From IMG/VR virus record IMGVR_UViG_3300025617_001208, positions 1 to 64,000 of that record: a stretch of DNA of 64,000 bases. One strand, written 5' to 3'. A model generated the notes under the pieces. It worked only from the letters and a program-made list of their open reading frames with translations, was not told the DNA's origin and searched no databases. This DNA is from a virus. A program made the translations under genes and the position numbers. Below are positions 1-64,000 of this stretch, one piece after another (the first letter of the stretch is position 1; the number at the start of each line of letters is the position of its first letter).

Positions 1-357
1 CCAGGTGTGCGTAAAAAAGGTACTAAGAACAAAGTAGGACTAATCGAAGCGTTTGAAGATAAAAGCACTAAAGGCTACAACTGGAACAACATGATGCTAC
101 AACGTTGGACTGATCACGAAGGTGCAGAACATCGTGTACTAGATGACTACAATCGTAATGTTGTACTGTGCGATTTAACTGCACAGCCCGAAGACATTAG
201 ACAAGAAATAAATAATACTATCCAATCAGCAGAAAGTAAAAATATTTCGCAAGTAGGCATGCGACTAATGAAATTTTGTGCTCGGTGGGACTTACAGCGT
301 ATTGCAGATCAAGCAGCAATGTACGCAGAACCATTACAAGCGAGGTATAACGTATGA
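1..357 (+). CDS. Hypothetical phage protein, 5' end cut by window edge
   Basis: The reading frame is open to the first base (Pro-Gly before a GTG at 7), so the 118 residues seen are probably the C-terminal part of a longer protein; the GTG at 7 is unlikely to be the true start. The visible N-terminal stretch PGVRKKGTKNKVGLIEAFED is basic and resembles the GRPKGSKNK starts common in phage DNA-associated proteins, but this is too weak for a function. The rest is mixed helical sequence without a motif I recognise. Its stop overlaps the next start as ATGA, so the two are probably translationally coupled. Confidence 0.7.
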   Translation, partial: PGVRKKGTKNKVGLIEAFEDKSTKGYNWNNMMLQRWTDHEGAEHRVLDDYNRNVVLCDLTAQPEDIRQEINNTIQSAESKNISQVGMRLMKFCARWDLQRIADQAAMYAEPLQARYNV

Positions 358-827
358 GTGTAAAAGCAAAACCAGTTTTAGAAAACAAGTTTTGGATTGT
401 TGAAGAAAAAGGACAACGTATTGGAACATTAAGTAAAAGCGACGATGGGTATATCCTTGCTAAAAAAGGTGATGTAAAAGTTTATTCTTCTGAACGTCAA
501 TTAAAAAAACATGTTGGTTTAAAATTTACTATTAGCGATCTTGCAAATAAAAAGCTATTAGAAGTACAGGATGTACACGGATATCCTGCAAAAGGAATTC
601 CTTATAATAGCATGTTTGATATTAAAAGAAAATTGCCTCTATTTACTAAAAGTGAAAAATCTAAAAGTGTATATTGTGCAGGATATTACCTTATAAAGTT
701 TAATGTGAATTGGCTTAAAAGTTTCTGTCCTAAACTAATTACAGTCGAACGAAACGAATATATTGGCCCGTTTAAAACTGAAATAGAGATGAAAGAAAAA
801 TTAAAGCATGTCAATAGAGCCAATTAA
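354..827 (+). CDS. Hypothetical phage protein (157 aa)
   Basis: Soluble, lysine-rich protein of unknown function. The first 50 residues (KFWIVEEKGQRIGTLSKSDD) look like a short beta-rich domain. The C-terminal half contains YLIKFNVNWLKSFCPKLITV, resembling conserved but uncharacterised proteins of marine T4-like phages. The ATG overlaps the preceding stop (ATGA). No signal peptide or membrane segment. It lies in a run of small plus-strand genes leading to the MoxR-type ATPase. Confidence 0.8.
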   Translation: MSVKAKPVLENKFWIVEEKGQRIGTLSKSDDGYILAKKGDVKVYSSERQLKKHVGLKFTISDLANKKLLEVQDVHGYPAKGIPYNSMFDIKRKLPLFTKSEKSKSVYCAGYYLIKFNVNWLKSFCPKLITVERNEYIGPFKTEIEMKEKLKHVNRAN

Positions 828-1050
828 TACAATACCTATACAGCAATTTTTACAAAAGGTTAAATCTGCAGACAGCGGCAATGCAAGAGAAGTTAAACTA
901 GACATTGCTACTGCTAAAAATTTAGCGTTTACATTAGGCATTGTAATGAGTAGAATGAACGGTGATTTAGAAAAATTTGTAAAAGAAAATGCTGGTGGAT
1001 CTATGGAAGATCTTGTAATTGAGTTAGGTAGTAGCAACTCGGATTGGTAG
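808..1050 (+). CDS. Small conserved hypothetical phage protein (80 aa)
   Basis: Acidic, mostly helical 80-residue protein beginning MSIEPINTIPIQQFLQKVKS, with a second helix DIATAKNLAFTLGIVMSRMN and an acidic tail. Function unknown. It overlaps the end of the upstream gene by 20 bases in another frame. The Shine-Dalgarno site is weak, so translation is probably coupled to the upstream gene. No ORF of comparable quality lies on the other strand here. Confidence 0.75.
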   Translation: MSIEPINTIPIQQFLQKVKSADSGNAREVKLDIATAKNLAFTLGIVMSRMNGDLEKFVKENAGGSMEDLVIELGSSNSDW

Positions 1051-1067
1051 ATAACAGCGTATAAAAA

Positions 1068-1076
1068 GATAAATAT
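1068..1076 (+). promoter_or_regulatory. T4-type late promoter motif
   Basis: GATAAATAT with the TAAATA core at 1070-1075, about 25 bases before the ATG at 1101 and followed by GGAG at 1091-1094. It matches the motif found before several virion genes in this window and the known T4 late consensus TATAAATA. It lies in the 50-base gap between two genes. Confidence 0.5.
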
Positions 1077-1100
1077 ATGCGTATATAATTGGAGACGCAT

Positions 1101-1391
1101 ATGAGTAGGCCAAAGCCAAATGTTTTAATGGAGTATACAAATCCAGCAACCTACAAATCTGAACAAATTTTACACGCAGAAGCAATATGGGCTGTTTTTT
1201 ACAACGGAGAACCTTTTAACTTAAAAAGTTCAAATGCTCTTACAAACTATCCTGGACCAAAATACAAAAAAACAAGTTTTTCAAATCCTGGTCATGCACA
1301 CAATCTATCTAAAAAACTAAATCAAATGTTTAAAACAGATAAGTTTACCGTTGTAAAATTAACTTCGGGCGAAACTATAGAAAATGTCTAA
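1101..1391 (+). CDS. Hypothetical phage protein (96 aa)
   Basis: Begins MSRPKPNVLMEYTNP. I chose the ATG at 1101 over the in-frame TTG at 1089 because GGAG (1091-1094) is ideally spaced for 1101 and lies inside the longer version. The central part (IWAVFYNGEPFNLKSSNAL) and the end (KFTVVKLTSGETI) look like a small beta-rich fold. No known domain recognised. The stop overlaps the next start by 8 bases, a junction type repeated many times in this genome. Confidence 0.75.
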   Translation: MSRPKPNVLMEYTNPATYKSEQILHAEAIWAVFYNGEPFNLKSSNALTNYPGPKYKKTSFSNPGHAHNLSKKLNQMFKTDKFTVVKLTSGETIENV

Positions 1392-1764
1392 TAAAACTGT
1401 TTACACAAAATTGTTTTTAAGAGAATTAGGACAATCTGTAAATGAGCAAAATGTCAAGGCTATGATGCCTATATGGTGGTACAACACTCGAGACAAAGAA
1501 ATAGGCGGACTGCGATTAACCGACGACGGTTTCGATACTATAAATAAAATAGAACTTGCAACATACGACATACCGTATCCAAAAGATATGCCGGTAACTA
1601 CACAAGTAATTATTTTTTTAGATCAATTTATTGATTGTCCTTATTATCTAACTAATAGAAGTATTACTGTTACCAATGAAAAGAAAGCAGTTGAGCTTAC
1701 ATTGTTTAGTGGCGATTTACGTAAATACGGTTTAACAAAAGCAATGAAACGACATGAGGATTGA
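1384..1764 (+). CDS. Hypothetical phage protein (126 aa)
   Basis: 126-residue soluble protein with the recognisable core IGGLRLTDDGFDTI followed by YDIPYPKDMP. This pattern resembles small conserved proteins of marine T4-like phages that have no assigned role. No catalytic motif is visible. It is linked by overlaps to both neighbours and so belongs to the same transcript as the Smr-domain gene that follows. Confidence 0.75.
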   Translation: MSNKTVYTKLFLRELGQSVNEQNVKAMMPIWWYNTRDKEIGGLRLTDDGFDTINKIELATYDIPYPKDMPVTTQVIIFLDQFIDCPYYLTNRSITVTNEKKAVELTLFSGDLRKYGLTKAMKRHED

Positions 1765-1984
1765 TTTACACGGATATCATATCCACGAAGGTTGGCGTAA
1801 ATTTAAAATAGCAATTGATCGTGCATACTATGACAATCATAAGAAAGTTACAGTTATAACAGGTCAAGGTGCTATGATGCACGAATTTCCTACATGGGCA
1901 CACAATCACCCATTAGTCAAAGAATGTAGACAAGAAAACCATAATCCCGGAAGTTTTAGTATAAAATTAAAGAAAAAAGGTTGA
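1754..1984 (+). CDS. Smr-domain protein
   Basis: The 76 residues are almost entirely one Smr (small MutS-related) domain. It opens with the diagnostic IDLHGYHIHEGWRKF (usual LDLHG followed by a helix), has VTVITGQGAM at the position of the family's I-H/T-G-K-G loop, and ends SFSIKLKKKG as the last strand. Stand-alone Smr domains are linked to DNA or RNA nicking nuclease activity; the LDLHG and GxG elements are both present. A nuclease role in phage DNA or host mRNA processing is inference. The gene overlaps its upstream neighbour by 11 bases and ends where the next promoter begins. Confidence 0.8.
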   Translation: MRIDLHGYHIHEGWRKFKIAIDRAYYDNHKKVTVITGQGAMMHEFPTWAHNHPLVKECRQENHNPGSFSIKLKKKG

Positions 1985-2008
1985 CTTTAACTGTACTTAT
2001 GCTATTAT
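1981..2008 (+). promoter_or_regulatory. Sigma70-like promoter of the MoxR-type ATPase gene
   Basis: TTGACT (1981-1986), 16-base spacer, TATTAT (2003-2008) preceded by TGC (extended -10). The -35 overlaps the stop codon of the Smr gene. Predicted start is near 2015, giving a leader of about 25 bases with AAAGGA (2029-2034) before the ATG at 2041. Confidence 0.7.
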
Positions 2009-2040
2009 AAAACATAGGCACAAAACACAAAGGATATACT

Positions 2041-3123
2041 ATGTCTGAAGCACGTACACTTAACCCTAACAAAGCAAAAAACGCATTGCGTATTGCAATG
2101 CAAAAGAAACGTCCAATTTTCCTTTGGGGTCCTCCTGGTATTGGTAAATCTGATATTGTAGCACAGATTACAGATAGTCTGTCTAACTCATATCTTATTG
2201 ACATTCGTTTGTCGCTGTGGGAACCCACCGACATCAAAGGTATTCCGTATTTTGATAGCAATGCTAACAAAATGGTTTGGGGTGCTCCGGCAGAACTGCC
2301 AGATGAGGCTATGGCAGCTGAATACGACCATATTGTTTTGTTCTTAGACGAAATGAACTCAGCTGCTCCTGCTGTACAAGCGGCAGCGTACCAATTGATT
2401 CTAAATCGTCGTGTAGGACAGTACAAACTGCCAGACAATGTTATTATTGTTGCGGCAGGTAACCGCGAAGCAGACAAAGGCGTAACTTATCGTATGCCTG
2501 CTCCACTTGCTAACCGATTTATCCACATCGAAATGGGTGTCAACTTTGACGACTGGTTTAACTGGGCAGTTGATAACAAAATCCACCAAGATGTTGTCGG
2601 TTATTTGCAATTTGCTAAACAAGACTTATACGACTTTGATCCTAAAAGTTCAAGTCGTAGTTTTGCTACACCACGTAGCTGGAGTTTTGTAAGCGAATTG
2701 TTAGACGATGAATTCGACGATGGCACCACAACCGATCTTGTTGCCGGTGCAGTAGGCGAAGGCCTAGCAGTTAAGTTTATGGCTCACCGTAAGGTTGCTG
2801 CAAACATGCCGAATCCTACAGACATTCTGCAGGGTAAAGTAAAAGAGCTTAAGACTAAAGAAATCAGTGCCAAGTATTCCTTGACTGTATCTCTTTGCTA
2901 TGAGCTAAAAGAAGCAAGTGACGTAAACGATAAGAAGTTTGACGACAAGGTTAATAATTTCTTGCGCTTTGCAATGGATAATTTTGAAACTGAGCTAGTT
3001 GTAATGGGTATTAAACTTGCTCTTACACAATACTCACTTCCAATTGATCCAGACGAAGTAGAATGCTTTGACGAGTTTCACGATCGTTATGGCAAGTATA
3101 TTAAGGCTGCACAAAGCACATAA
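2041..3123 (+). CDS. MoxR-type AAA+ ATPase
   Basis: 360-residue AAA+ ATPase. Walker A GPPGIGKSD is at residues 30-38, Walker B VLFLDEMN at about 99-106, and sensor-1 VIIVAAGNREAD follows at the expected distance. The arrangement and the EMN after Walker B fit the MoxR branch. MoxR ATPases act as chaperones that remodel or metallate partner proteins, usually with a VWA-domain partner encoded next door, and that is the case here. The C-terminal helical part (from about 230) is the lid region. It has its own promoter and a terminator at 3132-3161, so it can be expressed independently of the VWA gene. The client protein is unknown. Confidence 0.9.
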   Translation: MSEARTLNPNKAKNALRIAMQKKRPIFLWGPPGIGKSDIVAQITDSLSNSYLIDIRLSLWEPTDIKGIPYFDSNANKMVWGAPAELPDEAMAAEYDHIVLFLDEMNSAAPAVQAAAYQLILNRRVGQYKLPDNVIIVAAGNREADKGVTYRMPAPLANRFIHIEMGVNFDDWFNWAVDNKIHQDVVGYLQFAKQDLYDFDPKSSSRSFATPRSWSFVSELLDDEFDDGTTTDLVAGAVGEGLAVKFMAHRKVAANMPNPTDILQGKVKELKTKEISAKYSLTVSLCYELKEASDVNDKKFDDKVNNFLRFAMDNFETELVVMGIKLALTQYSLPIDPDEVECFDEFHDRYGKYIKAAQST

Positions 3124-3131
3124 CGGTACAT

Positions 3132-3161
3132 AATGGGTAACTTTTGAGTTACCCATTTTTT
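3132..3161 (+). terminator. Rho-independent terminator after the MoxR gene
   Basis: Perfect 10-bp inverted repeat AATGGGTAAC / GTTACCCATT with a 6-base loop (TTTTGA), followed by a run of T to 3161. It lies 8 bases past the MoxR stop and just before the next promoter. Confidence 0.9.
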
Positions 3162-3165
3162 CTAG

Positions 3166-3193
3166 TTGACATATATGATATAGATGCTATAAT
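3166..3193 (+). promoter_or_regulatory. Consensus sigma70 promoter of the VWA/metallopeptidase gene
   Basis: TTGACA (3166-3171), 16-base spacer, TATAAT (3188-3193), with TGC immediately before the -10. Both hexamers are perfect. The predicted leader is about 25 bases with AAAGGG before the ATG at 3225. It directly follows a terminator, so this gene is insulated from the MoxR transcript. Confidence 0.85.
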
Positions 3194-3224
3194 ATATGTA
3201 TAAGTTAACAAAAGGGCGATAACA

Positions 3225-4511
3225 ATGGCTACTAAAGATACACAATCTAAACTGAAAAATTGGGAACCAAATCCTAACATTACAGAAGCAGAACTTTTAT
3301 CCATGCGCGATGAAGTACACGAACGCATTATTACTGCCCGTGTAGGTCTATTGTTGCGCCATCCGTTCTTTGGTAACATGGCAACACGTTTAAAAATTCA
3401 GGCAGCAGATGAGTGGTTAGGAACTGCCGCTGTAGACGGTCGTAATTTGTTTTACAACACACAGTTCTTTAATGCAATGGATAATAAAGAAATCGAGTTT
3501 GTTCTTGCACATGAAATTTATCATATGGTATACGATCATCTAAGCCGGCGTGATAACCGCAATCCTATGCTTTATAACATTGCCGCTGATTATATTGTTA
3601 ACAACGAACTTGTAGACGGTCGTATTGGTAAAAAGCCTAGCATTGTAGATTGTTTCCAAGACTTTAAATATCGTGGTTGGACATCAGAAGAAGTTTACGA
3701 CGAGCTGTTTGAAGAAGCTAAAAAGAATGGCGAAGAGTATCTCAAACAACTAGGCGAAATGTTAGATGAACATTTGGACTTAGAAGGTGAAGATGGTGAT
3801 GAAGGCGAGAATGGCAAAGACGGCAAAGGTCGTCCTAAGTACAGCAAAGAAGAAATCGATCAAATCAAAGACGAAGTAAAAGAAGCTATGATTAATGCTG
3901 CTCAGACTGCTGGTGCTGGTAACACACCTGCAGGTGTACAGCGTCTTATCAAAGAGATGACAGAATCTAAAATGAACTGGCGTGAACTATTGCGTCAGCA
4001 AATCCAGAGTACAATCAAAAGTGATTATACATTTAGTCGTCCATCACGTAAAGGTCAAATGACTGGTGCTATTTTGCCAGGTATGAATTATCAAGACACT
4101 ATTGATATCTGTGTAGCAATTGACATGAGTGGCAGTATTGGAACTCAACAAGGTGCAGACTTCTTAGGTGAAATCAAAGGCATTATGGAAGAATATCAAG
4201 ACTATAATATCAAGGTGTGGTGCTTTGACACAAAAGTCTACAATGAACAAGATTTTACTGCCGACAGTGGCGAGGACTTGTCTGAATACGAAATTATGGG
4301 CGGCGGTGGCACCGACTTTGATGCTAACTGGAAGTACATGAAAGAACAAGATATTCAACCTAAAAAGTTCCTTATGTTTACAGATGGTTATGCTTGGGAT
4401 AGCTGGGGTGACCCAGACTACTGCGATACGGTATTTGTTATTCACAGCAATCATGATAAAAATTTGCAAGCGCCATTTGGCATAACAGCTCACTACGAGG
4501 AGGCAGCTTGA
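3225..4511 (+). CDS. HExxH metallopeptidase-like protein with VWA domain (DUF2201 type)
   Basis: 428 residues. The N-terminal part carries a zincin motif, AHEIYHMVYDH (HEIYH at 96-100), preceded by IEFVL as in DUF2201-type putative metallopeptidases. An acidic, Gly/Asp/Glu-rich linker (about 183-200) leads to a C-terminal VWA-like domain whose MIDAS motif DMSGS is at 300-304, with MGGGGTDF further on as the conserved Thr/Gly element. VWA proteins of this type are functional partners of MoxR ATPases, matching the upstream neighbour. Whether the HEIYH site is proteolytically active or used for metal or partner binding cannot be told. Present knowledge supports a two-protein chaperone/protease machine. 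Confidence 0.88.
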   Translation: MATKDTQSKLKNWEPNPNITEAELLSMRDEVHERIITARVGLLLRHPFFGNMATRLKIQAADEWLGTAAVDGRNLFYNTQFFNAMDNKEIEFVLAHEIYHMVYDHLSRRDNRNPMLYNIAADYIVNNELVDGRIGKKPSIVDCFQDFKYRGWTSEEVYDELFEEAKKNGEEYLKQLGEMLDEHLDLEGEDGDEGENGKDGKGRPKYSKEEIDQIKDEVKEAMINAAQTAGAGNTPAGVQRLIKEMTESKMNWRELLRQQIQSTIKSDYTFSRPSRKGQMTGAILPGMNYQDTIDICVAIDMSGSIGTQQGADFLGEIKGIMEEYQDYNIKVWCFDTKVYNEQDFTADSGEDLSEYEIMGGGGTDFDANWKYMKEQDIQPKKFLMFTDGYAWDSWGDPDYCDTVFVIHSNHDKNLQAPFGITAHYEEAA

Positions 4512-4783
4512 CAAAAACTTTGATTAAAGAGTTGGATGTTTTAAAATTAAGGCGTGTAGATTTTTGTCCTGATCATTTTACAACAACAAATACTCCACGT
4601 CACTACAACCTTGAAAATGCTATTGTAGCATGGATAGAAACAAATCTAAGTGGAAGATTTTTCTTTGGACTAAATATTGAGTTAAAAAACAATACTGTAG
4701 AAAAAGTTTATACTATAGGGTTTGAAAGGGCAAGCGAACTTAGTTTTTTTATGTTAGCTTGTCCACATTTAAAATACAATTAA
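4508..4783 (+). CDS. Hypothetical phage protein with TTG start (91 aa)
   Basis: Begins at TTG 4508, overlapping the VWA stop as TTGA. The start is supported by a strong GAGGAGG at 4497-4503 and by coding in the same frame immediately after (MTKTLIKELDVLKLRRVDFC). The product is a small mixed alpha/beta protein ending SELSFFMLACPHLKYN. No motif of known function. Co-transcribed with the VWA gene, so a link to the MoxR/VWA machine is possible but unproven. Confidence 0.75.
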   Translation: MTKTLIKELDVLKLRRVDFCPDHFTTTNTPRHYNLENAIVAWIETNLSGRFFFGLNIELKNNTVEKVYTIGFERASELSFFMLACPHLKYN

Positions 4784-4822
4784 AAATGCGCAGATAATTA
4801 TATTTGTAAAAGGAGAAAATAC

Positions 4823-5071
4823 ATGTCAGCGACACAAGAACAAAATGCTAATGAATTAAATATTCAAGACTTAGCAGTAATGCGTAGCGTTATTGAATTA
4901 GCTACAGAACGTGGCACATTCAAAGCACCCGAAATGGCTGCTGTAGGCACACTGTTCAACAAATTAGACCAGTTTTTAAAACAAGTCGAAGAACAAGCTA
5001 AAGCAGCTCAAGAAGGTGCAGAAGCAGCTCAAGAATCAGCCGATACAGGCGCAGGAGAAGAAAATGGCTAA
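4823..5071 (+). CDS. Conserved marine T4-like phage protein (82 aa)
   Basis: Acidic protein: a helical core (NIQDLAVMRSVIELATERG followed by a GTLFNKLDQFL segment) and a low-complexity tail of Ala/Gln/Glu repeats (AAQEGAEAAQESAD). The core resembles uncharacterised proteins conserved in cyanophages and other marine T4-like phages. AAGGAG lies 7 bases before the ATG. It overlaps the next gene by 8 bases. Function unknown. Confidence 0.8.
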   Translation: MSATQEQNANELNIQDLAVMRSVIELATERGTFKAPEMAAVGTLFNKLDQFLKQVEEQAKAAQEGAEAAQESADTGAGEENG

Positions 5072-5708
5072 TATTAAACATGTGGGAAGAATTACCCATA
5101 ATCAACGAAAAGTAGTTGTTGCATACAGAGTTATTCCGGGTGACCCAGAAAACTGCTTGATTGTGTCAACTGAAAGTCTTAGTGCTGATGAACACGATGC
5201 ATTAATTAAAGCAGTTGAATCAGCTAGTGGACAATCTGCATACGAATTTGCAGAAGCAATGGCACGTAATAGTTTACCAGACGGCCGTAACATGCTTGCT
5301 GGGTTTCAAAAAACAGGAAAGTTTCAAAAAGTACCAACTAAAATGGTAGAAATGACTCCTAATACTATTACATCAGTAAACTTAGCTGAATTAAATCAAA
5401 TTATGGCTGATCAAAAAGGCGTAACTATAAACGACTTGGCTCTTAAGGACGAACAGGGAAATACTGTTCCAGTTCGTAGTAGTGCCAGTGATACACAAAT
5501 TGATCCGGCGGCACTATATACAAATGAACAACCAGCTACTACAACAACAGCAGCATCAGATGGTGTACTTTCAGATGAAGATTTAGCTGCTCAATACAGA
5601 TCACAAGCCGATGCACTATTTAAAGAAGCAAAGGCATTACGTGAACAGGCGGAAGAGTTGGTTCCAACAAAAAAGAAAAGCACAAAAAAGTCAACTGAAA
5701 CAGTATAA
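5064..5708 (+). CDS. Conserved marine T4-like phage protein (214 aa)
   Basis: Begins MANIKHVGRITHNQRKVVVA at ATG 5064, chosen over an upstream in-frame ATG at 5016 because AGGAG (5053-5057) precedes it and the extra residues would duplicate the neighbour's coding region. The N-terminal half (about 1-100) includes VIPGDPENCLIVSTESL and SLPDGRNML, resembling an uncharacterised protein conserved in marine T4-like phages. The second half is low-complexity, with Thr/Ala stretches and a Lys-rich tail (KKKSTKKSTETV). No enzyme motif. Its stop overlaps the next ATG (TAATG). Confidence 0.8.
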   Translation: MANIKHVGRITHNQRKVVVAYRVIPGDPENCLIVSTESLSADEHDALIKAVESASGQSAYEFAEAMARNSLPDGRNMLAGFQKTGKFQKVPTKMVEMTPNTITSVNLAELNQIMADQKGVTINDLALKDEQGNTVPVRSSASDTQIDPAALYTNEQPATTTTAASDGVLSDEDLAAQYRSQADALFKEAKALREQAEELVPTKKKSTKKSTETV

Positions 5709-5995
5709 TGAAAAAAACTGAAACATACTGGCAAGAAATTTTTGATACTGTTGACATGAAATACTTGCCAGTATCTTATATGAAATCAATTGAAGTTGAG
5801 TTTACTGATGGCGAGATTTGGGAAATAGATCTTGATGAAAAAGAAAGTGAAAATGTTCCTGTTGACGAAGTATTAGATAATTTTTTTGAAGAATACGAAA
5901 ATACTATCAAGGAAGTGCAGTTTAAGTTAGATTTTGATAAAATCAAATACGATATTTCAAAACGTACAACAAAATTTTTAAAACATAACAAATAA
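5708..5995 (+). CDS. Small acidic conserved hypothetical protein (95 aa)
   Basis: 95 residues with a beta-hairpin-like centre (SIEVEFTDGEIWEIDLDEKE) and a charged C-terminal helix ending ISKRTTKFLKHNK. It resembles small conserved proteins of marine myoviruses; no function is known to me. The ATG overlaps the preceding stop (TAATG). It is the last gene of this run before the first virion gene. Confidence 0.75.
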   Translation: MKKTETYWQEIFDTVDMKYLPVSYMKSIEVEFTDGEIWEIDLDEKESENVPVDEVLDNFFEEYENTIKEVQFKLDFDKIKYDISKRTTKFLKHNK

Positions 5996-6010
5996 TAAAC
6001 TGCCTATAGT

Positions 6011-6019
6011 GATAAATAC
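6011..6019 (+). promoter_or_regulatory. T4-type late promoter motif
   Basis: GATAAATAC, core TAAATA at 6013-6018, 36 bases before the ATG at 6055, followed by CTATATAAG. AGGAG precedes the start codon. The position before a virion gene fits late expression. Confidence 0.65.
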
Positions 6020-6054
6020 TATATAAGAAATACGTCACCTAGGAGATATTTAAC

Positions 6055-7536
6055 ATGGCTTTGCGATTAAGACGCGGTACAGATGCAGAACGCTTACTAA
6101 TTACCCCAGCAGATGGGGAAATGATCTGGACTACAGATACACAAGAATTATATGTAGGGAATGGCACTACTGTAGGCGGTATTAGAATTACCGGTGCGCT
6201 AAATGATAGCCCAGAATCACTTACACGAAACCTTGACTTAGATTCTAATACAATTTTTGGATCAGGTGATATTAATATAAGTGGACAAATTACTACATCA
6301 GGATCAATAACTGCTACAGGAACAGTGACAGCCGGTAGTTTAGTAGGCGATGGTAGTCAAATTTACAATCTTAGTGCTGCAAATTTAGATGTAAGTGATT
6401 TAGTTGTTGAAGGTGGTGCATATTATTTAAATATTGTTGGACCAGATAGTGCAAGCGTACTTGATACACAAGCAAGTGAACTTAATATAGATAGTATTAC
6501 AGGAACATCTATTAGATTATCGGAAGATGCAGATATTGGAGGCAGTGTAACAGCAAATCAATTTTATGGCGATCTAATCGGTGAAGTTAATTCAGAAGAT
6601 AGTACTATTGTAATTGACAGATTTGGCAACTTATTTACAGAAGAAATTACTGCTGATTTTTTAAAATTTAAAAGAAGTGACACAGCAACTAACAATGTAC
6701 AAATTGAAGGTAACGACAATTCATCCGGATTGTTTTTAACAAGAATATCGCCAAGTGGTTCAGGATTTCCAGATTTACTCGGTCGTGTAAATTTTGACGA
6801 TGATAATTTAGATACACAAACAAGAACTACCTATGCATTTATTAGTGCTTCGCCTTACGGAATGTTTTTAAGTGCAGACCAAACCGGAATACATGCAGGA
6901 GATAAAGTTACAAATTTCGTTAACGGTGCAATTGGAATCGGCGGTTTACCAACTACAGATTATAAACTTGCAGTATTTGGCGATATTAATGTTGACGAAG
7001 GAAAACTTACATTAGGACAAGTAGAACCTAGTGAAGTTACGTCTCCGTCAGCGGGCGATGTAGTTTATTCGCCTGGCGCAGATAGAGTATTCTTTAGAGA
7101 AGGAAGTACATGGAAATTTCCTCTCACAGTTGGCGAATCAGATGTTTATCTAGCTAACACTCTTCCAATCCAAGCATCAAACTACAGTACAATACAAATT
7201 GGTCTAGGATTGACTGGAGCAGAACAAACAGGTGTTCTACTATTTAATACAACAACAAAACAACTACAAGTTTACAACAATGGTTGGAAAAATATTGCCA
7301 GTGACGGCGGTGTGTTCGTAGGTGATCATCAAGGTAGTGTAGGACTAGACGATAGTACTACTGTAATTGATGGAACTGATGGTAAAATTACTGCACCAAA
7401 TACAGTTACTTTTGCAAGTTTCTCGACTGTTGAAAGAGATGCGCTAGGAGTTGTTACAGGTGGTACAGTAATATTTAATAGCACAACTGCTAAACTACAA
7501 GTTTATAACGGAAGTACTTGGTTAGACTTACACTAA
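6055..7536 (+). CDS. Tail-fibre-like virion protein with Mtd_N-type start
   Basis: 493 residues. The first 45 (LRLRRGTDAERLLITPADGE, then an LYVGNGTTVGG segment) match the start found on many phage fibre and receptor-binding proteins, known as the major tropism determinant N-terminal domain, which anchors the protein to the virion. The body is beta-rich and repetitive with Thr/Gly/Ser, as in fibre shafts (SGQITTSGSITATGTVTAGS). Two near-identical C-terminal modules, LLFNTTTKQLQVYNNGW and VIFNSTTAKLQVYNGSTW, close the protein; the second recurs at the end of the 33691-35019 protein. Late promoter upstream and terminator downstream. Likely a distal tail or receptor-contact component. Confidence 0.85.
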   Translation: MALRLRRGTDAERLLITPADGEMIWTTDTQELYVGNGTTVGGIRITGALNDSPESLTRNLDLDSNTIFGSGDINISGQITTSGSITATGTVTAGSLVGDGSQIYNLSAANLDVSDLVVEGGAYYLNIVGPDSASVLDTQASELNIDSITGTSIRLSEDADIGGSVTANQFYGDLIGEVNSEDSTIVIDRFGNLFTEEITADFLKFKRSDTATNNVQIEGNDNSSGLFLTRISPSGSGFPDLLGRVNFDDDNLDTQTRTTYAFISASPYGMFLSADQTGIHAGDKVTNFVNGAIGIGGLPTTDYKLAVFGDINVDEGKLTLGQVEPSEVTSPSAGDVVYSPGADRVFFREGSTWKFPLTVGESDVYLANTLPIQASNYSTIQIGLGLTGAEQTGVLLFNTTTKQLQVYNNGWKNIASDGGVFVGDHQGSVGLDDSTTVIDGTDGKITAPNTVTFASFSTVERDALGVVTGGTVIFNSTTAKLQVYNGSTWLDLH

Positions 7537-7560
7537 GTAAGTCTAACACTTTTTATTTTT
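7521..7560 (+). terminator. Terminator at the end of the fibre-like gene
   Basis: Perfect 11-bp inverted repeat GTTAGACTTAC (7521-7531) / GTAAGTCTAAC (7537-7547) with a 5-base loop that contains most of the stop codon, followed by a T-rich tract to 7560. Oriented for the plus strand. The 3' side runs into the end of the convergent nitroreductase gene. Confidence 0.88.
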
Positions 7561-8203
7561 CAATAATATCTATTTTTTGTTTAATTTTAGTAGGAAATGT
7601 AAAATCAGTAGCGTGATGTTCTCTACGATTTCTATTTTCATTTTTAAACCCAATACCCATTAACAATAGAATATTATTATCAGCACCTACTATTTGCTTG
7701 ACGTTTTTGGCATCAAAGCAACTACAGCATCCTGTATTAAGCCCTAGCATACTTGCTGTTAAGTTTGCATAACCAGCAGCAATACCTACTGCTACATGTG
7801 TATCTCTAACAAGATTTTCAACAGAAGTTGATGTCATAGTACCAGTTATTGTTTTTTCGTACCATTCTTCGTTTCTCACTTCCGTGTTTGGTGTTTCAAA
7901 CGGATTAGTTGCTTCAAATGCTAAAACTAAGTTTGCTAAAATTTGACTGTTAGTAGTACTTTCATTTGTTTCAAAATTATAAGTAAACCCGTCGGTGTTT
8001 GAATGTATTTGCTCGATTATATTACGATCTTGTATAAAATGCACTTTGTAAAATGCCATATTTTGCTTACTAGGACAGTTAGCTACAGAATGCTTTAGCA
8101 AGTCTAAATCGCTTTTTGGAATACTTTTTGTAAGATCCCAGTTTCTTTGACAGTGTTGGCTACGTATCACTGCTTTTTTTACATCATTGTATGTAGTTTG
8201 CAT
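7553..8203 (-). CDS. Nitroreductase-family flavoprotein
   Basis: 216 residues. NCPSKQNMAFYKVHFI (about 42-57) is the family's substrate/FMN-side loop (usually APSxxNxQPW). VGIAAGYANLTASMLGLNTG followed by CCSCFD, and ILLLMGIGFK near the end, are the dimer-interface helix and FMN-binding strand. Nitroreductase-fold enzymes bind FMN and reduce nitro groups, quinones, enones, or peptide azolines in RiPP pathways; the substrate here is unknown. ATG 8203 is used rather than the upstream TTG because AGGGAG lies 6 bases before it. A paralogue is fused in 14278-15264. Next to an Asp-hydroxylase-like gene and a radical SAM gene. Confidence 0.8.
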   Translation of the reverse strand: MQTTYNDVKKAVIRSQHCQRNWDLTKSIPKSDLDLLKHSVANCPSKQNMAFYKVHFIQDRNIIEQIHSNTDGFTYNFETNESTTNSQILANLVLAFEATNPFETPNTEVRNEEWYEKTITGTMTSTSVENLVRDTHVAVGIAAGYANLTASMLGLNTGCCSCFDAKNVKQIVGADNNILLLMGIGFKNENRNRREHHATDFTFPTKIKQKIDIIEK

Positions 8204-8221
8204 AGTATTCTCCCTATGCAA

Positions 8222-8230
8222 TTATTTATC
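8222..8230 (-). promoter_or_regulatory. Late promoter motif overlapping a stop codon
   Basis: On the minus strand GATAAATAA. The last two sense codons and the stop of the upstream gene (GAT AAA TAA) form the motif itself. It lies about 19 bases before the nitroreductase ATG with AGGGAG between, so this gene can be transcribed separately late in infection. Confidence 0.55.
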
Positions 8231-8794
8231 TAATAATGTTGCTACTAGATGTATCCTATTTTCTTTGCTAGAATTTATTGCGGTATGATATAGTTTTGTA
8301 TTAGTCCAATACCATTTATTCTGTTCTAGATATTTTGTTTCTTCATCGATTATCATCAAACATCCTTGTTGTGTTTTCATTGGAAAATGTATCCGAGTTG
8401 TATCGTCTTTATGCCAACTTAAACAAGTTTTAGGTTTACTTATCATAATTCTAACACGCCCTATATTAGTATATTTTTGTTGAATAGCATTATAAACTAT
8501 TTCAAAGTTAGTTCCTTTAAACTGTGTACATAGATACTTAAAATCTTCTTCTTTAAAAAATTTTTCTCTAAGAGGAATGATCATTTTTCCTTGCTTATGA
8601 TCATAATAGCTTTCATCCCAATCATAGTGCAAGCTACCTCTTCCAAAATTATAGTTATCATATTTGCCTTCAACTGTGTTTAAGCATATTTGATCTGTGT
8701 CTTCTTTGTATTCTAGAATACCAGCATCTATCATTTTTAAAAAATCTTCATACAAGTTATATACTGGTAAATCAATTTCTTCAAAGTTATTCAT
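8222..8794 (-). CDS. Aspartyl/asparaginyl beta-hydroxylase-like Fe(II)/2-oxoglutarate oxygenase
   Basis: 190 residues. The C-terminal half carries the full Asp/Arg hydroxylase signature: LSWHKDDTTRIHFPM gives the metal ligands H128 and D130 and the 2OG-side R134/H136, WYWTNTKLYHTAIN gives the distal H170, and ENRIHLVATL gives R180. Known relatives hydroxylate Asp/Asn in proteins or free amino-acid derivatives. The N-terminal 100 residues are less conserved. It sits between a nitroreductase and a radical SAM gene, overlapping the latter by 8 bases, so joint action on one substrate is plausible. The same trio recurs at 13121-16062. Confidence 0.82.
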   Translation of the reverse strand: MNNFEEIDLPVYNLYEDFLKMIDAGILEYKEDTDQICLNTVEGKYDNYNFGRGSLHYDWDESYYDHKQGKMIIPLREKFFKEEDFKYLCTQFKGTNFEIVYNAIQQKYTNIGRVRIMISKPKTCLSWHKDDTTRIHFPMKTQQGCLMIIDEETKYLEQNKWYWTNTKLYHTAINSSKENRIHLVATLLDK

Positions 8795-9920
8795 CTATTT
8801 GTCCTAACAATAATTTTATATCTAATGTATTATTTTTTTCTGCATTTTTGTTATTGAGATAGGCTTCAAGTTCTGTTTTGTCAAACGCTTGTGTTCCAAC
8901 TGTATTTATTAAACTATCAAACCATGTATATACTTCGTTCTTATTTAAACACTTTTCATTATTGTGTTCAAATATATTTTTTGCTTGTTCTATATATGTT
9001 TTTAGGTATTTAGGTGCTTTAGAAATACTAAGTTCAATAGGCTGAAGTACAAAATTTGGATTTAAGTAATAAGGTTTATATCCTTTAGTAATATGTTTAA
9101 TATAATTAGGAAAATCTTTGATACTAAGAATATTAACTGTAGGATTATAACTTATACAAAATGTTCTACGATGATGATATAGTGTATTTAAATTATCATT
9201 CCATTGTTTCCAACTAGAACCGTGCCTAATATTTTCAAATACTTTTTTAGTAGCCTCTCCACTAAATCCCCAAACCCAAACCCAGTTAGTTTGTTCCATA
9301 TAATCTAATAATATTGAAATTACACTACTATGCATATTTCCATTACTAGTTGTGATTAACACAATATTTCTGTCATTTGCATTTGTCTGTATAAGTTTTT
9401 GTATAAATTGATGGTAACCTTTACTAAGAGTAGGTTCTCCTCCTAACATGTTTATACGTATTTCTCGTTTTTGAAAAATAATTTCTTTTATATATTCTGT
9501 AGCAATTTCTACATCATTTCTGTCGTGTTTTGTAATATATTGATGTAGTCCTTTTTGTTTTGCTATAGTACTGCTATCAATTTCGCTACAATATAAACAC
9601 CCTAAATTACATACATTATCAAATTTTAATTCTATAAATTCAACTAGCTCGTCAGGAGTTTTATTCAAGTTTATTGATTTATTGTAAATATCTCTATAAG
9701 AAGACCCTGAGTTACTATCATGATTCCAACAATAATTACAATGAAAATGTTTATTTCCTTGTAAACTTTGAGTTCTTCGTTGAATAATTTCAGGACTGTT
9801 GTTTATAAACTCTTTATCTAATTCTGTGTATTTTTCACTTAATGATTTGCAACAATGCTTTATTCGTTTTTCGCCAAAGTCTATGTTAATATCAGTCCAG
9901 CTTTTCGAACATAATGCCAT
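8787..9920 (-). CDS. Radical SAM enzyme with N-terminal twitch/SPASM-like cysteines
   Basis: 377 residues. The radical SAM cysteines CNLGCLYC are C104, C108 and C111; LGGEP at 158-162 is the SAM-binding GGEP motif. The N-terminus has an extra cysteine set (C4, C23-C24, C61, C64 in CNYCW) expected to hold an auxiliary FeS cluster, as in the group annotated in marine phages as twitch domain-containing radical SAM proteins. The opening SKSWTDINIDFGEKRIKHCC is closely matched by 13121-14287, so the two are paralogues. Radical SAM/SPASM enzymes commonly modify peptides or proteins; the reaction here is unknown. Overlaps its neighbours on both sides. Confidence 0.88.
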   Translation of the reverse strand: MALCSKSWTDINIDFGEKRIKHCCKSLSEKYTELDKEFINNSPEIIQRRTQSLQGNKHFHCNYCWNHDSNSGSSYRDIYNKSINLNKTPDELVEFIELKFDNVCNLGCLYCSEIDSSTIAKQKGLHQYITKHDRNDVEIATEYIKEIIFQKREIRINMLGGEPTLSKGYHQFIQKLIQTNANDRNIVLITTSNGNMHSSVISILLDYMEQTNWVWVWGFSGEATKKVFENIRHGSSWKQWNDNLNTLYHHRRTFCISYNPTVNILSIKDFPNYIKHITKGYKPYYLNPNFVLQPIELSISKAPKYLKTYIEQAKNIFEHNNEKCLNKNEVYTWFDSLINTVGTQAFDKTELEAYLNNKNAEKNNTLDIKLLLGQIDE

Positions 9921-10710
9921 AATTTAAACTTATTCCTAACTTATAAGTAGCAGATTTTTTAGTTAGTTTTTCTGCCCAGTGGATTCTACAACTATCAAAA
10001 ATAATTAAATTTCCTGGCTTCCATTTATGTTCTGCTTCTATTGATAATTTGTCAAATGTGCTATACGGAACAAAAAATGGCTCGTCTATATGTTCTTTCC
10101 ACCAATTTTGCGATATTGTATTTGTTTCTTCTAAATATTTTACACCATCGTTTTTGTAATCATACGAAAAATAGACACCGCAACTCTTTTGCCGTTCTAT
10201 TTCTTTGTCAATACTATCAATTTTTTCACATCCATTACGCATACGTGTACTTGGACCGTAAAAATATTGATTAGCAGTATAAAGCATTGGATAATCGTTA
10301 GTATCTATTTCAACTGGTACAACAACACTACGAGTTCCTACTATGCCTTTTTTATCATTATCTGCTCTAAAATCTCTATTATCAATATGTACATCATGAG
10401 GAGGATAATTTATGCAAAAAGCAGTATCTCCTATTAACACTTCGTTTGGATCAAGTAAAGGTTCAATGTACTTTTTACTAAATTCTTGTATTATTTGTTG
10501 TGTGTGTACCATCCCATTACGATACCAAAACAAGGTTTTTGGAAACTGATCCGGAATATTTAAATACTCGTATACAAATTTTTTTAAATCTTGTAAAACA
10601 TCTTTGGGTATACAATTTTCAATTGAATAAGATTTGTTTTCGCTGCTAATTAGATTTTCTACTGTAGAATTTAACGCAAATGCATCAGGATGGCTCATTG
10701 GTATTTTCAT
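9892..10710 (-). CDS. Fe(II)/2-oxoglutarate-dependent oxygenase-like protein
   Basis: 272 residues from ATG 10710, chosen over an upstream TTG for GGAAG spacing and its fit after the previous gene. NYPPHDVHIDNRDF supplies the HxD ligands (H108, D110). GNLIIFDSCRIHWAEKL supplies the distal H244, followed by a Lys (K257, ATYKLGISL) where a 2OG-binding Arg/Lys is expected. This double-stranded beta-helix order is typical of small phage 2OG oxygenases. It is a distant paralogue of 20931-21755, which shares the HID motif and the FD(S/R)C...H element. Co-transcribed after the radical SAM gene 10685-11821, overlapping it by 26 bases. Confidence 0.78.
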   Translation of the reverse strand: MKIPMSHPDAFALNSTVENLISSENKSYSIENCIPKDVLQDLKKFVYEYLNIPDQFPKTLFWYRNGMVHTQQIIQEFSKKYIEPLLDPNEVLIGDTAFCINYPPHDVHIDNRDFRADNDKKGIVGTRSVVVPVEIDTNDYPMLYTANQYFYGPSTRMRNGCEKIDSIDKEIERQKSCGVYFSYDYKNDGVKYLEETNTISQNWWKEHIDEPFFVPYSTFDKLSIEAEHKWKPGNLIIFDSCRIHWAEKLTKKSATYKLGISLNYGIMFEKLD

Positions 10711-11821
10711 GTGTCTTCCTTTTAGGTATTTTACTATCTGCACTACTCACACAACTATCAGTCATACAAGGCATAGGCTTATCAAACAGTTTAAACCCTG
10801 TTTCAATGTTTCCTAGAGGAACATCGTGGCAACTGTAACTGCGCTTTACACTACCATCTGGTTCGCGTATAATGATACCCTGATAGCCGGCGTTGCAGTT
10901 CCAGCCTTTGAATTTGTTAAAGTTAAATGCATTAAAACGTTCTGCTTGATCCATATACCACTTCTTGCCGTCTTTGTCTTCAAACTCTACTTGCATGTGC
11001 CATGGAATACTAGTATCAAGTTTTCCGTCAACTCCAGTAGGTATTTCAAATGTTGGCTTAGGACGTCCTGACCACTTGCGTTTGCTTTCTGTATATGCAC
11101 GTTGTGGCATGCCGTTGTGCAGTCGTTTTAGGTTCTCGTCTGTATACCCATCTACAACTCGACTAGCTGTAGGGTCGCTTTGAGGCTTTAGCGTTACGTT
11201 GATTCCTTGCTCGTGGAAGAACAGGGCGTTTTCCCAATCTCTTTCAAACCAATCTGGTACCATGACCATATTAATGGTAACCTGTACATCGTGCTCCTGA
11301 CAGAAGATTAACTTGTCTGCAAAATCTTGCATCTTCTCAATTGTATTTAAGTGTTCTGTGTGCAAACTTGCTGTAATGCTGGCACGGTGAAATGGCTTAA
11401 CTGCTTCTACATACTTTTCAAACCAGGCCATATTGCGTGACATATTTGTTGTCATATGAACACTAGTATAGTTGGTGTTGTCTACGTCATCAGCCAGATG
11501 TTGTAGAATGTCCAAGTAGCCAGGATGGAAAGTAGGCTCACCACCACTAAGACTAAAATGATAACTATTAAATCCGTTTTCACGTGCTTGCCTCTTTATT
11601 TCATCCATGGTCCGTAAGCAGAGCTCGGTAGGACGGTGGTCTTTACGATCGCTGCGGGCATAAGGCCAACAGTAGGAGCATTTGTAATTGCAGAACCTTC
11701 CAAGGAGCCAACTGACAGTAAATATATCACGATACAACAAGGTACGCTGACCAACACTAACAATATCGTCAAAGGGTATTTTTGTAAAGTCATAGTTTGA
11801 CCATTTTAAATCTTTATTCAT
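10685..11821 (-). CDS. Radical SAM enzyme with C-terminal SPASM/twitch-like cysteines
   Basis: 378 residues. FCNYKCSYCWPY gives the radical SAM C44, C48 and C51, and LSGGEPTFHP (92-100) is the SAM motif. C-terminal cysteines in WNCNAGYQGII, SYSCHDVPLGN and MPCMTDSCVSS fit an auxiliary-cluster domain of SPASM/twitch type, placed C-terminally unlike most radical SAM proteins here. It lacks the N-terminal CC set. Base composition is visibly richer in G+C than its neighbours (29 of 60 bases at 11641-11700, 16 of 60 at 8281-8340), suggesting a separate origin. A sigma70-like promoter lies directly before the ATG with no leader. First gene of the operon running to 8222. Confidence 0.9.
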   Translation of the reverse strand: MNKDLKWSNYDFTKIPFDDIVSVGQRTLLYRDIFTVSWLLGRFCNYKCSYCWPYARSDRKDHRPTELCLRTMDEIKRQARENGFNSYHFSLSGGEPTFHPGYLDILQHLADDVDNTNYTSVHMTTNMSRNMAWFEKYVEAVKPFHRASITASLHTEHLNTIEKMQDFADKLIFCQEHDVQVTINMVMVPDWFERDWENALFFHEQGINVTLKPQSDPTASRVVDGYTDENLKRLHNGMPQRAYTESKRKWSGRPKPTFEIPTGVDGKLDTSIPWHMQVEFEDKDGKKWYMDQAERFNAFNFNKFKGWNCNAGYQGIIIREPDGSVKRSYSCHDVPLGNIETGFKLFDKPMPCMTDSCVSSADSKIPKRKTHENTNEPS

Positions 11822-11827
11822 ATCTAT

Positions 11828-11855
11828 ATTATACTACCTTTAGCTATTTTGTCAA
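11828..11855 (-). promoter_or_regulatory. Sigma70-like promoter, predicted leaderless
   Basis: Reading the minus strand: TTGACA (11855-11850), 16-base spacer, TATAAT (11833-11828), then ATAGAT and the ATG at 11821. The 6-base gap places the usual transcription start on the A of the ATG, and no Shine-Dalgarno site is present. The -35 abuts the stop codon of the upstream gene. Confidence 0.8.
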
Positions 11856-13124
11856 TCAAATTCTATTGTGTCCAACTGTTGTTAACCAAGGAAATGTTTC
11901 TTGCCAATTTGTGCCTCTACGTTTGTCAAGTTCTGTAAGACGCCATTTAAGCATTTTAATTGCTTCATAATCTGCAGGTGTTTCGTTTATTTCTTTAAAA
12001 ATAGTATCTACATAATCTATATAAGCAGTATTTTTACCTTGATACATAGTTTGATTAAGTTCTTTTAATTGTGCAATTACGTCATCGTAAAACCCTTCGG
12101 GCATAATTTTAGGATCAAACCAATGCGGATCATGGCACCTATTATAGTTTACACTTACATATCTATGTTTATTCCATTCTATTACCTTTTTAACTAATTC
12201 AGGTGTATTTTTTAGACTAAGATTTGTTACAGTCCAATTCATAGTTGGAATAATTTCAGGACATTCGTATATTAAATAATTTATGTTTTCTTCCATTACA
12301 TCCCAGTTGTGAGGAAAACGTATGTATTCACTTTCTTTTCCAACTGTATCAACACTTATTACAAAAACAACTTCTTTAACTGTTTTACTAAGCTCTTTAA
12401 GTTTTTCGCAGCCTCTTTTAAATAACTTAGGCTTAACTTCCATGTTACTATATATTTCTATATCGCATTCAGGGTTAGGGTGGTCGATCATCCAATCAAC
12501 ACAATCCCAAGTTTCTTGTTGTATAAATGGTTCGCCACCTAGTAAATCAAATGCTTTTAAACTACTGTAATTATTTTCCATCCATTTGTAAAATTTTTTT
12601 AATCTGTCTTGATATGTGTTTTCTTTTATATCAACGTCTTTTATAAAACTATGATCAGGTTCGTACTTTTGCATTTCTTTAACCCAGGCACTACTGTATT
12701 GAGGTCCACAGTAAACACATTTTAAATTACATTTGTTATTAAAGTGCATACTTACTTGTGTAGGTTTTATACGTGTTGCTGTTGGATTGTTAAAAAGCTC
12801 TTTTGGAACATATCGTTTATTGTTTTCGTTGCTTAACCATTGCATACGGTCACTAGTACCGCCAATTGCTTCTTGGTCTCTGCAATGCTCGCAGCCCCAG
12901 CCATCGCTTGGCCAATTTCCTTTGAGCATTTTTTCTCTATGTTCTACCCACTTAGGTTCATTGTGAAAATCAAAATTCTCACCTATCGGAGACATGCCAT
13001 TTCTATGACAACTACTACTAGTATTATCCCACAAACTTAATGTAACCTGACTCCATTTAAGTAAACAAGCCTTATTGCCTTGAGCCGGAAACCAATCTGG
13101 ATTTTTCCATTCTTTTTTACTCAT
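11856..13124 (-). CDS. Radical SAM enzyme, N-terminal twitch type
   Basis: 422 residues. The N-terminal region has C20, C39 and C78/C81 (WGCEHCRDQE) followed by the S-x-R element (TSDRMQW) typical of this phage family. Core motif NKCNLKCVYCGPQYSSAW (C132, C136, C139) and LLGGEPF (194-200). The end, RRGTNWQETFPWL, is the family's conserved C-terminal signature, also seen in 23612-25021 and 38318-39691. Likely role: radical-based modification of an unknown protein or small-molecule substrate, with an auxiliary FeS cluster. The ATG overlaps the stop of the upstream radical SAM gene (ATGA). Confidence 0.88.
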   Translation of the reverse strand: MSKKEWKNPDWFPAQGNKACLLKWSQVTLSLWDNTSSSCHRNGMSPIGENFDFHNEPKWVEHREKMLKGNWPSDGWGCEHCRDQEAIGGTSDRMQWLSNENNKRYVPKELFNNPTATRIKPTQVSMHFNNKCNLKCVYCGPQYSSAWVKEMQKYEPDHSFIKDVDIKENTYQDRLKKFYKWMENNYSSLKAFDLLGGEPFIQQETWDCVDWMIDHPNPECDIEIYSNMEVKPKLFKRGCEKLKELSKTVKEVVFVISVDTVGKESEYIRFPHNWDVMEENINYLIYECPEIIPTMNWTVTNLSLKNTPELVKKVIEWNKHRYVSVNYNRCHDPHWFDPKIMPEGFYDDVIAQLKELNQTMYQGKNTAYIDYVDTIFKEINETPADYEAIKMLKWRLTELDKRRGTNWQETFPWLTTVGHNRI

Positions 13125-14287
13125 ATATACTCTCTTAACTTTAATAGTTTTTCATCTTTTTTCTGTGCAGCAATTTTAATAATCCAATTATCTAATTCTA
13201 GATTATTTTGCTGTTGTGTTCCTATACGTGCTTGTAATTGTTCAAGCCATTTATATGTGTGATTGTACTGTCCTTGATCTAAAAACAAGTCTTTATTTTT
13301 ACGTATTAATTTTAAACATTTTTTAACATGTTTTTTATAAGAGTTATCTAATCGACTTGGGTCAAGTTCGTTTGGCCAATTTACCCAGTTTCCAAAAATT
13401 GCCAGTTTGGTATTTGTTTTTCGTAGTTCAGTAATAGTCCAATCAAAATAATCATACATATGCCTAACTGTAAAAATATTAGGAGTAGGTGCAAGAGTAA
13501 CATTTACTAATCTTGGATGATTGATATAATCTATAAAATTATTTTGAAAACGTTTCCAATCTAATCCGTATCTCACCGATTCTGCTACAATTCCAGTTGC
13601 CTCGTTGCTTATTCCTAAACTTATTCCCCATTTCTCAGGCAAACTATCAAATAAATCAAGTAGTTTTTTTTGATTTTTAGCTGTTGCATTACCGTTAGTG
13701 AGTACACTAAAATTTATTCTACTATCGTAAATAGATTCTTTTTGTAATATAAGTTGCATAAACTTATAAAAGTTTTTGCTGTAACTTATTTCTCCTCCTA
13801 AGAAACTTAAAGGTATAAATTCTTGTTTTAATGCTACAGATTCAAACCAGTTAATAAATGTTTGCATGTGTTCTTCATTAGGAACATTCATTACATGCTT
13901 GTGGCCCAGCTCTTGTGCAATACGACTACTACTAGTTGCATCACAGTATACACATGCCATATCACAAATATTATCAAGTGTAATTTCTATGTTGTTGATA
14001 TTTGTGTTTATACTACTGTTATCAACCCATTTGTTTTTAAAATCTCTATATGCAGTTCCGGTTTCTTTGTAACTATTCCAACAAAACTTACAAGCAGGAT
14101 TTTCTACCCCGGACATTAAGTCTTTCCTAAGAGATTGTATGTGTGTGCTATTGTTAAAAAAGTCTATTGTAACATTCTCAGGAAATGGTTCACGCTCACT
14201 TTTACAACAATGACTTAAAGTCTTTGCACCAAAGTCTACGTTTATATCATACCATGCAGCACTGCACAATGTTTTATTTAATGCCAT
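13121..14287 (-). CDS. Radical SAM enzyme, N-terminal twitch type (paralogue of 8787-9920)
   Basis: 388 residues. N-terminal LCSAAWYDINVDFGAKTLSH followed by CC aligns with the start of 8787-9920; extra cysteines are C8, C27-C28 and C66/C69 (CKFCW). Core CDMACVYC is C108, C112 and C115. The SAM motif reads LGGEIS, so the usual Pro is Ile. It overlaps the nitroreductase-fusion gene upstream by 10 bases and the next radical SAM gene by 4. With the nitroreductase 14278-15264 and the divergent hydroxylase 15328-16062 it repeats the gene set of 7553-9920. Substrate unknown. Confidence 0.88.
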   Translation of the reverse strand: MALNKTLCSAAWYDINVDFGAKTLSHCCKSEREPFPENVTIDFFNNSTHIQSLRKDLMSGVENPACKFCWNSYKETGTAYRDFKNKWVDNSSINTNINNIEITLDNICDMACVYCDATSSSRIAQELGHKHVMNVPNEEHMQTFINWFESVALKQEFIPLSFLGGEISYSKNFYKFMQLILQKESIYDSRINFSVLTNGNATAKNQKKLLDLFDSLPEKWGISLGISNEATGIVAESVRYGLDWKRFQNNFIDYINHPRLVNVTLAPTPNIFTVRHMYDYFDWTITELRKTNTKLAIFGNWVNWPNELDPSRLDNSYKKHVKKCLKLIRKNKDLFLDQGQYNHTYKWLEQLQARIGTQQQNNLELDNWIIKIAAQKKDEKLLKLREYI

Positions 14288-15264
14288 ATTATGTATGACC
14301 CTATATTTTCTTGATTTGATTTGTGATAACTATTATCAGCAGGAATATCTTTTTGATCTTGTATCCTTGGATCAAAATAACTTGTTGCATCTTCGTCTTT
14401 ATAACCTAACCCTAATAGTACTTGTACTTTATGCCCTGGACGGCCTAACGATTCGCTTATGTTAGTAGGTTCTTGTATACATGCACAATATCCAGTACTT
14501 AAACCTCTAGCTTGTGCATTCCATATAATAAAACTGCTTGCAATACCTATTTCTATCATCGATTCCTGCACAGCATTATCATCTGGATTGTGCGAAATAC
14601 GAGGAGTAAATGCAAACAAATACGGTGCAAGAACCTGAGGATTTCCAAAATCTGTTTTTGCATCGTGTTTAGGTTCTCTCCAGCACCATTCAAATATATC
14701 ATGACGTAAATCTTTATTTTTCCAATCTAGTACATCTAAATAATAAGGTGCCCTGTTCTGTTTACTTGGAGCATACATATGCAAATCTAATAAAATGTCT
14801 TCTACTGTCTCTTGAGATACTTTTTTATTACTCCAGGTAAATGTTGTCTTACGTTCCTTTATTAAATCACTAAAGTTTCTAGTATAATTTGCTTCTTCAA
14901 GTTTTACAAAATTATCTTTTAGTAATTGCATTGCTTCTATCATAATTTCAACATCTGTTCTATGATGTTTTAGTAGCTTGTATAATTCGCCTTCGATATA
15001 GGCATAGGTAGCCAGTTCTACTTTGTGATCATATAATACTAACTTTTTATTTTTTACAAATTTATGAGAAATCTCTTTAATACAATTTGCATCTTCGTGC
15101 AAAATACATCTAGCAAGTCCCCACAAAATATATTTTAAATCACGTTTGCATCTATAATGATCTCTAGTTCGCTGCATTGGAAATTTTGTCTTTACAAAAT
15201 TCATTCCCCATTCAGAGATTTCATCTATTCGTTTGTGTAATATATGGTAACCAACTAAGCTCAT
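14278..15264 (-). CDS. Nitroreductase-family protein with extra N-terminal domain
   Basis: 328 residues. The C-terminal half is nitroreductase: MYAPSKQNRAPYYLDVLDW (about 165-183), EIGIASSFIIWNAQARGLST, then VQVLLGLGYKDED. It parallels 7553-8203, which has CPSKQN, GLNTG and LLLMGIGFK. The first 160 residues are a helical, charged extension not seen in that paralogue and not recognised by me. FMN binding is expected. GGAG lies suitably before the ATG. A CTAAATA late-type motif at 15283-15289 lies upstream. First gene of a three-gene operon with two radical SAM enzymes. Confidence 0.78.
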   Translation of the reverse strand: MSLVGYHILHKRIDEISEWGMNFVKTKFPMQRTRDHYRCKRDLKYILWGLARCILHEDANCIKEISHKFVKNKKLVLYDHKVELATYAYIEGELYKLLKHHRTDVEIMIEAMQLLKDNFVKLEEANYTRNFSDLIKERKTTFTWSNKKVSQETVEDILLDLHMYAPSKQNRAPYYLDVLDWKNKDLRHDIFEWCWREPKHDAKTDFGNPQVLAPYLFAFTPRISHNPDDNAVQESMIEIGIASSFIIWNAQARGLSTGYCACIQEPTNISESLGRPGHKVQVLLGLGYKDEDATSYFDPRIQDQKDIPADNSYHKSNQENIGSYIIWH

Positions 15265-15282
15265 ATTTTTATATCTCCAAAG

Positions 15283-15298
15283 TATTTAGCACTAAATA
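15283..15298. promoter_or_regulatory. Palindromic divergent late-promoter pair
   Basis: TATTTAG-CA-CTAAATA: the two 7-base arms are perfect inverted repeats, each presenting a TAAATA core towards one of the two divergent genes (14278-15264 on minus, 15328-16062 on plus). Each gene has its own Shine-Dalgarno site. The preceding base is C instead of the usual T/A of ATAAATA. A TATAAT at 15305-15310 could add a sigma70-type -10 for the plus gene, but no -35 is visible. Confidence 0.5.
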
Positions 15299-15327
15299 TA
15301 CGCATATAATGAAGAAAAGGATTCGAC

Positions 15328-16062
15328 ATGTATACAGTTACAGAATGGGGTGTAAGCAACGAACCACCTGAAATATTTGCAGATAGAAATAAGTATCCAG
15401 CAAAGCCAAAATACCCACAAGATTTAAAAAGCTCACGTGATATACACATGAGTGACCAATTAGATTATTTGCCTATTGTAGGATTTGAAGATGCCGAATG
15501 GGAGAAGATGTTACAAGAAGCAAAAAATTTAGAAAAACATTATGTTCCGCATAGACATCACGAAAGTCATAGTGGCTGGAGTAGTTTATGCATACATGGG
15601 TTAAGCAGTGTACATACCGAATCTCATCATACATACGGATATACAGATAGAAAGGACGCTCCTTACAAATGGACCGATGTTGCAGACTGGTGTCCTACAA
15701 TAAGAGATTTTTTTGAAAACCGGTTTGATTACAATCAATATGACAGAATACGTATTATGAAACTATCTCCAGGAGGATGGATTATACCACATAGAGATAG
15801 TGTAACACTTGACGAAAATCATATAGGTCCTACTAATATTGCATTAAACAACCCAGAAGACTGTCACTTTTATATGGATAACATTGGATATTTGCCATGG
15901 GAACAAGGACGCATTATTAAATTAAATTTGTATAATTTGCATTGTGTATACAACTGGAGCAACGAAGATAGATATCATATTATTGCTCACGGCAGACTAG
16001 GAGACGGCTGGAACAAACGTATTGAAGATAGTTATCATCACTGGAGAAAAATTTATGTATAA
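15328..16062 (+). CDS. Aspartyl/asparaginyl beta-hydroxylase-like Fe(II)/2-oxoglutarate oxygenase
   Basis: 244 residues. IMKLSPGGWIIPHRDS gives the HxD pair H155/D157, LNLYNLHCVYNWSNEDRYH gives the distal H205 and the 2OG-binding R215, in the order and spacing of the Asp/Arg hydroxylase family. The N-terminal third has a His-rich stretch (YVPHRHHESHSGW). AAAGG precedes the ATG. It is divergently placed from a nitroreductase/radical SAM operon, mirroring the nitroreductase/hydroxylase/radical SAM set at 7553-9920. The substrate could be a protein Asp/Asn residue; this is inference from family behaviour. Confidence 0.82.
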   Translation: MYTVTEWGVSNEPPEIFADRNKYPAKPKYPQDLKSSRDIHMSDQLDYLPIVGFEDAEWEKMLQEAKNLEKHYVPHRHHESHSGWSSLCIHGLSSVHTESHHTYGYTDRKDAPYKWTDVADWCPTIRDFFENRFDYNQYDRIRIMKLSPGGWIIPHRDSVTLDENHIGPTNIALNNPEDCHFYMDNIGYLPWEQGRIIKLNLYNLHCVYNWSNEDRYHIIAHGRLGDGWNKRIEDSYHHWRKIYV

Positions 16063-17344
16063 CATACAACATGCCGTTGTTGTACCAAAAAATGTAAAAG
16101 AAAACATTAATCGAGATTTATATCAAAGTTGGATGTTGTATTATCAACGTGGACACTATGTAAAACAAAGCGTTGAACAGCATCCATTTGTGTGGGCAGA
16201 AACAGTTGACGATATATTATCAATTGTTTCTCCTAAAAAAACTGAATATTTAATTGTAACTTGGTTTGGGATATATAATCACGACTTTTGGAATGTTCAT
16301 ACACTGTGTATAAAAGACATACAAGATCAAAAAACAGAGTGGAACGTATTGCACAGCAATAACACACCAACAATACAAATTGTTAATTTAAAAAGATGGA
16401 GAGAACAAGGCCAGCCGGCATTTGCAGATTACATAAAAACAAATAGTAAAAAAATTAATCCTGCTATTTCTACAAGTTTACTAGATTCCGAAGCAACACA
16501 AAATCCACAAGCATGGAGCGACGAATTAAATCATTTTACCAAACTACCTATTATCAATACAAATCTTACTGAGCTACTTGTTAAACTTCTTACAACACGA
16601 AATCCAAGGCATGCTAACAACCACGACAAGGGTGTGTTTTTCTTATATAATACAGAAGCTATATGTACGGATAAACAACGTCTAAGGGCGGTACAGGGCG
16701 CTATAAACACGGTTATAGGCCCTTGTAGTATGTTTAAAGCATTTATATTAGGTAGTAAATATATAGACAATGTTGATAACTATTTACACTTTGATATATT
16801 TGATCGTAATTTACAATGGAAAAAACTTATTACTGAAAATTGGGACGGTACTAAAAAAGGATTAACTAAAACACTATCACTTTGTGCAGATGAAGGAGAT
16901 GGCGATTTTAGCTTTTGGAATAATAGCAATGAAAACATTATTGAAAAGCAGTGGAATGTACTATTAAACGAATTAGGAAGTAAGGAACAAATACTTAGAG
17001 CATGGAATATTTACAAAACAAAAAATCATGCATATGCATTAAGTAATATGTTGTTTGACGATAACGAAATTATAAACAAGTTAGAACAATTTAATATTAC
17101 AGGAATATATCATGCAATAGGAGATATACCCGGTTTTAGAAGTAATGCATTACAGTTTGGATTACAACAAATAAATCAATTAACTAAAAGTCATCTAACT
17201 AGAGTTGCTAAAATAAATAACAATCTTTATGCAGATATAAAAGTTCCTGCGTCAGATTTACAAAAGTTTAAAAAATACAACGAAATCATTGACGATTTAC
17301 AAAACGATTATAACGAATTTTCGTTCGAAGAGTATTCAGAATAA
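16055..17344 (+). CDS. Unrecognised protein family, member 1 (429 aa)
   Basis: Starts at ATG 16055 (MYNIQHAVVVPKNV) with GGAG at 16043-16046; an upstream in-frame ATG lies wholly inside the previous gene. No domain recognised. The middle and C-terminal part resemble 25049-26410: GVFFLYNTEAI against KFYVYNTDTN, then LITENWDGTKKGL against MYETWDGRDYKQF, then YALSNMLF against LWLSNVYH. The LHFDIFDRN / LMFADYDKF segments before WDG could be a Rossmann-like strand-loop, so a SAM- or nucleotide-binding enzyme is possible but not shown. It overlaps the convergent radical SAM gene by 37 bases. Confidence 0.75.
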   Translation: MYNIQHAVVVPKNVKENINRDLYQSWMLYYQRGHYVKQSVEQHPFVWAETVDDILSIVSPKKTEYLIVTWFGIYNHDFWNVHTLCIKDIQDQKTEWNVLHSNNTPTIQIVNLKRWREQGQPAFADYIKTNSKKINPAISTSLLDSEATQNPQAWSDELNHFTKLPIINTNLTELLVKLLTTRNPRHANNHDKGVFFLYNTEAICTDKQRLRAVQGAINTVIGPCSMFKAFILGSKYIDNVDNYLHFDIFDRNLQWKKLITENWDGTKKGLTKTLSLCADEGDGDFSFWNNSNENIIEKQWNVLLNELGSKEQILRAWNIYKTKNHAYALSNMLFDDNEIINKLEQFNITGIYHAIGDIPGFRSNALQFGLQQINQLTKSHLTRVAKINNNLYADIKVPASDLQKFKKYNEIIDDLQNDYNEFSFEEYSE

Positions 17345-18549
17345 TTATCAAACAAATTAGTGCCGTGATAGTTATCTAATGCGGCACTATAATCTAAAAA
17401 TATCTGCCACTTATTGTTTCTATCTTCACTGTTCATATAATTTAGTGTATTAGTAGCAAATTTTTTAATTCTATCTAATTGTTTTTGAGGTTTTACCTTA
17501 TTACTTACACTTTTTATATATTCTTCAGCTTCGTTATTGTACCATACCCAAAATTCTTCTGTAATTGAGTCCTTTAAATGCTGAGGTAATAGTTTAATGT
17601 TTAATGCTTCAGGATATTGTACTAAACTTGAATGAAAATATACATCCAAACTACAAAAATACTTTACAATATTGGTAAATCTAGTTATATTATATAAATT
17701 TACTGTGCAGGTTGCACTAATATCAGTATTTGTTAATGTACTATTTAAAATTTTAATATTTTCTTCTACTTTGTCTAAGTTTCCTGCGGCTCGTACATAC
17801 TCATAGCAACTTGGATCGCCGTCTATACTTACACGCAACCATATTTCTTTAAAATTTTTCCATAAATCTAATACACTTTTACCTTTGTATTCTAAAATAT
17901 TTAAATTTGTATTATAACTTAATCTAATATTTTTTGCATAAGGTTGCATATCTTCTAAGAATTTGTAATGTTTGTCATGATACAACGGCTCGCCACCAGC
18001 AATCATTATTTCTTCTAAGTTTGGAGCAAGTTCATTTGCTATTTCGTCTACCATTTCTTGTGTTAAACTAACATGTTTAATATCTTTTCTGTATGTACCG
18101 TATTCTACCATTTTATCAAGTAGTGCCGAATCACGTTTTACAGCTTGTTCCCATACACTACTAAAGTCTGGACTACAATGTCTACACATAAGATTACATA
18201 TATTATCAAATCGTATTTCTACACTTCTAATATATTTTGTAGGAAAACTGTAATCACTTCCGACGTTTTCTTTAACAAACTTTTCGTTAACATAAGGAAA
18301 AGTTTGACTACATTGCTGTCTAGTACTAACACTACCACTTTTTTCCATATCCCAGCAACTACGACAACCGTTATTTTGTACTCCATTTAACAAGTCATTT
18401 CTAACTTGTTTTACTTCATTACCGTTCCATATGTCTTGTAATTTTTGTGTACGATAATCACCAAGTTTGTCAGGAAATCTCCAACAAGCACTAACTTTGC
18501 CTTCTTGTTTAATATTAAGATGTGTAAAAGGCATGGGACAAAATGTCAT
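17308..18549 (-). CDS. Radical SAM enzyme, N-terminal twitch type
   Basis: 413 residues. Opens FCPMPFTHLNIKQEGKVSAC, the CPxPW-like start of an N-terminal twitch/SPASM unit, with C62/C65 (GCRSCWDME) and STRQQC. Core ICNLMCRHCSPDFSSVW gives C118, C122 and C125; IAGGEPLY is the SAM motif. The second auxiliary cysteine of the usual CC pair is Trp here (SACWRF). The C-terminal LDNYHGTNLFDNY is a degenerate form of the family signature. Overlaps 18546-19910 as ATGA. The last gene of the long minus-strand operon; its 3' end overlaps the convergent gene 16055-17344. Confidence 0.88.
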   Translation of the reverse strand: MTFCPMPFTHLNIKQEGKVSACWRFPDKLGDYRTQKLQDIWNGNEVKQVRNDLLNGVQNNGCRSCWDMEKSGSVSTRQQCSQTFPYVNEKFVKENVGSDYSFPTKYIRSVEIRFDNICNLMCRHCSPDFSSVWEQAVKRDSALLDKMVEYGTYRKDIKHVSLTQEMVDEIANELAPNLEEIMIAGGEPLYHDKHYKFLEDMQPYAKNIRLSYNTNLNILEYKGKSVLDLWKNFKEIWLRVSIDGDPSCYEYVRAAGNLDKVEENIKILNSTLTNTDISATCTVNLYNITRFTNIVKYFCSLDVYFHSSLVQYPEALNIKLLPQHLKDSITEEFWVWYNNEAEEYIKSVSNKVKPQKQLDRIKKFATNTLNYMNSEDRNNKWQIFLDYSAALDNYHGTNLFDNYSEYSSNENSL

Positions 18550-19910
18550 TGTATTTTTCCTTTATAATCTACGTAATCCTTTATTTGTTCCCAAAGCTCG
18601 GGCAAAGATTCTTGTATTTTTTGATTGCGCAGTTTATCAACATCGGCACTATATTCAACAAAGTCTTGTAAACTATTATTTGTATTTTTTGAAAAACTAC
18701 TTATAATATGTTTAATCATGTATCTAAAACGTACAAATATTTCATACTCGTCTAGATTATCAACACGTTTAGAATGCTTTTTAATAATTTCTTCTAGCTG
18801 ATCAATAACTTCTTGCTTTTGCGGTAACATTGTACTTGTTAAATAATTAGGTGTTTGCAACATTGTAGGACTAAATCTTGCTATTTCATATATGTAACTA
18901 ATGTCTGTACCGTGTTTGTTTTTGCGAATATACTTAGAATATAAATCATTGTCTACAATAAATTTTTTACCGTATAATTCTTCTTGTAAATTTTCCCACC
19001 AGTTCCACATTTTTGGTAATTGTAAAATATTATACAAACTAATAGTTGGAGAAAATACAATATCAAAGTTTTTATATTCTTTTGCTAAACTTAGCCATTT
19101 TTTAGCACTTTCTTCAACAGTATGCCATTTACTCGGATAACGTATATAATCATTAACTTCATCTAATCCGTCAATACTTAAATAAATTTGTACTAACCCA
19201 AATTGTTTTAACCTATCAATTATTTTTGACTTAGGAACCCAACTACAATTAGTATATATTTGTAGCATAATATTATCTGTATGTCCACTTTCAATAACCT
19301 TGTCTATAAAAGGAATAAATGTAGGAACAATCATAGGCTCGCCGCCGGTCATTTTTATTAACTGTGTTTCTTTAAAATCATCCGCAGTAAAGTTCAAATC
19401 TAACACTTGCGGACGTTTACTAAAATCAAACCTATCTTTGTAATGTTCTGCTAATACTTTGTCATCTGCATCCCACGTTGTACTTAAATCACTACTACAC
19501 ATTCTACATGCAAGATTGCAGTATCTACCTGTTGTTAGTTCTAAGTATTTAAAACTGAGCTGTTGATTAACATCGATAGGCCTAAATTCGTTTTGCTCAT
19601 TCCATGCATTATTAGCATTAAACCTCATACTAAATTTGTCGCCGGCGTCTTCTTTGTCGCACTTGTAACACCCAGGAATTGTTTTTCCTTTAAGCATATC
19701 GGTACGTAAGTCATTCCAAAAATCACTTTCCATTATTTCTTTAAATGATTTTTCTTTTACATTATACTGAGACATTATAGGATTGCCTTTTTCGTCTCTG
19801 TATGCTTCATTCATATGATCAAACCGACAACAAGGCTTTGCTTGCCCATTGGGTTTTAGTTGCATGTGTATCCATGGATATATGCAAAAACTATTTTTTA
19901 CTACTGTCAT
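18546..19910 (-). CDS. Radical SAM enzyme, N-terminal twitch type
   Basis: 454 residues. N-terminal FCIYPWIHMQLKPNGQAKPC followed by a second Cys (C9, C27-C28) and GCYKCDKED (C81, C84) form the auxiliary-cluster unit. Core GRYCNLACRMCSSDLSTTW gives C131, C135 and C138; KMTGGEPMIVP is the SAM motif. The C-terminal ADVDKLRNQKIQESLPEL corresponds to the family signature (Asp-x-x-Arg-Asn...Pro-Glu). The overall order, auxiliary domain first and core second, is the reverse of classical SPASM enzymes. Overlaps the upstream SPASM gene by 20 bases. Confidence 0.88.
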   Translation of the reverse strand: MTVVKNSFCIYPWIHMQLKPNGQAKPCCRFDHMNEAYRDEKGNPIMSQYNVKEKSFKEIMESDFWNDLRTDMLKGKTIPGCYKCDKEDAGDKFSMRFNANNAWNEQNEFRPIDVNQQLSFKYLELTTGRYCNLACRMCSSDLSTTWDADDKVLAEHYKDRFDFSKRPQVLDLNFTADDFKETQLIKMTGGEPMIVPTFIPFIDKVIESGHTDNIMLQIYTNCSWVPKSKIIDRLKQFGLVQIYLSIDGLDEVNDYIRYPSKWHTVEESAKKWLSLAKEYKNFDIVFSPTISLYNILQLPKMWNWWENLQEELYGKKFIVDNDLYSKYIRKNKHGTDISYIYEIARFSPTMLQTPNYLTSTMLPQKQEVIDQLEEIIKKHSKRVDNLDEYEIFVRFRYMIKHIISSFSKNTNNSLQDFVEYSADVDKLRNQKIQESLPELWEQIKDYVDYKGKIQ

Positions 19911-20931
19911 TTACATAAACCGTTTTATTTTGAAATTTTTTGCCACATGTTCTTGCACAAGTTAATAATTTTCCTTCAGCAATACTTTTTAGTTTAAAGC
20001 GTCTTTCTATATCATATAAATTTTCAATTGCTTGTTCAGGAGTTACTTTATGCAAATCAACTCCGTTCATATCAAACTCTTGATTAAATTGAAATGCTCC
20101 GGGGCTATCATGATGTAATGTTCCTAAGAAACAACAAGGCATTAAGTGACCTGTATGTGCTAAAAATAATTCTTTCCAATCTTGTATTTGACATTCAATT
20201 TCTACATTGTCAAATGGAGTAGGCTTTTTGTAATCAAATTTAAAAGTTGCAGGACCAGGAACATGATTTTGTTCGCCTACATTTGGGTGCCTATATTCTT
20301 TAGTTTCAGGCGGTTCTAAATCATAAAGCCTATTTCCATCTTCCATTACTGCCCAGTTCTTATGTCCTCTAAACTTTTGTGTAACTTTAAGTCTAAAATC
20401 CATGCCTAAATTTGCAGCTAATTCTTTTGCTTCTTCAACTTGATGCTCATTGTGTTTAAAAACAATAAACGTCCATGCACCGTTTCCGCCTGCTTCTTGA
20501 AATGCCTTTACATTGTTCCAGACCTTATCCCAAACAACTCCTCTTCTATAAAGATGATTAGTATCTTCAAGTCCGTCGATAGCAAAGTGTACTCTTGTGT
20601 TCATCGAACCAAGTTCTGCCCACCATTTTTTACTACGATATCCTGCATTAGTATCAATAGCAACATCAACATTGTGTTTTTTAAACCATTTAACATAGTT
20701 AACTAAACTTTTGTTTAAACAAGGATCGCCATAGACACCACTAAAATAAACATGATCTAAATTTTTAGTGCGATTTTCAGTAAAAAATTTAAAAAACATC
20801 TCGTCTTCTAAATCCATAGTATTTAAACCTGGTTGTAAATATCCATCTGTTGTAAATCTACTGCACATTGGACATTTGCTATTACATCTACCGCTGGCTT
20901 CTATATGTACACGTTTTAGATCAGGGACCAT
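19891..20931 (-). CDS. Radical SAM/SPASM enzyme of the NEHQV subgroup
   Basis: 346 residues. The core lies at the very N-terminus: EASGRCNSKCPMCSRF (C16, C20, C23). The SAM motif is SGVYGDPCL, lacking a GGEP. IVFKHNEHQVEEAKELA is a signature shared with 26407-27423 and 28427-29512. The C-terminal HTGHLMPCCFLG and TCARTCGKKF cysteines are a standard C-terminal SPASM domain for auxiliary FeS clusters. SPASM enzymes mostly act on peptides or proteins, which is the best functional hint. The ATG overlaps the stop of the 2OG oxygenase upstream (TAATG), so the two are co-produced. Confidence 0.9.
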   Translation of the reverse strand: MVPDLKRVHIEASGRCNSKCPMCSRFTTDGYLQPGLNTMDLEDEMFFKFFTENRTKNLDHVYFSGVYGDPCLNKSLVNYVKWFKKHNVDVAIDTNAGYRSKKWWAELGSMNTRVHFAIDGLEDTNHLYRRGVVWDKVWNNVKAFQEAGGNGAWTFIVFKHNEHQVEEAKELAANLGMDFRLKVTQKFRGHKNWAVMEDGNRLYDLEPPETKEYRHPNVGEQNHVPGPATFKFDYKKPTPFDNVEIECQIQDWKELFLAHTGHLMPCCFLGTLHHDSPGAFQFNQEFDMNGVDLHKVTPEQAIENLYDIERRFKLKSIAEGKLLTCARTCGKKFQNKTVYVNDSSKK

Positions 20932-21755
20932 TAAATTTTCCTTGTAGTCATTAGGCTTAAGCCTGCTTTCATTGTAACATTATATTTTGGAAAATCCATA
21001 CCGCTATGTGCCTGACATCTATCAAAAGCAATAATACTGCCTCTGTCCCAATTATACATTGCTTCAAAATCAAAACCTTCTAGCCAACGTGCAGGAAAAT
21101 GGCTTAAATATTTTTCTCTTACTTCTGGATCAAACGGTTTATTCCAATTAACATCTTTAACTGTTCCGTCTTTGTTATAACAAGTCAATCCATCGTAATT
21201 ACGTACCGTATAAAAAACATCTGTGTCGTATTTGTTATCACTTTTTGCAAAGTTAGTTCCAAATTTAATAAATCTGTTATCAAATAAACAAGTACCCGCA
21301 GGAGGAATTTTATCAGTGCCTTTGTATGTTTTGTTTGTATGCCCAACCCATAAAGGAATAATGATTTGCCTGCCCGGTACAAGCCCCCTGTCCATTAAAT
21401 ACTCTGGACGACCTGTGTCAATATGTAAATTGTAAGGACTAGCAGTCATTACAAAATTGCCTTCCCACATACCTGTTTGTTCTAATTCAGGAACATATTT
21501 TTTCCATTTATCAAAAAATTTGTCTTCGATGGCAGTATTGTCGCTAAAGAAATGTAATGTTCCTGTTTCCTTAACACGCATTTTGTTATAGCGTTTGAGC
21601 ATATGCTCCTTTAACCATTCTAATTCATCTTCGTCCATTACATCTTGTACTTGAAAACTGTCAGTCCAGGTTTCTTTCCATGCGTTATGATATTCTTCTG
21701 CTACCTCAAAATCAATCTTGGTATCAGGATCGGTATCTAATTTTGCTATACTCAT
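20931..21755 (-). CDS. Fe(II)/2-oxoglutarate-dependent oxygenase-like protein
   Basis: 274 residues from ATG 21755, which overlaps the upstream stop as ATGA; the in-frame TTG 12 bases earlier is less likely. ASPYNLHIDTGRPEY supplies H111/D113, RGSIIAFDRCQAHSGMDFP supplies the distal H250, and VTMKAGLSL has K263 near the 2OG position. RQIIIPLWVGH is the central strand. It resembles 9892-10710 in the metal motifs and in FDxC-x-x-H. Encoded between an SDR-like gene and a SPASM radical SAM gene. The substrate is unknown; coupling suggests sequential modification of one target. Confidence 0.78.
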   Translation of the reverse strand: MSIAKLDTDPDTKIDFEVAEEYHNAWKETWTDSFQVQDVMDEDELEWLKEHMLKRYNKMRVKETGTLHFFSDNTAIEDKFFDKWKKYVPELEQTGMWEGNFVMTASPYNLHIDTGRPEYLMDRGLVPGRQIIIPLWVGHTNKTYKGTDKIPPAGTCLFDNRFIKFGTNFAKSDNKYDTDVFYTVRNYDGLTCYNKDGTVKDVNWNKPFDPEVREKYLSHFPARWLEGFDFEAMYNWDRGSIIAFDRCQAHSGMDFPKYNVTMKAGLSLMTTRKI

Positions 21756-22309
21756 TGTTCGTTCCAATACTTATCTTGCATAGGATCAATACTAATCTCA
21801 TTTATTCCTATGTCTTTAGGCTGATCAACAATCCATTTGATATATTGTGCTGCCCTATCAATGTCTAAACATATTCGTTGTGGATGCTTCATTGTATTAT
21901 TACTTAGCGTTCCAAAACTTATGTAAGTAATTTTTGGACTTGTTCCCCATACTCCACTTATACCAAGTGTGTTACTATAATCACGCAATGCTTTCTTTTC
22001 TGCATTATAACGCCATGCTTTTCCATTTTTTACACGATCGGTAGTGCTACCTATGTTTATAATATGCGGCCTATGTTTGTGTTCTACACATAATTTATAA
22101 ACTTCATCTAATAAATTTGTTTGATGAAATTTAAATAATGCTGCACAATTTATAAAAACGTCATGTTCTAACACCAATTTTGCAACACGAACTTGATCTT
22201 CTCTTAAACTTAAATCGTACCCAGTATTTCTACTACAAAACTGTGCATTAGGATAAATTTTTTCTAATGCGCCTGCAACACCAACATCCTTGTTACCTGT
22301 AATAATCAT
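21752..22309 (-). CDS. Short-chain dehydrogenase/reductase-like protein
   Basis: 185 residues, shorter than typical SDRs (about 250). The start IITGNKDVGVAGALEKIYP is a TGxxxxxG-type dinucleotide loop, VFINCAAL sits where the NNAG strand is expected, and NIGSTT (Ser88) with WRYNAEKKAL (Tyr101, Lys105) matches the catalytic Ser/YxxxK set. The truncated length lies after the active site, where the substrate lobe normally is. Probably an NAD(P)-dependent oxidoreductase or a sugar-nucleotide type SDR remnant. Overlaps its neighbours by 4 bases on both sides. Confidence 0.72.
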   Translation of the reverse strand: MIITGNKDVGVAGALEKIYPNAQFCSRNTGYDLSLREDQVRVAKLVLEHDVFINCAALFKFHQTNLLDEVYKLCVEHKHRPHIINIGSTTDRVKNGKAWRYNAEKKALRDYSNTLGISGVWGTSPKITYISFGTLSNNTMKHPQRICLDIDRAAQYIKWIVDQPKDIGINEISIDPMQDKYWNEQ

Positions 22310-23619
22310 ATATACTCCGAAAACATTGGCTCAACATCGAGCAAATTTTCATTTCTTATGCAATCTAAATCTTGTGTATATTTTAAAAATTCGTTCCAAT
22401 GTGTTTCATAATAACTATCGCTATTCATATATCTAATAACACTGTTTTTAATTTCAATTGCTTTATTAAAAGTATTTTCAGAAAAATCTTGCGATTCGCA
22501 CCATACTATAAAATTATCAAAATTTTGCACAATTTGATTTTTCATTTCATCTGGCAATACTCTAATATTTAAATGCTTAGGATGATGTGCAACGTGATGA
22601 GTGATAATTGGACGCTTTTTAGTGCTATTAATTTTTTTAAATTTGCTTTCAGTTAATTTCCACTTCATAAAATCAATCATATGATTTACGTTGTATGCGG
22701 TAACTGTAAATGCTAACCAACCCATTATATTTGGCGAAGTGTTATCTAATATTTGTAAATTTTTATAAATTTTATTCCATTTTGCAGGATGACGTTGATA
22801 TTCTAAAACTTCGTTCATACCATCTACACTAGCACCTACACGCACTTGTTTAAAACTTTCCCATAATTTTACAACTCTAGGAGGCAATGTACTCATGTTA
22901 GTATTGTATTCTACGATCATATTTTTGGCACTACCGTTTTCTATGCAACGTTCTAAAAAGTCGTAGTGTCTTTCAATTAGCATTGGCTCACCGCCTGCAA
23001 AGTAAACATGTTTAATGTTGTGTGCATTGGCTTCAAGTTGCTCCCAAAACGGTTCGTGGCTTGGCCAATCAAATTCAGTTGCACAAAGTTTATTACCTAT
23101 TTGTTTAATTTCTACTTCGCCGCTAGTATCTTTAAATGTATTTTTTCCTGTTAGTTTAATCCAGTCATCATACCATGCATCGCTGTCAGTTGGTCCACAC
23201 ATACGACATTTTAAATTACAAAAATTACCAAAACGTAAATCATAATATTCAACAGGAGTTTCTTCTATATCAATACTTCCGTCTAACTCAGTTTGCTCCT
23301 GTGCTTTTTGTAAGGTAAAATTAGGCCAATTTTGTTGTTCATACTGACGTCTGCTATTAAGTCCGTTTTCTTCTTCACTACGACATCTTCCGCACTCTTC
23401 GCTCCAGTTTCCTATGAGCATATTAGTACGAATAGTTTTCATAAAATCTGCATTGCGAGCATCTTGTAATACGTCAGCACCTGCGTTATACGCAGCACCG
23501 TCTTCCTTACGTATTACACCTTTGTTTTTTGTTACATTTGCTTGACAACATACTCGTATATCTCCGTTTGCTCTTACAGCTTGAAATATCCACGGTATTG
23601 GACAAAATGTATTAGACAT
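22306..23619 (-). CDS. Radical SAM enzyme, N-terminal twitch type
   Basis: 437 residues. TFCPIPWIFQAVRANGDIRV followed by CC (C6, C24-C25) and ECGRCRSEEENGLNSRRQ (C76, C79) form the N-terminal auxiliary unit in its most complete form (CPxPW, CC, CxxC, S-x-R). Core LRFGNFCNLKCRMCGPTDSD (C134, C138, C141) and FAGGEPMLIE. The C-terminal LDCIRNENLLDVEPMF is a variant of the family end. It overlaps the next radical SAM gene upstream by 8 bases. Closely related in layout to 23612-25021, suggesting duplication. Confidence 0.9.
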   Translation of the reverse strand: MSNTFCPIPWIFQAVRANGDIRVCCQANVTKNKGVIRKEDGAAYNAGADVLQDARNADFMKTIRTNMLIGNWSEECGRCRSEEENGLNSRRQYEQQNWPNFTLQKAQEQTELDGSIDIEETPVEYYDLRFGNFCNLKCRMCGPTDSDAWYDDWIKLTGKNTFKDTSGEVEIKQIGNKLCATEFDWPSHEPFWEQLEANAHNIKHVYFAGGEPMLIERHYDFLERCIENGSAKNMIVEYNTNMSTLPPRVVKLWESFKQVRVGASVDGMNEVLEYQRHPAKWNKIYKNLQILDNTSPNIMGWLAFTVTAYNVNHMIDFMKWKLTESKFKKINSTKKRPIITHHVAHHPKHLNIRVLPDEMKNQIVQNFDNFIVWCESQDFSENTFNKAIEIKNSVIRYMNSDSYYETHWNEFLKYTQDLDCIRNENLLDVEPMFSEYI

Positions 23620-25021
23620 TGTTGAAAATATCCTTCATTTCAGGAAATACTTCCTGCCAATTTAAATTACGTTGTTTATCGCATAATTCAATGAACTCGC
23701 GCATTTCGGGTAAACGTACACTCCAGTCTTCGCTTTCCATAAACTTGAGCATACCTTCCAAACGTTTTAGCCCATAAGGTGCATTATCAAACATTGCTTT
23801 TGTAACTTTGCCCTTGTGCCAACTTGGAACACCTAGTTCCCAGTTTTCTTCCCACCATGGATAAAACTCCTCATACTTTTTGCGTACTTCTGCTTTGAAC
23901 CATTCTGGCAATACTTTAACATTTAGGTGCGGTGGATGGTATACAAAGTGATAGTTTACGCCGCCGGCGCCAAATGGCCACATATTAATCTTTTTAAATT
24001 TTTGTTCTAGTTTCCAACGAATAAAATCTGGTATGTAATATATGTTTAATGCTTGTACTGCACATGCTACAGTGATTTCTACATTGTTACTTGTTTCGTT
24101 GTCAAGTATATGAAATACTTCTTCTTGACGTTTCCATTTACTTGGATAACGAATATAGTCGTTCATTTCGTGTATGCTGTCTACCGAATAGTGAAACCGT
24201 ACCAGCTTAAATTCTCGCCATAAATCAAATAAATCCTCTCGCCATTCAACTCCGTTTGAGTTATAACGTAGTTCGAGATCTTTTGCATAACCCATTTTAA
24301 TTGCATGTTCAAGTATTTCATAATGTTCCTCGATAATAAGACTTTCGCCACCTGCAAAATATATCTGCTGCATACTAGGCATTTGTTCGTAAAACTGTTT
24401 CCAGAATGTGTCATTTTGTTTATGCCAATTATAACTGCTACCGTTGTAACTGCCTTTGTCTTGCCATTGCATAGTCTCTTTAAGACTGTCGTTTTCAACT
24501 GCTGGAAATATTTTTTTGTAGTCTTTGATCCATCCACTACTATCGTGCGGGCTACACATTACACAAGCAAGCTGACATTTGGTACCAAACCGTAAATCGA
24601 TATATGCTAACTGCGGTGGAACACTGCCATCTTCTTCTGTATTAGCAATTAGTTGATCTACATCTGTTCGTTGGCTCCAGTATGCTGTTTCCCACATACG
24701 TTTACTGTTATGCCCTGCTGCTTCTTCTTTGTAACATTTTAAACAGCTAGGCGGCTTTTCACCAGCTAACATTTGCTTACGAACATTTCGCATATAGTTG
24801 CTATTCCAAGCAGTTTCGAAATCTGTAACGTTTAAGTTATTAGGTTTACCGTCATCGGTTTTAAGAATACCGACTTGACCGCCGTGCTCTTTATCATTAG
24901 TAGCGCCTACACTACTAGCGTTTGCTGTACAGCATACTCGCATGCTGCCATCTGGTCTTGTGCTTAAATGCACCCATGGCAATATGCAAAATGTTTCGGA
25001 AGGGGCTTTTCTATCTGTCAT
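23612..25021 (-). CDS. Radical SAM enzyme, N-terminal twitch type, GGES variant
   Basis: 469 residues, the longest of this type here. TFCILPWVHLSTRPDGSMRV followed by CC (C12, C30-C31), SCLKCYKEEAAGHNSKR (C93, C96), then the core LRFGTKCQLACVMCSPHDSS (C149, C153, C156). The SAM motif reads FAGGESLIIEE, with Ser replacing the usual Pro of GGEP. It ends with the clear family signature KQRNLNWQEVFPEM. No Shine-Dalgarno site precedes the ATG; a TAAATA motif lies 4 bases upstream. It is preceded by the only real gap (27 bases) in this long operon, so it may start its own transcript. Confidence 0.9.
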   Translation of the reverse strand: MTDRKAPSETFCILPWVHLSTRPDGSMRVCCTANASSVGATNDKEHGGQVGILKTDDGKPNNLNVTDFETAWNSNYMRNVRKQMLAGEKPPSCLKCYKEEAAGHNSKRMWETAYWSQRTDVDQLIANTEEDGSVPPQLAYIDLRFGTKCQLACVMCSPHDSSGWIKDYKKIFPAVENDSLKETMQWQDKGSYNGSSYNWHKQNDTFWKQFYEQMPSMQQIYFAGGESLIIEEHYEILEHAIKMGYAKDLELRYNSNGVEWREDLFDLWREFKLVRFHYSVDSIHEMNDYIRYPSKWKRQEEVFHILDNETSNNVEITVACAVQALNIYYIPDFIRWKLEQKFKKINMWPFGAGGVNYHFVYHPPHLNVKVLPEWFKAEVRKKYEEFYPWWEENWELGVPSWHKGKVTKAMFDNAPYGLKRLEGMLKFMESEDWSVRLPEMREFIELCDKQRNLNWQEVFPEMKDIFNNV

Positions 25022-25025
25022 ACTA

Positions 25026-25031
25026 TATTTA
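25026..25031 (-). promoter_or_regulatory. TAAATA late-type motif 4 bases before an ATG
   Basis: Minus strand reads AATAAATATAGTATG: core TAAATA, then TAGT, then the ATG of 23612-25021. The same 4-base spacing occurs before 44368. Late transcription from here would start at or within a base or two of the ATG. No ribosome-binding site is present. Confidence 0.35.
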
Positions 25032-25048
25032 TTCCGTTAACTACGTAC

Positions 25049-26410
25049 TTAATTATTTTCTGTTTGATTTAAAAACTGTTGTGCAATTTTTTCAATTTTT
25101 ATATATTTGTTGCTAGTAAACCCTGGTGTACCATAAGGCATTGCAAAATCACCAAATATGTGTACAGTGTTAGGTATTCTACTAATTAAATAATCTTGTG
25201 CTCTAGCTCTGTCAATTAAACTGTGAAACATGCTTGTAGGTTTGTAATGGTATACGTTACTTAGCCACAATATTTTGTTTCCGTCAACATTTAAAAAATC
25301 ATGTATTTTATCTGCTTGATCTGTTTGTTGTCTTACTAACAAGTAATTTACTCTTTCAAACCGAACCTTTATATTGTTTCTAAATTCATTCCACCATATA
25401 CACCATTCATCAACTCCGCCAAAGTGTTCAATAAATTCAGAATTAAAATCACCAAAATTTTCAGCAACAAAGTTTCCATTGTGTATGCGTGTGTCAATAC
25501 TTTGAATAAATTGTTTATAATCTCTGCCGTCCCAAGTTTCATACATCTTACGCATTACGTACAAACTAAACTTGTCATAATCAGCAAACATTAATTCAAA
25601 GTTATCTGCATATCCTATTTCGTGTATTGTTTTTAAATGATTAAGACCTGCTGCTACTGTAACCATACGTGTTAGTGGCTGTTGTGTAGTACAGCTTTTT
25701 ACAAATCTAGGATTTGTATTATTTGTATCTGTATTATATACATAAAACTTACTAATACATTGCTTTTCTGTAAGTTGAGTTAATTTATCATTAGCATCGT
25801 CAGTATCAGGGTATAAATAGAATTTACTTTTGCGTACAAAGTCGTCAAAACTTCTTATAGTATATCCAGCAGTTAAAATGTCATGTACTATTTTATATCC
25901 AGGTTTACAATTTTCATATGTACTTGTAAACATACTTGGAGCAATCCAATGCGGAGTATATTCGTCATGATGATTTTCTTCACTTCTAGCAGGTTGTATT
26001 AGATCTACAGATTGTTTACATCTATCAAAGTTGCAAGAACTTACTTGTTTTAATTTCTTAATGTTTAAATAAAATGCTTGATCGTGTATTTCTATATAAC
26101 GTTCTTGTCTATCTAGAATGTGTCCAACTAATATATCGTCATCAATAAGAAAACTATCTAATGTTTCTAAAAATCTGCCATGTACTTCAAGATCATTGCC
26201 CATATTAATACAGACCAAATGCTCGATGTTTTTTTCAACAGAATAATTAATAGCTGATTGATGACTGTCAAACTTTTTAATATTTTTTAGTCCTAGCTGA
26301 GCTCCCAATTCGACCCACCAAAACTCGGTTAGATTTTTACTAACTCCTTTTGTAATATTGCTTTTTGATAAATTCATATTATCAATAAATGCTATAAAGA
26401 AATTTCTCAT
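25049..26410 (-). CDS. Unrecognised protein family, member 2 (453 aa)
   Basis: Starts at ATG 26410 (MRNFFIAFIDNMNLSKS), overlapping the upstream stop as ATGA; further upstream in-frame starts would lie within that gene. Shares with 16055-17344 an FxVYNT-like strand, a MYETWDGRDYKQF element and a WLSNVYHY element near the end. The N-terminal 190 residues have an alpha/beta pattern (LVCINMGNDLEVHGRFLETL) and are not recognised. The C-terminal IFGDFAMPYGTPGF is distinctive. The pair occurs in two different operons of the same island, each beside radical SAM genes, so a role in the same pathway is likely. Confidence 0.75.
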   Translation of the reverse strand: MRNFFIAFIDNMNLSKSNITKGVSKNLTEFWWVELGAQLGLKNIKKFDSHQSAINYSVEKNIEHLVCINMGNDLEVHGRFLETLDSFLIDDDILVGHILDRQERYIEIHDQAFYLNIKKLKQVSSCNFDRCKQSVDLIQPARSEENHHDEYTPHWIAPSMFTSTYENCKPGYKIVHDILTAGYTIRSFDDFVRKSKFYLYPDTDDANDKLTQLTEKQCISKFYVYNTDTNNTNPRFVKSCTTQQPLTRMVTVAAGLNHLKTIHEIGYADNFELMFADYDKFSLYVMRKMYETWDGRDYKQFIQSIDTRIHNGNFVAENFGDFNSEFIEHFGGVDEWCIWWNEFRNNIKVRFERVNYLLVRQQTDQADKIHDFLNVDGNKILWLSNVYHYKPTSMFHSLIDRARAQDYLISRIPNTVHIFGDFAMPYGTPGFTSNKYIKIEKIAQQFLNQTENN

Positions 26411-27423
26411 ATTTTTGTTAACCTTTTTACTGTACAAGTATCTGCACATCTTTTTATTTTTCCGCACTTGCCTTCGCCTACTGGATTGTTAAAACTTTCT
26501 ATCAGATCATTTGCAAAAAACTCGTGTTTGATAATGTCATCAACACTATGATGCTCTAAACTATTAAATGTTTCACCGTAGTTTTTATTGATACGTGCAG
26601 TCATATGATCATACATTCCGTGACGCATAAAATATCCATTGTGTAAAAAACAACAAGGCCATATTTTACTATCATAACTCATAAAATACATTTTGCGTTC
26701 TAAGCTATGACAGTTGATAGGCAACTTTTCTTTTTCACTGTAATCCTTAGGCGGCAAATCAATATTAGGCACAGGACGATTTGCTGTTTTTTTCTTAACA
26801 ATACTTAGTTGTGTTTCTTGTTCGGTTATGTGAGATAAGTCGTATCGTTTGTGAAAACTTTTAAATCCCATTTTATAAGCAAGTTCTTCAGCTTCATCTA
26901 CTTGATGTTCATTCCACGGAAATATCAAATATTGCCAAATAACAGTGGCACCTGTACCAATTGCTGCTTTTGCATTTTCAATAATTTTATTGTAGTTTGT
27001 CTTTTGTCTATAAATGTGATTAGTGTTTGCCAACCCATCAATACTAAAATGTAAACTGTGATTAGGAAACTTTAGTAGTTCTTTACCTATTTTTTCAAAA
27101 TATTCTGGTGAACGCAAACTTCCATTTGTGTGTATACTTGGAACTAGTTTATTATTAATATTACTTGCAATTGATAAAAATTTATCAAACTCAGGATGCA
27201 TAAAAGGATCGTCTACAGTGCCACAAAACTCCAAGTCTGTTAGTGTACTCATAGTATCCGATTTTAGTAGTTTTTCAAATGTTTCTAGTTTTACTAATTT
27301 CTTTTTTGGTATAATTTTTTTAGTTTCGTTATAGTTAAATTGTTCAGTTCTATGACAACCCAAGCATAATGCATTACACATACTAGACAATTCCATTTGT
27401 AATATACTAGCCTGACTAAACAT
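26407..27423 (-). CDS. Radical SAM/SPASM enzyme of the NEHQV subgroup
   Basis: 338 residues from ATG 27423 (MFSQASILQMELSSMCNALC). Core CNALCLGC is C16, C20 and C23. The SAM-loop region reads FCGTVDDPFMHP instead of GGEP. YLIFPWNEHQVDEAEELA is the subgroup signature shared with 19891-20931 and 28427-29512. The C-terminal KIWPCCFLHNGY and GKIKRCADTC cysteines form a SPASM-like domain. It overlaps the stand-alone SPASM gene upstream by 8 bases. Substrate unknown; the subgroup is probably one enzyme family duplicated and diverged. Confidence 0.88.
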   Translation of the reverse strand: MFSQASILQMELSSMCNALCLGCHRTEQFNYNETKKIIPKKKLVKLETFEKLLKSDTMSTLTDLEFCGTVDDPFMHPEFDKFLSIASNINNKLVPSIHTNGSLRSPEYFEKIGKELLKFPNHSLHFSIDGLANTNHIYRQKTNYNKIIENAKAAIGTGATVIWQYLIFPWNEHQVDEAEELAYKMGFKSFHKRYDLSHITEQETQLSIVKKKTANRPVPNIDLPPKDYSEKEKLPINCHSLERKMYFMSYDSKIWPCCFLHNGYFMRHGMYDHMTARINKNYGETFNSLEHHSVDDIIKHEFFANDLIESFNNPVGEGKCGKIKRCADTCTVKRLTKI

Positions 27424-27712
27424 TAACCTTTTCCTTAATTTTGCGAGAGCCGTTTTTAGGACAATGTCTAACACATCCTATATAAGGATTTTTAGTTCTC
27501 CATGTATTATAAATTTTATCCCAAAGTTTTACAATTTTTTTTGGATGATTATTTTGCAACTTTAACATTTCGTAATCTTTACCAAATAAATCTCTTAGCT
27601 CGTGTTCGTGATTAGAATGTGTAGTTAAATAGCAGCATGGCAAAAATAAACCATTAATTTCTACAAAAGGATGTAAATTTTCCATGCACATTGGTTTAAT
27701 TTTTTTATACAT
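27416..27712 (-). CDS. Stand-alone SPASM/twitch-like domain (98 aa)
   Basis: Only the auxiliary-cluster half of a SPASM enzyme is present: PMCMENLHPFVEINGLFLPC followed by a second Cys, a helix ending IVKLWDKIYNTWR, then YIGCVRHCPKNGSRK. The order C, CC, W..I, C...C is the same as at the C-termini of 19891-20931 and 28427-29512. No radical SAM core. It starts 8 bases inside the end of 27705-28430, a core-only protein, so the two genes look like one radical SAM/SPASM enzyme split in two. There is no slippery site before the upstream stop that would join them. Confidence 0.75.
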   Translation of the reverse strand: MYKKIKPMCMENLHPFVEINGLFLPCCYLTTHSNHEHELRDLFGKDYEMLKLQNNHPKKIVKLWDKIYNTWRTKNPYIGCVRHCPKNGSRKIKEKVNV

Positions 27713-28430
27713 TTAACGAGCTCACTATTGTATCGGTATTATTTTTTGGATAACTGAAATTATAGCCGCCTAGTTTTAAAACTTTCCAAGCCCAACGTGC
27801 AGAAAAGTCAGGACGTAACCATTCATGCTGGCCTACATGCGGCCAATCAAATCTAATATAATCAAACTTAGCGTTAATTGCTTCTTTTACTATATCAACT
27901 AATTTCCATTTGTTATAAGAAAAACAGATTGTTTTTTGAATTATTGTTGGTTTATTTTCAACTTGCAATAAAGACTGAATTCCTATATCTATACTTTGAA
28001 TATCCCCATTTACTCTATATTTTGTAAAATTTTCTCTAGTGCCATCAATTGAAAAATATATACAATCAGTTGGCTTCATTACATTACCTAATTCTTTCCA
28101 AAACTTTTTATCTCTGTAACTTCCGTTTGTGTGCATTTGTATTGTAATTGGCGAGCCAGTTTCAATTTCTCTTTCTCTAATAAATTGCACAAGCGGTATT
28201 AAATCAGGATAGTAAATTGGATCTCCCCAATTTCCACAAAACTCAATTCCAGAAGGGTTAGTTTTATTGATTAATTTTGTATAATTTTTATAATTAACAT
28301 GAACGGTGTTTGTTATATCAGGAATTGTGTTTTTAGGAGCAGTAGTTCGAGCACACGCCAAGCATCCTAGTGTGCATTTATATGTTAGTCCTAAATGTAA
28401 AGAATCAATTTCTCTACCTTTCCAATTCAT
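27705..28430 (-). CDS. Radical SAM core protein lacking its SPASM domain
   Basis: 241 residues: only the core. LTYKCTLGCLACARTTAP gives C19, C23 and C26, and EFCGNWGDPIYYP is the GDP-type motif in the place of GGEP, as in the NEHQV subgroup. IQMHTNGSYRDKKFW and YFSIDGTRENFTKYR are the standard strands. The protein stops where relatives begin their C-terminal SPASM region, and that region is encoded separately by the overlapping downstream gene. A two-subunit enzyme is the simplest reading. Overlaps 28427-29512 as ATGA. Confidence 0.85.
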   Translation of the reverse strand: MNWKGREIDSLHLGLTYKCTLGCLACARTTAPKNTIPDITNTVHVNYKNYTKLINKTNPSGIEFCGNWGDPIYYPDLIPLVQFIREREIETGSPITIQMHTNGSYRDKKFWKELGNVMKPTDCIYFSIDGTRENFTKYRVNGDIQSIDIGIQSLLQVENKPTIIQKTICFSYNKWKLVDIVKEAINAKFDYIRFDWPHVGQHEWLRPDFSARWAWKVLKLGGYNFSYPKNNTDTIVSSLNV

Positions 28431-29512
28431 TTAAATTGCTCCGCAAACGGATCAAACTCAGTACCGCACTTTTGCGCACATACTCCTAACTTACCTTCTT
28501 TAACACTAGACAAATTCCAACTGTTTTTAATATCAGACAACAAAGATCCGTTCATAACATCTTGCAAGTCGTTGTCAATTACATCAATGCCTTCTTTGCC
28601 GCCTGCACGGTCAATAAAATCCCAAACTTGTTCTACGCGAGGATCTGGATGCCACCATTTGTACATACGTCCAGCAGTCCAACAACAGGGCATCATCAGC
28701 CCTTCTGCTGTAATAAAAATATTACCTTCTTCTGCAACTTTACATTTAATACTACATGTATCGTAGTAATCCTTCATACTACCATATTCTTTGGTAATTT
28801 GTTTTTCTTTTAACAATGCAATATTAATGTTTTCTTTTTTCTTAGGCTTTGCTAAGTTTTGTGTATCCTCGCCTTTGCGGTTTTTTGCTTGGTGTGTTTC
28901 TTTACCTGTTAACTTAGCAGTACTGTAGAATCTGCCGGTCTTCTTTTTAATAAATTTTTCACATCCCCAAGAATTAGCAAGTGCTTCTGCTTCATCTACT
29001 TGGTGTTCGTTATGCGCAAAAATAATGTAATCCCAACGAGCTCTGCCGCCGGCGTCAATAAACGCTCGCATGTTGCGTTCTACATTGTCCCATACTACTC
29101 CTTGTCGATACAAATGATTCGTATTGCTAAGACCGTCCACACTAAAAATAACAGCGCCCATTCTTCCAAAGACATGGGCTAACTCGGTCCACCATTTAAC
29201 ATCTTTCGCTCCTGCGTTTGTATTCATGCTTAACCACATGTTTGGATTGTGCTCTCTAAAGTAACGAAATATTTCTAGTGTGTCTCTTGCAACAATAGGA
29301 TCACCTAAATTACCACACATAAACATTGTTTTTAATTGTGCAATAAATTCTGGTTTAAATATACGTTTACAATCTTCTAAACTTAATTCTGCATTAGTAA
29401 TATGAGGATTATCAGCACCGCCATTCATATTACGATCGCACATAGGACACGCTGCTTGGCAGCGTTGTGTTACTTCTAGGTGTACTGTTTTAATATCTTC
29501 ATATCTATACAT
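28427..29512 (-). CDS. Radical SAM/SPASM enzyme of the NEHQV subgroup
   Basis: 361 residues from ATG 29512, which overlaps the upstream stop (TAATG); the earlier in-frame TTG is not needed. Core EVTQRCQAACPMCDRNMNGG gives C18, C22 and C25; MCGNLGDPIVA replaces GGEP; YIIFAHNEHQVDEAEALA is the subgroup signature. A Lys-rich insert (about 195-235) precedes the C-terminal LMMPCCWTAGR and LGVCAQKCGTEF SPASM cysteines. Visibly richer in G+C than the two genes downstream of it. Probably peptide- or protein-directed by family analogy. Confidence 0.9.
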   Translation of the reverse strand: MYRYEDIKTVHLEVTQRCQAACPMCDRNMNGGADNPHITNAELSLEDCKRIFKPEFIAQLKTMFMCGNLGDPIVARDTLEIFRYFREHNPNMWLSMNTNAGAKDVKWWTELAHVFGRMGAVIFSVDGLSNTNHLYRQGVVWDNVERNMRAFIDAGGRARWDYIIFAHNEHQVDEAEALANSWGCEKFIKKKTGRFYSTAKLTGKETHQAKNRKGEDTQNLAKPKKKENINIALLKEKQITKEYGSMKDYYDTCSIKCKVAEEGNIFITAEGLMMPCCWTAGRMYKWWHPDPRVEQVWDFIDRAGGKEGIDVIDNDLQDVMNGSLLSDIKNSWNLSSVKEGKLGVCAQKCGTEFDPFAEQFK

Positions 29513-29865
29513 TATTCGTCCCAATACATTTTGTTATTTTTTTGATAAAAATATTCTTTTTCTAATTCTAACATATCATCATATGTTAGTCTATGATGAA
29601 ATGTACTCCATCCTATACTTACACTAAAACGCACATAAGGATTAACTTTACGTTCAGGACGTGGGCCGTGTTTTTTGTATTCAACAAAAATGTATCCACC
29701 TTCAAAGGCAAATTCGATTCCTGTTTTCCACTTTTGTAAAATAGATTCAAACTCATTTTGTTTAAAACGATATCCGTTTACAAGTGTGTCATTTACTTTA
29801 ATGCTAACATCTACTCTATCTTGATTTTTAAATAGATAAGTTTTTATAGGTTTTGTAAATTTCAT
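29512..29865 (-). CDS. Hypothetical protein (117 aa)
   Basis: Basic, beta-rich small protein (FEGGYIFVEYKKHGPRPERK, then a YVRFSVSIGW segment) with a charged C-terminal helix ending KNNKMYWDE. No family recognised, no cysteine motif, no signal or membrane segment. It is placed between a radical SAM/SPASM gene and a 73-residue protein, overlapping both, so it belongs to the island operon. It could be an accessory or substrate-presenting protein; nothing in the sequence decides this. Confidence 0.7.
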   Translation of the reverse strand: MKFTKPIKTYLFKNQDRVDVSIKVNDTLVNGYRFKQNEFESILQKWKTGIEFAFEGGYIFVEYKKHGPRPERKVNPYVRFSVSIGWSTFHHRLTYDDMLELEKEYFYQKNNKMYWDE

Positions 29866-30083
29866 TCCATAACCAACTTTACTTTTTTACCAGGGCCTGT
29901 TTGACTAGGTAAATCTCCGTATTCATCAATATACCATTGTATAACTGCTTTGTACCATTGCTGGCTGTTGTGGTGTGCTTGTTTGTTAAACTGCCAAATG
30001 TTATTATTAGTGGCTTGCATTGTACTCAATGCTCTTGCACTTTCTTTTTGCAGTTGTCTTAAACTTAAATCATCTAAATCCAT
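29862..30083 (-). CDS. Small hypothetical protein (73 aa)
   Basis: Begins MDLDDLSLRQLQKESARALS; Gln/Asn/Trp-rich helical middle (NNNIWQFNKQAHHNSQQWYK) and a basic end GPGKKVKLVME. It is one of the smallest genes in the radical SAM operon. It lacks the leader-core layout, Gly or Cys richness typical of RiPP precursors, but its size and place make it worth listing as a candidate substrate. The start overlaps the methyltransferase-like stop (TAATG). Confidence 0.65.
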   Translation of the reverse strand: MDLDDLSLRQLQKESARALSTMQATNNNIWQFNKQAHHNSQQWYKAVIQWYIDEYGDLPSQTGPGKKVKLVME

Positions 30084-30970
30084 TAAGGTCTTCCAATTAC
30101 CATAAAACGTTTGTATCCAAATAGTTCTTGTTCACCTGCATATTCAAGTCTACTCATTGGAAACTTTTTAATCATATGATCAATACTGTGTACACAGTTT
30201 ACATGTTCTTCTACATCAAACAAGTTGTTGCTTTGAATTACAAACAATGGGTCACTTTCCATTGGGCGATTTGCAAACTTTTGATACCACGTACTAGGCA
30301 TGTGTTCGGCACTTGTATTAAACACTAAACTTGGTTGTGTTTTTTCAAATATTTCTTTGTCAGTTGTATAATTTTTAACATTATAAGTACACCCTGTTCT
30401 GCTGACCCATTCCATGTTTTTATCTAAATCGCTGCTACTTGCCATTGGTAGTTTCATTTCAACAGATTTTACTTTATAGCCTTCAATGCGCTGTGCGTTA
30501 AAAATCTTATCACTAACGTAACATGCCTCAGGATCAACGTCAAACACTCTCATTTTATTATATTGTATAACTTGCTCAAGGAACAACCGTATCTGTCCGT
30601 ACCATCCACCAAGTACGTACACAGTATCAAATTCTTTTTGTATTTTTGCAAGTTCTTCCATTGCCCATATTTTACTATTTACTTGCCCTCTACTAAATGC
30701 ATCTTGTAGGAAAATAGGATTATAGTTATTTCTATAATACTTGTCAAATATATCAAAAATATCATTAGTTGTTTGTTTCTTTAAAAAATGCAAAAATTCT
30801 GCAATGTTAAGATCCAATGATAAATTTATCATATTGTCCTTTGAGTACACCATTGATAAGAAAAAGTCAACAAGCATTTTTGATTCTTTATCGTTGACAA
30901 AATCAAAATATTCTTGTAAGCCGTGCAACCAGCTTATATTATCTACTGCAATTTCATTATTTACATTCAT
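30083..30970 (-). CDS. SAM-dependent methyltransferase-like protein
   Basis: 295 residues from ATG 30970 (MNVNNEIAVDNISW), preceded by GAGAG. A helical N-terminal 110 residues is followed by a Rossmann start TVYVLGGWYGQIRLF (motif I, GxxxG-like), MRVFDVDPEACYVSDKIF (acidic residue at the ribose-binding position) and LVFNTSAEHMP as motif IV. This order fits class I methyltransferases, though the Gly motif is not canonical. Related proteins occur in marine T4-like phages. The product could methylate a small molecule, protein or glycan. Overlaps the glycosyltransferase-like gene upstream. Confidence 0.65.
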   Translation of the reverse strand: MNVNNEIAVDNISWLHGLQEYFDFVNDKESKMLVDFFLSMVYSKDNMINLSLDLNIAEFLHFLKKQTTNDIFDIFDKYYRNNYNPIFLQDAFSRGQVNSKIWAMEELAKIQKEFDTVYVLGGWYGQIRLFLEQVIQYNKMRVFDVDPEACYVSDKIFNAQRIEGYKVKSVEMKLPMASSSDLDKNMEWVSRTGCTYNVKNYTTDKEIFEKTQPSLVFNTSAEHMPSTWYQKFANRPMESDPLFVIQSNNLFDVEEHVNCVHSIDHMIKKFPMSRLEYAGEQELFGYKRFMVIGRP

Positions 30971-31988
30971 TAGCAAATCTCTCTTCTAACCAATCAAAGT
31001 CATTAATATTTCTTAATTGTTCACTGTTGTGTTTATTACGAGCACCAAACATTGCTCCTGACTTTGCACCCTGGAATGCATAATCAGCAAAGTCTCCTGT
31101 ACCTTTTGTACACCAAGTAACAAGACGTTGTTGTGTTTCGTTGTCTTTTTGTCTGTCTATTACACGACTACTTAGCTTTGCACATTCTCTAAATGCACTT
31201 TTCCATGTATTAAAAGGATCAGTGTTAAATCCAGTAATGTTGCTTACTTGCATCATTGCTACAAATTTGTTACTAATACTTGTGGTCATATCAGGTTTAC
31301 TTGTGTCCATATTAATTGTTTCTTCTCTTGGAAACAACTTTACTCCGCCGTATCCATATTCAAGACCGTTTACCGGGTTAATACTGCGCCAAACGTGTAC
31401 TGCTTTACTATTCCACCATTCAGGTACATAGTCAAAATTAAAGTTATCAACTATTTCAGCATCACCGTCAACTATCCAGACTCTGTCAGTTGTGCAAAGT
31501 TTTGCAGCTTCGATGTGTGCCTGGTGTATTCCTTTTACTCCGTGTACACGTTTAGCTCGTGGAAATCTCTTTAACAAACTTTGATAATTTTCATCAGCAT
31601 TGGGCTCTTGATAACTGATAAAAACTATATCACTTGTTTCACTTAAAGGTGTACTTGCACAAATATCTGTAAACTTTTTGTTAATATAAAATCTAGCAGC
31701 AAGTTCTCCTGGTCCGTGATGACTTTCTTTTGGCATAAGTGCTATACCATCGTAATTGCTACTATTTAAAAATACATGTGTATACTGCATATCAGCCGGC
31801 TTAGATTTATATGTAAAGTCCCAATCGCTATTAAGTTCCAGTTCTGGATATACAATCCACAACATCTTTGTGTTTGCTTGGGACTTTGCCGAAACAACGG
31901 ATTCTGCTGTTTTAGCAGTTATAAATTCTTCTTTCAATTTTAGGTATTGGGGGTGATCTTTTGATCCAATAAAATAAATATCATACAT
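30957..31988 (-). CDS. Glycosyltransferase-like protein (EPNADENY family)
   Basis: 343 residues. The core IVFISYQEPNADENYQSLL (121-139), RAKRVHGVKGIHQAHIEAA and RVWIVDGDAE (DGD at 174-176) match the 39688-40608 protein closely. The VDGDAE element resembles the DxD metal/nucleotide-sugar site of GT-A glycosyltransferases. Marine T4-like phages carry similar proteins annotated as glycosyltransferases; acceptor unknown. The first 115 residues are absent from the shorter paralogue. It has a consensus promoter with no leader immediately upstream and opens the longest operon of the island. Confidence 0.72.
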   Translation of the reverse strand: MYDIYFIGSKDHPQYLKLKEEFITAKTAESVVSAKSQANTKMLWIVYPELELNSDWDFTYKSKPADMQYTHVFLNSSNYDGIALMPKESHHGPGELAARFYINKKFTDICASTPLSETSDIVFISYQEPNADENYQSLLKRFPRAKRVHGVKGIHQAHIEAAKLCTTDRVWIVDGDAEIVDNFNFDYVPEWWNSKAVHVWRSINPVNGLEYGYGGVKLFPREETINMDTSKPDMTTSISNKFVAMMQVSNITGFNTDPFNTWKSAFRECAKLSSRVIDRQKDNETQQRLVTWCTKGTGDFADYAFQGAKSGAMFGARNKHNSEQLRNINDFDWLEERFANECK

Positions 31989-31994
31989 AGTTTA

Positions 31995-32023
31995 ATTATT
32001 ACACATATTTGTGTTCCTGTCAA
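31995..32023 (-). promoter_or_regulatory. Sigma70-like promoter, predicted leaderless
   Basis: Minus strand: TTGACA (32023-32018), 17-base spacer, extended -10 TGT-AATAAT (hexamer 32000-31995), then six bases (TAAACT) and the ATG at 31988. This spacing puts the expected start on the A of ATG; no Shine-Dalgarno site exists. Drives the operon from 31988 down towards 25049 or 17308. Confidence 0.75.
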
Positions 32024-32032
32024 CTATTTAAT

Positions 32033-32041
32033 GATAAATAT
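32033..32041 (+). promoter_or_regulatory. T4-type late promoter motif
   Basis: GATAAATAT, core at 32035-32040, 36 bases before the ATG at 32077. It is divergent from the sigma70-like promoter at 31995-32023, the two separated by about 10 bases. No Shine-Dalgarno site is seen before 32077; a TATAAT at 32054-32059 without a -35 is an alternative. Confidence 0.45.
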
Positions 32042-32076
32042 CCTGTGTTCAACTATAATTGACAAATACAAAATTT

Positions 32077-33681
32077 ATGCCAGAAATTATTATTTTTAAT
32101 GATTGCAACGGGCCTTTAGGATTTGGAAGATATGCCGGCCCTTATCGTATTGCAACAGAACTTCGCGACAACGGATTTACTGTACAAGTAATCGAATTCT
32201 TTGGAGACATGAGTCCCAGCGAAGTCGAATCTGTGATTGATGCTAAGGTTACAAAAGAAACACTTTGGGTAGGATTTGCTAGTACATTACTAAGCCAACA
32301 TCTGTCTCACAAAGAAGAACTTGAAATGTGGCTTACTCCACCTATGGGCAATCCAGGGCAATTATCCGAAATTTGGGTAACTTTATTTCCGCATACCGAC
32401 AAACAGATGACTGGATTTTTAGACAAAATAAAAACAATAAATCCTAAATGTAAAATTGTGGTAGGTGGATACAAAGCACTTGTTAAAGAATTTACTGGGG
32501 TAGATTATTGGATTTTAGGACAAGGCGAAGAAGCTGCTATTGCTGTATCTAAACATTTAAAATACGGAACTGAACTTAACACTTTGCAAATTGAAGGCAG
32601 TAATGTTATTACAGATAAGATGTACGAATACAAAGATTTTAATAATAGCAAAATTAAATGGCATAAATCAGACTTATTAACACCCGGAGAACATTTACCA
32701 ATTGAAACTGCAAGAGGTTGCATTTTTAAATGTGCGTTTTGTGCATATAATTTAAACGGTAAAAAATTTGGTGATTACACTAAAAATGCATATACCCTTA
32801 GAGAAGAATTATTGTATAACTACGAACATTTCGGAACTACAGATTATATGGTATCTGATGACACCATAAACGATTCTTTAACAAAAGTACAGTACTTACA
32901 CAATGTAATAACAAGTTTGCCTTTTAAAATTAGTATTAGTGGATATCTACGTGTAGATATTATTGCTGCACAAACTGAAATGATTAGATTATTATACGAA
33001 ATGGGATTATCATCTGCAAATTTTGGTATTGAAACATTTAATAAAAAAGCAGGATCGTTAATCGGTAAAGGTGCAGATCCAGGATTAATTAAAGAAACAT
33101 TATTTAGATTGCAGGACGAATGGGGAGATGATGTCTTTACGTCTGGTAACTTTATTGTAGGATTACCTAGCGAAAGCAAAGAAAGTGTAAAAGAAACATT
33201 TGAGTGGTTACATAGACCGGACCTTCCGTTGCATGCAATAGGAGTAACTAGATTGTATGTAAAACAATATAATAGAAGCATTACGCCTGTTAACATTTCA
33301 GACGAGAATATGATAAAATACGGATTTAGAAAACTCGACGATGGATGGATGTATAATAATTCGTCAAAGATATTAGATGATTCAAAAAAATACGATATAG
33401 ATATAAATTATTTAGACGGCATGACATGGTCGTCTAACCATATGACAGCACAAGAGGCCGAACAACTAGTTAGCGATTTTTATAAAGATCCAAGAAATTC
33501 TCATAAAAAATTTAGTTTAACAGGATTCGTTGTTTATAATAGAATGCGAAATTTAGGATACACAAAAGAAAAAATAGCACACATGTGTAGTGATGATCCA
33601 AAAGTTGTAGTCGAAGCTGTAAATCTAAGGAGAAATTTAAAATCAGAATATATGCGAAAACTTCTGATAAATAAAGTGTAG
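32077..33681 (+). CDS. B12-binding-like radical SAM enzyme
   Basis: 534 residues from ATG 32077. The N-terminal 160 residues (GPYRIATELRDNGFTVQVIE, then IVVGGYKAL and YWILGQGEEA) have the layout of the cobalamin-binding-type Rossmann domain of class B radical SAM proteins, but no DxHxxG cobalamin motif is visible. The core is ETARGCIFKCAFCAYNL with C215, C219 and C222, followed by YMVSDDTIND, FGIETFN and FIVGLPSES, the standard B12-type radical SAM strands. This subfamily includes methyltransferases, ring-formation enzymes and methylthiotransferase-like proteins. It is the only member here without extra auxiliary-cluster cysteines. Confidence 0.85.
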   Translation: MPEIIIFNDCNGPLGFGRYAGPYRIATELRDNGFTVQVIEFFGDMSPSEVESVIDAKVTKETLWVGFASTLLSQHLSHKEELEMWLTPPMGNPGQLSEIWVTLFPHTDKQMTGFLDKIKTINPKCKIVVGGYKALVKEFTGVDYWILGQGEEAAIAVSKHLKYGTELNTLQIEGSNVITDKMYEYKDFNNSKIKWHKSDLLTPGEHLPIETARGCIFKCAFCAYNLNGKKFGDYTKNAYTLREELLYNYEHFGTTDYMVSDDTINDSLTKVQYLHNVITSLPFKISISGYLRVDIIAAQTEMIRLLYEMGLSSANFGIETFNKKAGSLIGKGADPGLIKETLFRLQDEWGDDVFTSGNFIVGLPSESKESVKETFEWLHRPDLPLHAIGVTRLYVKQYNRSITPVNISDENMIKYGFRKLDDGWMYNNSSKILDDSKKYDIDINYLDGMTWSSNHMTAQEAEQLVSDFYKDPRNSHKKFSLTGFVVYNRMRNLGYTKEKIAHMCSDDPKVVVEAVNLRRNLKSEYMRKLLINKV

Positions 33682-33690
33682 GAGAAAAGA

Positions 33691-35019
33691 ATGAGTGATA
33701 TTTTACCCGGTGATACAGTTAGATTAACTATTACAGGAAACGATAGTTCTATTTTGGTTGATAGTTGGAACAGTGCAATTAGAGGCCCTGTTGTAGGAAG
33801 TAATGGCACTACTTTAGTAGATACTGTTAGCAATTTACTATTGGGTAAATTAGAAGGCGAACTAGCTGGTAATGTGTTATCATCAAACGGAAGCATTGTT
33901 TTAAATCCAGGTATTAATGGAACTGACGCTGTTTTTATTGGAGATGTTACAGGCGATCTAGTTGGCGAAGTGTTTGGAGATGTAACTGGTAATATCATCG
34001 GAGATGTTTTAGACGAAAACGAAAACATAATACTAGATGCTACAAATAGAACTCTTACAGTAAACACAATTACTACAGAAAATATTGTGTTATCAAATGA
34101 TTTAACAGTAAATTCATTAGTTGCAGGCGAGATTACAACTGGTAATCTTATTGGAAGTCTATTAGGCGATTCTGTTGGAATGCACACCGGCGAAGTGTTT
34201 GGAGATGTAACTGGTAATGTAACTGGAGATATTACAGGAAACGTTTTAGATGGCGATGGTATAATCGTTGTAGACACTGGTGATGATGTTGCAGTTTTTA
34301 CAGGCGATCTAGTTGGCACAGTGTTTGGAGATGTAACCGGTAATCTCAATGGTAACGTGACTGGTGAGGTATATGGCAACGTAACAGGTAACGTGACTGG
34401 CGATCTAATAGGAAATCTAAAAGGTAGAGTTTGGAATCAAGATGGCACAAAGATAGGATTGGATGTGCAAGAAGATGGTGCTGTTTCAATTGCTAGTAAC
34501 AACAACGGTACTTTAGTATTTGGCAATAACAACGACACTTTAACTATTACATCTAATTATAGAGAATCTAACGATTTTGTGGTTGTTCCTCATCCAAGCG
34601 CAAAGGCATCATCTCGTATGCATTATCATAGATTAGACGATAACGGAAGAGCATCAGTAAATCCAGGTGATATATTAGATTTTAAATCAATTATTGCATA
34701 CAACGGAAGCGATTATAAAACAGCAGGACATTGGGGATATGCAGTTGATCCAGAATGGACTGTAACAGATACATCGCAAAGTATCAGAACAATATTTGGA
34801 ATTAGTGTTGCAGACGGTACAAATCAACCAGATGTACTAGGTCCTAAAAAACTAAGTGTAAATCACGAAGGTATTGTAGGCGGATACGGATTCAAAGCAA
34901 ATCCAATAAGTAGTACCGAACGTAATAATCTAACTGCCACAGCAGGAATGATTATCTTTAACAGTAGTACAAATAAGTTTCAAGGATATAATGGCAGTTC
35001 TTGGGTTGACTTAGGATAA
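33691..35019 (+). CDS. Tail-fibre-like virion protein with GDVTGNVTG repeats
   Basis: 442 residues. Residues from about 85 to 250 are a repetitive Gly/Asp/Val/Thr region (VFGDVTGNVTGDITGNV and variants) typical of triple-stranded fibre shafts. The C-terminal part (about 290-442) is a folded tip with GMIIFNSSTNKFQGYNGSSW, the same closing module as 6055-7536. AGGAG precedes the ATG, and it directly follows the B12-like radical SAM gene. A virion protein inside the modification island is notable and makes it a candidate substrate. A sigma70-like promoter begins within its last codons. Confidence 0.82.
   Translation: MSDILPGDTVRLTITGNDSSILVDSWNSAIRGPVVGSNGTTLVDTVSNLLLGKLEGELAGNVLSSNGSIVLNPGINGTDAVFIGDVTGDLVGEVFGDVTGNIIGDVLDENENIILDATNRTLTVNTITTENIVLSNDLTVNSLVAGEITTGNLIGSLLGDSVGMHTGEVFGDVTGNVTGDITGNVLDGDGIIVVDTGDDVAVFTGDLVGTVFGDVTGNLNGNVTGEVYGNVTGNVTGDLIGNLKGRVWNQDGTKIGLDVQEDGAVSIASNNNGTLVFGNNNDTLTITSNYRESNDFVVVPHPSAKASSRMHYHRLDDNGRASVNPGDILDFKSIIAYNGSDYKTAGHWGYAVDPEWTVTDTSQSIRTIFGISVADGTNQPDVLGPKKLSVNHEGIVGGYGFKANPISSTERNNLTATAGMIIFNSSTNKFQGYNGSSWVDLG
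33949..34344 (+). repeat. DNA repeats encoding the fibre shaft
   Basis: The 45 bases 33949-33993 recur at 34300-34344 with three mismatches, and the 30 bases 33964-33993 recur exactly at 34189-34218. Spacings (351 and 225 bases) are multiples of three, so recombination between copies would keep the frame and change shaft length. Confidence 0.8.
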
Positions 35020-35034
35020 TTTTCATGCTATAGT
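35006..35034 (+). promoter_or_regulatory. Sigma70-like promoter, predicted leaderless
   Basis: TTGACT (35006-35011), 17-base spacer, TGC-TATAGT (hexamer 35029-35034), then six bases (AAAAGC) and the ATG at 35041. The -35 lies inside the last codons of the fibre gene. No Shine-Dalgarno site. Same geometry as the promoters at 11828 and 31995. Confidence 0.78.
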
Positions 35035-35040
35035 AAAAGC

Positions 35041-35688
35041 ATGAGTAAATTATATTTTGGTGTCGTTCCTTATGGCACATTAGCAGATGTTTTTATCAAC
35101 ACACTAGCAGGCTGGAGCGACAGATGGTTGCAACCATGTACTCCTATAATTAATACAAATGGCCACCTAATACATAAAAATCACGAAAAGTATGTGTTAG
35201 ATCTTACTAATAACAATCCTATGACATTTAGAGATATTGACTGGTCAAATAAGTTAGACAAAATTGAACAAGTTTTAGATAACGCCGGTGATCGTAAAGT
35301 TTGGATTGGAAACTTTGATAGTACCCAAGCAGATATTATTAAAAAACATTTTGATACAGATGTAACTACTATTGGCTTAACATATAATTTAGATAGCAGA
35401 GATACAATACTAGAAAACGTTTTAACATACTACGGAATTTCTGAAATAACTGATAAAGAAACATACTGCGTACAAATGCAGACTAGATACTACACAGATA
35501 AGGAAAAATGGAATAAACTTGTACCTAAAGAATTTTTTCCTTTTACCGACATTAGTATCAACATCAATAGTTTTTTTCATCCTGAAAACTATATACAACA
35601 GTTAGAGAGTCTAGACGGCAAACGTAATGAAAAACAACTAGAATATTATTTTACATGGTTATATAGAACAAAGGAGAGATGCAAATGA
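35041..35688 (+). CDS. Hypothetical protein (215 aa)
   Basis: Begins MSKLYFGVVPYGTLADVFIN. The alpha/beta pattern includes RKVWIGNFDSTQADIIKKHF, then a TIGLTYNLDSRDTILEN segment; the strand-to-helix transitions suggest a nucleotide- or sugar-binding fold, but there is no P-loop or other diagnostic motif. I do not recognise the family. It is the first gene of a plus-strand four-gene set with the TauD-like oxygenase, overlapping it as ATGA. Transcript probably leaderless. Confidence 0.75.
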   Translation: MSKLYFGVVPYGTLADVFINTLAGWSDRWLQPCTPIINTNGHLIHKNHEKYVLDLTNNNPMTFRDIDWSNKLDKIEQVLDNAGDRKVWIGNFDSTQADIIKKHFDTDVTTIGLTYNLDSRDTILENVLTYYGISEITDKETYCVQMQTRYYTDKEKWNKLVPKEFFPFTDISININSFFHPENYIQQLESLDGKRNEKQLEYYFTWLYRTKERCK

Positions 35689-36746
35689 AAATAAGTAAAA
35701 TACCAGGATGCGGAAGATTTGGCGTTTTTGTCGACGGCATCGACTTTAACAATATTACCGAAGAAGAATGGATAGAGATAGGAAAGTTACATGTTAAAGA
35801 ACTTGTTACTATCATTAGGGATACTAAATTAGATCTAAACACATATCACCACTGGATTAAAAAATGGGGAAGAGACAGACTAACCATCCAAGGCATGTAT
35901 TTTGAAAAATACAAAGGATGGGACGGCAAAATCGAAACTGCGTTAGCTAGTCCTGACTGGTCTGACGAAGATAAGCAAAGTATTATAAATTATGTTCGTA
36001 TGCGCGAAGGTACTAGTAAAGAATCTGGTAACATTCTTCGTGTAAGTGGAAAAAAAGATAAAGATGGTAATCCAATAGGTATGTTTGCAGAAGGCGAGCT
36101 GCTATGGCACAGTAACGAAAGTGGCAATATTGCTTTTGCGCCAGGAGTTGCTCTTTTAGGATACCAAGGAACCACTGCGAGTGCTACAGGATTTTTAACT
36201 ACAGTAGATTATTATGAAAGTGTGAGCGAAAGTTTTCGTAGCGAACTAAACGAAATGATTCTCATACATAATTTTATTCCGGGACGTATTAATCCTGGAC
36301 TACGAAACTGGCAAGACTCTCTTATGTATAAAAATATGGCACCAGAACCAAACGCTGAAATTCCAATGGTTATACAAAGCCCAGGCGGTCATATAGGATT
36401 GCACTACAGTTTTAACACAGTAACCGGTATCAAAGGTATGAGTAAAGACGAAAGTGATAAACTACTTGCTCGTATTAGAAAAGAACTAGAAGTCGACAAA
36501 TACATATACGATCATTGGTACAAACAGGATGGCGATTTGTGTTTGTTTGACAACAGTATTACACAGCATAGGCGATTAGGCAGCACAGACAATAGATTGT
36601 GCTACAGATATCAATACGATTATACACACTTGCAAGAATCTCCGTGGATGCCTTATTTGCAAGAACCATATAAAACACAGTATACTAACAGAGTTGCACA
36701 AGTAGTTAACGCACTACAAATAAATGACTTTAAACTACCGGTATGA
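35685..36746 (+). CDS. TauD/TfdA-like Fe(II)/2-oxoglutarate dioxygenase with altered metal motif
   Basis: 353 residues from ATG 35685; AAGGAG at 35671-35676 is 8 bases away and the ATG overlaps the upstream stop, so the ATG at 35679 is less likely. FAEGELLWHSNESGNIAFAP aligns with the WHTDxS(F) motif of TauD-like enzymes, but the metal-binding Asp is Asn144, with Glu145 next (H142-S-N-E). The distal part DLCLFDNSITQHRRLGS supplies the second His, with NRLCYRYQYD supplying the 2OG-side Arg. TauD-like enzymes hydroxylate small molecules such as taurine, amino acids or peptide-bound residues. Activity is uncertain because of the HSN change. Confidence 0.8.
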   Translation: MKISKIPGCGRFGVFVDGIDFNNITEEEWIEIGKLHVKELVTIIRDTKLDLNTYHHWIKKWGRDRLTIQGMYFEKYKGWDGKIETALASPDWSDEDKQSIINYVRMREGTSKESGNILRVSGKKDKDGNPIGMFAEGELLWHSNESGNIAFAPGVALLGYQGTTASATGFLTTVDYYESVSESFRSELNEMILIHNFIPGRINPGLRNWQDSLMYKNMAPEPNAEIPMVIQSPGGHIGLHYSFNTVTGIKGMSKDESDKLLARIRKELEVDKYIYDHWYKQDGDLCLFDNSITQHRRLGSTDNRLCYRYQYDYTHLQESPWMPYLQEPYKTQYTNRVAQVVNALQINDFKLPV

Positions 36747-37042
36747 AAAAATATATAGTTACATCCTGGATGATTTTTTTATGGATACTGATTTTTCCAG
36801 TTCCGATGCTAACAAAATATAGCAATTGTTGGTATTGGGCTTTATGGAAAAAAATTACCAAAGGTGGGCGCATGATTCCATATGCTAGTAAACGCTGGAG
36901 TGGACACCACTGGGTATGGAAAGATAAAGATGGCAAAACTTGGGAGTTTACAACAAAAAGAAAACTCCCAAAGTTTTCTCCATGGTGGACTTTGGTAGTT
37001 TATGACGGATACAGCAGACAGTTTAGGACTATAAACAAATGA
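36743..37042 (+). CDS. Small membrane-anchored hypothetical protein (99 aa)
   Basis: MKKYIVTSWMIFLWILIFPV is a Lys-led hydrophobic segment (about 5-22) that could be a signal anchor or transmembrane helix. The rest is basic and Trp-rich (KRWSGHHWVWKDKDGKTW), with no cysteine motif. Function unknown. It is the only clear membrane protein in the island. The ATG overlaps the TauD-like stop (ATGA), and the end overlaps 37039-37647 by 4 bases. Confidence 0.7.
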   Translation: MKKYIVTSWMIFLWILIFPVPMLTKYSNCWYWALWKKITKGGRMIPYASKRWSGHHWVWKDKDGKTWEFTTKRKLPKFSPWWTLVVYDGYSRQFRTINK

Positions 37043-37647
37043 CAACGTGGAATCTCGAAATATACAACAAATCACAAGATTTAACAGAATTTTTTCTAGC
37101 AGCAAAAGAAAAAGGATTTTACAATAATAGCAGTATCAATATGCTGCACGATTACATTGACAAATCCGAAGAAACAAAAATGTGGTTATTAAGCAACAAC
37201 AACAGATATGTAGGCACTATTGTAAGCCATAGTTTAAATGAATTAGGAATTTTAGGCAACGGTGCTTGGAGGATTTGTGCTAGAATATGCGTTCTAAGTC
37301 ATTTAATCGAAGGACCTAGAAAACATTTGACGCTACGCAATGAATTACGAAATAAAACTCCACATGACCATGTAGGTGGACAATTTTTAATTCCTGCTTG
37401 TATAGAATATATAGGAAGAGATAAGCCTATGTACATTAGCACAAATGACAGTGTAGTAGGAAAACAACGAGCTGTTCACACAAGATGGGCGCCTGCTTGG
37501 AACAAATTAGGGTTTTTAGGCGACCCATTTGAAATCGAATATCGCGGTAAATTTCAAAAGTTTTGGAAGTTTAATGTAGATGCTTACTATAAACAAATGG
37601 CAACTGAACGCTGGCCCGAAGCAGAAGCAATATTACCTCTGTTTTAA
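37039..37647 (+). CDS. Hypothetical protein, possibly GNAT-like (202 aa)
   Basis: MTTWNLEIYNKSQDLTEFFL is followed by MWLLSNNNRYVGTIVSHSL, a strand pair resembling the beta4/beta5 area of GNAT N-acyltransferases, then DKPMYISTNDSVVGKQRAVH and WNKLGFLG, where GNAT proteins have a late helix and a GF turn. No clear acetyl-CoA loop (Q/RxxGxG/A) is visible, so the call is weak. It is the last plus-strand gene of this set and overlaps the convergent oxygenase gene by 15 bases. Confidence 0.6.
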   Translation: MTTWNLEIYNKSQDLTEFFLAAKEKGFYNNSSINMLHDYIDKSEETKMWLLSNNNRYVGTIVSHSLNELGILGNGAWRICARICVLSHLIEGPRKHLTLRNELRNKTPHDHVGGQFLIPACIEYIGRDKPMYISTNDSVVGKQRAVHTRWAPAWNKLGFLGDPFEIEYRGKFQKFWKFNVDAYYKQMATERWPEAEAILPLF

Positions 37648-38325
37648 AAACATTTTGTGAGCTTTTTCTCTAAAGGTGTATTTTTCTTCAAACAGATCTT
37701 CCCAGTTATCTGGTAAGTCGAAATTTACACCTAAGTAATAATCTTTATATTTTTTATAACTTTTGTCTAGTAAGCCAACGTAATTTTTATCGTTATAATT
37801 ACCATCCCACGGTGCGCCTAGTGCAAGTGTAAATTTAGTATCACCCGAGGTGTTGTGCATTTCGTGAGGCCATTTACCGCTCATCATAAACGGTTTGTCT
37901 ACAGTAGTAGGACGTACACTTGTGTCTTTACCAATAAAATCTAAGTCGTCGACATTACCTTGTAGAACATATCTAAACTTGTGCTGAGGAGTATCAAACA
38001 TTTCTGGACTACAATCAATATGCAAAGGATTTTTTGTACCGTTAGGAGTAGTAATAATCATTATCCTACTACGTTCTTTTGTAATTTGAAATAACACATC
38101 CTCGCACCATTGTTTTAACTTGGGCATTTGGAATGCCCACGGCATCCACTGGAATTCGTCTTTTTTAGTTGGATTATACATAATAGGAACATGATAACAG
38201 TTCCTATAGTCGTCTTGATATATTTTACTAACATCCAAACTATTTAAATAATCCATGTGATCCAATGGAGGATTTTCAATGTCTAGAGGCAAATATAATA
38301 AGTTGTCAAATTGATTTTTATCCAT
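37633..38325 (-). CDS. Fe(II)/2-oxoglutarate oxygenase-like protein
   Basis: 230 residues from ATG 38325, which overlaps the upstream radical SAM stop by 8 bases; longer in-frame starts lie inside that gene. IITTPNGTKNPLHIDCSPEM gives H102/D104, HKFRYVLQGN is the strand after it, and KWPHEMHNTSGDTKFTLALG gives the distal His (157 or 154). This is a double-stranded beta-helix pattern of Asp-hydroxylase/JmjC-like oxygenases. The Arg expected for 2OG is not evident; a Lys (164) may serve. Last gene of the minus operon starting at 43182. Confidence 0.68.
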   Translation of the reverse strand: MDKNQFDNLLYLPLDIENPPLDHMDYLNSLDVSKIYQDDYRNCYHVPIMYNPTKKDEFQWMPWAFQMPKLKQWCEDVLFQITKERSRIMIITTPNGTKNPLHIDCSPEMFDTPQHKFRYVLQGNVDDLDFIGKDTSVRPTTVDKPFMMSGKWPHEMHNTSGDTKFTLALGAPWDGNYNDKNYVGLLDKSYKKYKDYYLGVNFDLPDNWEDLFEEKYTFREKAHKMFLKQR

Positions 38326-39691
38326 CTGTATCTTTACAAGTTTCAAAGAAGTTTGCCATTTCCGGAAATGCTTCTTTAAAATTTGTATTCCTTCTTTTGT
38401 CCTGTTCGTTAAAGAAACGCCAAAAATCAATACGTCCTTGCATTACTTTTGCAGGATCATATGTTGTACTATCCATATAATCAACTACTCTTCTAAAACG
38501 TTCGTACTCCATTGTTGTAAATGCATCTTTACGTTTGTCATCTAAATTATCTTTTATAAACTGTAAGTGGCTGTGCATATACTTCATATACTCTTGCGGT
38601 AAAATGTTAATATCATACTGCAACGGTTCTTTTAAGTAAGGAGTATCGAAACTCAATCGATTCCATCTATATGTTTCTACATTGTTGTATTTACGGCGCC
38701 ATTCAAGTATTTTTTCTAATAATGTTTGAAATGTTGTTACACTGAAAATATTAAATGTAATCATAATAGTTACAGGTGCATTAGTATTAGTCATGAAGTA
38801 ATCTAAGTTACGCTCAAAAGTTTCAATGTCTAATCCATTACGGATATACTCGGCTCTTTCGCCCCATGTATCAATACTAGTAAACAATTTAAATCTACGT
38901 ATTTTGTTTTGACTAAGCAGGCTGTTTACAGAATCAGTAAACTTTTCTAATTGTTTAGGTTTGCCGCCTAAATTGCTGTTTACATTTAATTCTAAGTTTG
39001 GCTTAGGATCATTTTCAAGCAAATCAAATAACTTGTATGTGCTTTTTTGTATAGTAGGTTCTCCGCCTGTAATACGTAAAATTGTTAGATCTTTACTAAG
39101 TTCTGGCCACCAACGCCAAAATGCATCTAAATATGGATTATTGTCTTCTTCGTAAATCTGAAACCAATCAATGTCGCAACGATGATTACGTACAGTTGTA
39201 TAAGGACCGTACTGTTTAATTTCGTTGTAATATCTACTACTAGCTTTTGGATGACAATATCCACAACGAAAGTTGCACTCGTTACCAAATGAAACTTCTA
39301 AGTATTCTGGATTAACATTAAACTCTGCGCCGCCTGTTTTAACTGCATCAAGTCTTTCTTCGTTGTAAATACTGCTACTACGGGTTTTACGATCGCTAAT
39401 ATAATCTTCGCCCATATTTTCAATATTCCAACAATACTGGCATCCCTTAGGTTGTTCTCCACGCATCATTGCAGCACGTTCTTGTTTCTTTTGTGCTGTA
39501 TTGTGTATAGCACTAGGATTAGTTAATAACGGTGCTGTGTCAATCTTGTGAGGAGCCGGATGATAACAACTGTGTGTTTCACCTGTTTGAAAATAGATGT
39601 TTGCGTGATACCATTTTGCAAAACAAAAAGTAGGAGATATTTCTTTGTCTGTATATTTTGTTATACGGACTGCTTCATCCCTTTCACTCAT
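38318..39691 (-). CDS. Radical SAM enzyme, N-terminal twitch type
   Basis: 457 residues. N-terminal CFAKWYHANIYFQTGETHSC (C23, C42) and GCQYCWNIENMGEDYISDRK (C84, C87) form the auxiliary unit, here with a single Cys in place of the CC pair (SCYHP). Core SFGNECNFRCGYCHPKASSR gives C139, C143 and C146; ITGGEPTIQ is the SAM motif. It ends with the family signature KRRNTNFKEAFPEM. It overlaps the glycosyltransferase-like gene upstream by 4 bases and the oxygenase downstream by 8, tying a radical SAM enzyme, an oxygenase and glycosyltransferases in one operon. Confidence 0.9.
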   Translation of the reverse strand: MSERDEAVRITKYTDKEISPTFCFAKWYHANIYFQTGETHSCYHPAPHKIDTAPLLTNPSAIHNTAQKKQERAAMMRGEQPKGCQYCWNIENMGEDYISDRKTRSSSIYNEERLDAVKTGGAEFNVNPEYLEVSFGNECNFRCGYCHPKASSRYYNEIKQYGPYTTVRNHRCDIDWFQIYEEDNNPYLDAFWRWWPELSKDLTILRITGGEPTIQKSTYKLFDLLENDPKPNLELNVNSNLGGKPKQLEKFTDSVNSLLSQNKIRRFKLFTSIDTWGERAEYIRNGLDIETFERNLDYFMTNTNAPVTIMITFNIFSVTTFQTLLEKILEWRRKYNNVETYRWNRLSFDTPYLKEPLQYDINILPQEYMKYMHSHLQFIKDNLDDKRKDAFTTMEYERFRRVVDYMDSTTYDPAKVMQGRIDFWRFFNEQDKRRNTNFKEAFPEMANFFETCKDTDG

Positions 39692-40608
39692 TTAAGTTCC
39701 TTGTCAATAAACTTAGGATTACGCACAGGATTTTGATACACTGTTTTAAAAAATTTACTTTGATCTGCATTTAAACATTCAACAGAAATAGGCGCTTGTA
39801 ATTCATGCATTAATGTATCTCCAATTTCCTCGCTTTCGGTATCCATTTCAGATTCTGACATGTCGTTGCTGTTCCAGTAATTATTAAGCCACTCAAAGTC
39901 TCGAACGTTGATAAAGTCCCAATCGGTTAGCATAGTTTTATACAACCCTTCTCTAGCACCGTAAATAGCCCAACGACCATTTTCTGCATCAGCGCCTACC
40001 ATTAGCCAGATCCAAAGTCTATGCAAGTTTTTCCAATGATTACGTTTAAAATCTTCAATGTTTGGCCTAATACCTTGATCTAGTGCCATTTTAACACCTT
40101 CACGAAATCCAGCACGCCACGCTTGTTGCGGTGTTGCATTATTGTAGATATCACTAAATGTTCCATTCATTTGAATGTATTGTAAATCCCAACAAAAGTC
40201 TACTTGCGCATGTAGGTTGTCTGGATCAGCATTTTCATGTGTACGCATGTTTAACACTTTTTCTTTAGGCCAGCACTTGATACCGCCATTGCCATATGCT
40301 AGACCGTTGATCTGATTTAGTGCAGTCCAACTAATAACTTTATCAGTTAAATCATACTCGCTTAAATCTGCTTCTTGGCTTAAGAATGTTTCTCGAATTC
40401 TATTATCACCATCGATAGTAATAAAGCGATCGGTCTCACTGGCATTAGCAGCAGCTTTGTGTGCAGCATCGCTGCCCTTAACACCATGCACACGTTTAGC
40501 CCAAGGAACTTTAGTAAGCAAATCTGCATAATTTTGTTCTGCATTAGGTTCGTCATAACTTAAATAAATTATGTCATGATCAACTACTCTAAAAATATTA
40601 TCAGTCAT
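39688..40608 (-). CDS. Glycosyltransferase-like protein (EPNAEQNY family)
   Basis: 306 residues. IIYLSYDEPNAEQNYADLL, AKRVHGVKGSDAAHKAAA and RFITIDGDNR (DGD 66-68) are colinear with residues 121-180 of 30957-31988, so this is a paralogue lacking the N-terminal 110 residues. NQINGLAYGNGGIKCWPKE is another shared block (NPVNGLEYGYGGVKLFPRE in the paralogue). DGD is probably the metal and sugar-nucleotide site. The acidic C-terminal tail (SESEMDTESEEIGD) is specific to this copy. Follows a 191-residue hypothetical protein with an 8-base overlap. Confidence 0.72.
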   Translation of the reverse strand: MTDNIFRVVDHDIIYLSYDEPNAEQNYADLLTKVPWAKRVHGVKGSDAAHKAAANASETDRFITIDGDNRIRETFLSQEADLSEYDLTDKVISWTALNQINGLAYGNGGIKCWPKEKVLNMRTHENADPDNLHAQVDFCWDLQYIQMNGTFSDIYNNATPQQAWRAGFREGVKMALDQGIRPNIEDFKRNHWKNLHRLWIWLMVGADAENGRWAIYGAREGLYKTMLTDWDFINVRDFEWLNNYWNSNDMSESEMDTESEEIGDTLMHELQAPISVECLNADQSKFFKTVYQNPVRNPKFIDKELK

Positions 40609-41176
40609 TTATTACCTCGTGTGAATATGATCCAAACTTTTTAATAGTATAAACGCTTATAGGCATTTTGTCAAACTTAAAATTACTTGGGTAATCTACA
40701 TAAAAATTGTTGCTCTTACTATCAGCTACAAAATTTAAAATGTAATGAAGATTATAAGGATTATCTTTATCTGTTATGCTAAAACCGCTAATTGCATTTG
40801 TTAAATTTACTTTGTGTTCTTGAATATTACTTTCTAGTTCATTATTAAATTTTAATTCCCAGCGCTTTTTAACATTGTTTTGTATTAGTGTAACATCAGG
40901 ATCTTCATCAGATTCTATTTTATATAAAAAACTTTTAGATGTACGTGCTTGTTCCCATTCTTTATTATGTTTAAGCATGTAGCCTTTTGTTGGCAAATCA
41001 TACTCAACTGTATATTCGTGAATAGGAACAATTCCTTTTATAATGTCTTCAATTTCATTTATGTTTACTTTAATAAAATTTAAACTATCATCGTGCTGGC
41101 TTTTAATAGATACTATAGTACCATTATTGTCAAACATAATATATTTTTTTGCATTAGAACTAATTTTAATAGGCAT
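40601..41176 (-). CDS. Hypothetical protein (191 aa)
   Basis: MPIKISSNAKKYIMFDNNGT opens a beta-rich soluble protein with no recognised domain; it contains VPIHEYTVEYDLPTKGYML and a late LHYILNFVADSKSN segment. No catalytic motif, cysteine set, signal or membrane segment. AGGAAT precedes the ATG, and only two bases separate it from the glycosyltransferase gene upstream. Its role in the glycosyltransferase/radical SAM operon cannot be inferred. Confidence 0.7.
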   Translation of the reverse strand: MPIKISSNAKKYIMFDNNGTIVSIKSQHDDSLNFIKVNINEIEDIIKGIVPIHEYTVEYDLPTKGYMLKHNKEWEQARTSKSFLYKIESDEDPDVTLIQNNVKKRWELKFNNELESNIQEHKVNLTNAISGFSITDKDNPYNLHYILNFVADSKSNNFYVDYPSNFKFDKMPISVYTIKKFGSYSHEVIND

Positions 41177-41178
41177 TA

Positions 41179-42021
41179 TTATATTCCTAATTTATTTTCA
41201 TATTTTTTGATTATATCAGAACTTAAAAAGTCCTTTTCAGTATAATGAAATATACCGCTTTGTTTATAGTTACCTACAAATAATTCTAGATCATCACTTA
41301 GATAAACGCTTAAACGAGATTGCCAACTTTGATCTTTATACTTATTCCAATGTTGGACTTTTGGTTTCATATGTGTAAACGTAGGAAAATTATGTTTTGT
41401 AGTTATATTGTGTTCACAATCCATAATTTTAGCTGCAATTGCCGCAGTTAAATCCATACTACATGTTTTTTGAAAGGTTTTACCACCTGCATGATGTTTA
41501 TAGAAAAGTTGCCAATTATTTGTTATCATTTCCATCCATGCATAAAATTCTTTAGCTAACGGACGTTCTTTAAAATAATGAAATCCGCTATACAAATTTG
41601 GTAGGTTATATGTAGTAAACGCTCTTCGATAATAATCGTTTGTTACTAACTCTCCCCTATATGTATAAACATTGTTAGTGTAAAACAAATCATAATTTTT
41701 TAATAAATCAAACCATTTGGTTAAGTCTTGCAAAACTAACATGTCTGTATCAAGTACTACAGTTTCGTTAAACGGAGTTGCGTGATATAATTTCCAACGA
41801 TTACTGATTTTCCAATCTTCGTCTTCGGCATGATCGCCCCATGGAATTTCTATAATATATTCAAATAGATGTTTATACTTTTCTGGTACTGTATCGTTAG
41901 TTATAAGTGCTATTTTACTATTAGAATTTGTAGCATGAATACTCATTGCACAAACACATGCTTGTAAAACATAATCATCTGTGTTGTTATTTTGGGCAAG
42001 TAACGTAAAGTTTTTATTCAT
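41179..42021 (-). CDS. Predicted GT-A glycosyltransferase
   Basis: 280 residues. The layout is that of small nucleotide-diphospho-sugar transferases: AMSIHATNSNSKIALITND (first Rossmann-like strand), then NETVVLDTDMLVLQDL with the DxD at 91-93, and a late SGFHYFKERPLAKEFYAW region as in GT8-like enzymes. A paralogue (42014-42838) lies immediately upstream. Phage glycosyltransferases modify virion proteins, DNA or host polysaccharide; no DNA-modification genes are visible nearby. Overlaps the paralogue by 8 bases. Confidence 0.78.
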   Translation of the reverse strand: MNKNFTLLAQNNNTDDYVLQACVCAMSIHATNSNSKIALITNDTVPEKYKHLFEYIIEIPWGDHAEDEDWKISNRWKLYHATPFNETVVLDTDMLVLQDLTKWFDLLKNYDLFYTNNVYTYRGELVTNDYYRRAFTTYNLPNLYSGFHYFKERPLAKEFYAWMEMITNNWQLFYKHHAGGKTFQKTCSMDLTAAIAAKIMDCEHNITTKHNFPTFTHMKPKVQHWNKYKDQSWQSRLSVYLSDDLELFVGNYKQSGIFHYTEKDFLSSDIIKKYENKLGI

Positions 42022-42838
42022 CTATCATTCTTTCCAAACTAAATTTATTCATAACATGTACATTTTGATTTTTAGTTTTAACACCTGTATATTCACCTAA
42101 GTGCTGCTCTTTTTCTAAAAGAAACAAAAGTTCGTCATTGTTTATTTTTTCTAAAATATCCCTATCAGTAATAAAATATTTTTTACCAGGCAAATTTGAA
42201 ATTTGAGAATCTCCGGTAAACCCATTTAAAATATGTGCAGCAATACTAAATGCAAAATCGTTTCTATACAAAGGATTTACAATTTGATAAAGACTTGTAT
42301 AGTGCGAGTAGTTTTCTTTTACATGTTTTATTAAATCAAAAAATATTTTATTTTTATTACACTTTTTAAAGTATACAACTGTAGCCCAATAAAAGTTAAT
42401 ACCAGTATCATTAATTTTATCAAATTCTATAAGATTTCGCCAATGACACAAATCAACTGCATCACTATACATCATTAGATCTTGATTGCTATCAAAACAA
42501 CTTTTTAAATGATCGTTACAAATTACATAATCGGTATCCATAACAATTGTTTCTTCAAACGGTGATAAATCATATGCATTGCATCTATCCAAGTTGTTAA
42601 AATTTGCTAATTTTGTAGCCATATTACCATCGCGAAACTTTCTGGAATTTGCATTATTACTAGGTTCCAATTTAATAACATGATCAAAAAAATCAAGTCT
42701 GTTGTCATTGATCTTGTCAGTTGCTATGGCAACAGGAACATTTAAATGTTTTTTTACCCGTTTAGCACAAAATATAGCTTGTTTGATATAATCTAATGCT
42801 TTGTTGTCTTTAGCAAAAAGTAATACGCCTTTGCTCAT
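42014..42838 (-). CDS. Predicted GT-A glycosyltransferase (paralogue of the next gene)
   Basis: 274 residues. AIFCAKRVKKHLNVPVAIAT is followed by EETIVMDTDYVICNDHLKSC, with the DxD at 101-103 in the same context as 41179-42021. INFYWATVVYFKKCNKNKIF corresponds to the acceptor-side region of the paralogue. The two arose by duplication and probably use related donors. Function otherwise as for its neighbour. The ATG overlaps the upstream stop (ATGA). Confidence 0.78.
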   Translation of the reverse strand: MSKGVLLFAKDNKALDYIKQAIFCAKRVKKHLNVPVAIATDKINDNRLDFFDHVIKLEPSNNANSRKFRDGNMATKLANFNNLDRCNAYDLSPFEETIVMDTDYVICNDHLKSCFDSNQDLMMYSDAVDLCHWRNLIEFDKINDTGINFYWATVVYFKKCNKNKIFFDLIKHVKENYSHYTSLYQIVNPLYRNDFAFSIAAHILNGFTGDSQISNLPGKKYFITDRDILEKINNDELLFLLEKEQHLGEYTGVKTKNQNVHVMNKFSLERMIDE

Positions 42839-43182
42839 AAATCTAGTATACCTTTAACACTTCTATTCTTTTTTATTTTACTGTATTCTACAAAATATTC
42901 ATTTGATGCTGTAAAGTATACATCGAGTATGCTGTTGTAAAATTCTTCTATGTTTGAAATTTCAATTGGAATATCATTATCGTCGCTGATAATTACTGAC
43001 TGTTGATCACTGTCAATTAAACCTTTAATAAAATTAATTAGCTCTCGCGAAACTGTAAAAGTTGCGCCGTTAAAATAATATACAAGATTTTCGTGATATT
43101 TTTCTTTTAAAATACGTGTTTGATTGTTTAATGTAACCATATAGTTACTAATATCTAATGCTTTTTCTAGACGCTCGTCCAT
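42835..43182 (-). CDS. Conserved marine T4-like phage protein (115 aa)
   Basis: MDERLEKALDISNYMVTLNN opens a small helical/acidic protein with LVYYFNGATFTVSRELINFI and DNDIPIEISNIEEF. The pattern matches a conserved but uncharacterised protein of cyanophages and relatives. AGGAG precedes the ATG, with a consensus promoter upstream. It leads the operon containing the glycosyltransferases, so phage core and accessory genes share a transcript here. Confidence 0.82.
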   Translation of the reverse strand: MDERLEKALDISNYMVTLNNQTRILKEKYHENLVYYFNGATFTVSRELINFIKGLIDSDQQSVIISDDNDIPIEISNIEEFYNSILDVYFTASNEYFVEYSKIKKNRSVKGILDL

Positions 43183-43210
43183 AGTTAACTCCTACATGTA
43201 GTATATATCT

Positions 43211-43239
43211 ATTATACACGCAGTTAATAAAAAAGTCAA
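43211..43239 (-). promoter_or_regulatory. Sigma70-like promoter of the glycosyltransferase operon
   Basis: Minus strand: TTGACT (43239-43234), 17-base spacer, TATAAT (43216-43211), leader of about 22 bases with AGGAG before the ATG at 43182. The -35 begins just past the stop of the virion gene 43245-44297. Unlike the three leaderless promoters, this one has a normal leader. Confidence 0.82.
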
Positions 43240-43244
43240 ATAAT

Positions 43245-44297
43245 TTATGCTACACTAGGTTGATTTTCACTTGCACCCGGTCTCATTAGATTACCACCTA
43301 ATGTAAAGTCAGTATCTGTAGTACCATCATTTAGTGTAATAGTACTATCAGGGTAATACTGAGTACCCGAAATAGTTACATTAGCAGTTACAGGTTCATC
43401 TATTGGAGTACTTTGAGGACCGTCAGCAGGATTGCCTGTGCCTGTATCGTTATCAAGCAGTCTTACTTGTAAAGTTACACGACTAAATCCGTTAATAACT
43501 GCTAATCGTACTTGAATTTCGTTATCATTATAAATGCTTCCTGCACCAATTTTTGTGTACTTAGTGGTCATAGCTATACCTGTAGTAAGAGTAGGAATGG
43601 CTGTAACCGAGCCTGTTCCGCTACTATTTAAACTTTCCACTACCCATTCCCAACCAGTACCTGCAGTATCAGGACGAGCATATAGTCTTACTGTACCCAT
43701 ATTTGATGCCATTGTTTGCCAGTTTAAGTTTTTTTCATAACTAGCCTGTCCCGGACTACCAATGGCATCAATATCAACATTAATACGTAGTTCGCCGCCA
43801 GCTGTAAAATATTCTTCAAATGACTGATCAGAGGGAAATGTGTAAACAACACTACCGGATATAACATTCCATTGAGCAGTAACTTCATCTAGTGTATTCA
43901 CAACAGTACTAAAATCTCCACCAAATTCTGTTGTACGTCTGTCAAATCCTGCACAAGTATTTGCTAAATCATATAAACCTTGTACATTAGCAGCATCTCC
44001 CCAGTCTGCCCATTCAATTACTTCGCCAACTTGTAAATCGGAATATGTAGTGCCACTTGCTAATGTTTTAACTGCACCTGTTTGATGGTAGTGTATTAAC
44101 TGACCAATACTAAACAGTTTTTCAACATCTGCTGATAACACTGTATCACTAGTATTTGGGTCGCTTCCTCCAACAACAGCACTAGGAATTGCATCATTAA
44201 CTGTTCCAAACCCATATTTGCCCGGCCCAAAATTATTTTCCAATATACTTCTAATATTGTTAAAGTCAGTTGCTGATATTGCGCTGCCTACAGCCAT
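43245..44297 (-). CDS. Virion structural protein (350 aa)
   Basis: Begins MAVGSAISATDFNNIRSILE. Contains VGEVIEWADWGDAANVQGLY and a later YFTAGGELRINVDIDAIGSP block followed by MASNMGTVRLYA. The same blocks (FFNAGGNIELSF, MINNIGTVTIDY) occur in 45298-46194, so the two are paralogues. Proteins of this type are structural components in marine T4-like phages; the exact position in the particle is unknown. GGAG precedes the ATG and a GATAAATAA late motif lies 34 bases upstream. The Gly/Thr-rich C-terminus ends GASENQPSVA. Confidence 0.78.
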   Translation of the reverse strand: MAVGSAISATDFNNIRSILENNFGPGKYGFGTVNDAIPSAVVGGSDPNTSDTVLSADVEKLFSIGQLIHYHQTGAVKTLASGTTYSDLQVGEVIEWADWGDAANVQGLYDLANTCAGFDRRTTEFGGDFSTVVNTLDEVTAQWNVISGSVVYTFPSDQSFEEYFTAGGELRINVDIDAIGSPGQASYEKNLNWQTMASNMGTVRLYARPDTAGTGWEWVVESLNSSGTGSVTAIPTLTTGIAMTTKYTKIGAGSIYNDNEIQVRLAVINGFSRVTLQVRLLDNDTGTGNPADGPQSTPIDEPVTANVTISGTQYYPDSTITLNDGTTDTDFTLGGNLMRPGASENQPSVA

Positions 44298-44330
44298 GCG
44301 AGATCTCCATGTTTATTATAATACTATACT

Positions 44331-44339
44331 TTATTTATC
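44331..44339 (-). promoter_or_regulatory. T4-type late promoter motif
   Basis: Minus strand GATAAATAA, 34 bases before the ATG of the virion gene at 44297, followed by AGTATAGTATTATAATA. Fits late transcription of a structural gene. It lies in the 70-base gap shared with the divergent radical SAM gene. Confidence 0.65.
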
Positions 44340-44357
44340 AGTGTTTTGTCAACCGAT

Positions 44358-44363
44358 TAAATA
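44358..44363 (+). promoter_or_regulatory. TAAATA late-type motif 4 bases before an ATG
   Basis: GATTAAATAC followed by TAC and the ATG at 44368; core-to-ATG gap is 4 bases (CTAC), identical to the gap at 25026. No Shine-Dalgarno site and no sigma70 -35 at the right distance, so this motif is the best promoter candidate for the isolated radical SAM gene. Confidence 0.35.
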
Positions 44364-44367
44364 CTAC

Positions 44368-45333
44368 ATGGAACGTTTTAATTATGCAGAACAACGAAAT
44401 TATGTTTACATAGATTGGGATATGAGTAGTAGGTGCAATTATGCATGTGCATATTGCGAACCTGCTGCACACGACGGAAAGTTTGATTTTCCTACTATAG
44501 AAAATGCAAAACTATTAGTAGATAAAATTTCAAAAACATATACTGATAAGTTTGCAGTTTTTAATTTATTTGGAGGAGAGCCTACTATATGGAGAGAAAT
44601 TCCTGCATTTTTTAAATATGTTAAAAAATCAAATCCAAACAACAAAGTACAGTTATTAACAAATGGTAACAAAACAAAACGCTGGTGGCAAAAAAATCAA
44701 AACAATATAGATAGCGTTGTTGTCAGTGTACATGTAGCACAAGTAGATATTGTAGATCTTGTTGAAAAATTTAATGCGTGTGCAGGAAGTTTTGACATAC
44801 ACTTTCAAATTTGTATTGATATAAATCACTTTGAAACTGCTATGCAACAATACGATTACTGTTTAAAAAATTTAGACAAACATATTAGATTAGATTACAA
44901 GCCTTTACGAATTAGCTTGGATAAACCAGAATCTATGCCTTACACAAATTTTCAAATTAATACAATGAAAAAATTAAAAAAACTGCCTGGTATTAAAAAA
45001 GACCATTACGGAAGTAGTATGGTTGATGAAAATAATAACCTAGTGGATCTGCAAAAATTATTATTAGAGAAAAATAATAAATTTAAAAATTGGGCATGTT
45101 GGATAGGAATAGACACATTAAATATTACACGTGAAGGAAATGTTACAATAGGTAGTCAGTGTTTTCCTAATTTTGTATTAGGCAATATTCACACGTTAGA
45201 TTTTGAAATTCCATACAAGCCTGTAAAATGTCAATACGAATACTGTAGCTGTTTAACTGATCTTACAACTAAAAAAATAAAAAATTATTCTGGAGATTTA
45301 TTGGAAGACTTGAATATTTTGGTAAGCCGGTGA
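44368..45333 (+). CDS. Isolated radical SAM enzyme with C-terminal auxiliary cysteines
   Basis: 321 residues from ATG 44368 (MERFNYAEQRNYVYIDWDMS); an upstream extension is open but runs back into the divergent virion gene and is not needed. Core SRCNYACAYCEPAAHDGKFD gives C23, C27 and C30, and LFGGEPTIW is the SAM motif. The C-terminal WACWIGIDTLNITREGNVTI, followed by SQC and YEYCSC, looks like a twitch/SPASM-type cluster domain. It is the only plus-strand gene in the late region, sits between two paralogous virion genes, and overlaps the 3' end of 45298-46194 by 36 bases. This layout suggests acquisition as a moron. Confidence 0.88.
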   Translation: MERFNYAEQRNYVYIDWDMSSRCNYACAYCEPAAHDGKFDFPTIENAKLLVDKISKTYTDKFAVFNLFGGEPTIWREIPAFFKYVKKSNPNNKVQLLTNGNKTKRWWQKNQNNIDSVVVSVHVAQVDIVDLVEKFNACAGSFDIHFQICIDINHFETAMQQYDYCLKNLDKHIRLDYKPLRISLDKPESMPYTNFQINTMKKLKKLPGIKKDHYGSSMVDENNNLVDLQKLLLEKNNKFKNWACWIGIDTLNITREGNVTIGSQCFPNFVLGNIHTLDFEIPYKPVKCQYEYCSCLTDLTTKKIKNYSGDLLEDLNILVSR

Positions 45334-46194
45334 AGGTAACTCGACATATACGCCAACTGGCCTATTTTGTTTTACAAGACTAGTAATTGTTCCAACTACA
45401 ACTTCGTCAACCGGGCCTGCGTTTTGCGGATCTGATCCAATGCTTGCGTCATCAAGTACTGTTTTAATATATACTACGTTGTTGTCTTTTCTAGCATATA
45501 TAAATAAGTCGTTATTACTGTAAATTCCACTACCTAACTTTTCATAAATTTTTGTATAGGATGTTGTTAAATCATATATTCCAATATTATTTTGTGCTAA
45601 TCCAGACCCGGTAACTTGTGTACCTGTATAATCAATTGTTACAGTTCCAATATTGTTTATCATTTCTGCCCAGCCTTGGGATTTATCATCGCTACCGGCT
45701 CCGACCATTGTAAAAGAAAGTTCTATATTTCCGCCAGCATTAAAGAATCCTAAAAAATTGTTATTGTTACTAAAGGTTGCTTTCCATTCGTGTGTAATGC
45801 TTTGCGGAGTTCCAGAACCTCCCCATGTACTAGCACGTACAGAATCTATACCAGCAGATTCCTTGTCAATATATTGTGCATCTACATCAAACCTATTAGC
45901 AAATAAAAGAGGATATAATGTTTCATATGCTTGATATAAACTTTCAGTTATTTCATTTTGATTAGTAACATTGCTAATAGTGGCAGGCAAATTACCATTC
46001 TGATGTGCATATACAGATACATAATCGTCATACAATTTATTCATATCTTCGGCATATACAATCCTAGTTTTTGGCAGTCTTTGACTTTTAACTGTTTGAT
46101 TATATCCAGTATCGCCTGATGGTATTCCTAATATGTTTTCAATTGCTTCAAATAGAACATTATATCTATATGCAGAAATAATCTGGTTTGCCAT
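45298..46194 (-). CDS. Virion structural protein (298 aa), paralogue of 43245-44297
   Basis: Begins MANQIISAYRYNVLFEAIEN at ATG 46194 with GAGGA 7 bases upstream; the in-frame TTG two codons earlier is less likely. FFNAGGNIELSFTMVGAGS and MINNIGTVTIDYTGTQ align with the central blocks of 43245-44297, while EDMNKLYDDYVSVYAHQNG is specific to this copy. A structural role is inferred from that family and from the surrounding late genes. TATAAGTA at 46213-46220 could be a degenerate late motif. Its last 36 bases overlap a radical SAM gene on the other strand. Confidence 0.78.
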   Translation of the reverse strand: MANQIISAYRYNVLFEAIENILGIPSGDTGYNQTVKSQRLPKTRIVYAEDMNKLYDDYVSVYAHQNGNLPATISNVTNQNEITESLYQAYETLYPLLFANRFDVDAQYIDKESAGIDSVRASTWGGSGTPQSITHEWKATFSNNNNFLGFFNAGGNIELSFTMVGAGSDDKSQGWAEMINNIGTVTIDYTGTQVTGSGLAQNNIGIYDLTTSYTKIYEKLGSGIYSNNDLFIYARKDNNVVYIKTVLDDASIGSDPQNAGPVDEVVVGTITSLVKQNRPVGVYVELPSPAYQNIQVFQ

Positions 46195-46215
46195 TATCAA
46201 GTCCTCTTTATATAC

Positions 46216-47727
46216 TTATACTTTTAGTACGCATTCTACTAATTTTTCTTTTTCGTTATCATTAGACTCTAATGCAATTCCTACTAATGCAGTAGTAGAT
46301 ATAGTTCTGCAAACTCCGTCGTTCCATGCGTATACTGCTTGGCCTTTTTTAACTGGGCCGTGTACTCTTACTGGAAGACGACCTTTTAACCCAATGTATT
46401 GCCCTTCGGCTTCACTGTTCATCATATATGCAGGATCAGTTGATACTACGCCGATGCATAAGTCGCTTGCACTTGCTGGTGCAACTTCAAACCCGTCATG
46501 GACGCTTACTGCTACTGCTGTGCCTGCTGGTAATTCTTCTGCTGTAGTATATTTTTCTGCTAAGTCGGCGTAACGTGCTCTACTTGCAACACCAACAAAT
46601 TCTACTGCATAAACTTTTTGATCAGCATCTCTAGCTACTACTGTATTTGCTGTACTTGCAGTCGTAGCACTTACATAACTAGTACCTAATTTTACTGTAT
46701 CTGACTTATCAGCAGTACCTCTAAAATTGTTTGCATGAACACTAGCCCATTTTGCGGTCGAAATACCTAAATTATATGTTTCTGTTTCGCCAGGTAATAT
46801 ACCTTTTCTTTCGTTATTGTTTATAAACTTTGCGATTACTTCTGCAGAACCATCTGTGTTTAATTTTGCACCAATACGTACTTCTTCGCCAACGGTATTT
46901 TCAATGTATCCAACATTTTCGTCAACAATTCTAACTGCTAAATCGTTACTATCGCCTACTCTAAACCCAAGATCTGAAAAACGTACAAGTTGATTAAATT
47001 CTGTGTTATTAACTGTTAAATAATCAGCGGCAGGTATTCCTCCTAATCTAAGAGCATCACTTGATGTTGCCCAAAGCACTGGTTCGTCTGTTTGACCAGC
47101 GTTAGCTGTGATACCGTCAGCATCGGTATTAATTAGTGTAATACCCTTTTTAATTTTAGGAAAATTTGAACTATTAATGCCAACTGGTACGTTTGAGTTT
47201 TGTGTAGATTTTAGTGTAAATTCTTCGTCGCTAATTATAAATTGAACATTGTCGTTAACTAGTGCAACAATAACAGCTTTGTTTGTGTTTCCGGTATCAA
47301 CAACATCAATACTGCGCATCTGTGTTTGCCCATCGCCAGCTGCTTGCGGGCCTACTAATACAAAGTCGTCTTGTGAAGTTCTAGCATATACTTGGTTAGT
47401 GGCATTGTTAAACCAAAAATCGCCAACTGTTAAACCAGTTGGTGCGCTACTACTTACTTCGGCGCCGCCTGTGTTTTTCCACTGCGACCCGGTATAAAAT
47501 TTTAGTTTGTTTAACGAAGCATCAAACCAAATCTGTCCGCTAATTGCCTTTGTTGGTGATGCTGTACCAGCAAAATTTTCCAACAAAAACAAATAGTTTT
47601 CATTTTGTATTTCTCCGTATCCACTGTAATTTTTACCAACAAACTTAATATCTGTGGTATTATCAACTGTGCCATCTTCAACTGATAACAGTTGAGTGCC
47701 GTTAAATTTATTAATTATGTATGCCAT
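46216..47727 (-). CDS. Tail-fibre-like virion protein, MAYxxN family (503 aa)
   Basis: First of three colinear paralogues sharing an N-terminal unit: MAYIINKFNGTQLLSVEDGT, then FVGKNYSGYGEIQNENYLFL and SGQIWFDASLNKLKFYTG. This unit is probably the virion-attachment domain. The C-terminal part (GVASRARYADLAEKYTTAEE and the segment around VHGPVKKGQAVYAWNDGVC) is a folded tip seen in fibre and autoproteolytic chaperone-like phage proteins. CATAAATAC lies 24 bases upstream and AAGGA precedes the ATG. It lies in tandem with 47761-49593. Confidence 0.8.
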   Translation of the reverse strand: MAYIINKFNGTQLLSVEDGTVDNTTDIKFVGKNYSGYGEIQNENYLFLLENFAGTASPTKAISGQIWFDASLNKLKFYTGSQWKNTGGAEVSSSAPTGLTVGDFWFNNATNQVYARTSQDDFVLVGPQAAGDGQTQMRSIDVVDTGNTNKAVIVALVNDNVQFIISDEEFTLKSTQNSNVPVGINSSNFPKIKKGITLINTDADGITANAGQTDEPVLWATSSDALRLGGIPAADYLTVNNTEFNQLVRFSDLGFRVGDSNDLAVRIVDENVGYIENTVGEEVRIGAKLNTDGSAEVIAKFINNNERKGILPGETETYNLGISTAKWASVHANNFRGTADKSDTVKLGTSYVSATTASTANTVVARDADQKVYAVEFVGVASRARYADLAEKYTTAEELPAGTAVAVSVHDGFEVAPASASDLCIGVVSTDPAYMMNSEAEGQYIGLKGRLPVRVHGPVKKGQAVYAWNDGVCRTISTTALVGIALESNDNEKEKLVECVLKV

Positions 47728-47750
47728 TGACGATTTCCTTAATCTACACT

Positions 47751-47759
47751 GTATTTATG
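47751..47759 (-). promoter_or_regulatory. T4-type late promoter motif
   Basis: Minus strand CATAAATAC followed by AGTGTAG, located in the 33-base gap after 47761-49593 and 24 bases before the ATG at 47727. Closely resembles the motif at 52224-52232 (AATAAATACAGTATAAG). Confidence 0.65.
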
Positions 47760-47760
47760 C

Positions 47761-49593
47761 TTATACTGCCGAAGTTACTGTTGAAGAATATGTCCAGACA
47801 TTACTACTGTTTACACTATAAGACATGATAGTCCTAGTATAAGTTGTTGTAACCGATGTTGAAACATCTGCAATACTAAAGTCTGCAACAACACTTTGGT
47901 TTTGTACACCGTTACTATCAACGTTTGTAAACGTTTTGTTTACTGCACTATTAACATCAATAGGATCTGTACTAGAACTACTTGCAACAGCATAAATTTT
48001 TGCAATTGTTCCTGCTGGTAATCCAGCTGCTGGTGCTAATTCATTTAGTACTGTAGCAACATTTGACTGTAATGTTACACCTATGCCCATTCCATCTATT
48101 ACTAAACTAAAAAATAACGGCGATGCATTTACTTTATTATCAACATAACCTTTTGTTGCAACATCAGTAGATGTTGTAGGTTCTGCTACGTTTGCAATTT
48201 TTTGTTGCGTTACTAATTGTATAGTACTCGAACTTTCAAGTTGTAATCCACTAATTCTACTAGTAATTCTATTACCGTCGATATCTATATTATCAACTGT
48301 TAAATCATTTAGAACACCAATATTTGTAATACCTGGTGCATTAATAATACTATTTGACAAAGAAGTTTCTGTGAGAATATCTCTGCCATTAATTTTATAA
48401 GCAGTGTTTTTTGGAATATCGATACTATTACTACTTGTCCAACTATTAGTATCAAGCTCCCAGGTCCAATATTTGTCGTCACCTGATACTCTAATAACAA
48501 TACCAGATCCGTCTACGTCCGCTTCTTCTAATAATGTACTATCACTTGTAATTGCAAGTTCGATTAATTTATCTTCAACTCTTAGATTGCTTACATCTAA
48601 GTTAGTTGTATCGCCTTCGACTCTTAAATTACCAGTAATTCTAGCGTCACCTGTAACATCTAAATTAAATTCAGGATCTGTTTTAAATATGCCTACTCTT
48701 TGATTTAAAGTATCAATATGTATTGCATCTAAAACATTAGGTACGTTATCTGCATCAGTATCGGTTTGTACTTGAATTTTAATATCAGTGTCTTCGGTTT
48801 CTGCTTTAATTAGTATATCGGATCCTGTTGCAATTCTTAGTAAAGGACTTTGTCCAATTACAATACCGTTATTATTGTAAAAATTAATTTCTGCACTAGT
48901 AGTATCTTGTCCTTGACCCGATTGTGTTGTTAAAAAGTCATTTTGTGTATACTCTATTCCGTCAACGTCTGTAAGTTTTAAACTATTTGATGCTGTTCCG
49001 TAAAATTGAAAATTAAATATTGAACTTACATTTGTTCCAATCTTAATACTTGTAAATCCATTAATTGGAATAGCAGGAGTGAATGCAGTTTTACTGTGTA
49101 TTAATACCAAGCTACCGTTGATATATTCTTGAGTAATTGTTTGGTTAGTACCAGTTGTATCTCTTATTGTTTCTATAAACTGTCCTGATTTTAATTGACT
49201 TGCTGAATATGTAGGACCAACTAGTTGTAACCCAGTTGATGTTGCAAAATACATCTGCTCATTTGCACTATCTATCCAAATGTCTCCTTCAACTAAACTC
49301 GACGGCTGAACTGCTGTATATGTACTGTTATCTGTACTTCTAAACGTGCTACCATCATAAACTTTTAATCTGTTTTCGCTTGTATCAAACCACAGTTGTC
49401 CTTTAATTGGCTTGCTTGGTGGAGCTGTATTTGCAAAAGTTTCTAGTAGTTTTATAAAGTTTTCATTTAAGAACTCGCCAAACCCTTTGTAATTTCTACC
49501 AATAAAAATTAAGTTTGTGCTGTTTTCGTCAATTTTGCCATCTACTATTTCAGTTAGCAAAGATCCGTCTGTTTTATTTAATTGATACGCCAT
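47761..49593 (-). CDS. Tail-fibre-like virion protein, MAYxxN family (610 aa)
   Basis: Second paralogue: MAYQLNKTDGSLLTEIVDGK, FIGRNYKGFGEFLNENFIKL and KGQLWFDTSENRLKVYDGST. The middle has LDVTGDARITGNLRVEGDTT and a STDVATKGYVDNKVNA motif, both common in phage fibre shafts and chaperone-linked segments. The C-terminal 100 residues (FFSLVIDGMGIGVTLQSNVA onward) are beta-rich and look like the distal tip. The ATG overlaps the stop of 49593-51593 (TAATG), so the pair is translated together. Confidence 0.82.
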   Translation of the reverse strand: MAYQLNKTDGSLLTEIVDGKIDENSTNLIFIGRNYKGFGEFLNENFIKLLETFANTAPPSKPIKGQLWFDTSENRLKVYDGSTFRSTDNSTYTAVQPSSLVEGDIWIDSANEQMYFATSTGLQLVGPTYSASQLKSGQFIETIRDTTGTNQTITQEYINGSLVLIHSKTAFTPAIPINGFTSIKIGTNVSSIFNFQFYGTASNSLKLTDVDGIEYTQNDFLTTQSGQGQDTTSAEINFYNNNGIVIGQSPLLRIATGSDILIKAETEDTDIKIQVQTDTDADNVPNVLDAIHIDTLNQRVGIFKTDPEFNLDVTGDARITGNLRVEGDTTNLDVSNLRVEDKLIELAITSDSTLLEEADVDGSGIVIRVSGDDKYWTWELDTNSWTSSNSIDIPKNTAYKINGRDILTETSLSNSIINAPGITNIGVLNDLTVDNIDIDGNRITSRISGLQLESSSTIQLVTQQKIANVAEPTTSTDVATKGYVDNKVNASPLFFSLVIDGMGIGVTLQSNVATVLNELAPAAGLPAGTIAKIYAVASSSSTDPIDVNSAVNKTFTNVDSNGVQNQSVVADFSIADVSTSVTTTYTRTIMSYSVNSSNVWTYSSTVTSAV

Positions 49594-51593
49594 TACGAAA
49601 GTACTCCATGATAAATTATATAATTCAATGCAACATAAGGCGGAGTAATATCAACACCTGAAGCTAGTGGCGAATTGTCAACACCGCCGGTTTTTGTTAT
49701 CCCACTAGCTGCTACTGACGAAACTTGCTGTGTATATGCATCAACATCTGCTTCACTACTATTATCAACTTTACTTACAGCATAATAAGTGTCGCCTGAC
49801 TCGCTTGTTAAATTGTGAGTGTGGTCTGGCAAATTATTAATATCAAGAACAGCACTTTCGCTACCGCCAAGTCCGCCCATTTGTCCTAATGCAGGATCGC
49901 TTATAAGTCTATTTGGTCCTGTTAATCCGCTGGAAATACCAGTTGCTAATCTTCCTCTTAAATCAGGAATGTTAAAGAACAGTGAAGGGTTACTTGATGT
50001 TCCCCAATACCATGTATTATTATCATTTGGGTTATAGCCGAGTGCGTTTGCTAAATCGATATAGTCTAATAAACTTGTTTCACTACCGTCACAAATAAAC
50101 CAACCAGTAGGAGCAATTAAGCCTGCATAAGGAACAAGTGTGCCAAGAGGAATAATAGGAATTGTAGAAACAAGATTAGCCTGTGTAATTTTTCTTAATC
50201 CGGATCCTGGTCTATTAATTATAATTTCGTCAGCTGTGTCCGGTGTTGTAACCGCAGTTTTATCTGCAATAAAAGTTTGATTGATTTGTGTAGTAAATTG
50301 TTTAGTTAAGCCGCCTGTTTGGCCGTCAAATGCTATACTGTTAGTAGAACTAACTTCTCCGGTCATGCTAAATGTTGTAGCACTAGTAAGTTTATTTGTA
50401 CTTCCCGAACTTCCAGTAACATTGCCGGTTACATCGCCTACAAAACTTCCTGTAAACTTTTTAGCAAAAATATTGTTAAATCTATCAGCATTTGTACCAA
50501 TGTTACTTACATTAGGCTCATCTGCAAAAATATTATCAGTAGTTAAAGATCCACTAATAGTTGCACTACCAATTAAACTAATATTATCATTAAATGTAGT
50601 AGTTCCGCTTACTGTTAAATTGCCTTGAGTTGTTATATTTCCTGTATTAATAATATTACCAGTAATATCTAATGCTTCAACTGGATCTGCTGTGAGTATT
50701 CCTACATTTCCATTATTTTTTATTCTGATTGGAGTTATTGTAGATCCGTTGTTGTTTGTTCTTAAATCAAAAAATCCTGTACTTTGGTTTTGACTAATAA
50801 TTGCATTTGTACCTTCAACTTCAAGTGCAAGTGTACGTGTATTGCCGACTTCTATGCCTTCATTAGTTCTAACTGTAAATGGAAATGTTGTTACAGTAGC
50901 TTCATCGTTTCTTACAAATCTGTTTCCGTCAACTGGATTGCCATTAACTAGTAATTGCTCGGCTTTGTCGGCAATGCCTTTAAATCGTGCAACTGTATTA
51001 TCAACATTTGAACTAACATTTACACCTGGTGATAATTGTCCAAATCCAGGAATTAATATCTTTGGAGTAAAGGTATTACCTACAATTATGCTTACAGCAA
51101 CATTATCGATATAATTAATAATTGCTTGTCTATCAACATTATCAGTGTCAGTAATAGTTATTGCCTTTGCACCTGTATTAGTACCACTTGCAACTTCAGG
51201 CCCAACTAAAATCCAGCCAGAACCGCTATACAAATATAATTGCTGTGTGCCTGTGTTTACCCAAAGGTCGCCTAAAACACTGTTAGATATATCCGGTTCA
51301 TCTGTACCCTTTTTTAATCCTCCAGCACTAACCCAATTAGTTCCATCATAAACTTTTAAAGTATCATTTTGAGAAGTATTGTCGTACCAAAGTTGTCCTT
51401 CAACAGGGTTGCTAGGCGGATTGTTATCTGCAAAGTTTTCTAATAAATGCAAAAAATTAGTTAAAACAGATTCACCAAAGTTTGTAGCACCGCGTCCTGG
51501 TAATCGCAAACTTGTATCAGTATTAATATCGTTATCTACAACTTCTATACTACCTTTGTTTACACTGTCAGTAAAGTTAATTTGGTATGCCAT
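49593..51593 (-). CDS. Tail-fibre-like virion protein with tail-collar domain (666 aa)
   Basis: Third MAYxxN paralogue: MAYQINFTDSVNKGSIEVVD, then LPGRGATNFGESVLTNFLHL and EGQLWYDNTSQNDTLKVYDG. Shaft-like repeats (TGNITTQGNLTVSGTTTFND) lead to a phage tail-collar domain at about residues 500-620: LVPYAGLIAPTGWFICDGSE, FFNIPDLRGRLATG and INNLPDHTHNLTSESG are its usual landmarks. This domain is found at the tips of T4-type short tail fibres and related proteins, consistent with host-surface contact. The stop and start overlap with neighbours (TAATG). Confidence 0.88.
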   Translation of the reverse strand: MAYQINFTDSVNKGSIEVVDNDINTDTSLRLPGRGATNFGESVLTNFLHLLENFADNNPPSNPVEGQLWYDNTSQNDTLKVYDGTNWVSAGGLKKGTDEPDISNSVLGDLWVNTGTQQLYLYSGSGWILVGPEVASGTNTGAKAITITDTDNVDRQAIINYIDNVAVSIIVGNTFTPKILIPGFGQLSPGVNVSSNVDNTVARFKGIADKAEQLLVNGNPVDGNRFVRNDEATVTTFPFTVRTNEGIEVGNTRTLALEVEGTNAIISQNQSTGFFDLRTNNNGSTITPIRIKNNGNVGILTADPVEALDITGNIINTGNITTQGNLTVSGTTTFNDNISLIGSATISGSLTTDNIFADEPNVSNIGTNADRFNNIFAKKFTGSFVGDVTGNVTGSSGSTNKLTSATTFSMTGEVSSTNSIAFDGQTGGLTKQFTTQINQTFIADKTAVTTPDTADEIIINRPGSGLRKITQANLVSTIPIIPLGTLVPYAGLIAPTGWFICDGSETSLLDYIDLANALGYNPNDNNTWYWGTSSNPSLFFNIPDLRGRLATGISSGLTGPNRLISDPALGQMGGLGGSESAVLDINNLPDHTHNLTSESGDTYYAVSKVDNSSEADVDAYTQQVSSVAASGITKTGGVDNSPLASGVDITPPYVALNYIIYHGVLS

Positions 51594-52198
51594 TAGCTAT
51601 TACCTCCACTTAAACTTTGGATTCGTACAGTATAATCAATCTGGATAAGTCTGTTTAATGACTTTTGTACTGGGTGGAAGATAACGTGGGTAAGCAATTT
51701 TCCAGTACCGTCTGCACTATAGCTTCTCAAGCCTAATTCGTCAAATACAAATTGATTTTCGCTATCGCCACTGGTGTCAAATGCATCCTGACCATTTGGC
51801 TCGCTATAATCTAATAAGCAGTTTACAAACAAATCAGTATAATTTTGTCCGCTAACATGTCTAATTTCCATTTTGTTTCTAGTTGGGTCTGTGTTGTTAA
51901 CACTGTTTTCATCAACTACTTTACTGTATGTTTGATTGTAAAGGCTTGCAGTAGTTCCTGTACTGTTTGGTGTTAAATAAGTTATAACACCAGTAGGATC
52001 TACACTAGTTCCGCCATTACCAAAGCTCATTTCATAAACAAAGCCGTTGCCCTGATTACCTAAACTTTCTGCCAGTGCAATACTCATATTTTCATAATGT
52101 ATTGCATTTCTTTTATTAATTAAAACTTCGCCAGTCTTAGGATCATGTATTTTAATATGACCTTGAATGTTAAGTTTATTTGAATCATTATATTGCAT
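51593..52198 (-). CDS. Virion-associated protein (201 aa)
   Basis: MQYNDSNKLNIQGHIKIHDP is followed by TGEVLINKRNAIHYENMSIA and VYEMSFGNGGTSVDPTGVIT; the C-terminus is HPVQKSLNRLIQIDYTVRIQ. The pattern resembles a conserved structural protein of marine T4-like phages next to fibre genes. No enzyme motif. A late motif precedes it, formed partly by the stop codon of the giant gene. It leads the operon of the MAYxxN proteins. Confidence 0.75.
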   Translation of the reverse strand: MQYNDSNKLNIQGHIKIHDPKTGEVLINKRNAIHYENMSIALAESLGNQGNGFVYEMSFGNGGTSVDPTGVITYLTPNSTGTTASLYNQTYSKVVDENSVNNTDPTRNKMEIRHVSGQNYTDLFVNCLLDYSEPNGQDAFDTSGDSENQFVFDELGLRSYSADGTGKLLTHVIFHPVQKSLNRLIQIDYTVRIQSLSGGNS

Positions 52199-52223
52199 TT
52201 GTTTGCTTACCTTTACTTATACT

Positions 52224-52232
52224 GTATTTATT
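52224..52232 (-). promoter_or_regulatory. Late promoter motif overlapping the giant gene's stop
   Basis: Minus strand AATAAATAC followed by AGTATAAG. The TAA of the giant gene's stop codon is part of the TAAATA core, as at 8222-8230. It is 26 bases before the ATG at 52198, with AAAGG between. Confidence 0.65.
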
Positions 52233-55200
52233 TGCTTAACTTAATTGTTCCGGCTCTTATAAACCTTGCAATTTTTGAATCGCTTGTTGATAGATCATCT
52301 GTCCAAATTTTACCCTGTTTACGCTGTATTACAATTCTTACACCTGTTGGAACATCGTCTCTAAGTATAATAGTATCGTTGTCTGCGTCAATAGTAAACT
52401 CTGGCTGTACTACATTATCACCTTCGGGACTATCTTGGTCAATTAGTGGATCAAAAACTGTAAACTCTTGTGTAGCAGGCTTTCTAAGTTTCTTACCTCC
52501 TACTATAACCTCAACTTCGTTATAATTTAAAATATCAAAATCTAAATTGTATATATTTGTGCTTCCATCGGATACAAATATTTGTTGTAGATCTTTATCT
52601 TTATAAGGAATAGTTTCAGTTTCGCCCTGCTCTTGCATTTTAGTTCCTGCTGCATACTGGGTTTTAACACCTGTTCCTAATGTACCTCTGCGTATTTGTC
52701 TTAATAAATTTCCTTCTATAGCATAGTACTCAATACGTTCTCCTTCAATAAACAATACTCCAGGCTTGCCGTTTGTTCTATTTGGAATTGGAATACCTGT
52801 TGTATCTTCTAAAGTTATATATTGGTCAAAATAGTTCAAAGGTTGACCTAATTTAAATACACTTGCTTCGTTTAAACGTTTGTAATGAACACGATTTAAC
52901 ATGTCTTTAAAAATTCTAAATCCGTATTTTTCACTTGTAACATTTGCAGCAAATTGTATTATTTCTACTACTTCATTATCTGCAGGTTTATTAAACAAAT
53001 TAACAACAGTGTTATTGCTCATTAAATTATAATCAACACTAGGTCTTAACAATTTATTATCTTGTATTACCCATACATAATTAACACCAGCGGCTGGCTG
53101 ATTAAGTTTTATTCGACCATTTGTTAGCTGAATAGCTGTATTGTACTCGTCACTACTTGAAGAAATAACCGGAGTATATAATACTTCAAAACTCAATCTA
53201 TCAAAATTGTTAACATCATGTTCGCTAAATGTAATTATTTCAACTCGTTCGCCTTCTTCAGGAACTTTTTTAAATGTTAAATTTTCACTTTCAACAAATG
53301 TTACATTGTCTATTCTAACAGCTAGTGGATAACTTGCAGACTTGACGCCGGTTAATTCTAACGGAATATCATTTTCTGCTGATTTAACTTTTAATTCTTT
53401 AAAATAACCATTGAGTGTTAAACGAACACCGTTATCAGTTTCTTCAGATGACTTTACAGTTGCAAAAATTTGAGTACTATCTTCCATCACAAAAGATATT
53501 AAATCGCCTTCGTCGTGCAATACTCCAAGTTTAGTACTATCATCCATGTCAACTAAATCAACAACAGTGTCTATAAAATAATATTCGCCGTTACCTAAAA
53601 TATAAATTTCTAAAATATCACCTACGTTACCTATAGTAGGATTTAAAAATTCAATTCTACTGTTAATAGCATCCCATCTATAATCCTTTGTATCAGTAAT
53701 TACTCTATTATTTAAAATTACAACAACATCATCGTTTGATATTTTTGAAGGTTTCTCAAACTGCCATTGTTGTATGCCGTATACTCGATCATTGGTTACA
53801 ATGTGTCTAATATTGTAGCCTGCATTTAAAAATTTATCACCTTGTTTAACAAGCATTTTATGAGTAAACGGTTTTGCTGTATAAGTCATGTTGTTTTTGT
53901 CAAACTTGTAAACATAATTTACACCGTCTCCAACAAAACTCTTATCTACCATAATTTCACTAAACGATTTTGTATCATTATTATAAAGACTAAATCCAAT
54001 AAGTTCGCCGGCTGATGGAGCTCTACTAAATCTTAAAGCGGCGCAATTTTCTTGTTTGTAACTACTATCAGTTTCAAAAATTTCATAATTTAATCCTACT
54101 TGCTGAACAACTCCGTTTATTGTTACAAAACTACTAATCGGATTGGTAAACTTAATACCAGTAACAAATATTTTAGTATTTCCATCGCCAATAAATGTGT
54201 CGCTTTCTAATATATCATTGCCGTTATTGCCAACAACAATAATATGCAAGTCTTGATCATCTTGTATTGTGCTATCATCTTCGAATACTAGCAGATTATT
54301 TTCATAATCTACAGTATACGAATCAATATCAACTTTATTTCCATTTAAGTTAACAATTATAGCTTGCTGACTTTGAGGTAACATGTCTATTGAATACGAC
54401 AATGTGTTGCCTTTGGTTTTATAGATATAACTGGTTTTTATACCTTGACCGTCAGCTGGCTTGTGTTTGACTTGTATATCTAAGGTATCTACAATTTGAC
54501 CCGGTACTACTTCTTCTGGACCTGCACTTGTAATAGGTGTAACAAATCCGTCGCCATCAACTGTAATTTCTCCACTATTTAATCCTTTGGCTGTATTATT
54601 AAATCCGCCTCCAGTAAGTTCTGTATCAAGCACATTATCAGCTGGTTCAAAACTGCCATCGCTGGTTTCTTTTCGTACAATAAAGATATCGCCAGCAGCA
54701 GTCGGCACCTCGTTGCTAATTAATATTTCGTCAGTAACACCGTCTCCGTATACAGTATTTAATAATGCATTTTTATTAGTAATTGCACTACTGCCATCAA
54801 AATTAGGATCGTCTATACGCACATTATTTTTATAAATGTTGTATGCAACACCGTCTTCTAACGGCTTACTTAACGTTAGTACTAATGTACTTCCATCTAA
54901 TGTAAAAATTTCATCTTCAGTTTGACTAAAGATATCCCACGGTATAGTACCAAACCCGCCAATATCAAAGCCTTGCTCGGTTGCAAAGTCGACACTTTCT
55001 AAATTTACACCATCATAGTTAATACCAGTCATAAGCTGACCTAAATTTGTAGTGCCATCTTCGTTTTTTGTAATACCTGGCATGCCATTAGTTGGGTTAT
55101 AATACGCATTAATTCTGTCGGCTGCTGACAACATTGCAGAATCTTTGTAATATGTTATTTCAATTACTGCGTTATTTGCAGGAGCAGTTTCAAATACAAT

Positions 55201-58200
55201 TTGACCTAGTGTTCTTTCATACGTTTTAGATGTATTTTTTATATTACTAGTTTCAAAATCTGTATATAAAACATCGTTGCCATTTACTGTAATGCTAATT
55301 CTGCTTTTACGTAAATCTAATGGCCATTTGGTATTAAATGTTTTTTGTGCACCTGTGCCTGTAAATGTTTCAACTGTTTTTAAATCTGTAAACACAAAAT
55401 TACCCGACACACGATCAAACTTCATAATCATGTGTGTGCTTCTTACCGGACTATCTCCTAGTACTGCTATAATTCTTGGAATTTCATAATCGTCATCATA
55501 GCTACCATTAATTTCAATACTTGGTTGACTTGTATACAATGCATCGCTATAATCAATATCAATAGAAGTTAATTTATCACCTGTTCTATAGCCTTTGCCT
55601 ATTATAGTCGGTCCATTGCCTCCAGATATTGTAATAACCGGTTGAGAATTTAAACCATGTCCTTGATTATAAATTACCAATTCTTGTATTTTAAACTTGT
55701 AATTGTCTAACCAATTTTTTTGAGGATAAGTTTCAATAAACTCTCTATCACCTACAACACGTTCGTTGTAAAATTTAACAGTTTCGGTTACAATTTTATT
55801 TTGTATATTGTCGTATCTCGGGGGCAAATCAAAATCACTAATCATAGTTTGAGAATTTTCAAGGCTTTCGTACGCACTAATGTATTCTCTAATTTTACTA
55901 CTATAAGGTTTTACTTCACTAATAAAATCTTTATAACTATCAAGATTGTCTGATTTAAAATTAATGCGCTGATCTAAAACTCCTAAGTTGTGTTTTGCTG
56001 TTAAGAAACTTGTTTTAAAAATCCAATCAACTGTTTGCTGTTCGTAAAGTGCATATCTAATACCTGTAAACAATATATCGTTGAATTTAATTTCTAAATC
56101 TTCAACAAATATTTTATTTTTTATAGTTTCAAGTATAATTCGTCTTTCGTTAACTGGTTCTGTATCGTAAACTAAATTATCAAATCCAATTTTATCAAAT
56201 CCAAAATTAGTGTTTTGATATAATTTACTATTAAACTTAATTGTGCCGTTTTGTCTACCAATTGTTTTGTAGTTTACAGTATAATCGACTTCGGGCTGTA
56301 CATCAATTTTTTGTAATAGTAGCCAGCCTCCTGCTCCAACATCTTTAATTTTAACAACATCGCCAATACGATCATTCAAACTGTTCAATTGATAGCTGCC
56401 GTCAATTAAATAATCAATTGCAGTATTTTCATCGTAGTCGGTGTCATACCAATCAATATATGACCAGAAATTTTCAACATTCCATTTTTGATACTTTACT
56501 CTTTCAAAATTGCCAGCATAATCGTATTCGTAAATTGCCCATTTACCATTAAGTTCGGCATCAGCTTCAACTAGCAAACTAAACGGACGTACTTGTAAGT
56601 CAATCAGACTATAATTTTTACCAGAATCAACAATAGTAACCGAGTTGACTCTGCCGAAATTATCAATAGTAGTTGTAACTTCTGCATCTGTTCCTGTACC
56701 AGTAATAGTAACAATTGGAGCAGATTTGTATCCATATCCTTGATTTTGAATTTCAACGGAAATTAATTTTCCGTTGTCAATAGTAGGATTTAGAACTGCA
56801 CGTTTAGCGTTAGCAACGCCAACAGTTTGTATATCGTTAATTGTGTCAACACTAATATCAAATTTACCTTCAAGTATTCTTGGCTGTTGATCTTGCTTTG
56901 ACAAATCTGTAATATCTTTAAAATCTGTTATTATTTGTTGTTTTAAAATTAAATTAGTTCTCTCAATTGTTTGCTTAAGAGCTTCTAATCCGTTTCTAAA
57001 TAAGCCTTGTCTAGGACGAGTTTCAATTCCATACTTCTTAGTTTCACCTAATTCTGTATCAGGTACAGGTCTTAAATTTTCATCGTAGCCAACTAAACTA
57101 TCAATCCATTTTTCAATAAACGATGCAGGTGGGTTACTTCCTGCTAGTCCTTCGCTTAGTAACTTGTATTCAGTATGTATATTTCTGTCGTTTATTTCGC
57201 CTTTGTATACATCAATATGCAATGCAATATCTTTGTCTTTTATAAAAGATCCGACATTGTGTAATGCAAACTTGTTTGTACTCAATGCACTCATAAACAC
57301 GTATCCTGCGCTTTGCGGATCTTTTATTAATTGTTCTGCATCATTTGAACTTATTTTTTTATTTTCATTAGATAACAATTTTTTATTACGTACCCAGAAA
57401 TAATATTTGGTTTCAAATGTTTCTGTTATTGCATTATATTTACGACCGACACTATATTTAAAGTCGCCGTATTTGCTGAGACCGCTAATACCTTCAATAA
57501 TACCGTCGTTTGTATCAGCTAATTCGTCCCACTCACTCGGTAAGTAATCACTTTCAACCCATTCAAAAACTTCTGTTTTACTACTAGGAACAAGTTTATT
57601 CCAAAAACTTGTTTGATTTTCTGCATTTCCTTGATAAGGATTATACCACTTTGTAGATTCTGTATTCCACCAGTACTGTCCTACATATTCAGCTGCCCAG
57701 TAATCGCCTTTGTTATTAGTAGTTACATCAACTGAATAACTTGCAGGATCAAACGCTAATTTTAAATCAATAACTTCATCTGCCGGGCCTGCAATTTTAC
57801 CTTGAATAGGATCAATTACATCTAAGAACGTTAGTATATCATTTGTTTTCTTATCAAATAAGAATGCACGTTTGATTTTATTAATATTAGGTGTGTCTAT
57901 TTGTTCTGATAGTTTTTTCCAACTGTATGTACCCTTTTCACGTTTTAAATTAATTACAACACCAAAGTCTGCTGTATATTCTAATCTTGGATAACTGATA
58001 TATATGTGATTAAAGTTTGTAAGAATAATAGGTTTTGAACTTAAAGATGTATCGTAATTCCAATCAAGTTCTTCAGCATACAAGTAGTTGTTATTAAAGT
58101 TTTGGAATATATAGATAGTTCCGCTATCTTCAAACTTGTTAAAAAACTTTGTTGTATTATTATCAAACGATGTATCATTAACACGTATTAGCGTCTGATC

Positions 58201-61200
58201 AAACAATGTCGGGACTGCTCTATCACCATTTGCACTAGCAACAATTAAATTGTCTTCGCTAAAGTTTAAATCAATACCAAACAGTTCACCTTCGGCACCG
58301 GTTGGAGGATACAACGTTTGATTTAACGCATACTCGTTACCTGTATATCTGTAAACATAAACTGATCCAAACGATGTACCTTTATCGTTGTTTCTAATAG
58401 CACTTACAGCAATAGCATTTCCGTTGGCACTGATAGCAATATTACTGCCAAATTCTTCGCTTAAATCAGTAGTTTCAATTGTTTCGTAATATGTATATCT
58501 ATTATTCTCACGTCTGTATACACTTACTTTATTTGTATTGAGAGTATCTTCACCATTTAAAATTAGTACTTCTCCGTTTGTACTAAGATCAAAATCAGTA
58601 GCAATGTTATATCCGCCAGCAACTCCTAAATTATCGCTTTCTTCATTTAATAATTCATTTTGAGGAGGAACATAACCTTTATAATCAACAAACTGATCTA
58701 GTAGCTCCCAATTGTTTAAATTAAATGCTTGTGCTGACATGTCTTTTTTTGCACGATATAAATTGCTATCACCTGTATCACCGGCTGTATTATTGTAGTA
58801 TACTATTTCACCCTGAATATAACTCTCTGCTGCCGAGAATGTTCCTCGAAAATTGTCATCTCTGCTAAACTTCCAAGTACCATCGTCTGTATCGTTATCA
58901 AAGAAATAAATTCTACCGCTTGCAGCATCACTAGCAACATACAATCTTAAAATGCCATCGATGTCTTTTCTGCATTTTACAATTCTGCCAAATCTTTCAC
59001 TTGTTGTTGGAATTGGACTTAATATTGTTGTTTCTAATTCGTATGTTGTACCAACTTCTGCTTTTTTATAAACGCAAACTGCGCCTCTAATAGAAGCAGT
59101 TGGCGAACCGTCTTCATCTACTGATATTATATTAGCACGTTCCCAGTCTTGGCTTTGTTTGTTAACTGTGCTAGTATCCGACCCGTCTATGTCAACCTTA
59201 GCTCTCCAAAGAGTGCCTCTGTCATTAACAATTTCTCCTGCGCTATAACTAGTGCCTAGTACAATATTGCCTTTATATCTTGTTAATAGATTAGCTGCGT
59301 TAGGAGCGCCAACAAACAAATATTCTCCGTTTGGAGACATACTTACACTATATCCAAATTCGCTATTATTACCAATAATAGAAGTTTCGGCTCCGTAATT
59401 TTCTGTAGATGAAAAATCACCGTTTTCACCTATACGGTTGTAAACAATAACTCTGCCATTAGAATTTGGATCTCCAATTGCAAGTCTAGTGTTTGTTTGA
59501 TCTACTGCTATTGCATCGCCAAAATTTGTTTTTAATCCTGTTTGCGGATTAACTATAATATCTTCAACATCGTATACAGGAGTATTTTCAAGAACCGACC
59601 ATTTGTCATTTCCTAAATTATCTATCCAAGCTCTGTTACCAACAGAAACATCATTGACGTTTAAAACATTATTATATGCGTCAATGTTTTCAAATCTTCG
59701 CGGCGCAACTTTTATAACTATTCCTCTGCTACTATCTGATAAATCAATGCCTTCTTCTGAAATGTTATCTTCAGTATAAAATTCAACTTCTTTATATCCA
59801 GTATAGATTACCTGTCTAAACCCGTCTAATTCGTTTGCGACATTGGTTAACCCAATAATGTCACCGCTTTGTAAATCGTGATTAATGTCAAAAATTGCTT
59901 TAAAACCTGTAATTGTTTTTTCTATTTTTTCAACTTGGTATTCTTTTTTAGCAAACTCATATACATTCCAATCTAGTCCGTCGTCTGTAACCCAAACAAA
60001 CTGTCCTTGTTTAACTAAGTTAATATCAAACCCTAACAACTGACTTACATTAGGAGTTATAAAATCAATTTGCGCAGGCGCTACATAGCCCGCGGTTTTT
60101 GTTATTTCTTCATAGTTTTCAAATTCAAAAATTTGTTGGTTGTAATTTGCTGGTTTAACTTGTAAATCAGTAGATGGAACTTGATATATAAAATCAGTTC
60201 TAGTATTATCAACTGATTTAACTAATTCAAAAGGCTGAGGTGTTAGTTTATATTTTGATTCGTCAATGGTAATTTCATATTCGTCAAAACTATCAGTTGC
60301 ACCATATTGACCTGCTCTGATTGCCCATTCCTCGAAAAATTCAATACTGTCTTTGTCTGCACTACTAAGTTTATCAAATAATTTAGTTAGCACATTTTTA
60401 GTACCTTTGTCTTGTATCATTCCTTGATAAAATTTATACTGACTAATATCGTCGTTAATGATATTTTTTAAATATTCTCTTTTTTGATATCCAATTAAGT
60501 GCTGTGCAAGTCTTTGCTGCTCAGTATCAAAATTATCAGTATCTAAGTCATAAAAATCTGCAAATTGAGCAGCTCTATAATCAAAGTTAGGAATTAATTG
60601 ATTAACCGGCTTTTCTACTAATGTTGACCAATTTATGTTGTTAAAAAATTCACCACTTGTATGACTAACTATCGAAGTATAATATTTGTCTTTATATTGT
60701 ACTACATCGCCAATTATATAATCTTTATAACTTTTCCATTTTGTAACTTTAGGTTCGTCGAACACAAATCCTGGTATGTTTAAAGTACCGCTCCAGTTAG
60801 CAGTTCTATAGCCAGTTACTTTAATTCGTTCTTGTCTGTATCCACTGGTTTCATTGTAAATTGTATCTGCAAAAACAGTATCATTATCAATCACAATGCA
60901 ATGTTCTTTTTGCACTAAGAATAAACGAATAAAATAAACACCAACATTATCGTCGTTACTTGCAAGACTAAAACTGTTATCTGTATCTCTTACTAAATTA
61001 ACAAATTCATTTGATAATAATTTACCGTCTTGATCTAAAACTTCGTAATCAAAAATACTGTCATACAAACTATCTGGCAAATAGAAATCTCTTTTAAACT
61101 GTATTTTGTTTGCACTAGGAGACAAACTTATTATACTGTTTTCTCCCCAGTTTTGTGTTGTCCAGAATAAAAATTCTTTAGCACTTAATCTAAAGTTTTC

Positions 61201-64000
61201 AACTATTCCGTACTTTGCATTATTATAATCAAATATAAATCCAACAGATTTTAAATATCGGTCATATCCTAACAGAAAATCAATTACTTGCTGATATGAA
61301 GTAAACACAGTTCCGTACTGAAGGTAAGATAATTGCGATGAAAACCGTTTACTAAATCTTGCTGTACGACCGCCGACTGTAGGAAGAGTTCCTAATTTTG
61401 AAAATTTAGTAGTATCAAAGATATTATTGCTTGTATGAGTTTCTGTCACTCTATAATAGTTATTATCATATCTTACAATGCCGCCTGCAACGTAAAGTTT
61501 TTCTTCGTTCCAAGTACTAAAAGTTTCGCTTATACCGCCAACTGTAACAAACGGATCGCTATTAGTTTCTGTTGCACTATAATAAGGAAACGTTGGATTA
61601 TATCTATCATATCCATTTATTTTATACCCAGTTGGAACTTTTTCAATTACAACACCGCTATATGTAACTACTTCATAAGGACTACTAGTTTTTAAGAAAA
61701 GATTATAATTTTCTTGCGGAGTAAATATATCGCCCGAACTATTTGGTGTTTTACTGTCCAATACAAGATTTATTTTATCTTTATCACTAAATCCTGCTAA
61801 TCTAAAACTTAGATTAAAGTTAATTGATTTTACATATTCTACATATGTTTCGTATGACATATTATTATAATCTATATAACCTTTAATATAGTTTAAAAGT
61901 CCTGCACTTTTATTATTAAAATCAATGTTAGTTGTTGATATTGATGTTTTATGATCATATATAATATTTCCAGCTAAGTTTTTAGAAATTTTACTATAGT
62001 CGTAAGTTAACCCAAATATCTGTGCAGGACGTAACAATAACATTGCATTTAGTAAACTAAATGGATATTCTGAACTTCGGCGCCATGCAGTTTCAGCAGG
62101 ACCTTGATCTCCGAACTCAAAACTATATCCAATCTGATTTGCAAAACTAAAATCTTTTGAAAATCCTGTTTGGAAAGGACTTCTTATTCTTCCATATTCG
62201 TCAACTGGTATTTGTTTTAATAAATTTGGTCTAGCAAATCTAACATCTTTTACAACAGACGTATTAGGTTCTCTAATAATTCCAGCTTCTAAATCTTTCC
62301 ATAACGGCAAGTTATTACTTGTGTAAGGTGCTGGGCCGTATACTTCTTCCCACCATGTTGGCTGTATGCTGAATCCCAACATTTCCCAAGGAGTTAAATT
62401 TGGTGTATCTGTATCGTAAGCATTTTTATAAACAGCTCTCCAAAATCCTTCTAATTTTGTTCCATTAATATCGCTAGACGATTTATAATTGTAAGTAAAC
62501 GAATCATTTATATCACTGTATTTGTTGACATTGAAATCATAAACTTGAGCTACATTAGTCCAATTTATAAAATCTGCAATCATTATGTTATTAACATCTT
62601 TTTGATTTAACCCTGTGTCTCTATAACGCCCGGGTATAAAATTAAATAAGTCAAAATTATCAGGATTATAACGTGTTTTAACATTATTAAAAATACGTTT
62701 TTCTAGCTCTAGTAACAAGTCATCACGGAAATCGTTAAACGCAATTGTTCTGCTTCCGTCATGTCCTATAACTACTTTAGTTGGAGTGCTGTATGTATTA
62801 TCAATATAAATTTTTGGTTCGTATAACGGATACAAACCTAGCTTACTAGGAGTTGGCGGAACAAAACACCCGTCAGTTGTTTCGTACTCGTGTATTTCAA
62901 TTTTGTCGTCAATTTCAACAGAATAAATATATACAAATCCTTCTTCGGTGAATGTATATTCGTTTTCGTAAATTAACTGTGTACCGTTTTTGTATATTAA
63001 AACAGATTTACTTGTTAGTTTATTTAAATTAAATGCACTAGTTAATGGATAATAAGGATTTCCAGAATCTAAAACAGTATACTCAATTATATTTTTGCCG
63101 CCAAATGGCACCGTATCACTATTATAAAATGCATCGTTTCTTGTTTTATTTAAAGCAAATTGTTCTAACAAATAATCTACATGCTTTACATCTGTGTTAT
63201 TGTATCCGTCATATGTAGCAATTCTTAAGAACTCTCTTTTAAATTTGCTGTATTCTTTTAAAGCAAATTTTAAAGAATTAACAACATTATAATCTTTTGA
63301 TGTTAAATGATACAGTGCTAACCCTATAGGCCCTGAATGCTGTACAAACCTATCTCCATAAATTTCAATATTTCCTAAGTCTCGTAAATTACCAACTCCT
63401 GGATGTATTCCATTAAAGTTGTCATTGTTTTCGACTATAGTCTGTACATGATCGTTAACTTCACCGATTGTAAATTCAGTTACATCTAAGTTGTTAGGAT
63501 TTCTTTCTAAATTATATGCAGTTTCATAATATCCGTTTTCATTTTTACTAGACGTTGAATAACATTTAATAATTAATCTATCGTTTTCAGAAATATCATT
63601 GTTTAAAACAATTAAAACTTGTTGTTTAGAATTTGTTGTTAAAGTATAATCAATGTTTTCTTTTAAGAAACTTCTGTTAGTAAATAACTTAATTTTTAAA
63701 TCACTTATTGTTGCACTCTTATCAAAACAGTTTACAACAAAATTATTAGTTTGTTGCGATCCTTGAAAGTCAAGTATTACTGCTTGATTGCTTTTTTCAA
63801 AATGTTTCTTCCATGCATTTTCAAAAGAAATTTCTCCAGTATAACTATCTGTAATTTTTACAAATCCTTGATTACTAGGAATATCTATAGTTTCGTCGTT
63901 AATAATATATGTATTGCTTTGTTTTAGTAAATCAAATTCAAAAACAATGTCGCCTACATTATTAATATTCTTATAAGAAATTGGAAATCCTAATTCTGTA
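52228..64000 (-). CDS. Giant modular virion protein, N-terminus beyond the window
   Basis: The frame is open from 63999 to the stop at 52228, at least 3,923 residues. The TTG at 63171 is internal, because coding sense continues upstream (KREFLRIATYDGYNNTDVKH). Segments near 58190-59560 read like FG-GAP or propeller repeats (EFGYSVSMSPNGEYLFVGAP, then EEFGSNIAISANGNAIAVSA). Four CBM5/12-like units lie near 58.8, 59.2, 60.7 and 61.45 kb (GDVVQYKDKYYTSIVSHTSG; IVRYDNNYYRVTETHTSNN). Duplicated beta units carry QGYGYKSAPIVTITG and QGHGLNSQPVITISG, and several GDG-starting fibre repeats fill 52.4-55.4 kb. The C-terminus has GVLFIEGERIEYYAIEGNLL and RRGTLGTG. Likely a tail or baseplate-associated glycan-binding protein. 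Confidence 0.85.
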   Translation of the reverse strand, partial: TELGFPISYKNINNVGDIVFEFDLLKQSNTYIINDETIDIPSNQGFVKITDSYTGEISFENAWKKHFEKSNQAVILDFQGSQQTNNFVVNCFDKSATISDLKIKLFTNRSFLKENIDYTLTTNSKQQVLIVLNNDISENDRLIIKCYSTSSKNENGYYETAYNLERNPNNLDVTEFTIGEVNDHVQTIVENNDNFNGIHPGVGNLRDLGNIEIYGDRFVQHSGPIGLALYHLTSKDYNVVNSLKFALKEYSKFKREFLRIATYDGYNNTDVKHVDYLLEQFALNKTRNDAFYNSDTVPFGGKNIIEYTVLDSGNPYYPLTSAFNLNKLTSKSVLIYKNGTQLIYENEYTFTEEGFVYIYSVEIDDKIEIHEYETTDGCFVPPTPSKLGLYPLYEPKIYIDNTYSTPTKVVIGHDGSRTIAFNDFRDDLLLELEKRIFNNVKTRYNPDNFDLFNFIPGRYRDTGLNQKDVNNIMIADFINWTNVAQVYDFNVNKYSDINDSFTYNYKSSSDINGTKLEGFWRAVYKNAYDTDTPNLTPWEMLGFSIQPTWWEEVYGPAPYTSNNLPLWKDLEAGIIREPNTSVVKDVRFARPNLLKQIPVDEYGRIRSPFQTGFSKDFSFANQIGYSFEFGDQGPAETAWRRSSEYPFSLLNAMLLLRPAQIFGLTYDYSKISKNLAGNIIYDHKTSISTTNIDFNNKSAGLLNYIKGYIDYNNMSYETYVEYVKSINFNLSFRLAGFSDKDKINLVLDSKTPNSSGDIFTPQENYNLFLKTSSPYEVVTYSGVVIEKVPTGYKINGYDRYNPTFPYYSATETNSDPFVTVGGISETFSTWNEEKLYVAGGIVRYDNNYYRVTETHTSNNIFDTTKFSKLGTLPTVGGRTARFSKRFSSQLSYLQYGTVFTSYQQVIDFLLGYDRYLKSVGFIFDYNNAKYGIVENFRLSAKEFLFWTTQNWGENSIISLSPSANKIQFKRDFYLPDSLYDSIFDYEVLDQDGKLLSNEFVNLVRDTDNSFSLASNDDNVGVYFIRLFLVQKEHCIVIDNDTVFADTIYNETSGYRQERIKVTGYRTANWSGTLNIPGFVFDEPKVTKWKSYKDYIIGDVVQYKDKYYTSIVSHTSGEFFNNINWSTLVEKPVNQLIPNFDYRAAQFADFYDLDTDNFDTEQQRLAQHLIGYQKREYLKNIINDDISQYKFYQGMIQDKGTKNVLTKLFDKLSSADKDSIEFFEEWAIRAGQYGATDSFDEYEITIDESKYKLTPQPFELVKSVDNTRTDFIYQVPSTDLQVKPANYNQQIFEFENYEEITKTAGYVAPAQIDFITPNVSQLLGFDINLVKQGQFVWVTDDGLDWNVYEFAKKEYQVEKIEKTITGFKAIFDINHDLQSGDIIGLTNVANELDGFRQVIYTGYKEVEFYTEDNISEEGIDLSDSSRGIVIKVAPRRFENIDAYNNVLNVNDVSVGNRAWIDNLGNDKWSVLENTPVYDVEDIIVNPQTGLKTNFGDAIAVDQTNTRLAIGDPNSNGRVIVYNRIGENGDFSSTENYGAETSIIGNNSEFGYSVSMSPNGEYLFVGAPNAANLLTRYKGNIVLGTSYSAGEIVNDRGTLWRAKVDIDGSDTSTVNKQSQDWERANIISVDEDGSPTASIRGAVCVYKKAEVGTTYELETTILSPIPTTSERFGRIVKCRKDIDGILRLYVASDAASGRIYFFDNDTDDGTWKFSRDDNFRGTFSAAESYIQGEIVYYNNTAGDTGDSNLYRAKKDMSAQAFNLNNWELLDQFVDYKGYVPPQNELLNEESDNLGVAGGYNIATDFDLSTNGEVLILNGEDTLNTNKVSVYRRENNRYTYYETIETTDLSEEFGSNIAISANGNAIAVSAIRNNDKGTSFGSVYVYRYTGNEYALNQTLYPPTGAEGELFGIDLNFSEDNLIVASANGDRAVPTLFDQTLIRVNDTSFDNNTTKFFNKFEDSGTIYIFQNFNNNYLYAEELDWNYDTSLSSKPIILTNFNHIYISYPRLEYTADFGVVINLKREKGTYSWKKLSEQIDTPNINKIKRAFLFDKKTNDILTFLDVIDPIQGKIAGPADEVIDLKLAFDPASYSVDVTTNNKGDYWAAEYVGQYWWNTESTKWYNPYQGNAENQTSFWNKLVPSSKTEVFEWVESDYLPSEWDELADTNDGIIEGISGLSKYGDFKYSVGRKYNAITETFETKYYFWVRNKKLLSNENKKISSNDAEQLIKDPQSAGYVFMSALSTNKFALHNVGSFIKDKDIALHIDVYKGEINDRNIHTEYKLLSEGLAGSNPPASFIEKWIDSLVGYDENLRPVPDTELGETKKYGIETRPRQGLFRNGLEALKQTIERTNLILKQQIITDFKDITDLSKQDQQPRILEGKFDISVDTINDIQTVGVANAKRAVLNPTIDNGKLISVEIQNQGYGYKSAPIVTITGTGTDAEVTTTIDNFGRVNSVTIVDSGKNYSLIDLQVRPFSLLVEADAELNGKWAIYEYDYAGNFERVKYQKWNVENFWSYIDWYDTDYDENTAIDYLIDGSYQLNSLNDRIGDVVKIKDVGAGGWLLLQKIDVQPEVDYTVNYKTIGRQNGTIKFNSKLYQNTNFGFDKIGFDNLVYDTEPVNERRIILETIKNKIFVEDLEIKFNDILFTGIRYALYEQQTVDWIFKTSFLTAKHNLGVLDQRINFKSDNLDSYKDFISEVKPYSSKIREYISAYESLENSQTMISDFDLPPRYDNIQNKIVTETVKFYNERVVGDREFIETYPQKNWLDNYKFKIQELVIYNQGHGLNSQPVITISGGNGPTIIGKGYRTGDKLTSIDIDYSDALYTSQPSIEINGSYDDDYEIPRIIAVLGDSPVRSTHMIMKFDRVSGNFVFTDLKTVETFTGTGAQKTFNTKWPLDLRKSRISITVNGNDVLYTDFETSNIKNTSKTYERTLGQIVFETAPANNAVIEITYYKDSAMLSAADRINAYYNPTNGMPGITKNEDGTTNLGQLMTGINYDGVNLESVDFATEQGFDIGGFGTIPWDIFSQTEDEIFTLDGSTLVLTLSKPLEDGVAYNIYKNNVRIDDPNFDGSSAITNKNALLNTVYGDGVTDEILISNEVPTAAGDIFIVRKETSDGSFEPADNVLDTELTGGGFNNTAKGLNSGEITVDGDGFVTPITSAGPEEVVPGQIVDTLDIQVKHKPADGQGIKTSYIYKTKGNTLSYSIDMLPQSQQAIIVNLNGNKVDIDSYTVDYENNLLVFEDDSTIQDDQDLHIIVVGNNGNDILESDTFIGDGNTKIFVTGIKFTNPISSFVTINGVVQQVGLNYEIFETDSSYKQENCAALRFSRAPSAGELIGFSLYNNDTKSFSEIMVDKSFVGDGVNYVYKFDKNNMTYTAKPFTHKMLVKQGDKFLNAGYNIRHIVTNDRVYGIQQWQFEKPSKISNDDVVVILNNRVITDTKDYRWDAINSRIEFLNPTIGNVGDILEIYILGNGEYYFIDTVVDLVDMDDSTKLGVLHDEGDLISFVMEDSTQIFATVKSSEETDNGVRLTLNGYFKELKVKSAENDIPLELTGVKSASYPLAVRIDNVTFVESENLTFKKVPEEGERVEIITFSEHDVNNFDRLSFEVLYTPVISSSSDEYNTAIQLTNGRIKLNQPAAGVNYVWVIQDNKLLRPSVDYNLMSNNTVVNLFNKPADNEVVEIIQFAANVTSEKYGFRIFKDMLNRVHYKRLNEASVFKLGQPLNYFDQYITLEDTTGIPIPNRTNGKPGVLFIEGERIEYYAIEGNLLRQIRRGTLGTGVKTQYAAGTKMQEQGETETIPYKDKDLQQIFVSDGSTNIYNLDFDILNYNEVEVIVGGKKLRKPATQEFTVFDPLIDQDSPEGDNVVQPEFTIDADNDTIILRDDVPTGVRIVIQRKQGKIWTDDLSTSDSKIARFIRAGTIKLSK

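Follow-up and report, generated by a model that had tools for sequence, protein, structure and literature searches.

Overlapping phage genes that probably encode a radical SAM/twitch enzyme as two polypeptides

The gene pair and its genomic surroundings

The stretch of DNA analysed here, referred to as the window, comprises 64,000 nucleotides of a virus record of 76.9 kb, which derives from an aquatic bacteriophage. Two overlapping genes follow each other on its minus strand. The leading gene (27705..28430, read from 28430 to 27705) codes for a radical SAM core of 241 residues that lacks a C-terminal domain, and the second gene (27416..27712, read from 27712 to 27416) codes for a protein of 98 residues that constitutes this domain, an auxiliary-cluster domain of the twitch type. 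Both share the 8-nt overlap ATGTATAA at 27705..27712 of the minus strand, which contains the start of the small gene and the stop of the core gene. A first-pass annotation of this DNA had described both open reading frames as well as C19, C23, C26 and a GDP-type motif in the core at 27705-28430, and all of these were found again.

In the core, C19, C23 and C26 form the RS-cluster motif CX3CX2C, which is invariant in five split lineages and in all fused relatives described below, and GNWGDP is found at residues 66-71. Residues 1 to about 209 align with the core of the fused relatives, and residues from about 210 to 241 form a variable tail that corresponds to a linker. The match to PF04055 (25.0 bits, E 2.4e-5) lies under the gathering score of 29.5, which the paralogues exceed. 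The small protein possesses the cysteine pattern C9-x11-G21-x4-C26-C27 ... C80-x3-C84; C9, C26, C27, C80 and C84 are invariant in the aligned split lineages, and the pattern of lineage L081 is identical. Taken alone, the small protein gave no match in Pfam, NCBIfam, PHROG or PADLOC, and a tblastn search of its open reading frame against 50,697 phage records also gave none. PADLOC, with which an anti-phage defence role was looked for, likewise had no match for the core. In one scan of bacterial and archaeal genome contigs, at the sensitivity of that scan, no relatives of the core were confirmed.

The pair lies within a run of overlapping genes on the same strand, between two unsplit paralogues. 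The upstream paralogue (28427..29512, minus strand, 361 residues) consists of a core and a C-terminal twitch-like domain and overlaps the core gene by 4 nt, and the downstream paralogue (26407..27423, minus strand, 338 residues) shares the 8-nt overlap ATGTTTAG with the small gene. The latter paralogue showed a weak match to the prokaryotic viperins of PADLOC (pVip, E 7e-6, 23.6 bits), which probably reflects general similarity of radical SAM cores. Overlaps in this gene run measure 4 nt six times, 8 nt four times and 1 nt three times. The 8-base overlap, which had been called the usual one of this genome, is therefore common, but the 4-nt overlap is commoner. A second 8-nt overlap with the sequence ATGTATAA occurs on the plus strand at 16055-16062, between the genes 15328-16062 and 16055-17344, so that such a junction is ordinary here.

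All 15 radical SAM matches of the record are located inside the window (8787-45333). They include a B12-binding radical SAM protein at 32077-33681 and four radical SAM genes with an N-terminal twitch domain (NF033640), designated 17308, 18546, 22306 and 23612. Nitroreductases as well as aspartyl-hydroxylase-type and TauD-type (2-oxoglutarate-type) oxygenases are encoded in the same region, which is an unusually dense and apparently biosynthetic phage island. Other aquatic T4-like phage genomes that are rich in radical SAM genes are known, with 12 of them in one environmental genome (PMC5332604), and 11 radical SAM proteins are found in the Campylobacter phage CP220 (PMC2853527).

Relation to fused radical SAM/twitch proteins

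Fused relatives of 294-325 residues were collected from IMG/VR, and a profile was built from 17 of them. This profile matches the core with its positions 4-199 (156 bits) and the small open reading frame with its positions 221-300 (24.0 bits), without any overlap of the two matches. In a shuffle control with the same profile, the best of 3000 shuffled versions of the small open reading frame reached 11.7 bits. A profile-profile comparison by hhalign, in which four split small proteins were set against the fused family, gave a probability of 96% and an E-value of 2e-9 over 80 columns (template columns 224-304). In the alignment, the small protein runs parallel to the C-terminal domain of the fused proteins, beginning at IxPxC, via GxxxPCC, up to the final CxxxC. 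As the fused profile divides between the two proteins, the core ends at the point at which its relatives continue into their C-terminal domain, which bears out the corresponding claim of the first-pass annotation. What is present in the window are two separate intact genes, each homologous to a part of a single-chain relative, which is one characteristic of a naturally split enzyme.

The fused proteins in question (L040-L076) show about 34% identity to the core of the window. The pair had initially been equated with an enzyme of the type encoded at 19891 and 28427 of the window. This is to be corrected in that the closest fused relatives are the phage enzymes of about 300 residues; both paralogues are placed elsewhere in the tree of the core region. 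The genes of the L040-L076 type are mostly found directly upstream of a gene that by eye resembles a T4 gp41-type helicase, often with an overlap of 1-5 nt.

The SPASM motif, CX9-15GX4C-gap-CX2CX5CX3C-gap-C, binds two clusters (PMC6231123), and the twitch domain is a truncated SPASM domain with one cluster (PMC6231123, PMC9012708). The small protein lacks the seven-cysteine SPASM motif and contains only C9-x11-G-x4-C26-C27 and C80-x3-C84, and it gave no match to PF13186 (SPASM). It possesses the sequence features of a twitch domain, namely the motif and the profile match to the fused C-terminal domain. This motif, CX9-15GX4C with a second cysteine pair, is invariant in split and fused forms, and the second pair is CX3C here. 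Judged from its sequence, the small domain is of the twitch type, half a SPASM domain, and one auxiliary Fe-S cluster per small protein is expected. The earlier assignment of SPASM-type cysteines to the small gene thus holds for the presence of an auxiliary-type set (CC and CxxxC), but half of a SPASM motif makes the domain a twitch type. The pair does not belong to the N_Twi_rSAM family (NF033640): the split core scores 24.9 bits against a cut-off of 170, and the gene for the twitch part follows the core gene.

Distribution and junctions of the split form

The first-pass annotation had proposed that fused and split forms should be sought in related phages, and both were found. The two-gene form exists in at least five diverged phage lineages; those found comprise 11 contigs including the window, and the core gene always precedes the small gene. 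Closest to the window are five contigs (L005-L009), with 85% identity of the core and 88% of the small protein and with the overlap ATGTTTAA. A single contig (L022) follows with 54% and 66%, respectively, and the overlap ATGA, then two contigs (L038/L039) with 41% and 39%, a GTG start and the overlap GTGAGTAA, and another two (L081/L082) with 41% and 44% and the overlap ATGAGTAG. The identities of core and small protein co-vary across all ten pairs of lineages, and both genes are adjacent and in the same order in all five lineages although the flanking genes differ. In L039 and L081, for example, the pair is located after a homologue of window gene 21752-22309 and before differing genes; L081 also encodes a CMP-sugar-type cytidylyltransferase (PF02348).

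Between the window and L007, dN/dS amounts to 0.10 for the core gene (dN 0.080, dS 0.776) and to 0.08 for the small gene (dN 0.066, dS 0.824), and both genes are under purifying selection. A wide alignment (A3) was too diverse for scanning. Maximum-likelihood analysis of the core region placed the five split lineages together in a single clade, supported at 100/100. The nearest fused sequences by path are those of the L040 type, with weak support for the deeper branching, and the paralogues 19891, 28427 and 26407 group elsewhere (96/89). The single, fully supported clade indicates that the split most likely happened once, before the five lineages diverged, and was then retained. The stability of the two-gene form, as originally suggested for the window, is thereby borne out by four further lineages, by their common clade and by the selection on both halves.

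Several other gene arrangements were observed in these contigs. In L077:1597-2530, and also in L078 and L096, the order is swapped: a 105-residue twitch-like gene with the motif C...G-x4-CC...CxxxC precedes and overlaps a core-only radical SAM gene, and the fused-family profile matches the small protein with positions 219-257 and the core with positions 6-200. A single origin of this swapped pair and the main split clade gave p = 0.10 in the AU test, which is compatible with one origin as well as with two. At L022:445-1478, a homologue of the window gene 30957-31988, which is one open reading frame in the window, is broken into two overlapping open reading frames of 172 and 181 residues, and this break looks like a frameshift or sequencing error. 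In record G002 (the L006 contig), the homologue of 19891 at 1801-2793 contains one in-frame TGA, and the frame is open in the other contigs of that lineage.

The junctions themselves differ in sequence between the lineages, and all five have a start codon, ATG or GTG, at this position. Relative to the core, the small gene is in the +1 frame in the window, L007, L039 and L081, and in the -1 (= +2) frame in L022. In the window, the start codon of the small gene is directly preceded in its own reading frame by TAG, TGA and TAA, so that both frames could be joined only inside the 8-base overlap, and the small gene of L007 likewise has stops in its frame just before the start. Shine-Dalgarno-like sequences precede the small gene in L039 and L081; the match before the small gene of the window is weak. 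Together with the four other split lineages, the flanking stops bear out the initial view that both frames are intact and that no sequencing error is involved.

Structure prediction

A structure prediction of both chains as a complex had been suggested in the first-pass annotation. The AlphaFold2 predictions reported here are all single-chain; for these, the two frames were joined in silico to one chain, with the four-letter word GTAT read as V at the junction. With 27 relatives in the alignment, this fused read reached a mean pLDDT of 82 and a pTM of 0.83. The pLDDT of the core exceeds 90 over most of residues 50-190, and segment 229-245, which spans the split point at residue 241, remains below 50. 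This low confidence places the split point within a predicted flexible linker. With alignment A13, which does not contain relatives that link the halves, the pTM decreased to 0.66, and the core was still predicted well but the small half mostly had a pLDDT below 57; only three closely related small sequences stand behind the small half in this unpaired run. The packing of the halves at a pTM of 0.83 stems from the fused relatives that the alignment contained; the prediction came out well with these relatives and poorly for the small half in their absence, and the unpaired run speaks neither for nor against an interface. A complex of the two chains is plausible, and we think it likely.

In a Foldseek search against the PDB, BlsE, SkfB, MoaA and SuiB ranked first and anSME was among the top matches, with a probability of 1.00. 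Most of these matches are radical SAM enzymes with C-terminal auxiliary-cluster domains, and the pLDDT values and the Foldseek matches together assign the partial TIM-barrel fold to the core. The sequence similarity to chains of solved structure is negligible, with a best E-value of 0.44. The best viral structural match, with a TM-score of 0.76 by target, was BFVD entry A0A6J7WZ72, a radical SAM protein of 204 residues from an uncultured phage; it is long enough only for a core and could be another core-only form.

Proposed enzyme and alternatives

We think it quite probable that the gene pair encodes one radical SAM/twitch enzyme that consists of two polypeptides. In such an enzyme, the 241-residue chain would be the radical SAM barrel, in which C19, C23 and C26 hold the catalytic [4Fe-4S] cluster, and this core would cleave SAM to generate the 5'-deoxyadenosyl radical that starts the radical chemistry. 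The 98-residue chain would be the detached C-terminal twitch domain with one auxiliary Fe-S cluster, for which C9, C26 or C27, C80 and C84 are candidate ligands. It may close the barrel on its open side, and it could either accept an electron from the radical formed on the substrate or keep the substrate in place, as in fused twitch enzymes such as BtrN and MoaA. The split would be placed in the variable and probably flexible linker of the fused relatives. The overlapping stop and start codons suggest a coupled translation of both chains at about 1:1; this coupling, the binding of the clusters and the heterodimer are what we infer from the data described above. From the surroundings of the pair, our guess is that the enzyme oxidizes or rearranges a small molecule, sugar or peptide that is made by the island.

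Readings in which the split is not a property of a functional two-gene enzyme were considered in view of the junctions. At the window junction the frames are offset by one base, as would be expected from a sequencing or assembly frameshift in a really fused enzyme. In the window and in L007, however, stops in both frames limit a fusion by a single indel to the 8-bp overlap, five contigs of the second lineage keep the junction in an identical register, and three further lineages are also split, one of them with a different offset. Because in-frame stops flank the junction and four other lineages have kept the split, this explanation was rejected and has next to no probability left. In the window and in L007, the stop codon of the core gene is followed by an A7 run, which could point to a programmed ribosomal frameshift that yields a fused protein, but the required shift varies from +1 in four lineages to +2 (= -1) in L022, a common slippery sequence does not exist, and an ATG or GTG start is present at the junction in five out of five lineages. 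As the frame offset is not conserved, a shared programmed frameshift was rejected too, and we regard this mechanism as very improbable. The rapid turnover of phage gene islands would be compatible with a decaying gene in which the split is a recent disruption before loss. Yet both halves have a dN/dS of about 0.1 at a dS of about 0.8, every RS and twitch cysteine is invariant, and the split is older than the divergence to 41% core identity; for this clade, purifying selection and the age of the split led us to reject decay, and its probability is minimal. Taken together, it is the differing junctions and offset, the single clade and the purifying selection that lead us to reject an error of sequencing, gene decay and a programmed frameshift common to the lineages. 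The conserved split is real and long-lived and not an error, and it probably represents a two-part enzyme.

A more serious alternative concerns the partner of the small protein, which might be a free-standing Fe-S protein that serves several of the island's radical SAM enzymes as electron carrier or adaptor; or the core might work alone. The 15 radical SAM matches of the record would provide such partners, no confident interface is predicted when fused relatives are left out of the alignment, and NCBIfam names stand-alone SPASM-type proteins, such as TIGR04304, which is listed for another protein. We nevertheless consider this unlikely, as the C-terminal domain to which the small protein is similar belongs to the very fused family that the core matches, as the two genes lie side by side, overlap and diverge in step in each of the five lineages despite differing neighbours, and as the majority of the remaining radical SAM genes in the island have an auxiliary domain of their own at the C- or N-terminus. 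A further idea, to which we assign a somewhat lower probability still, is that the separate twitch protein acts as an auxiliary-cluster subunit that can be exchanged and that binds in trans to two or more of the island's radical SAM cores. If so, the auxiliary cluster, which is usually part of a fixed domain, would be a shared module that phages can recombine, and the order-swapped pair of L077/L078, with the small gene before the core gene, would represent a second modular case.

Comparison with known systems and implications

Split genes occur in T4-like phages, as exemplified by the T4 topoisomerase genes 39 and 60, in which one ancestral protein is likewise made from two phage genes. These belong to another class of enzymes, and neither a mobile element nor a homing endonuclease is present at the junction of core and small gene. 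The fused phage proteins L040-L076 share the core and the C-terminal motif C...G-x4-CC...C-x3-C with the split pair, but they are one polypeptide with a variable linker, whereas the window encodes two chains. BtrN, MoaA and SkfB also combine a radical SAM core with one C-terminal auxiliary-cluster domain (PMC6231123, PMC9012708), but all three are single-chain enzymes. The SPASM enzymes anSME, SuiB and PqqE have the first half-motif CX9-15GX4C in common with the small protein, which lacks their second half, CX2CX5CX3C, gap and C. N_Twi_rSAM proteins (NF033640), which are encoded in the same island, possess a radical SAM core and a SPASM/twitch-like domain as well, but this domain is N-terminal in them (Pfam SPASM at residues 4-97 where matched). 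In phage CP220, gp083, gp084 and gp080 are fused homologues with a cysteine-rich C-terminal domain, and the core is 30% identical over 97% of the query; in contrast to the split pair, the CP220 radical SAM proteins are fused and distant on the tree.

Radical SAM enzymes that carry auxiliary-cluster domains are known, and no report of a split or heterodimeric SPASM/twitch enzyme was found among those open-access papers that were searched. Enzymes of the kind described here are now read as a truncated radical SAM protein and a small protein of unknown nature, because the 98-residue gene has no match in Pfam, NCBIfam or PHROG, and this should be taken as a warning for annotation. What the auxiliary clusters do in SPASM/twitch radical SAM enzymes is a matter of ongoing debate (PMC9012708), and the covalent attachment of the domain to the rest of the enzyme is one reason for this. 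In a natural two-chain version, the core and the auxiliary-cluster subunit could be made separately, loaded with Fe-S clusters, mutated and titrated. The interdomain linker would be dispensable in such an enzyme, which may be useful for engineering.
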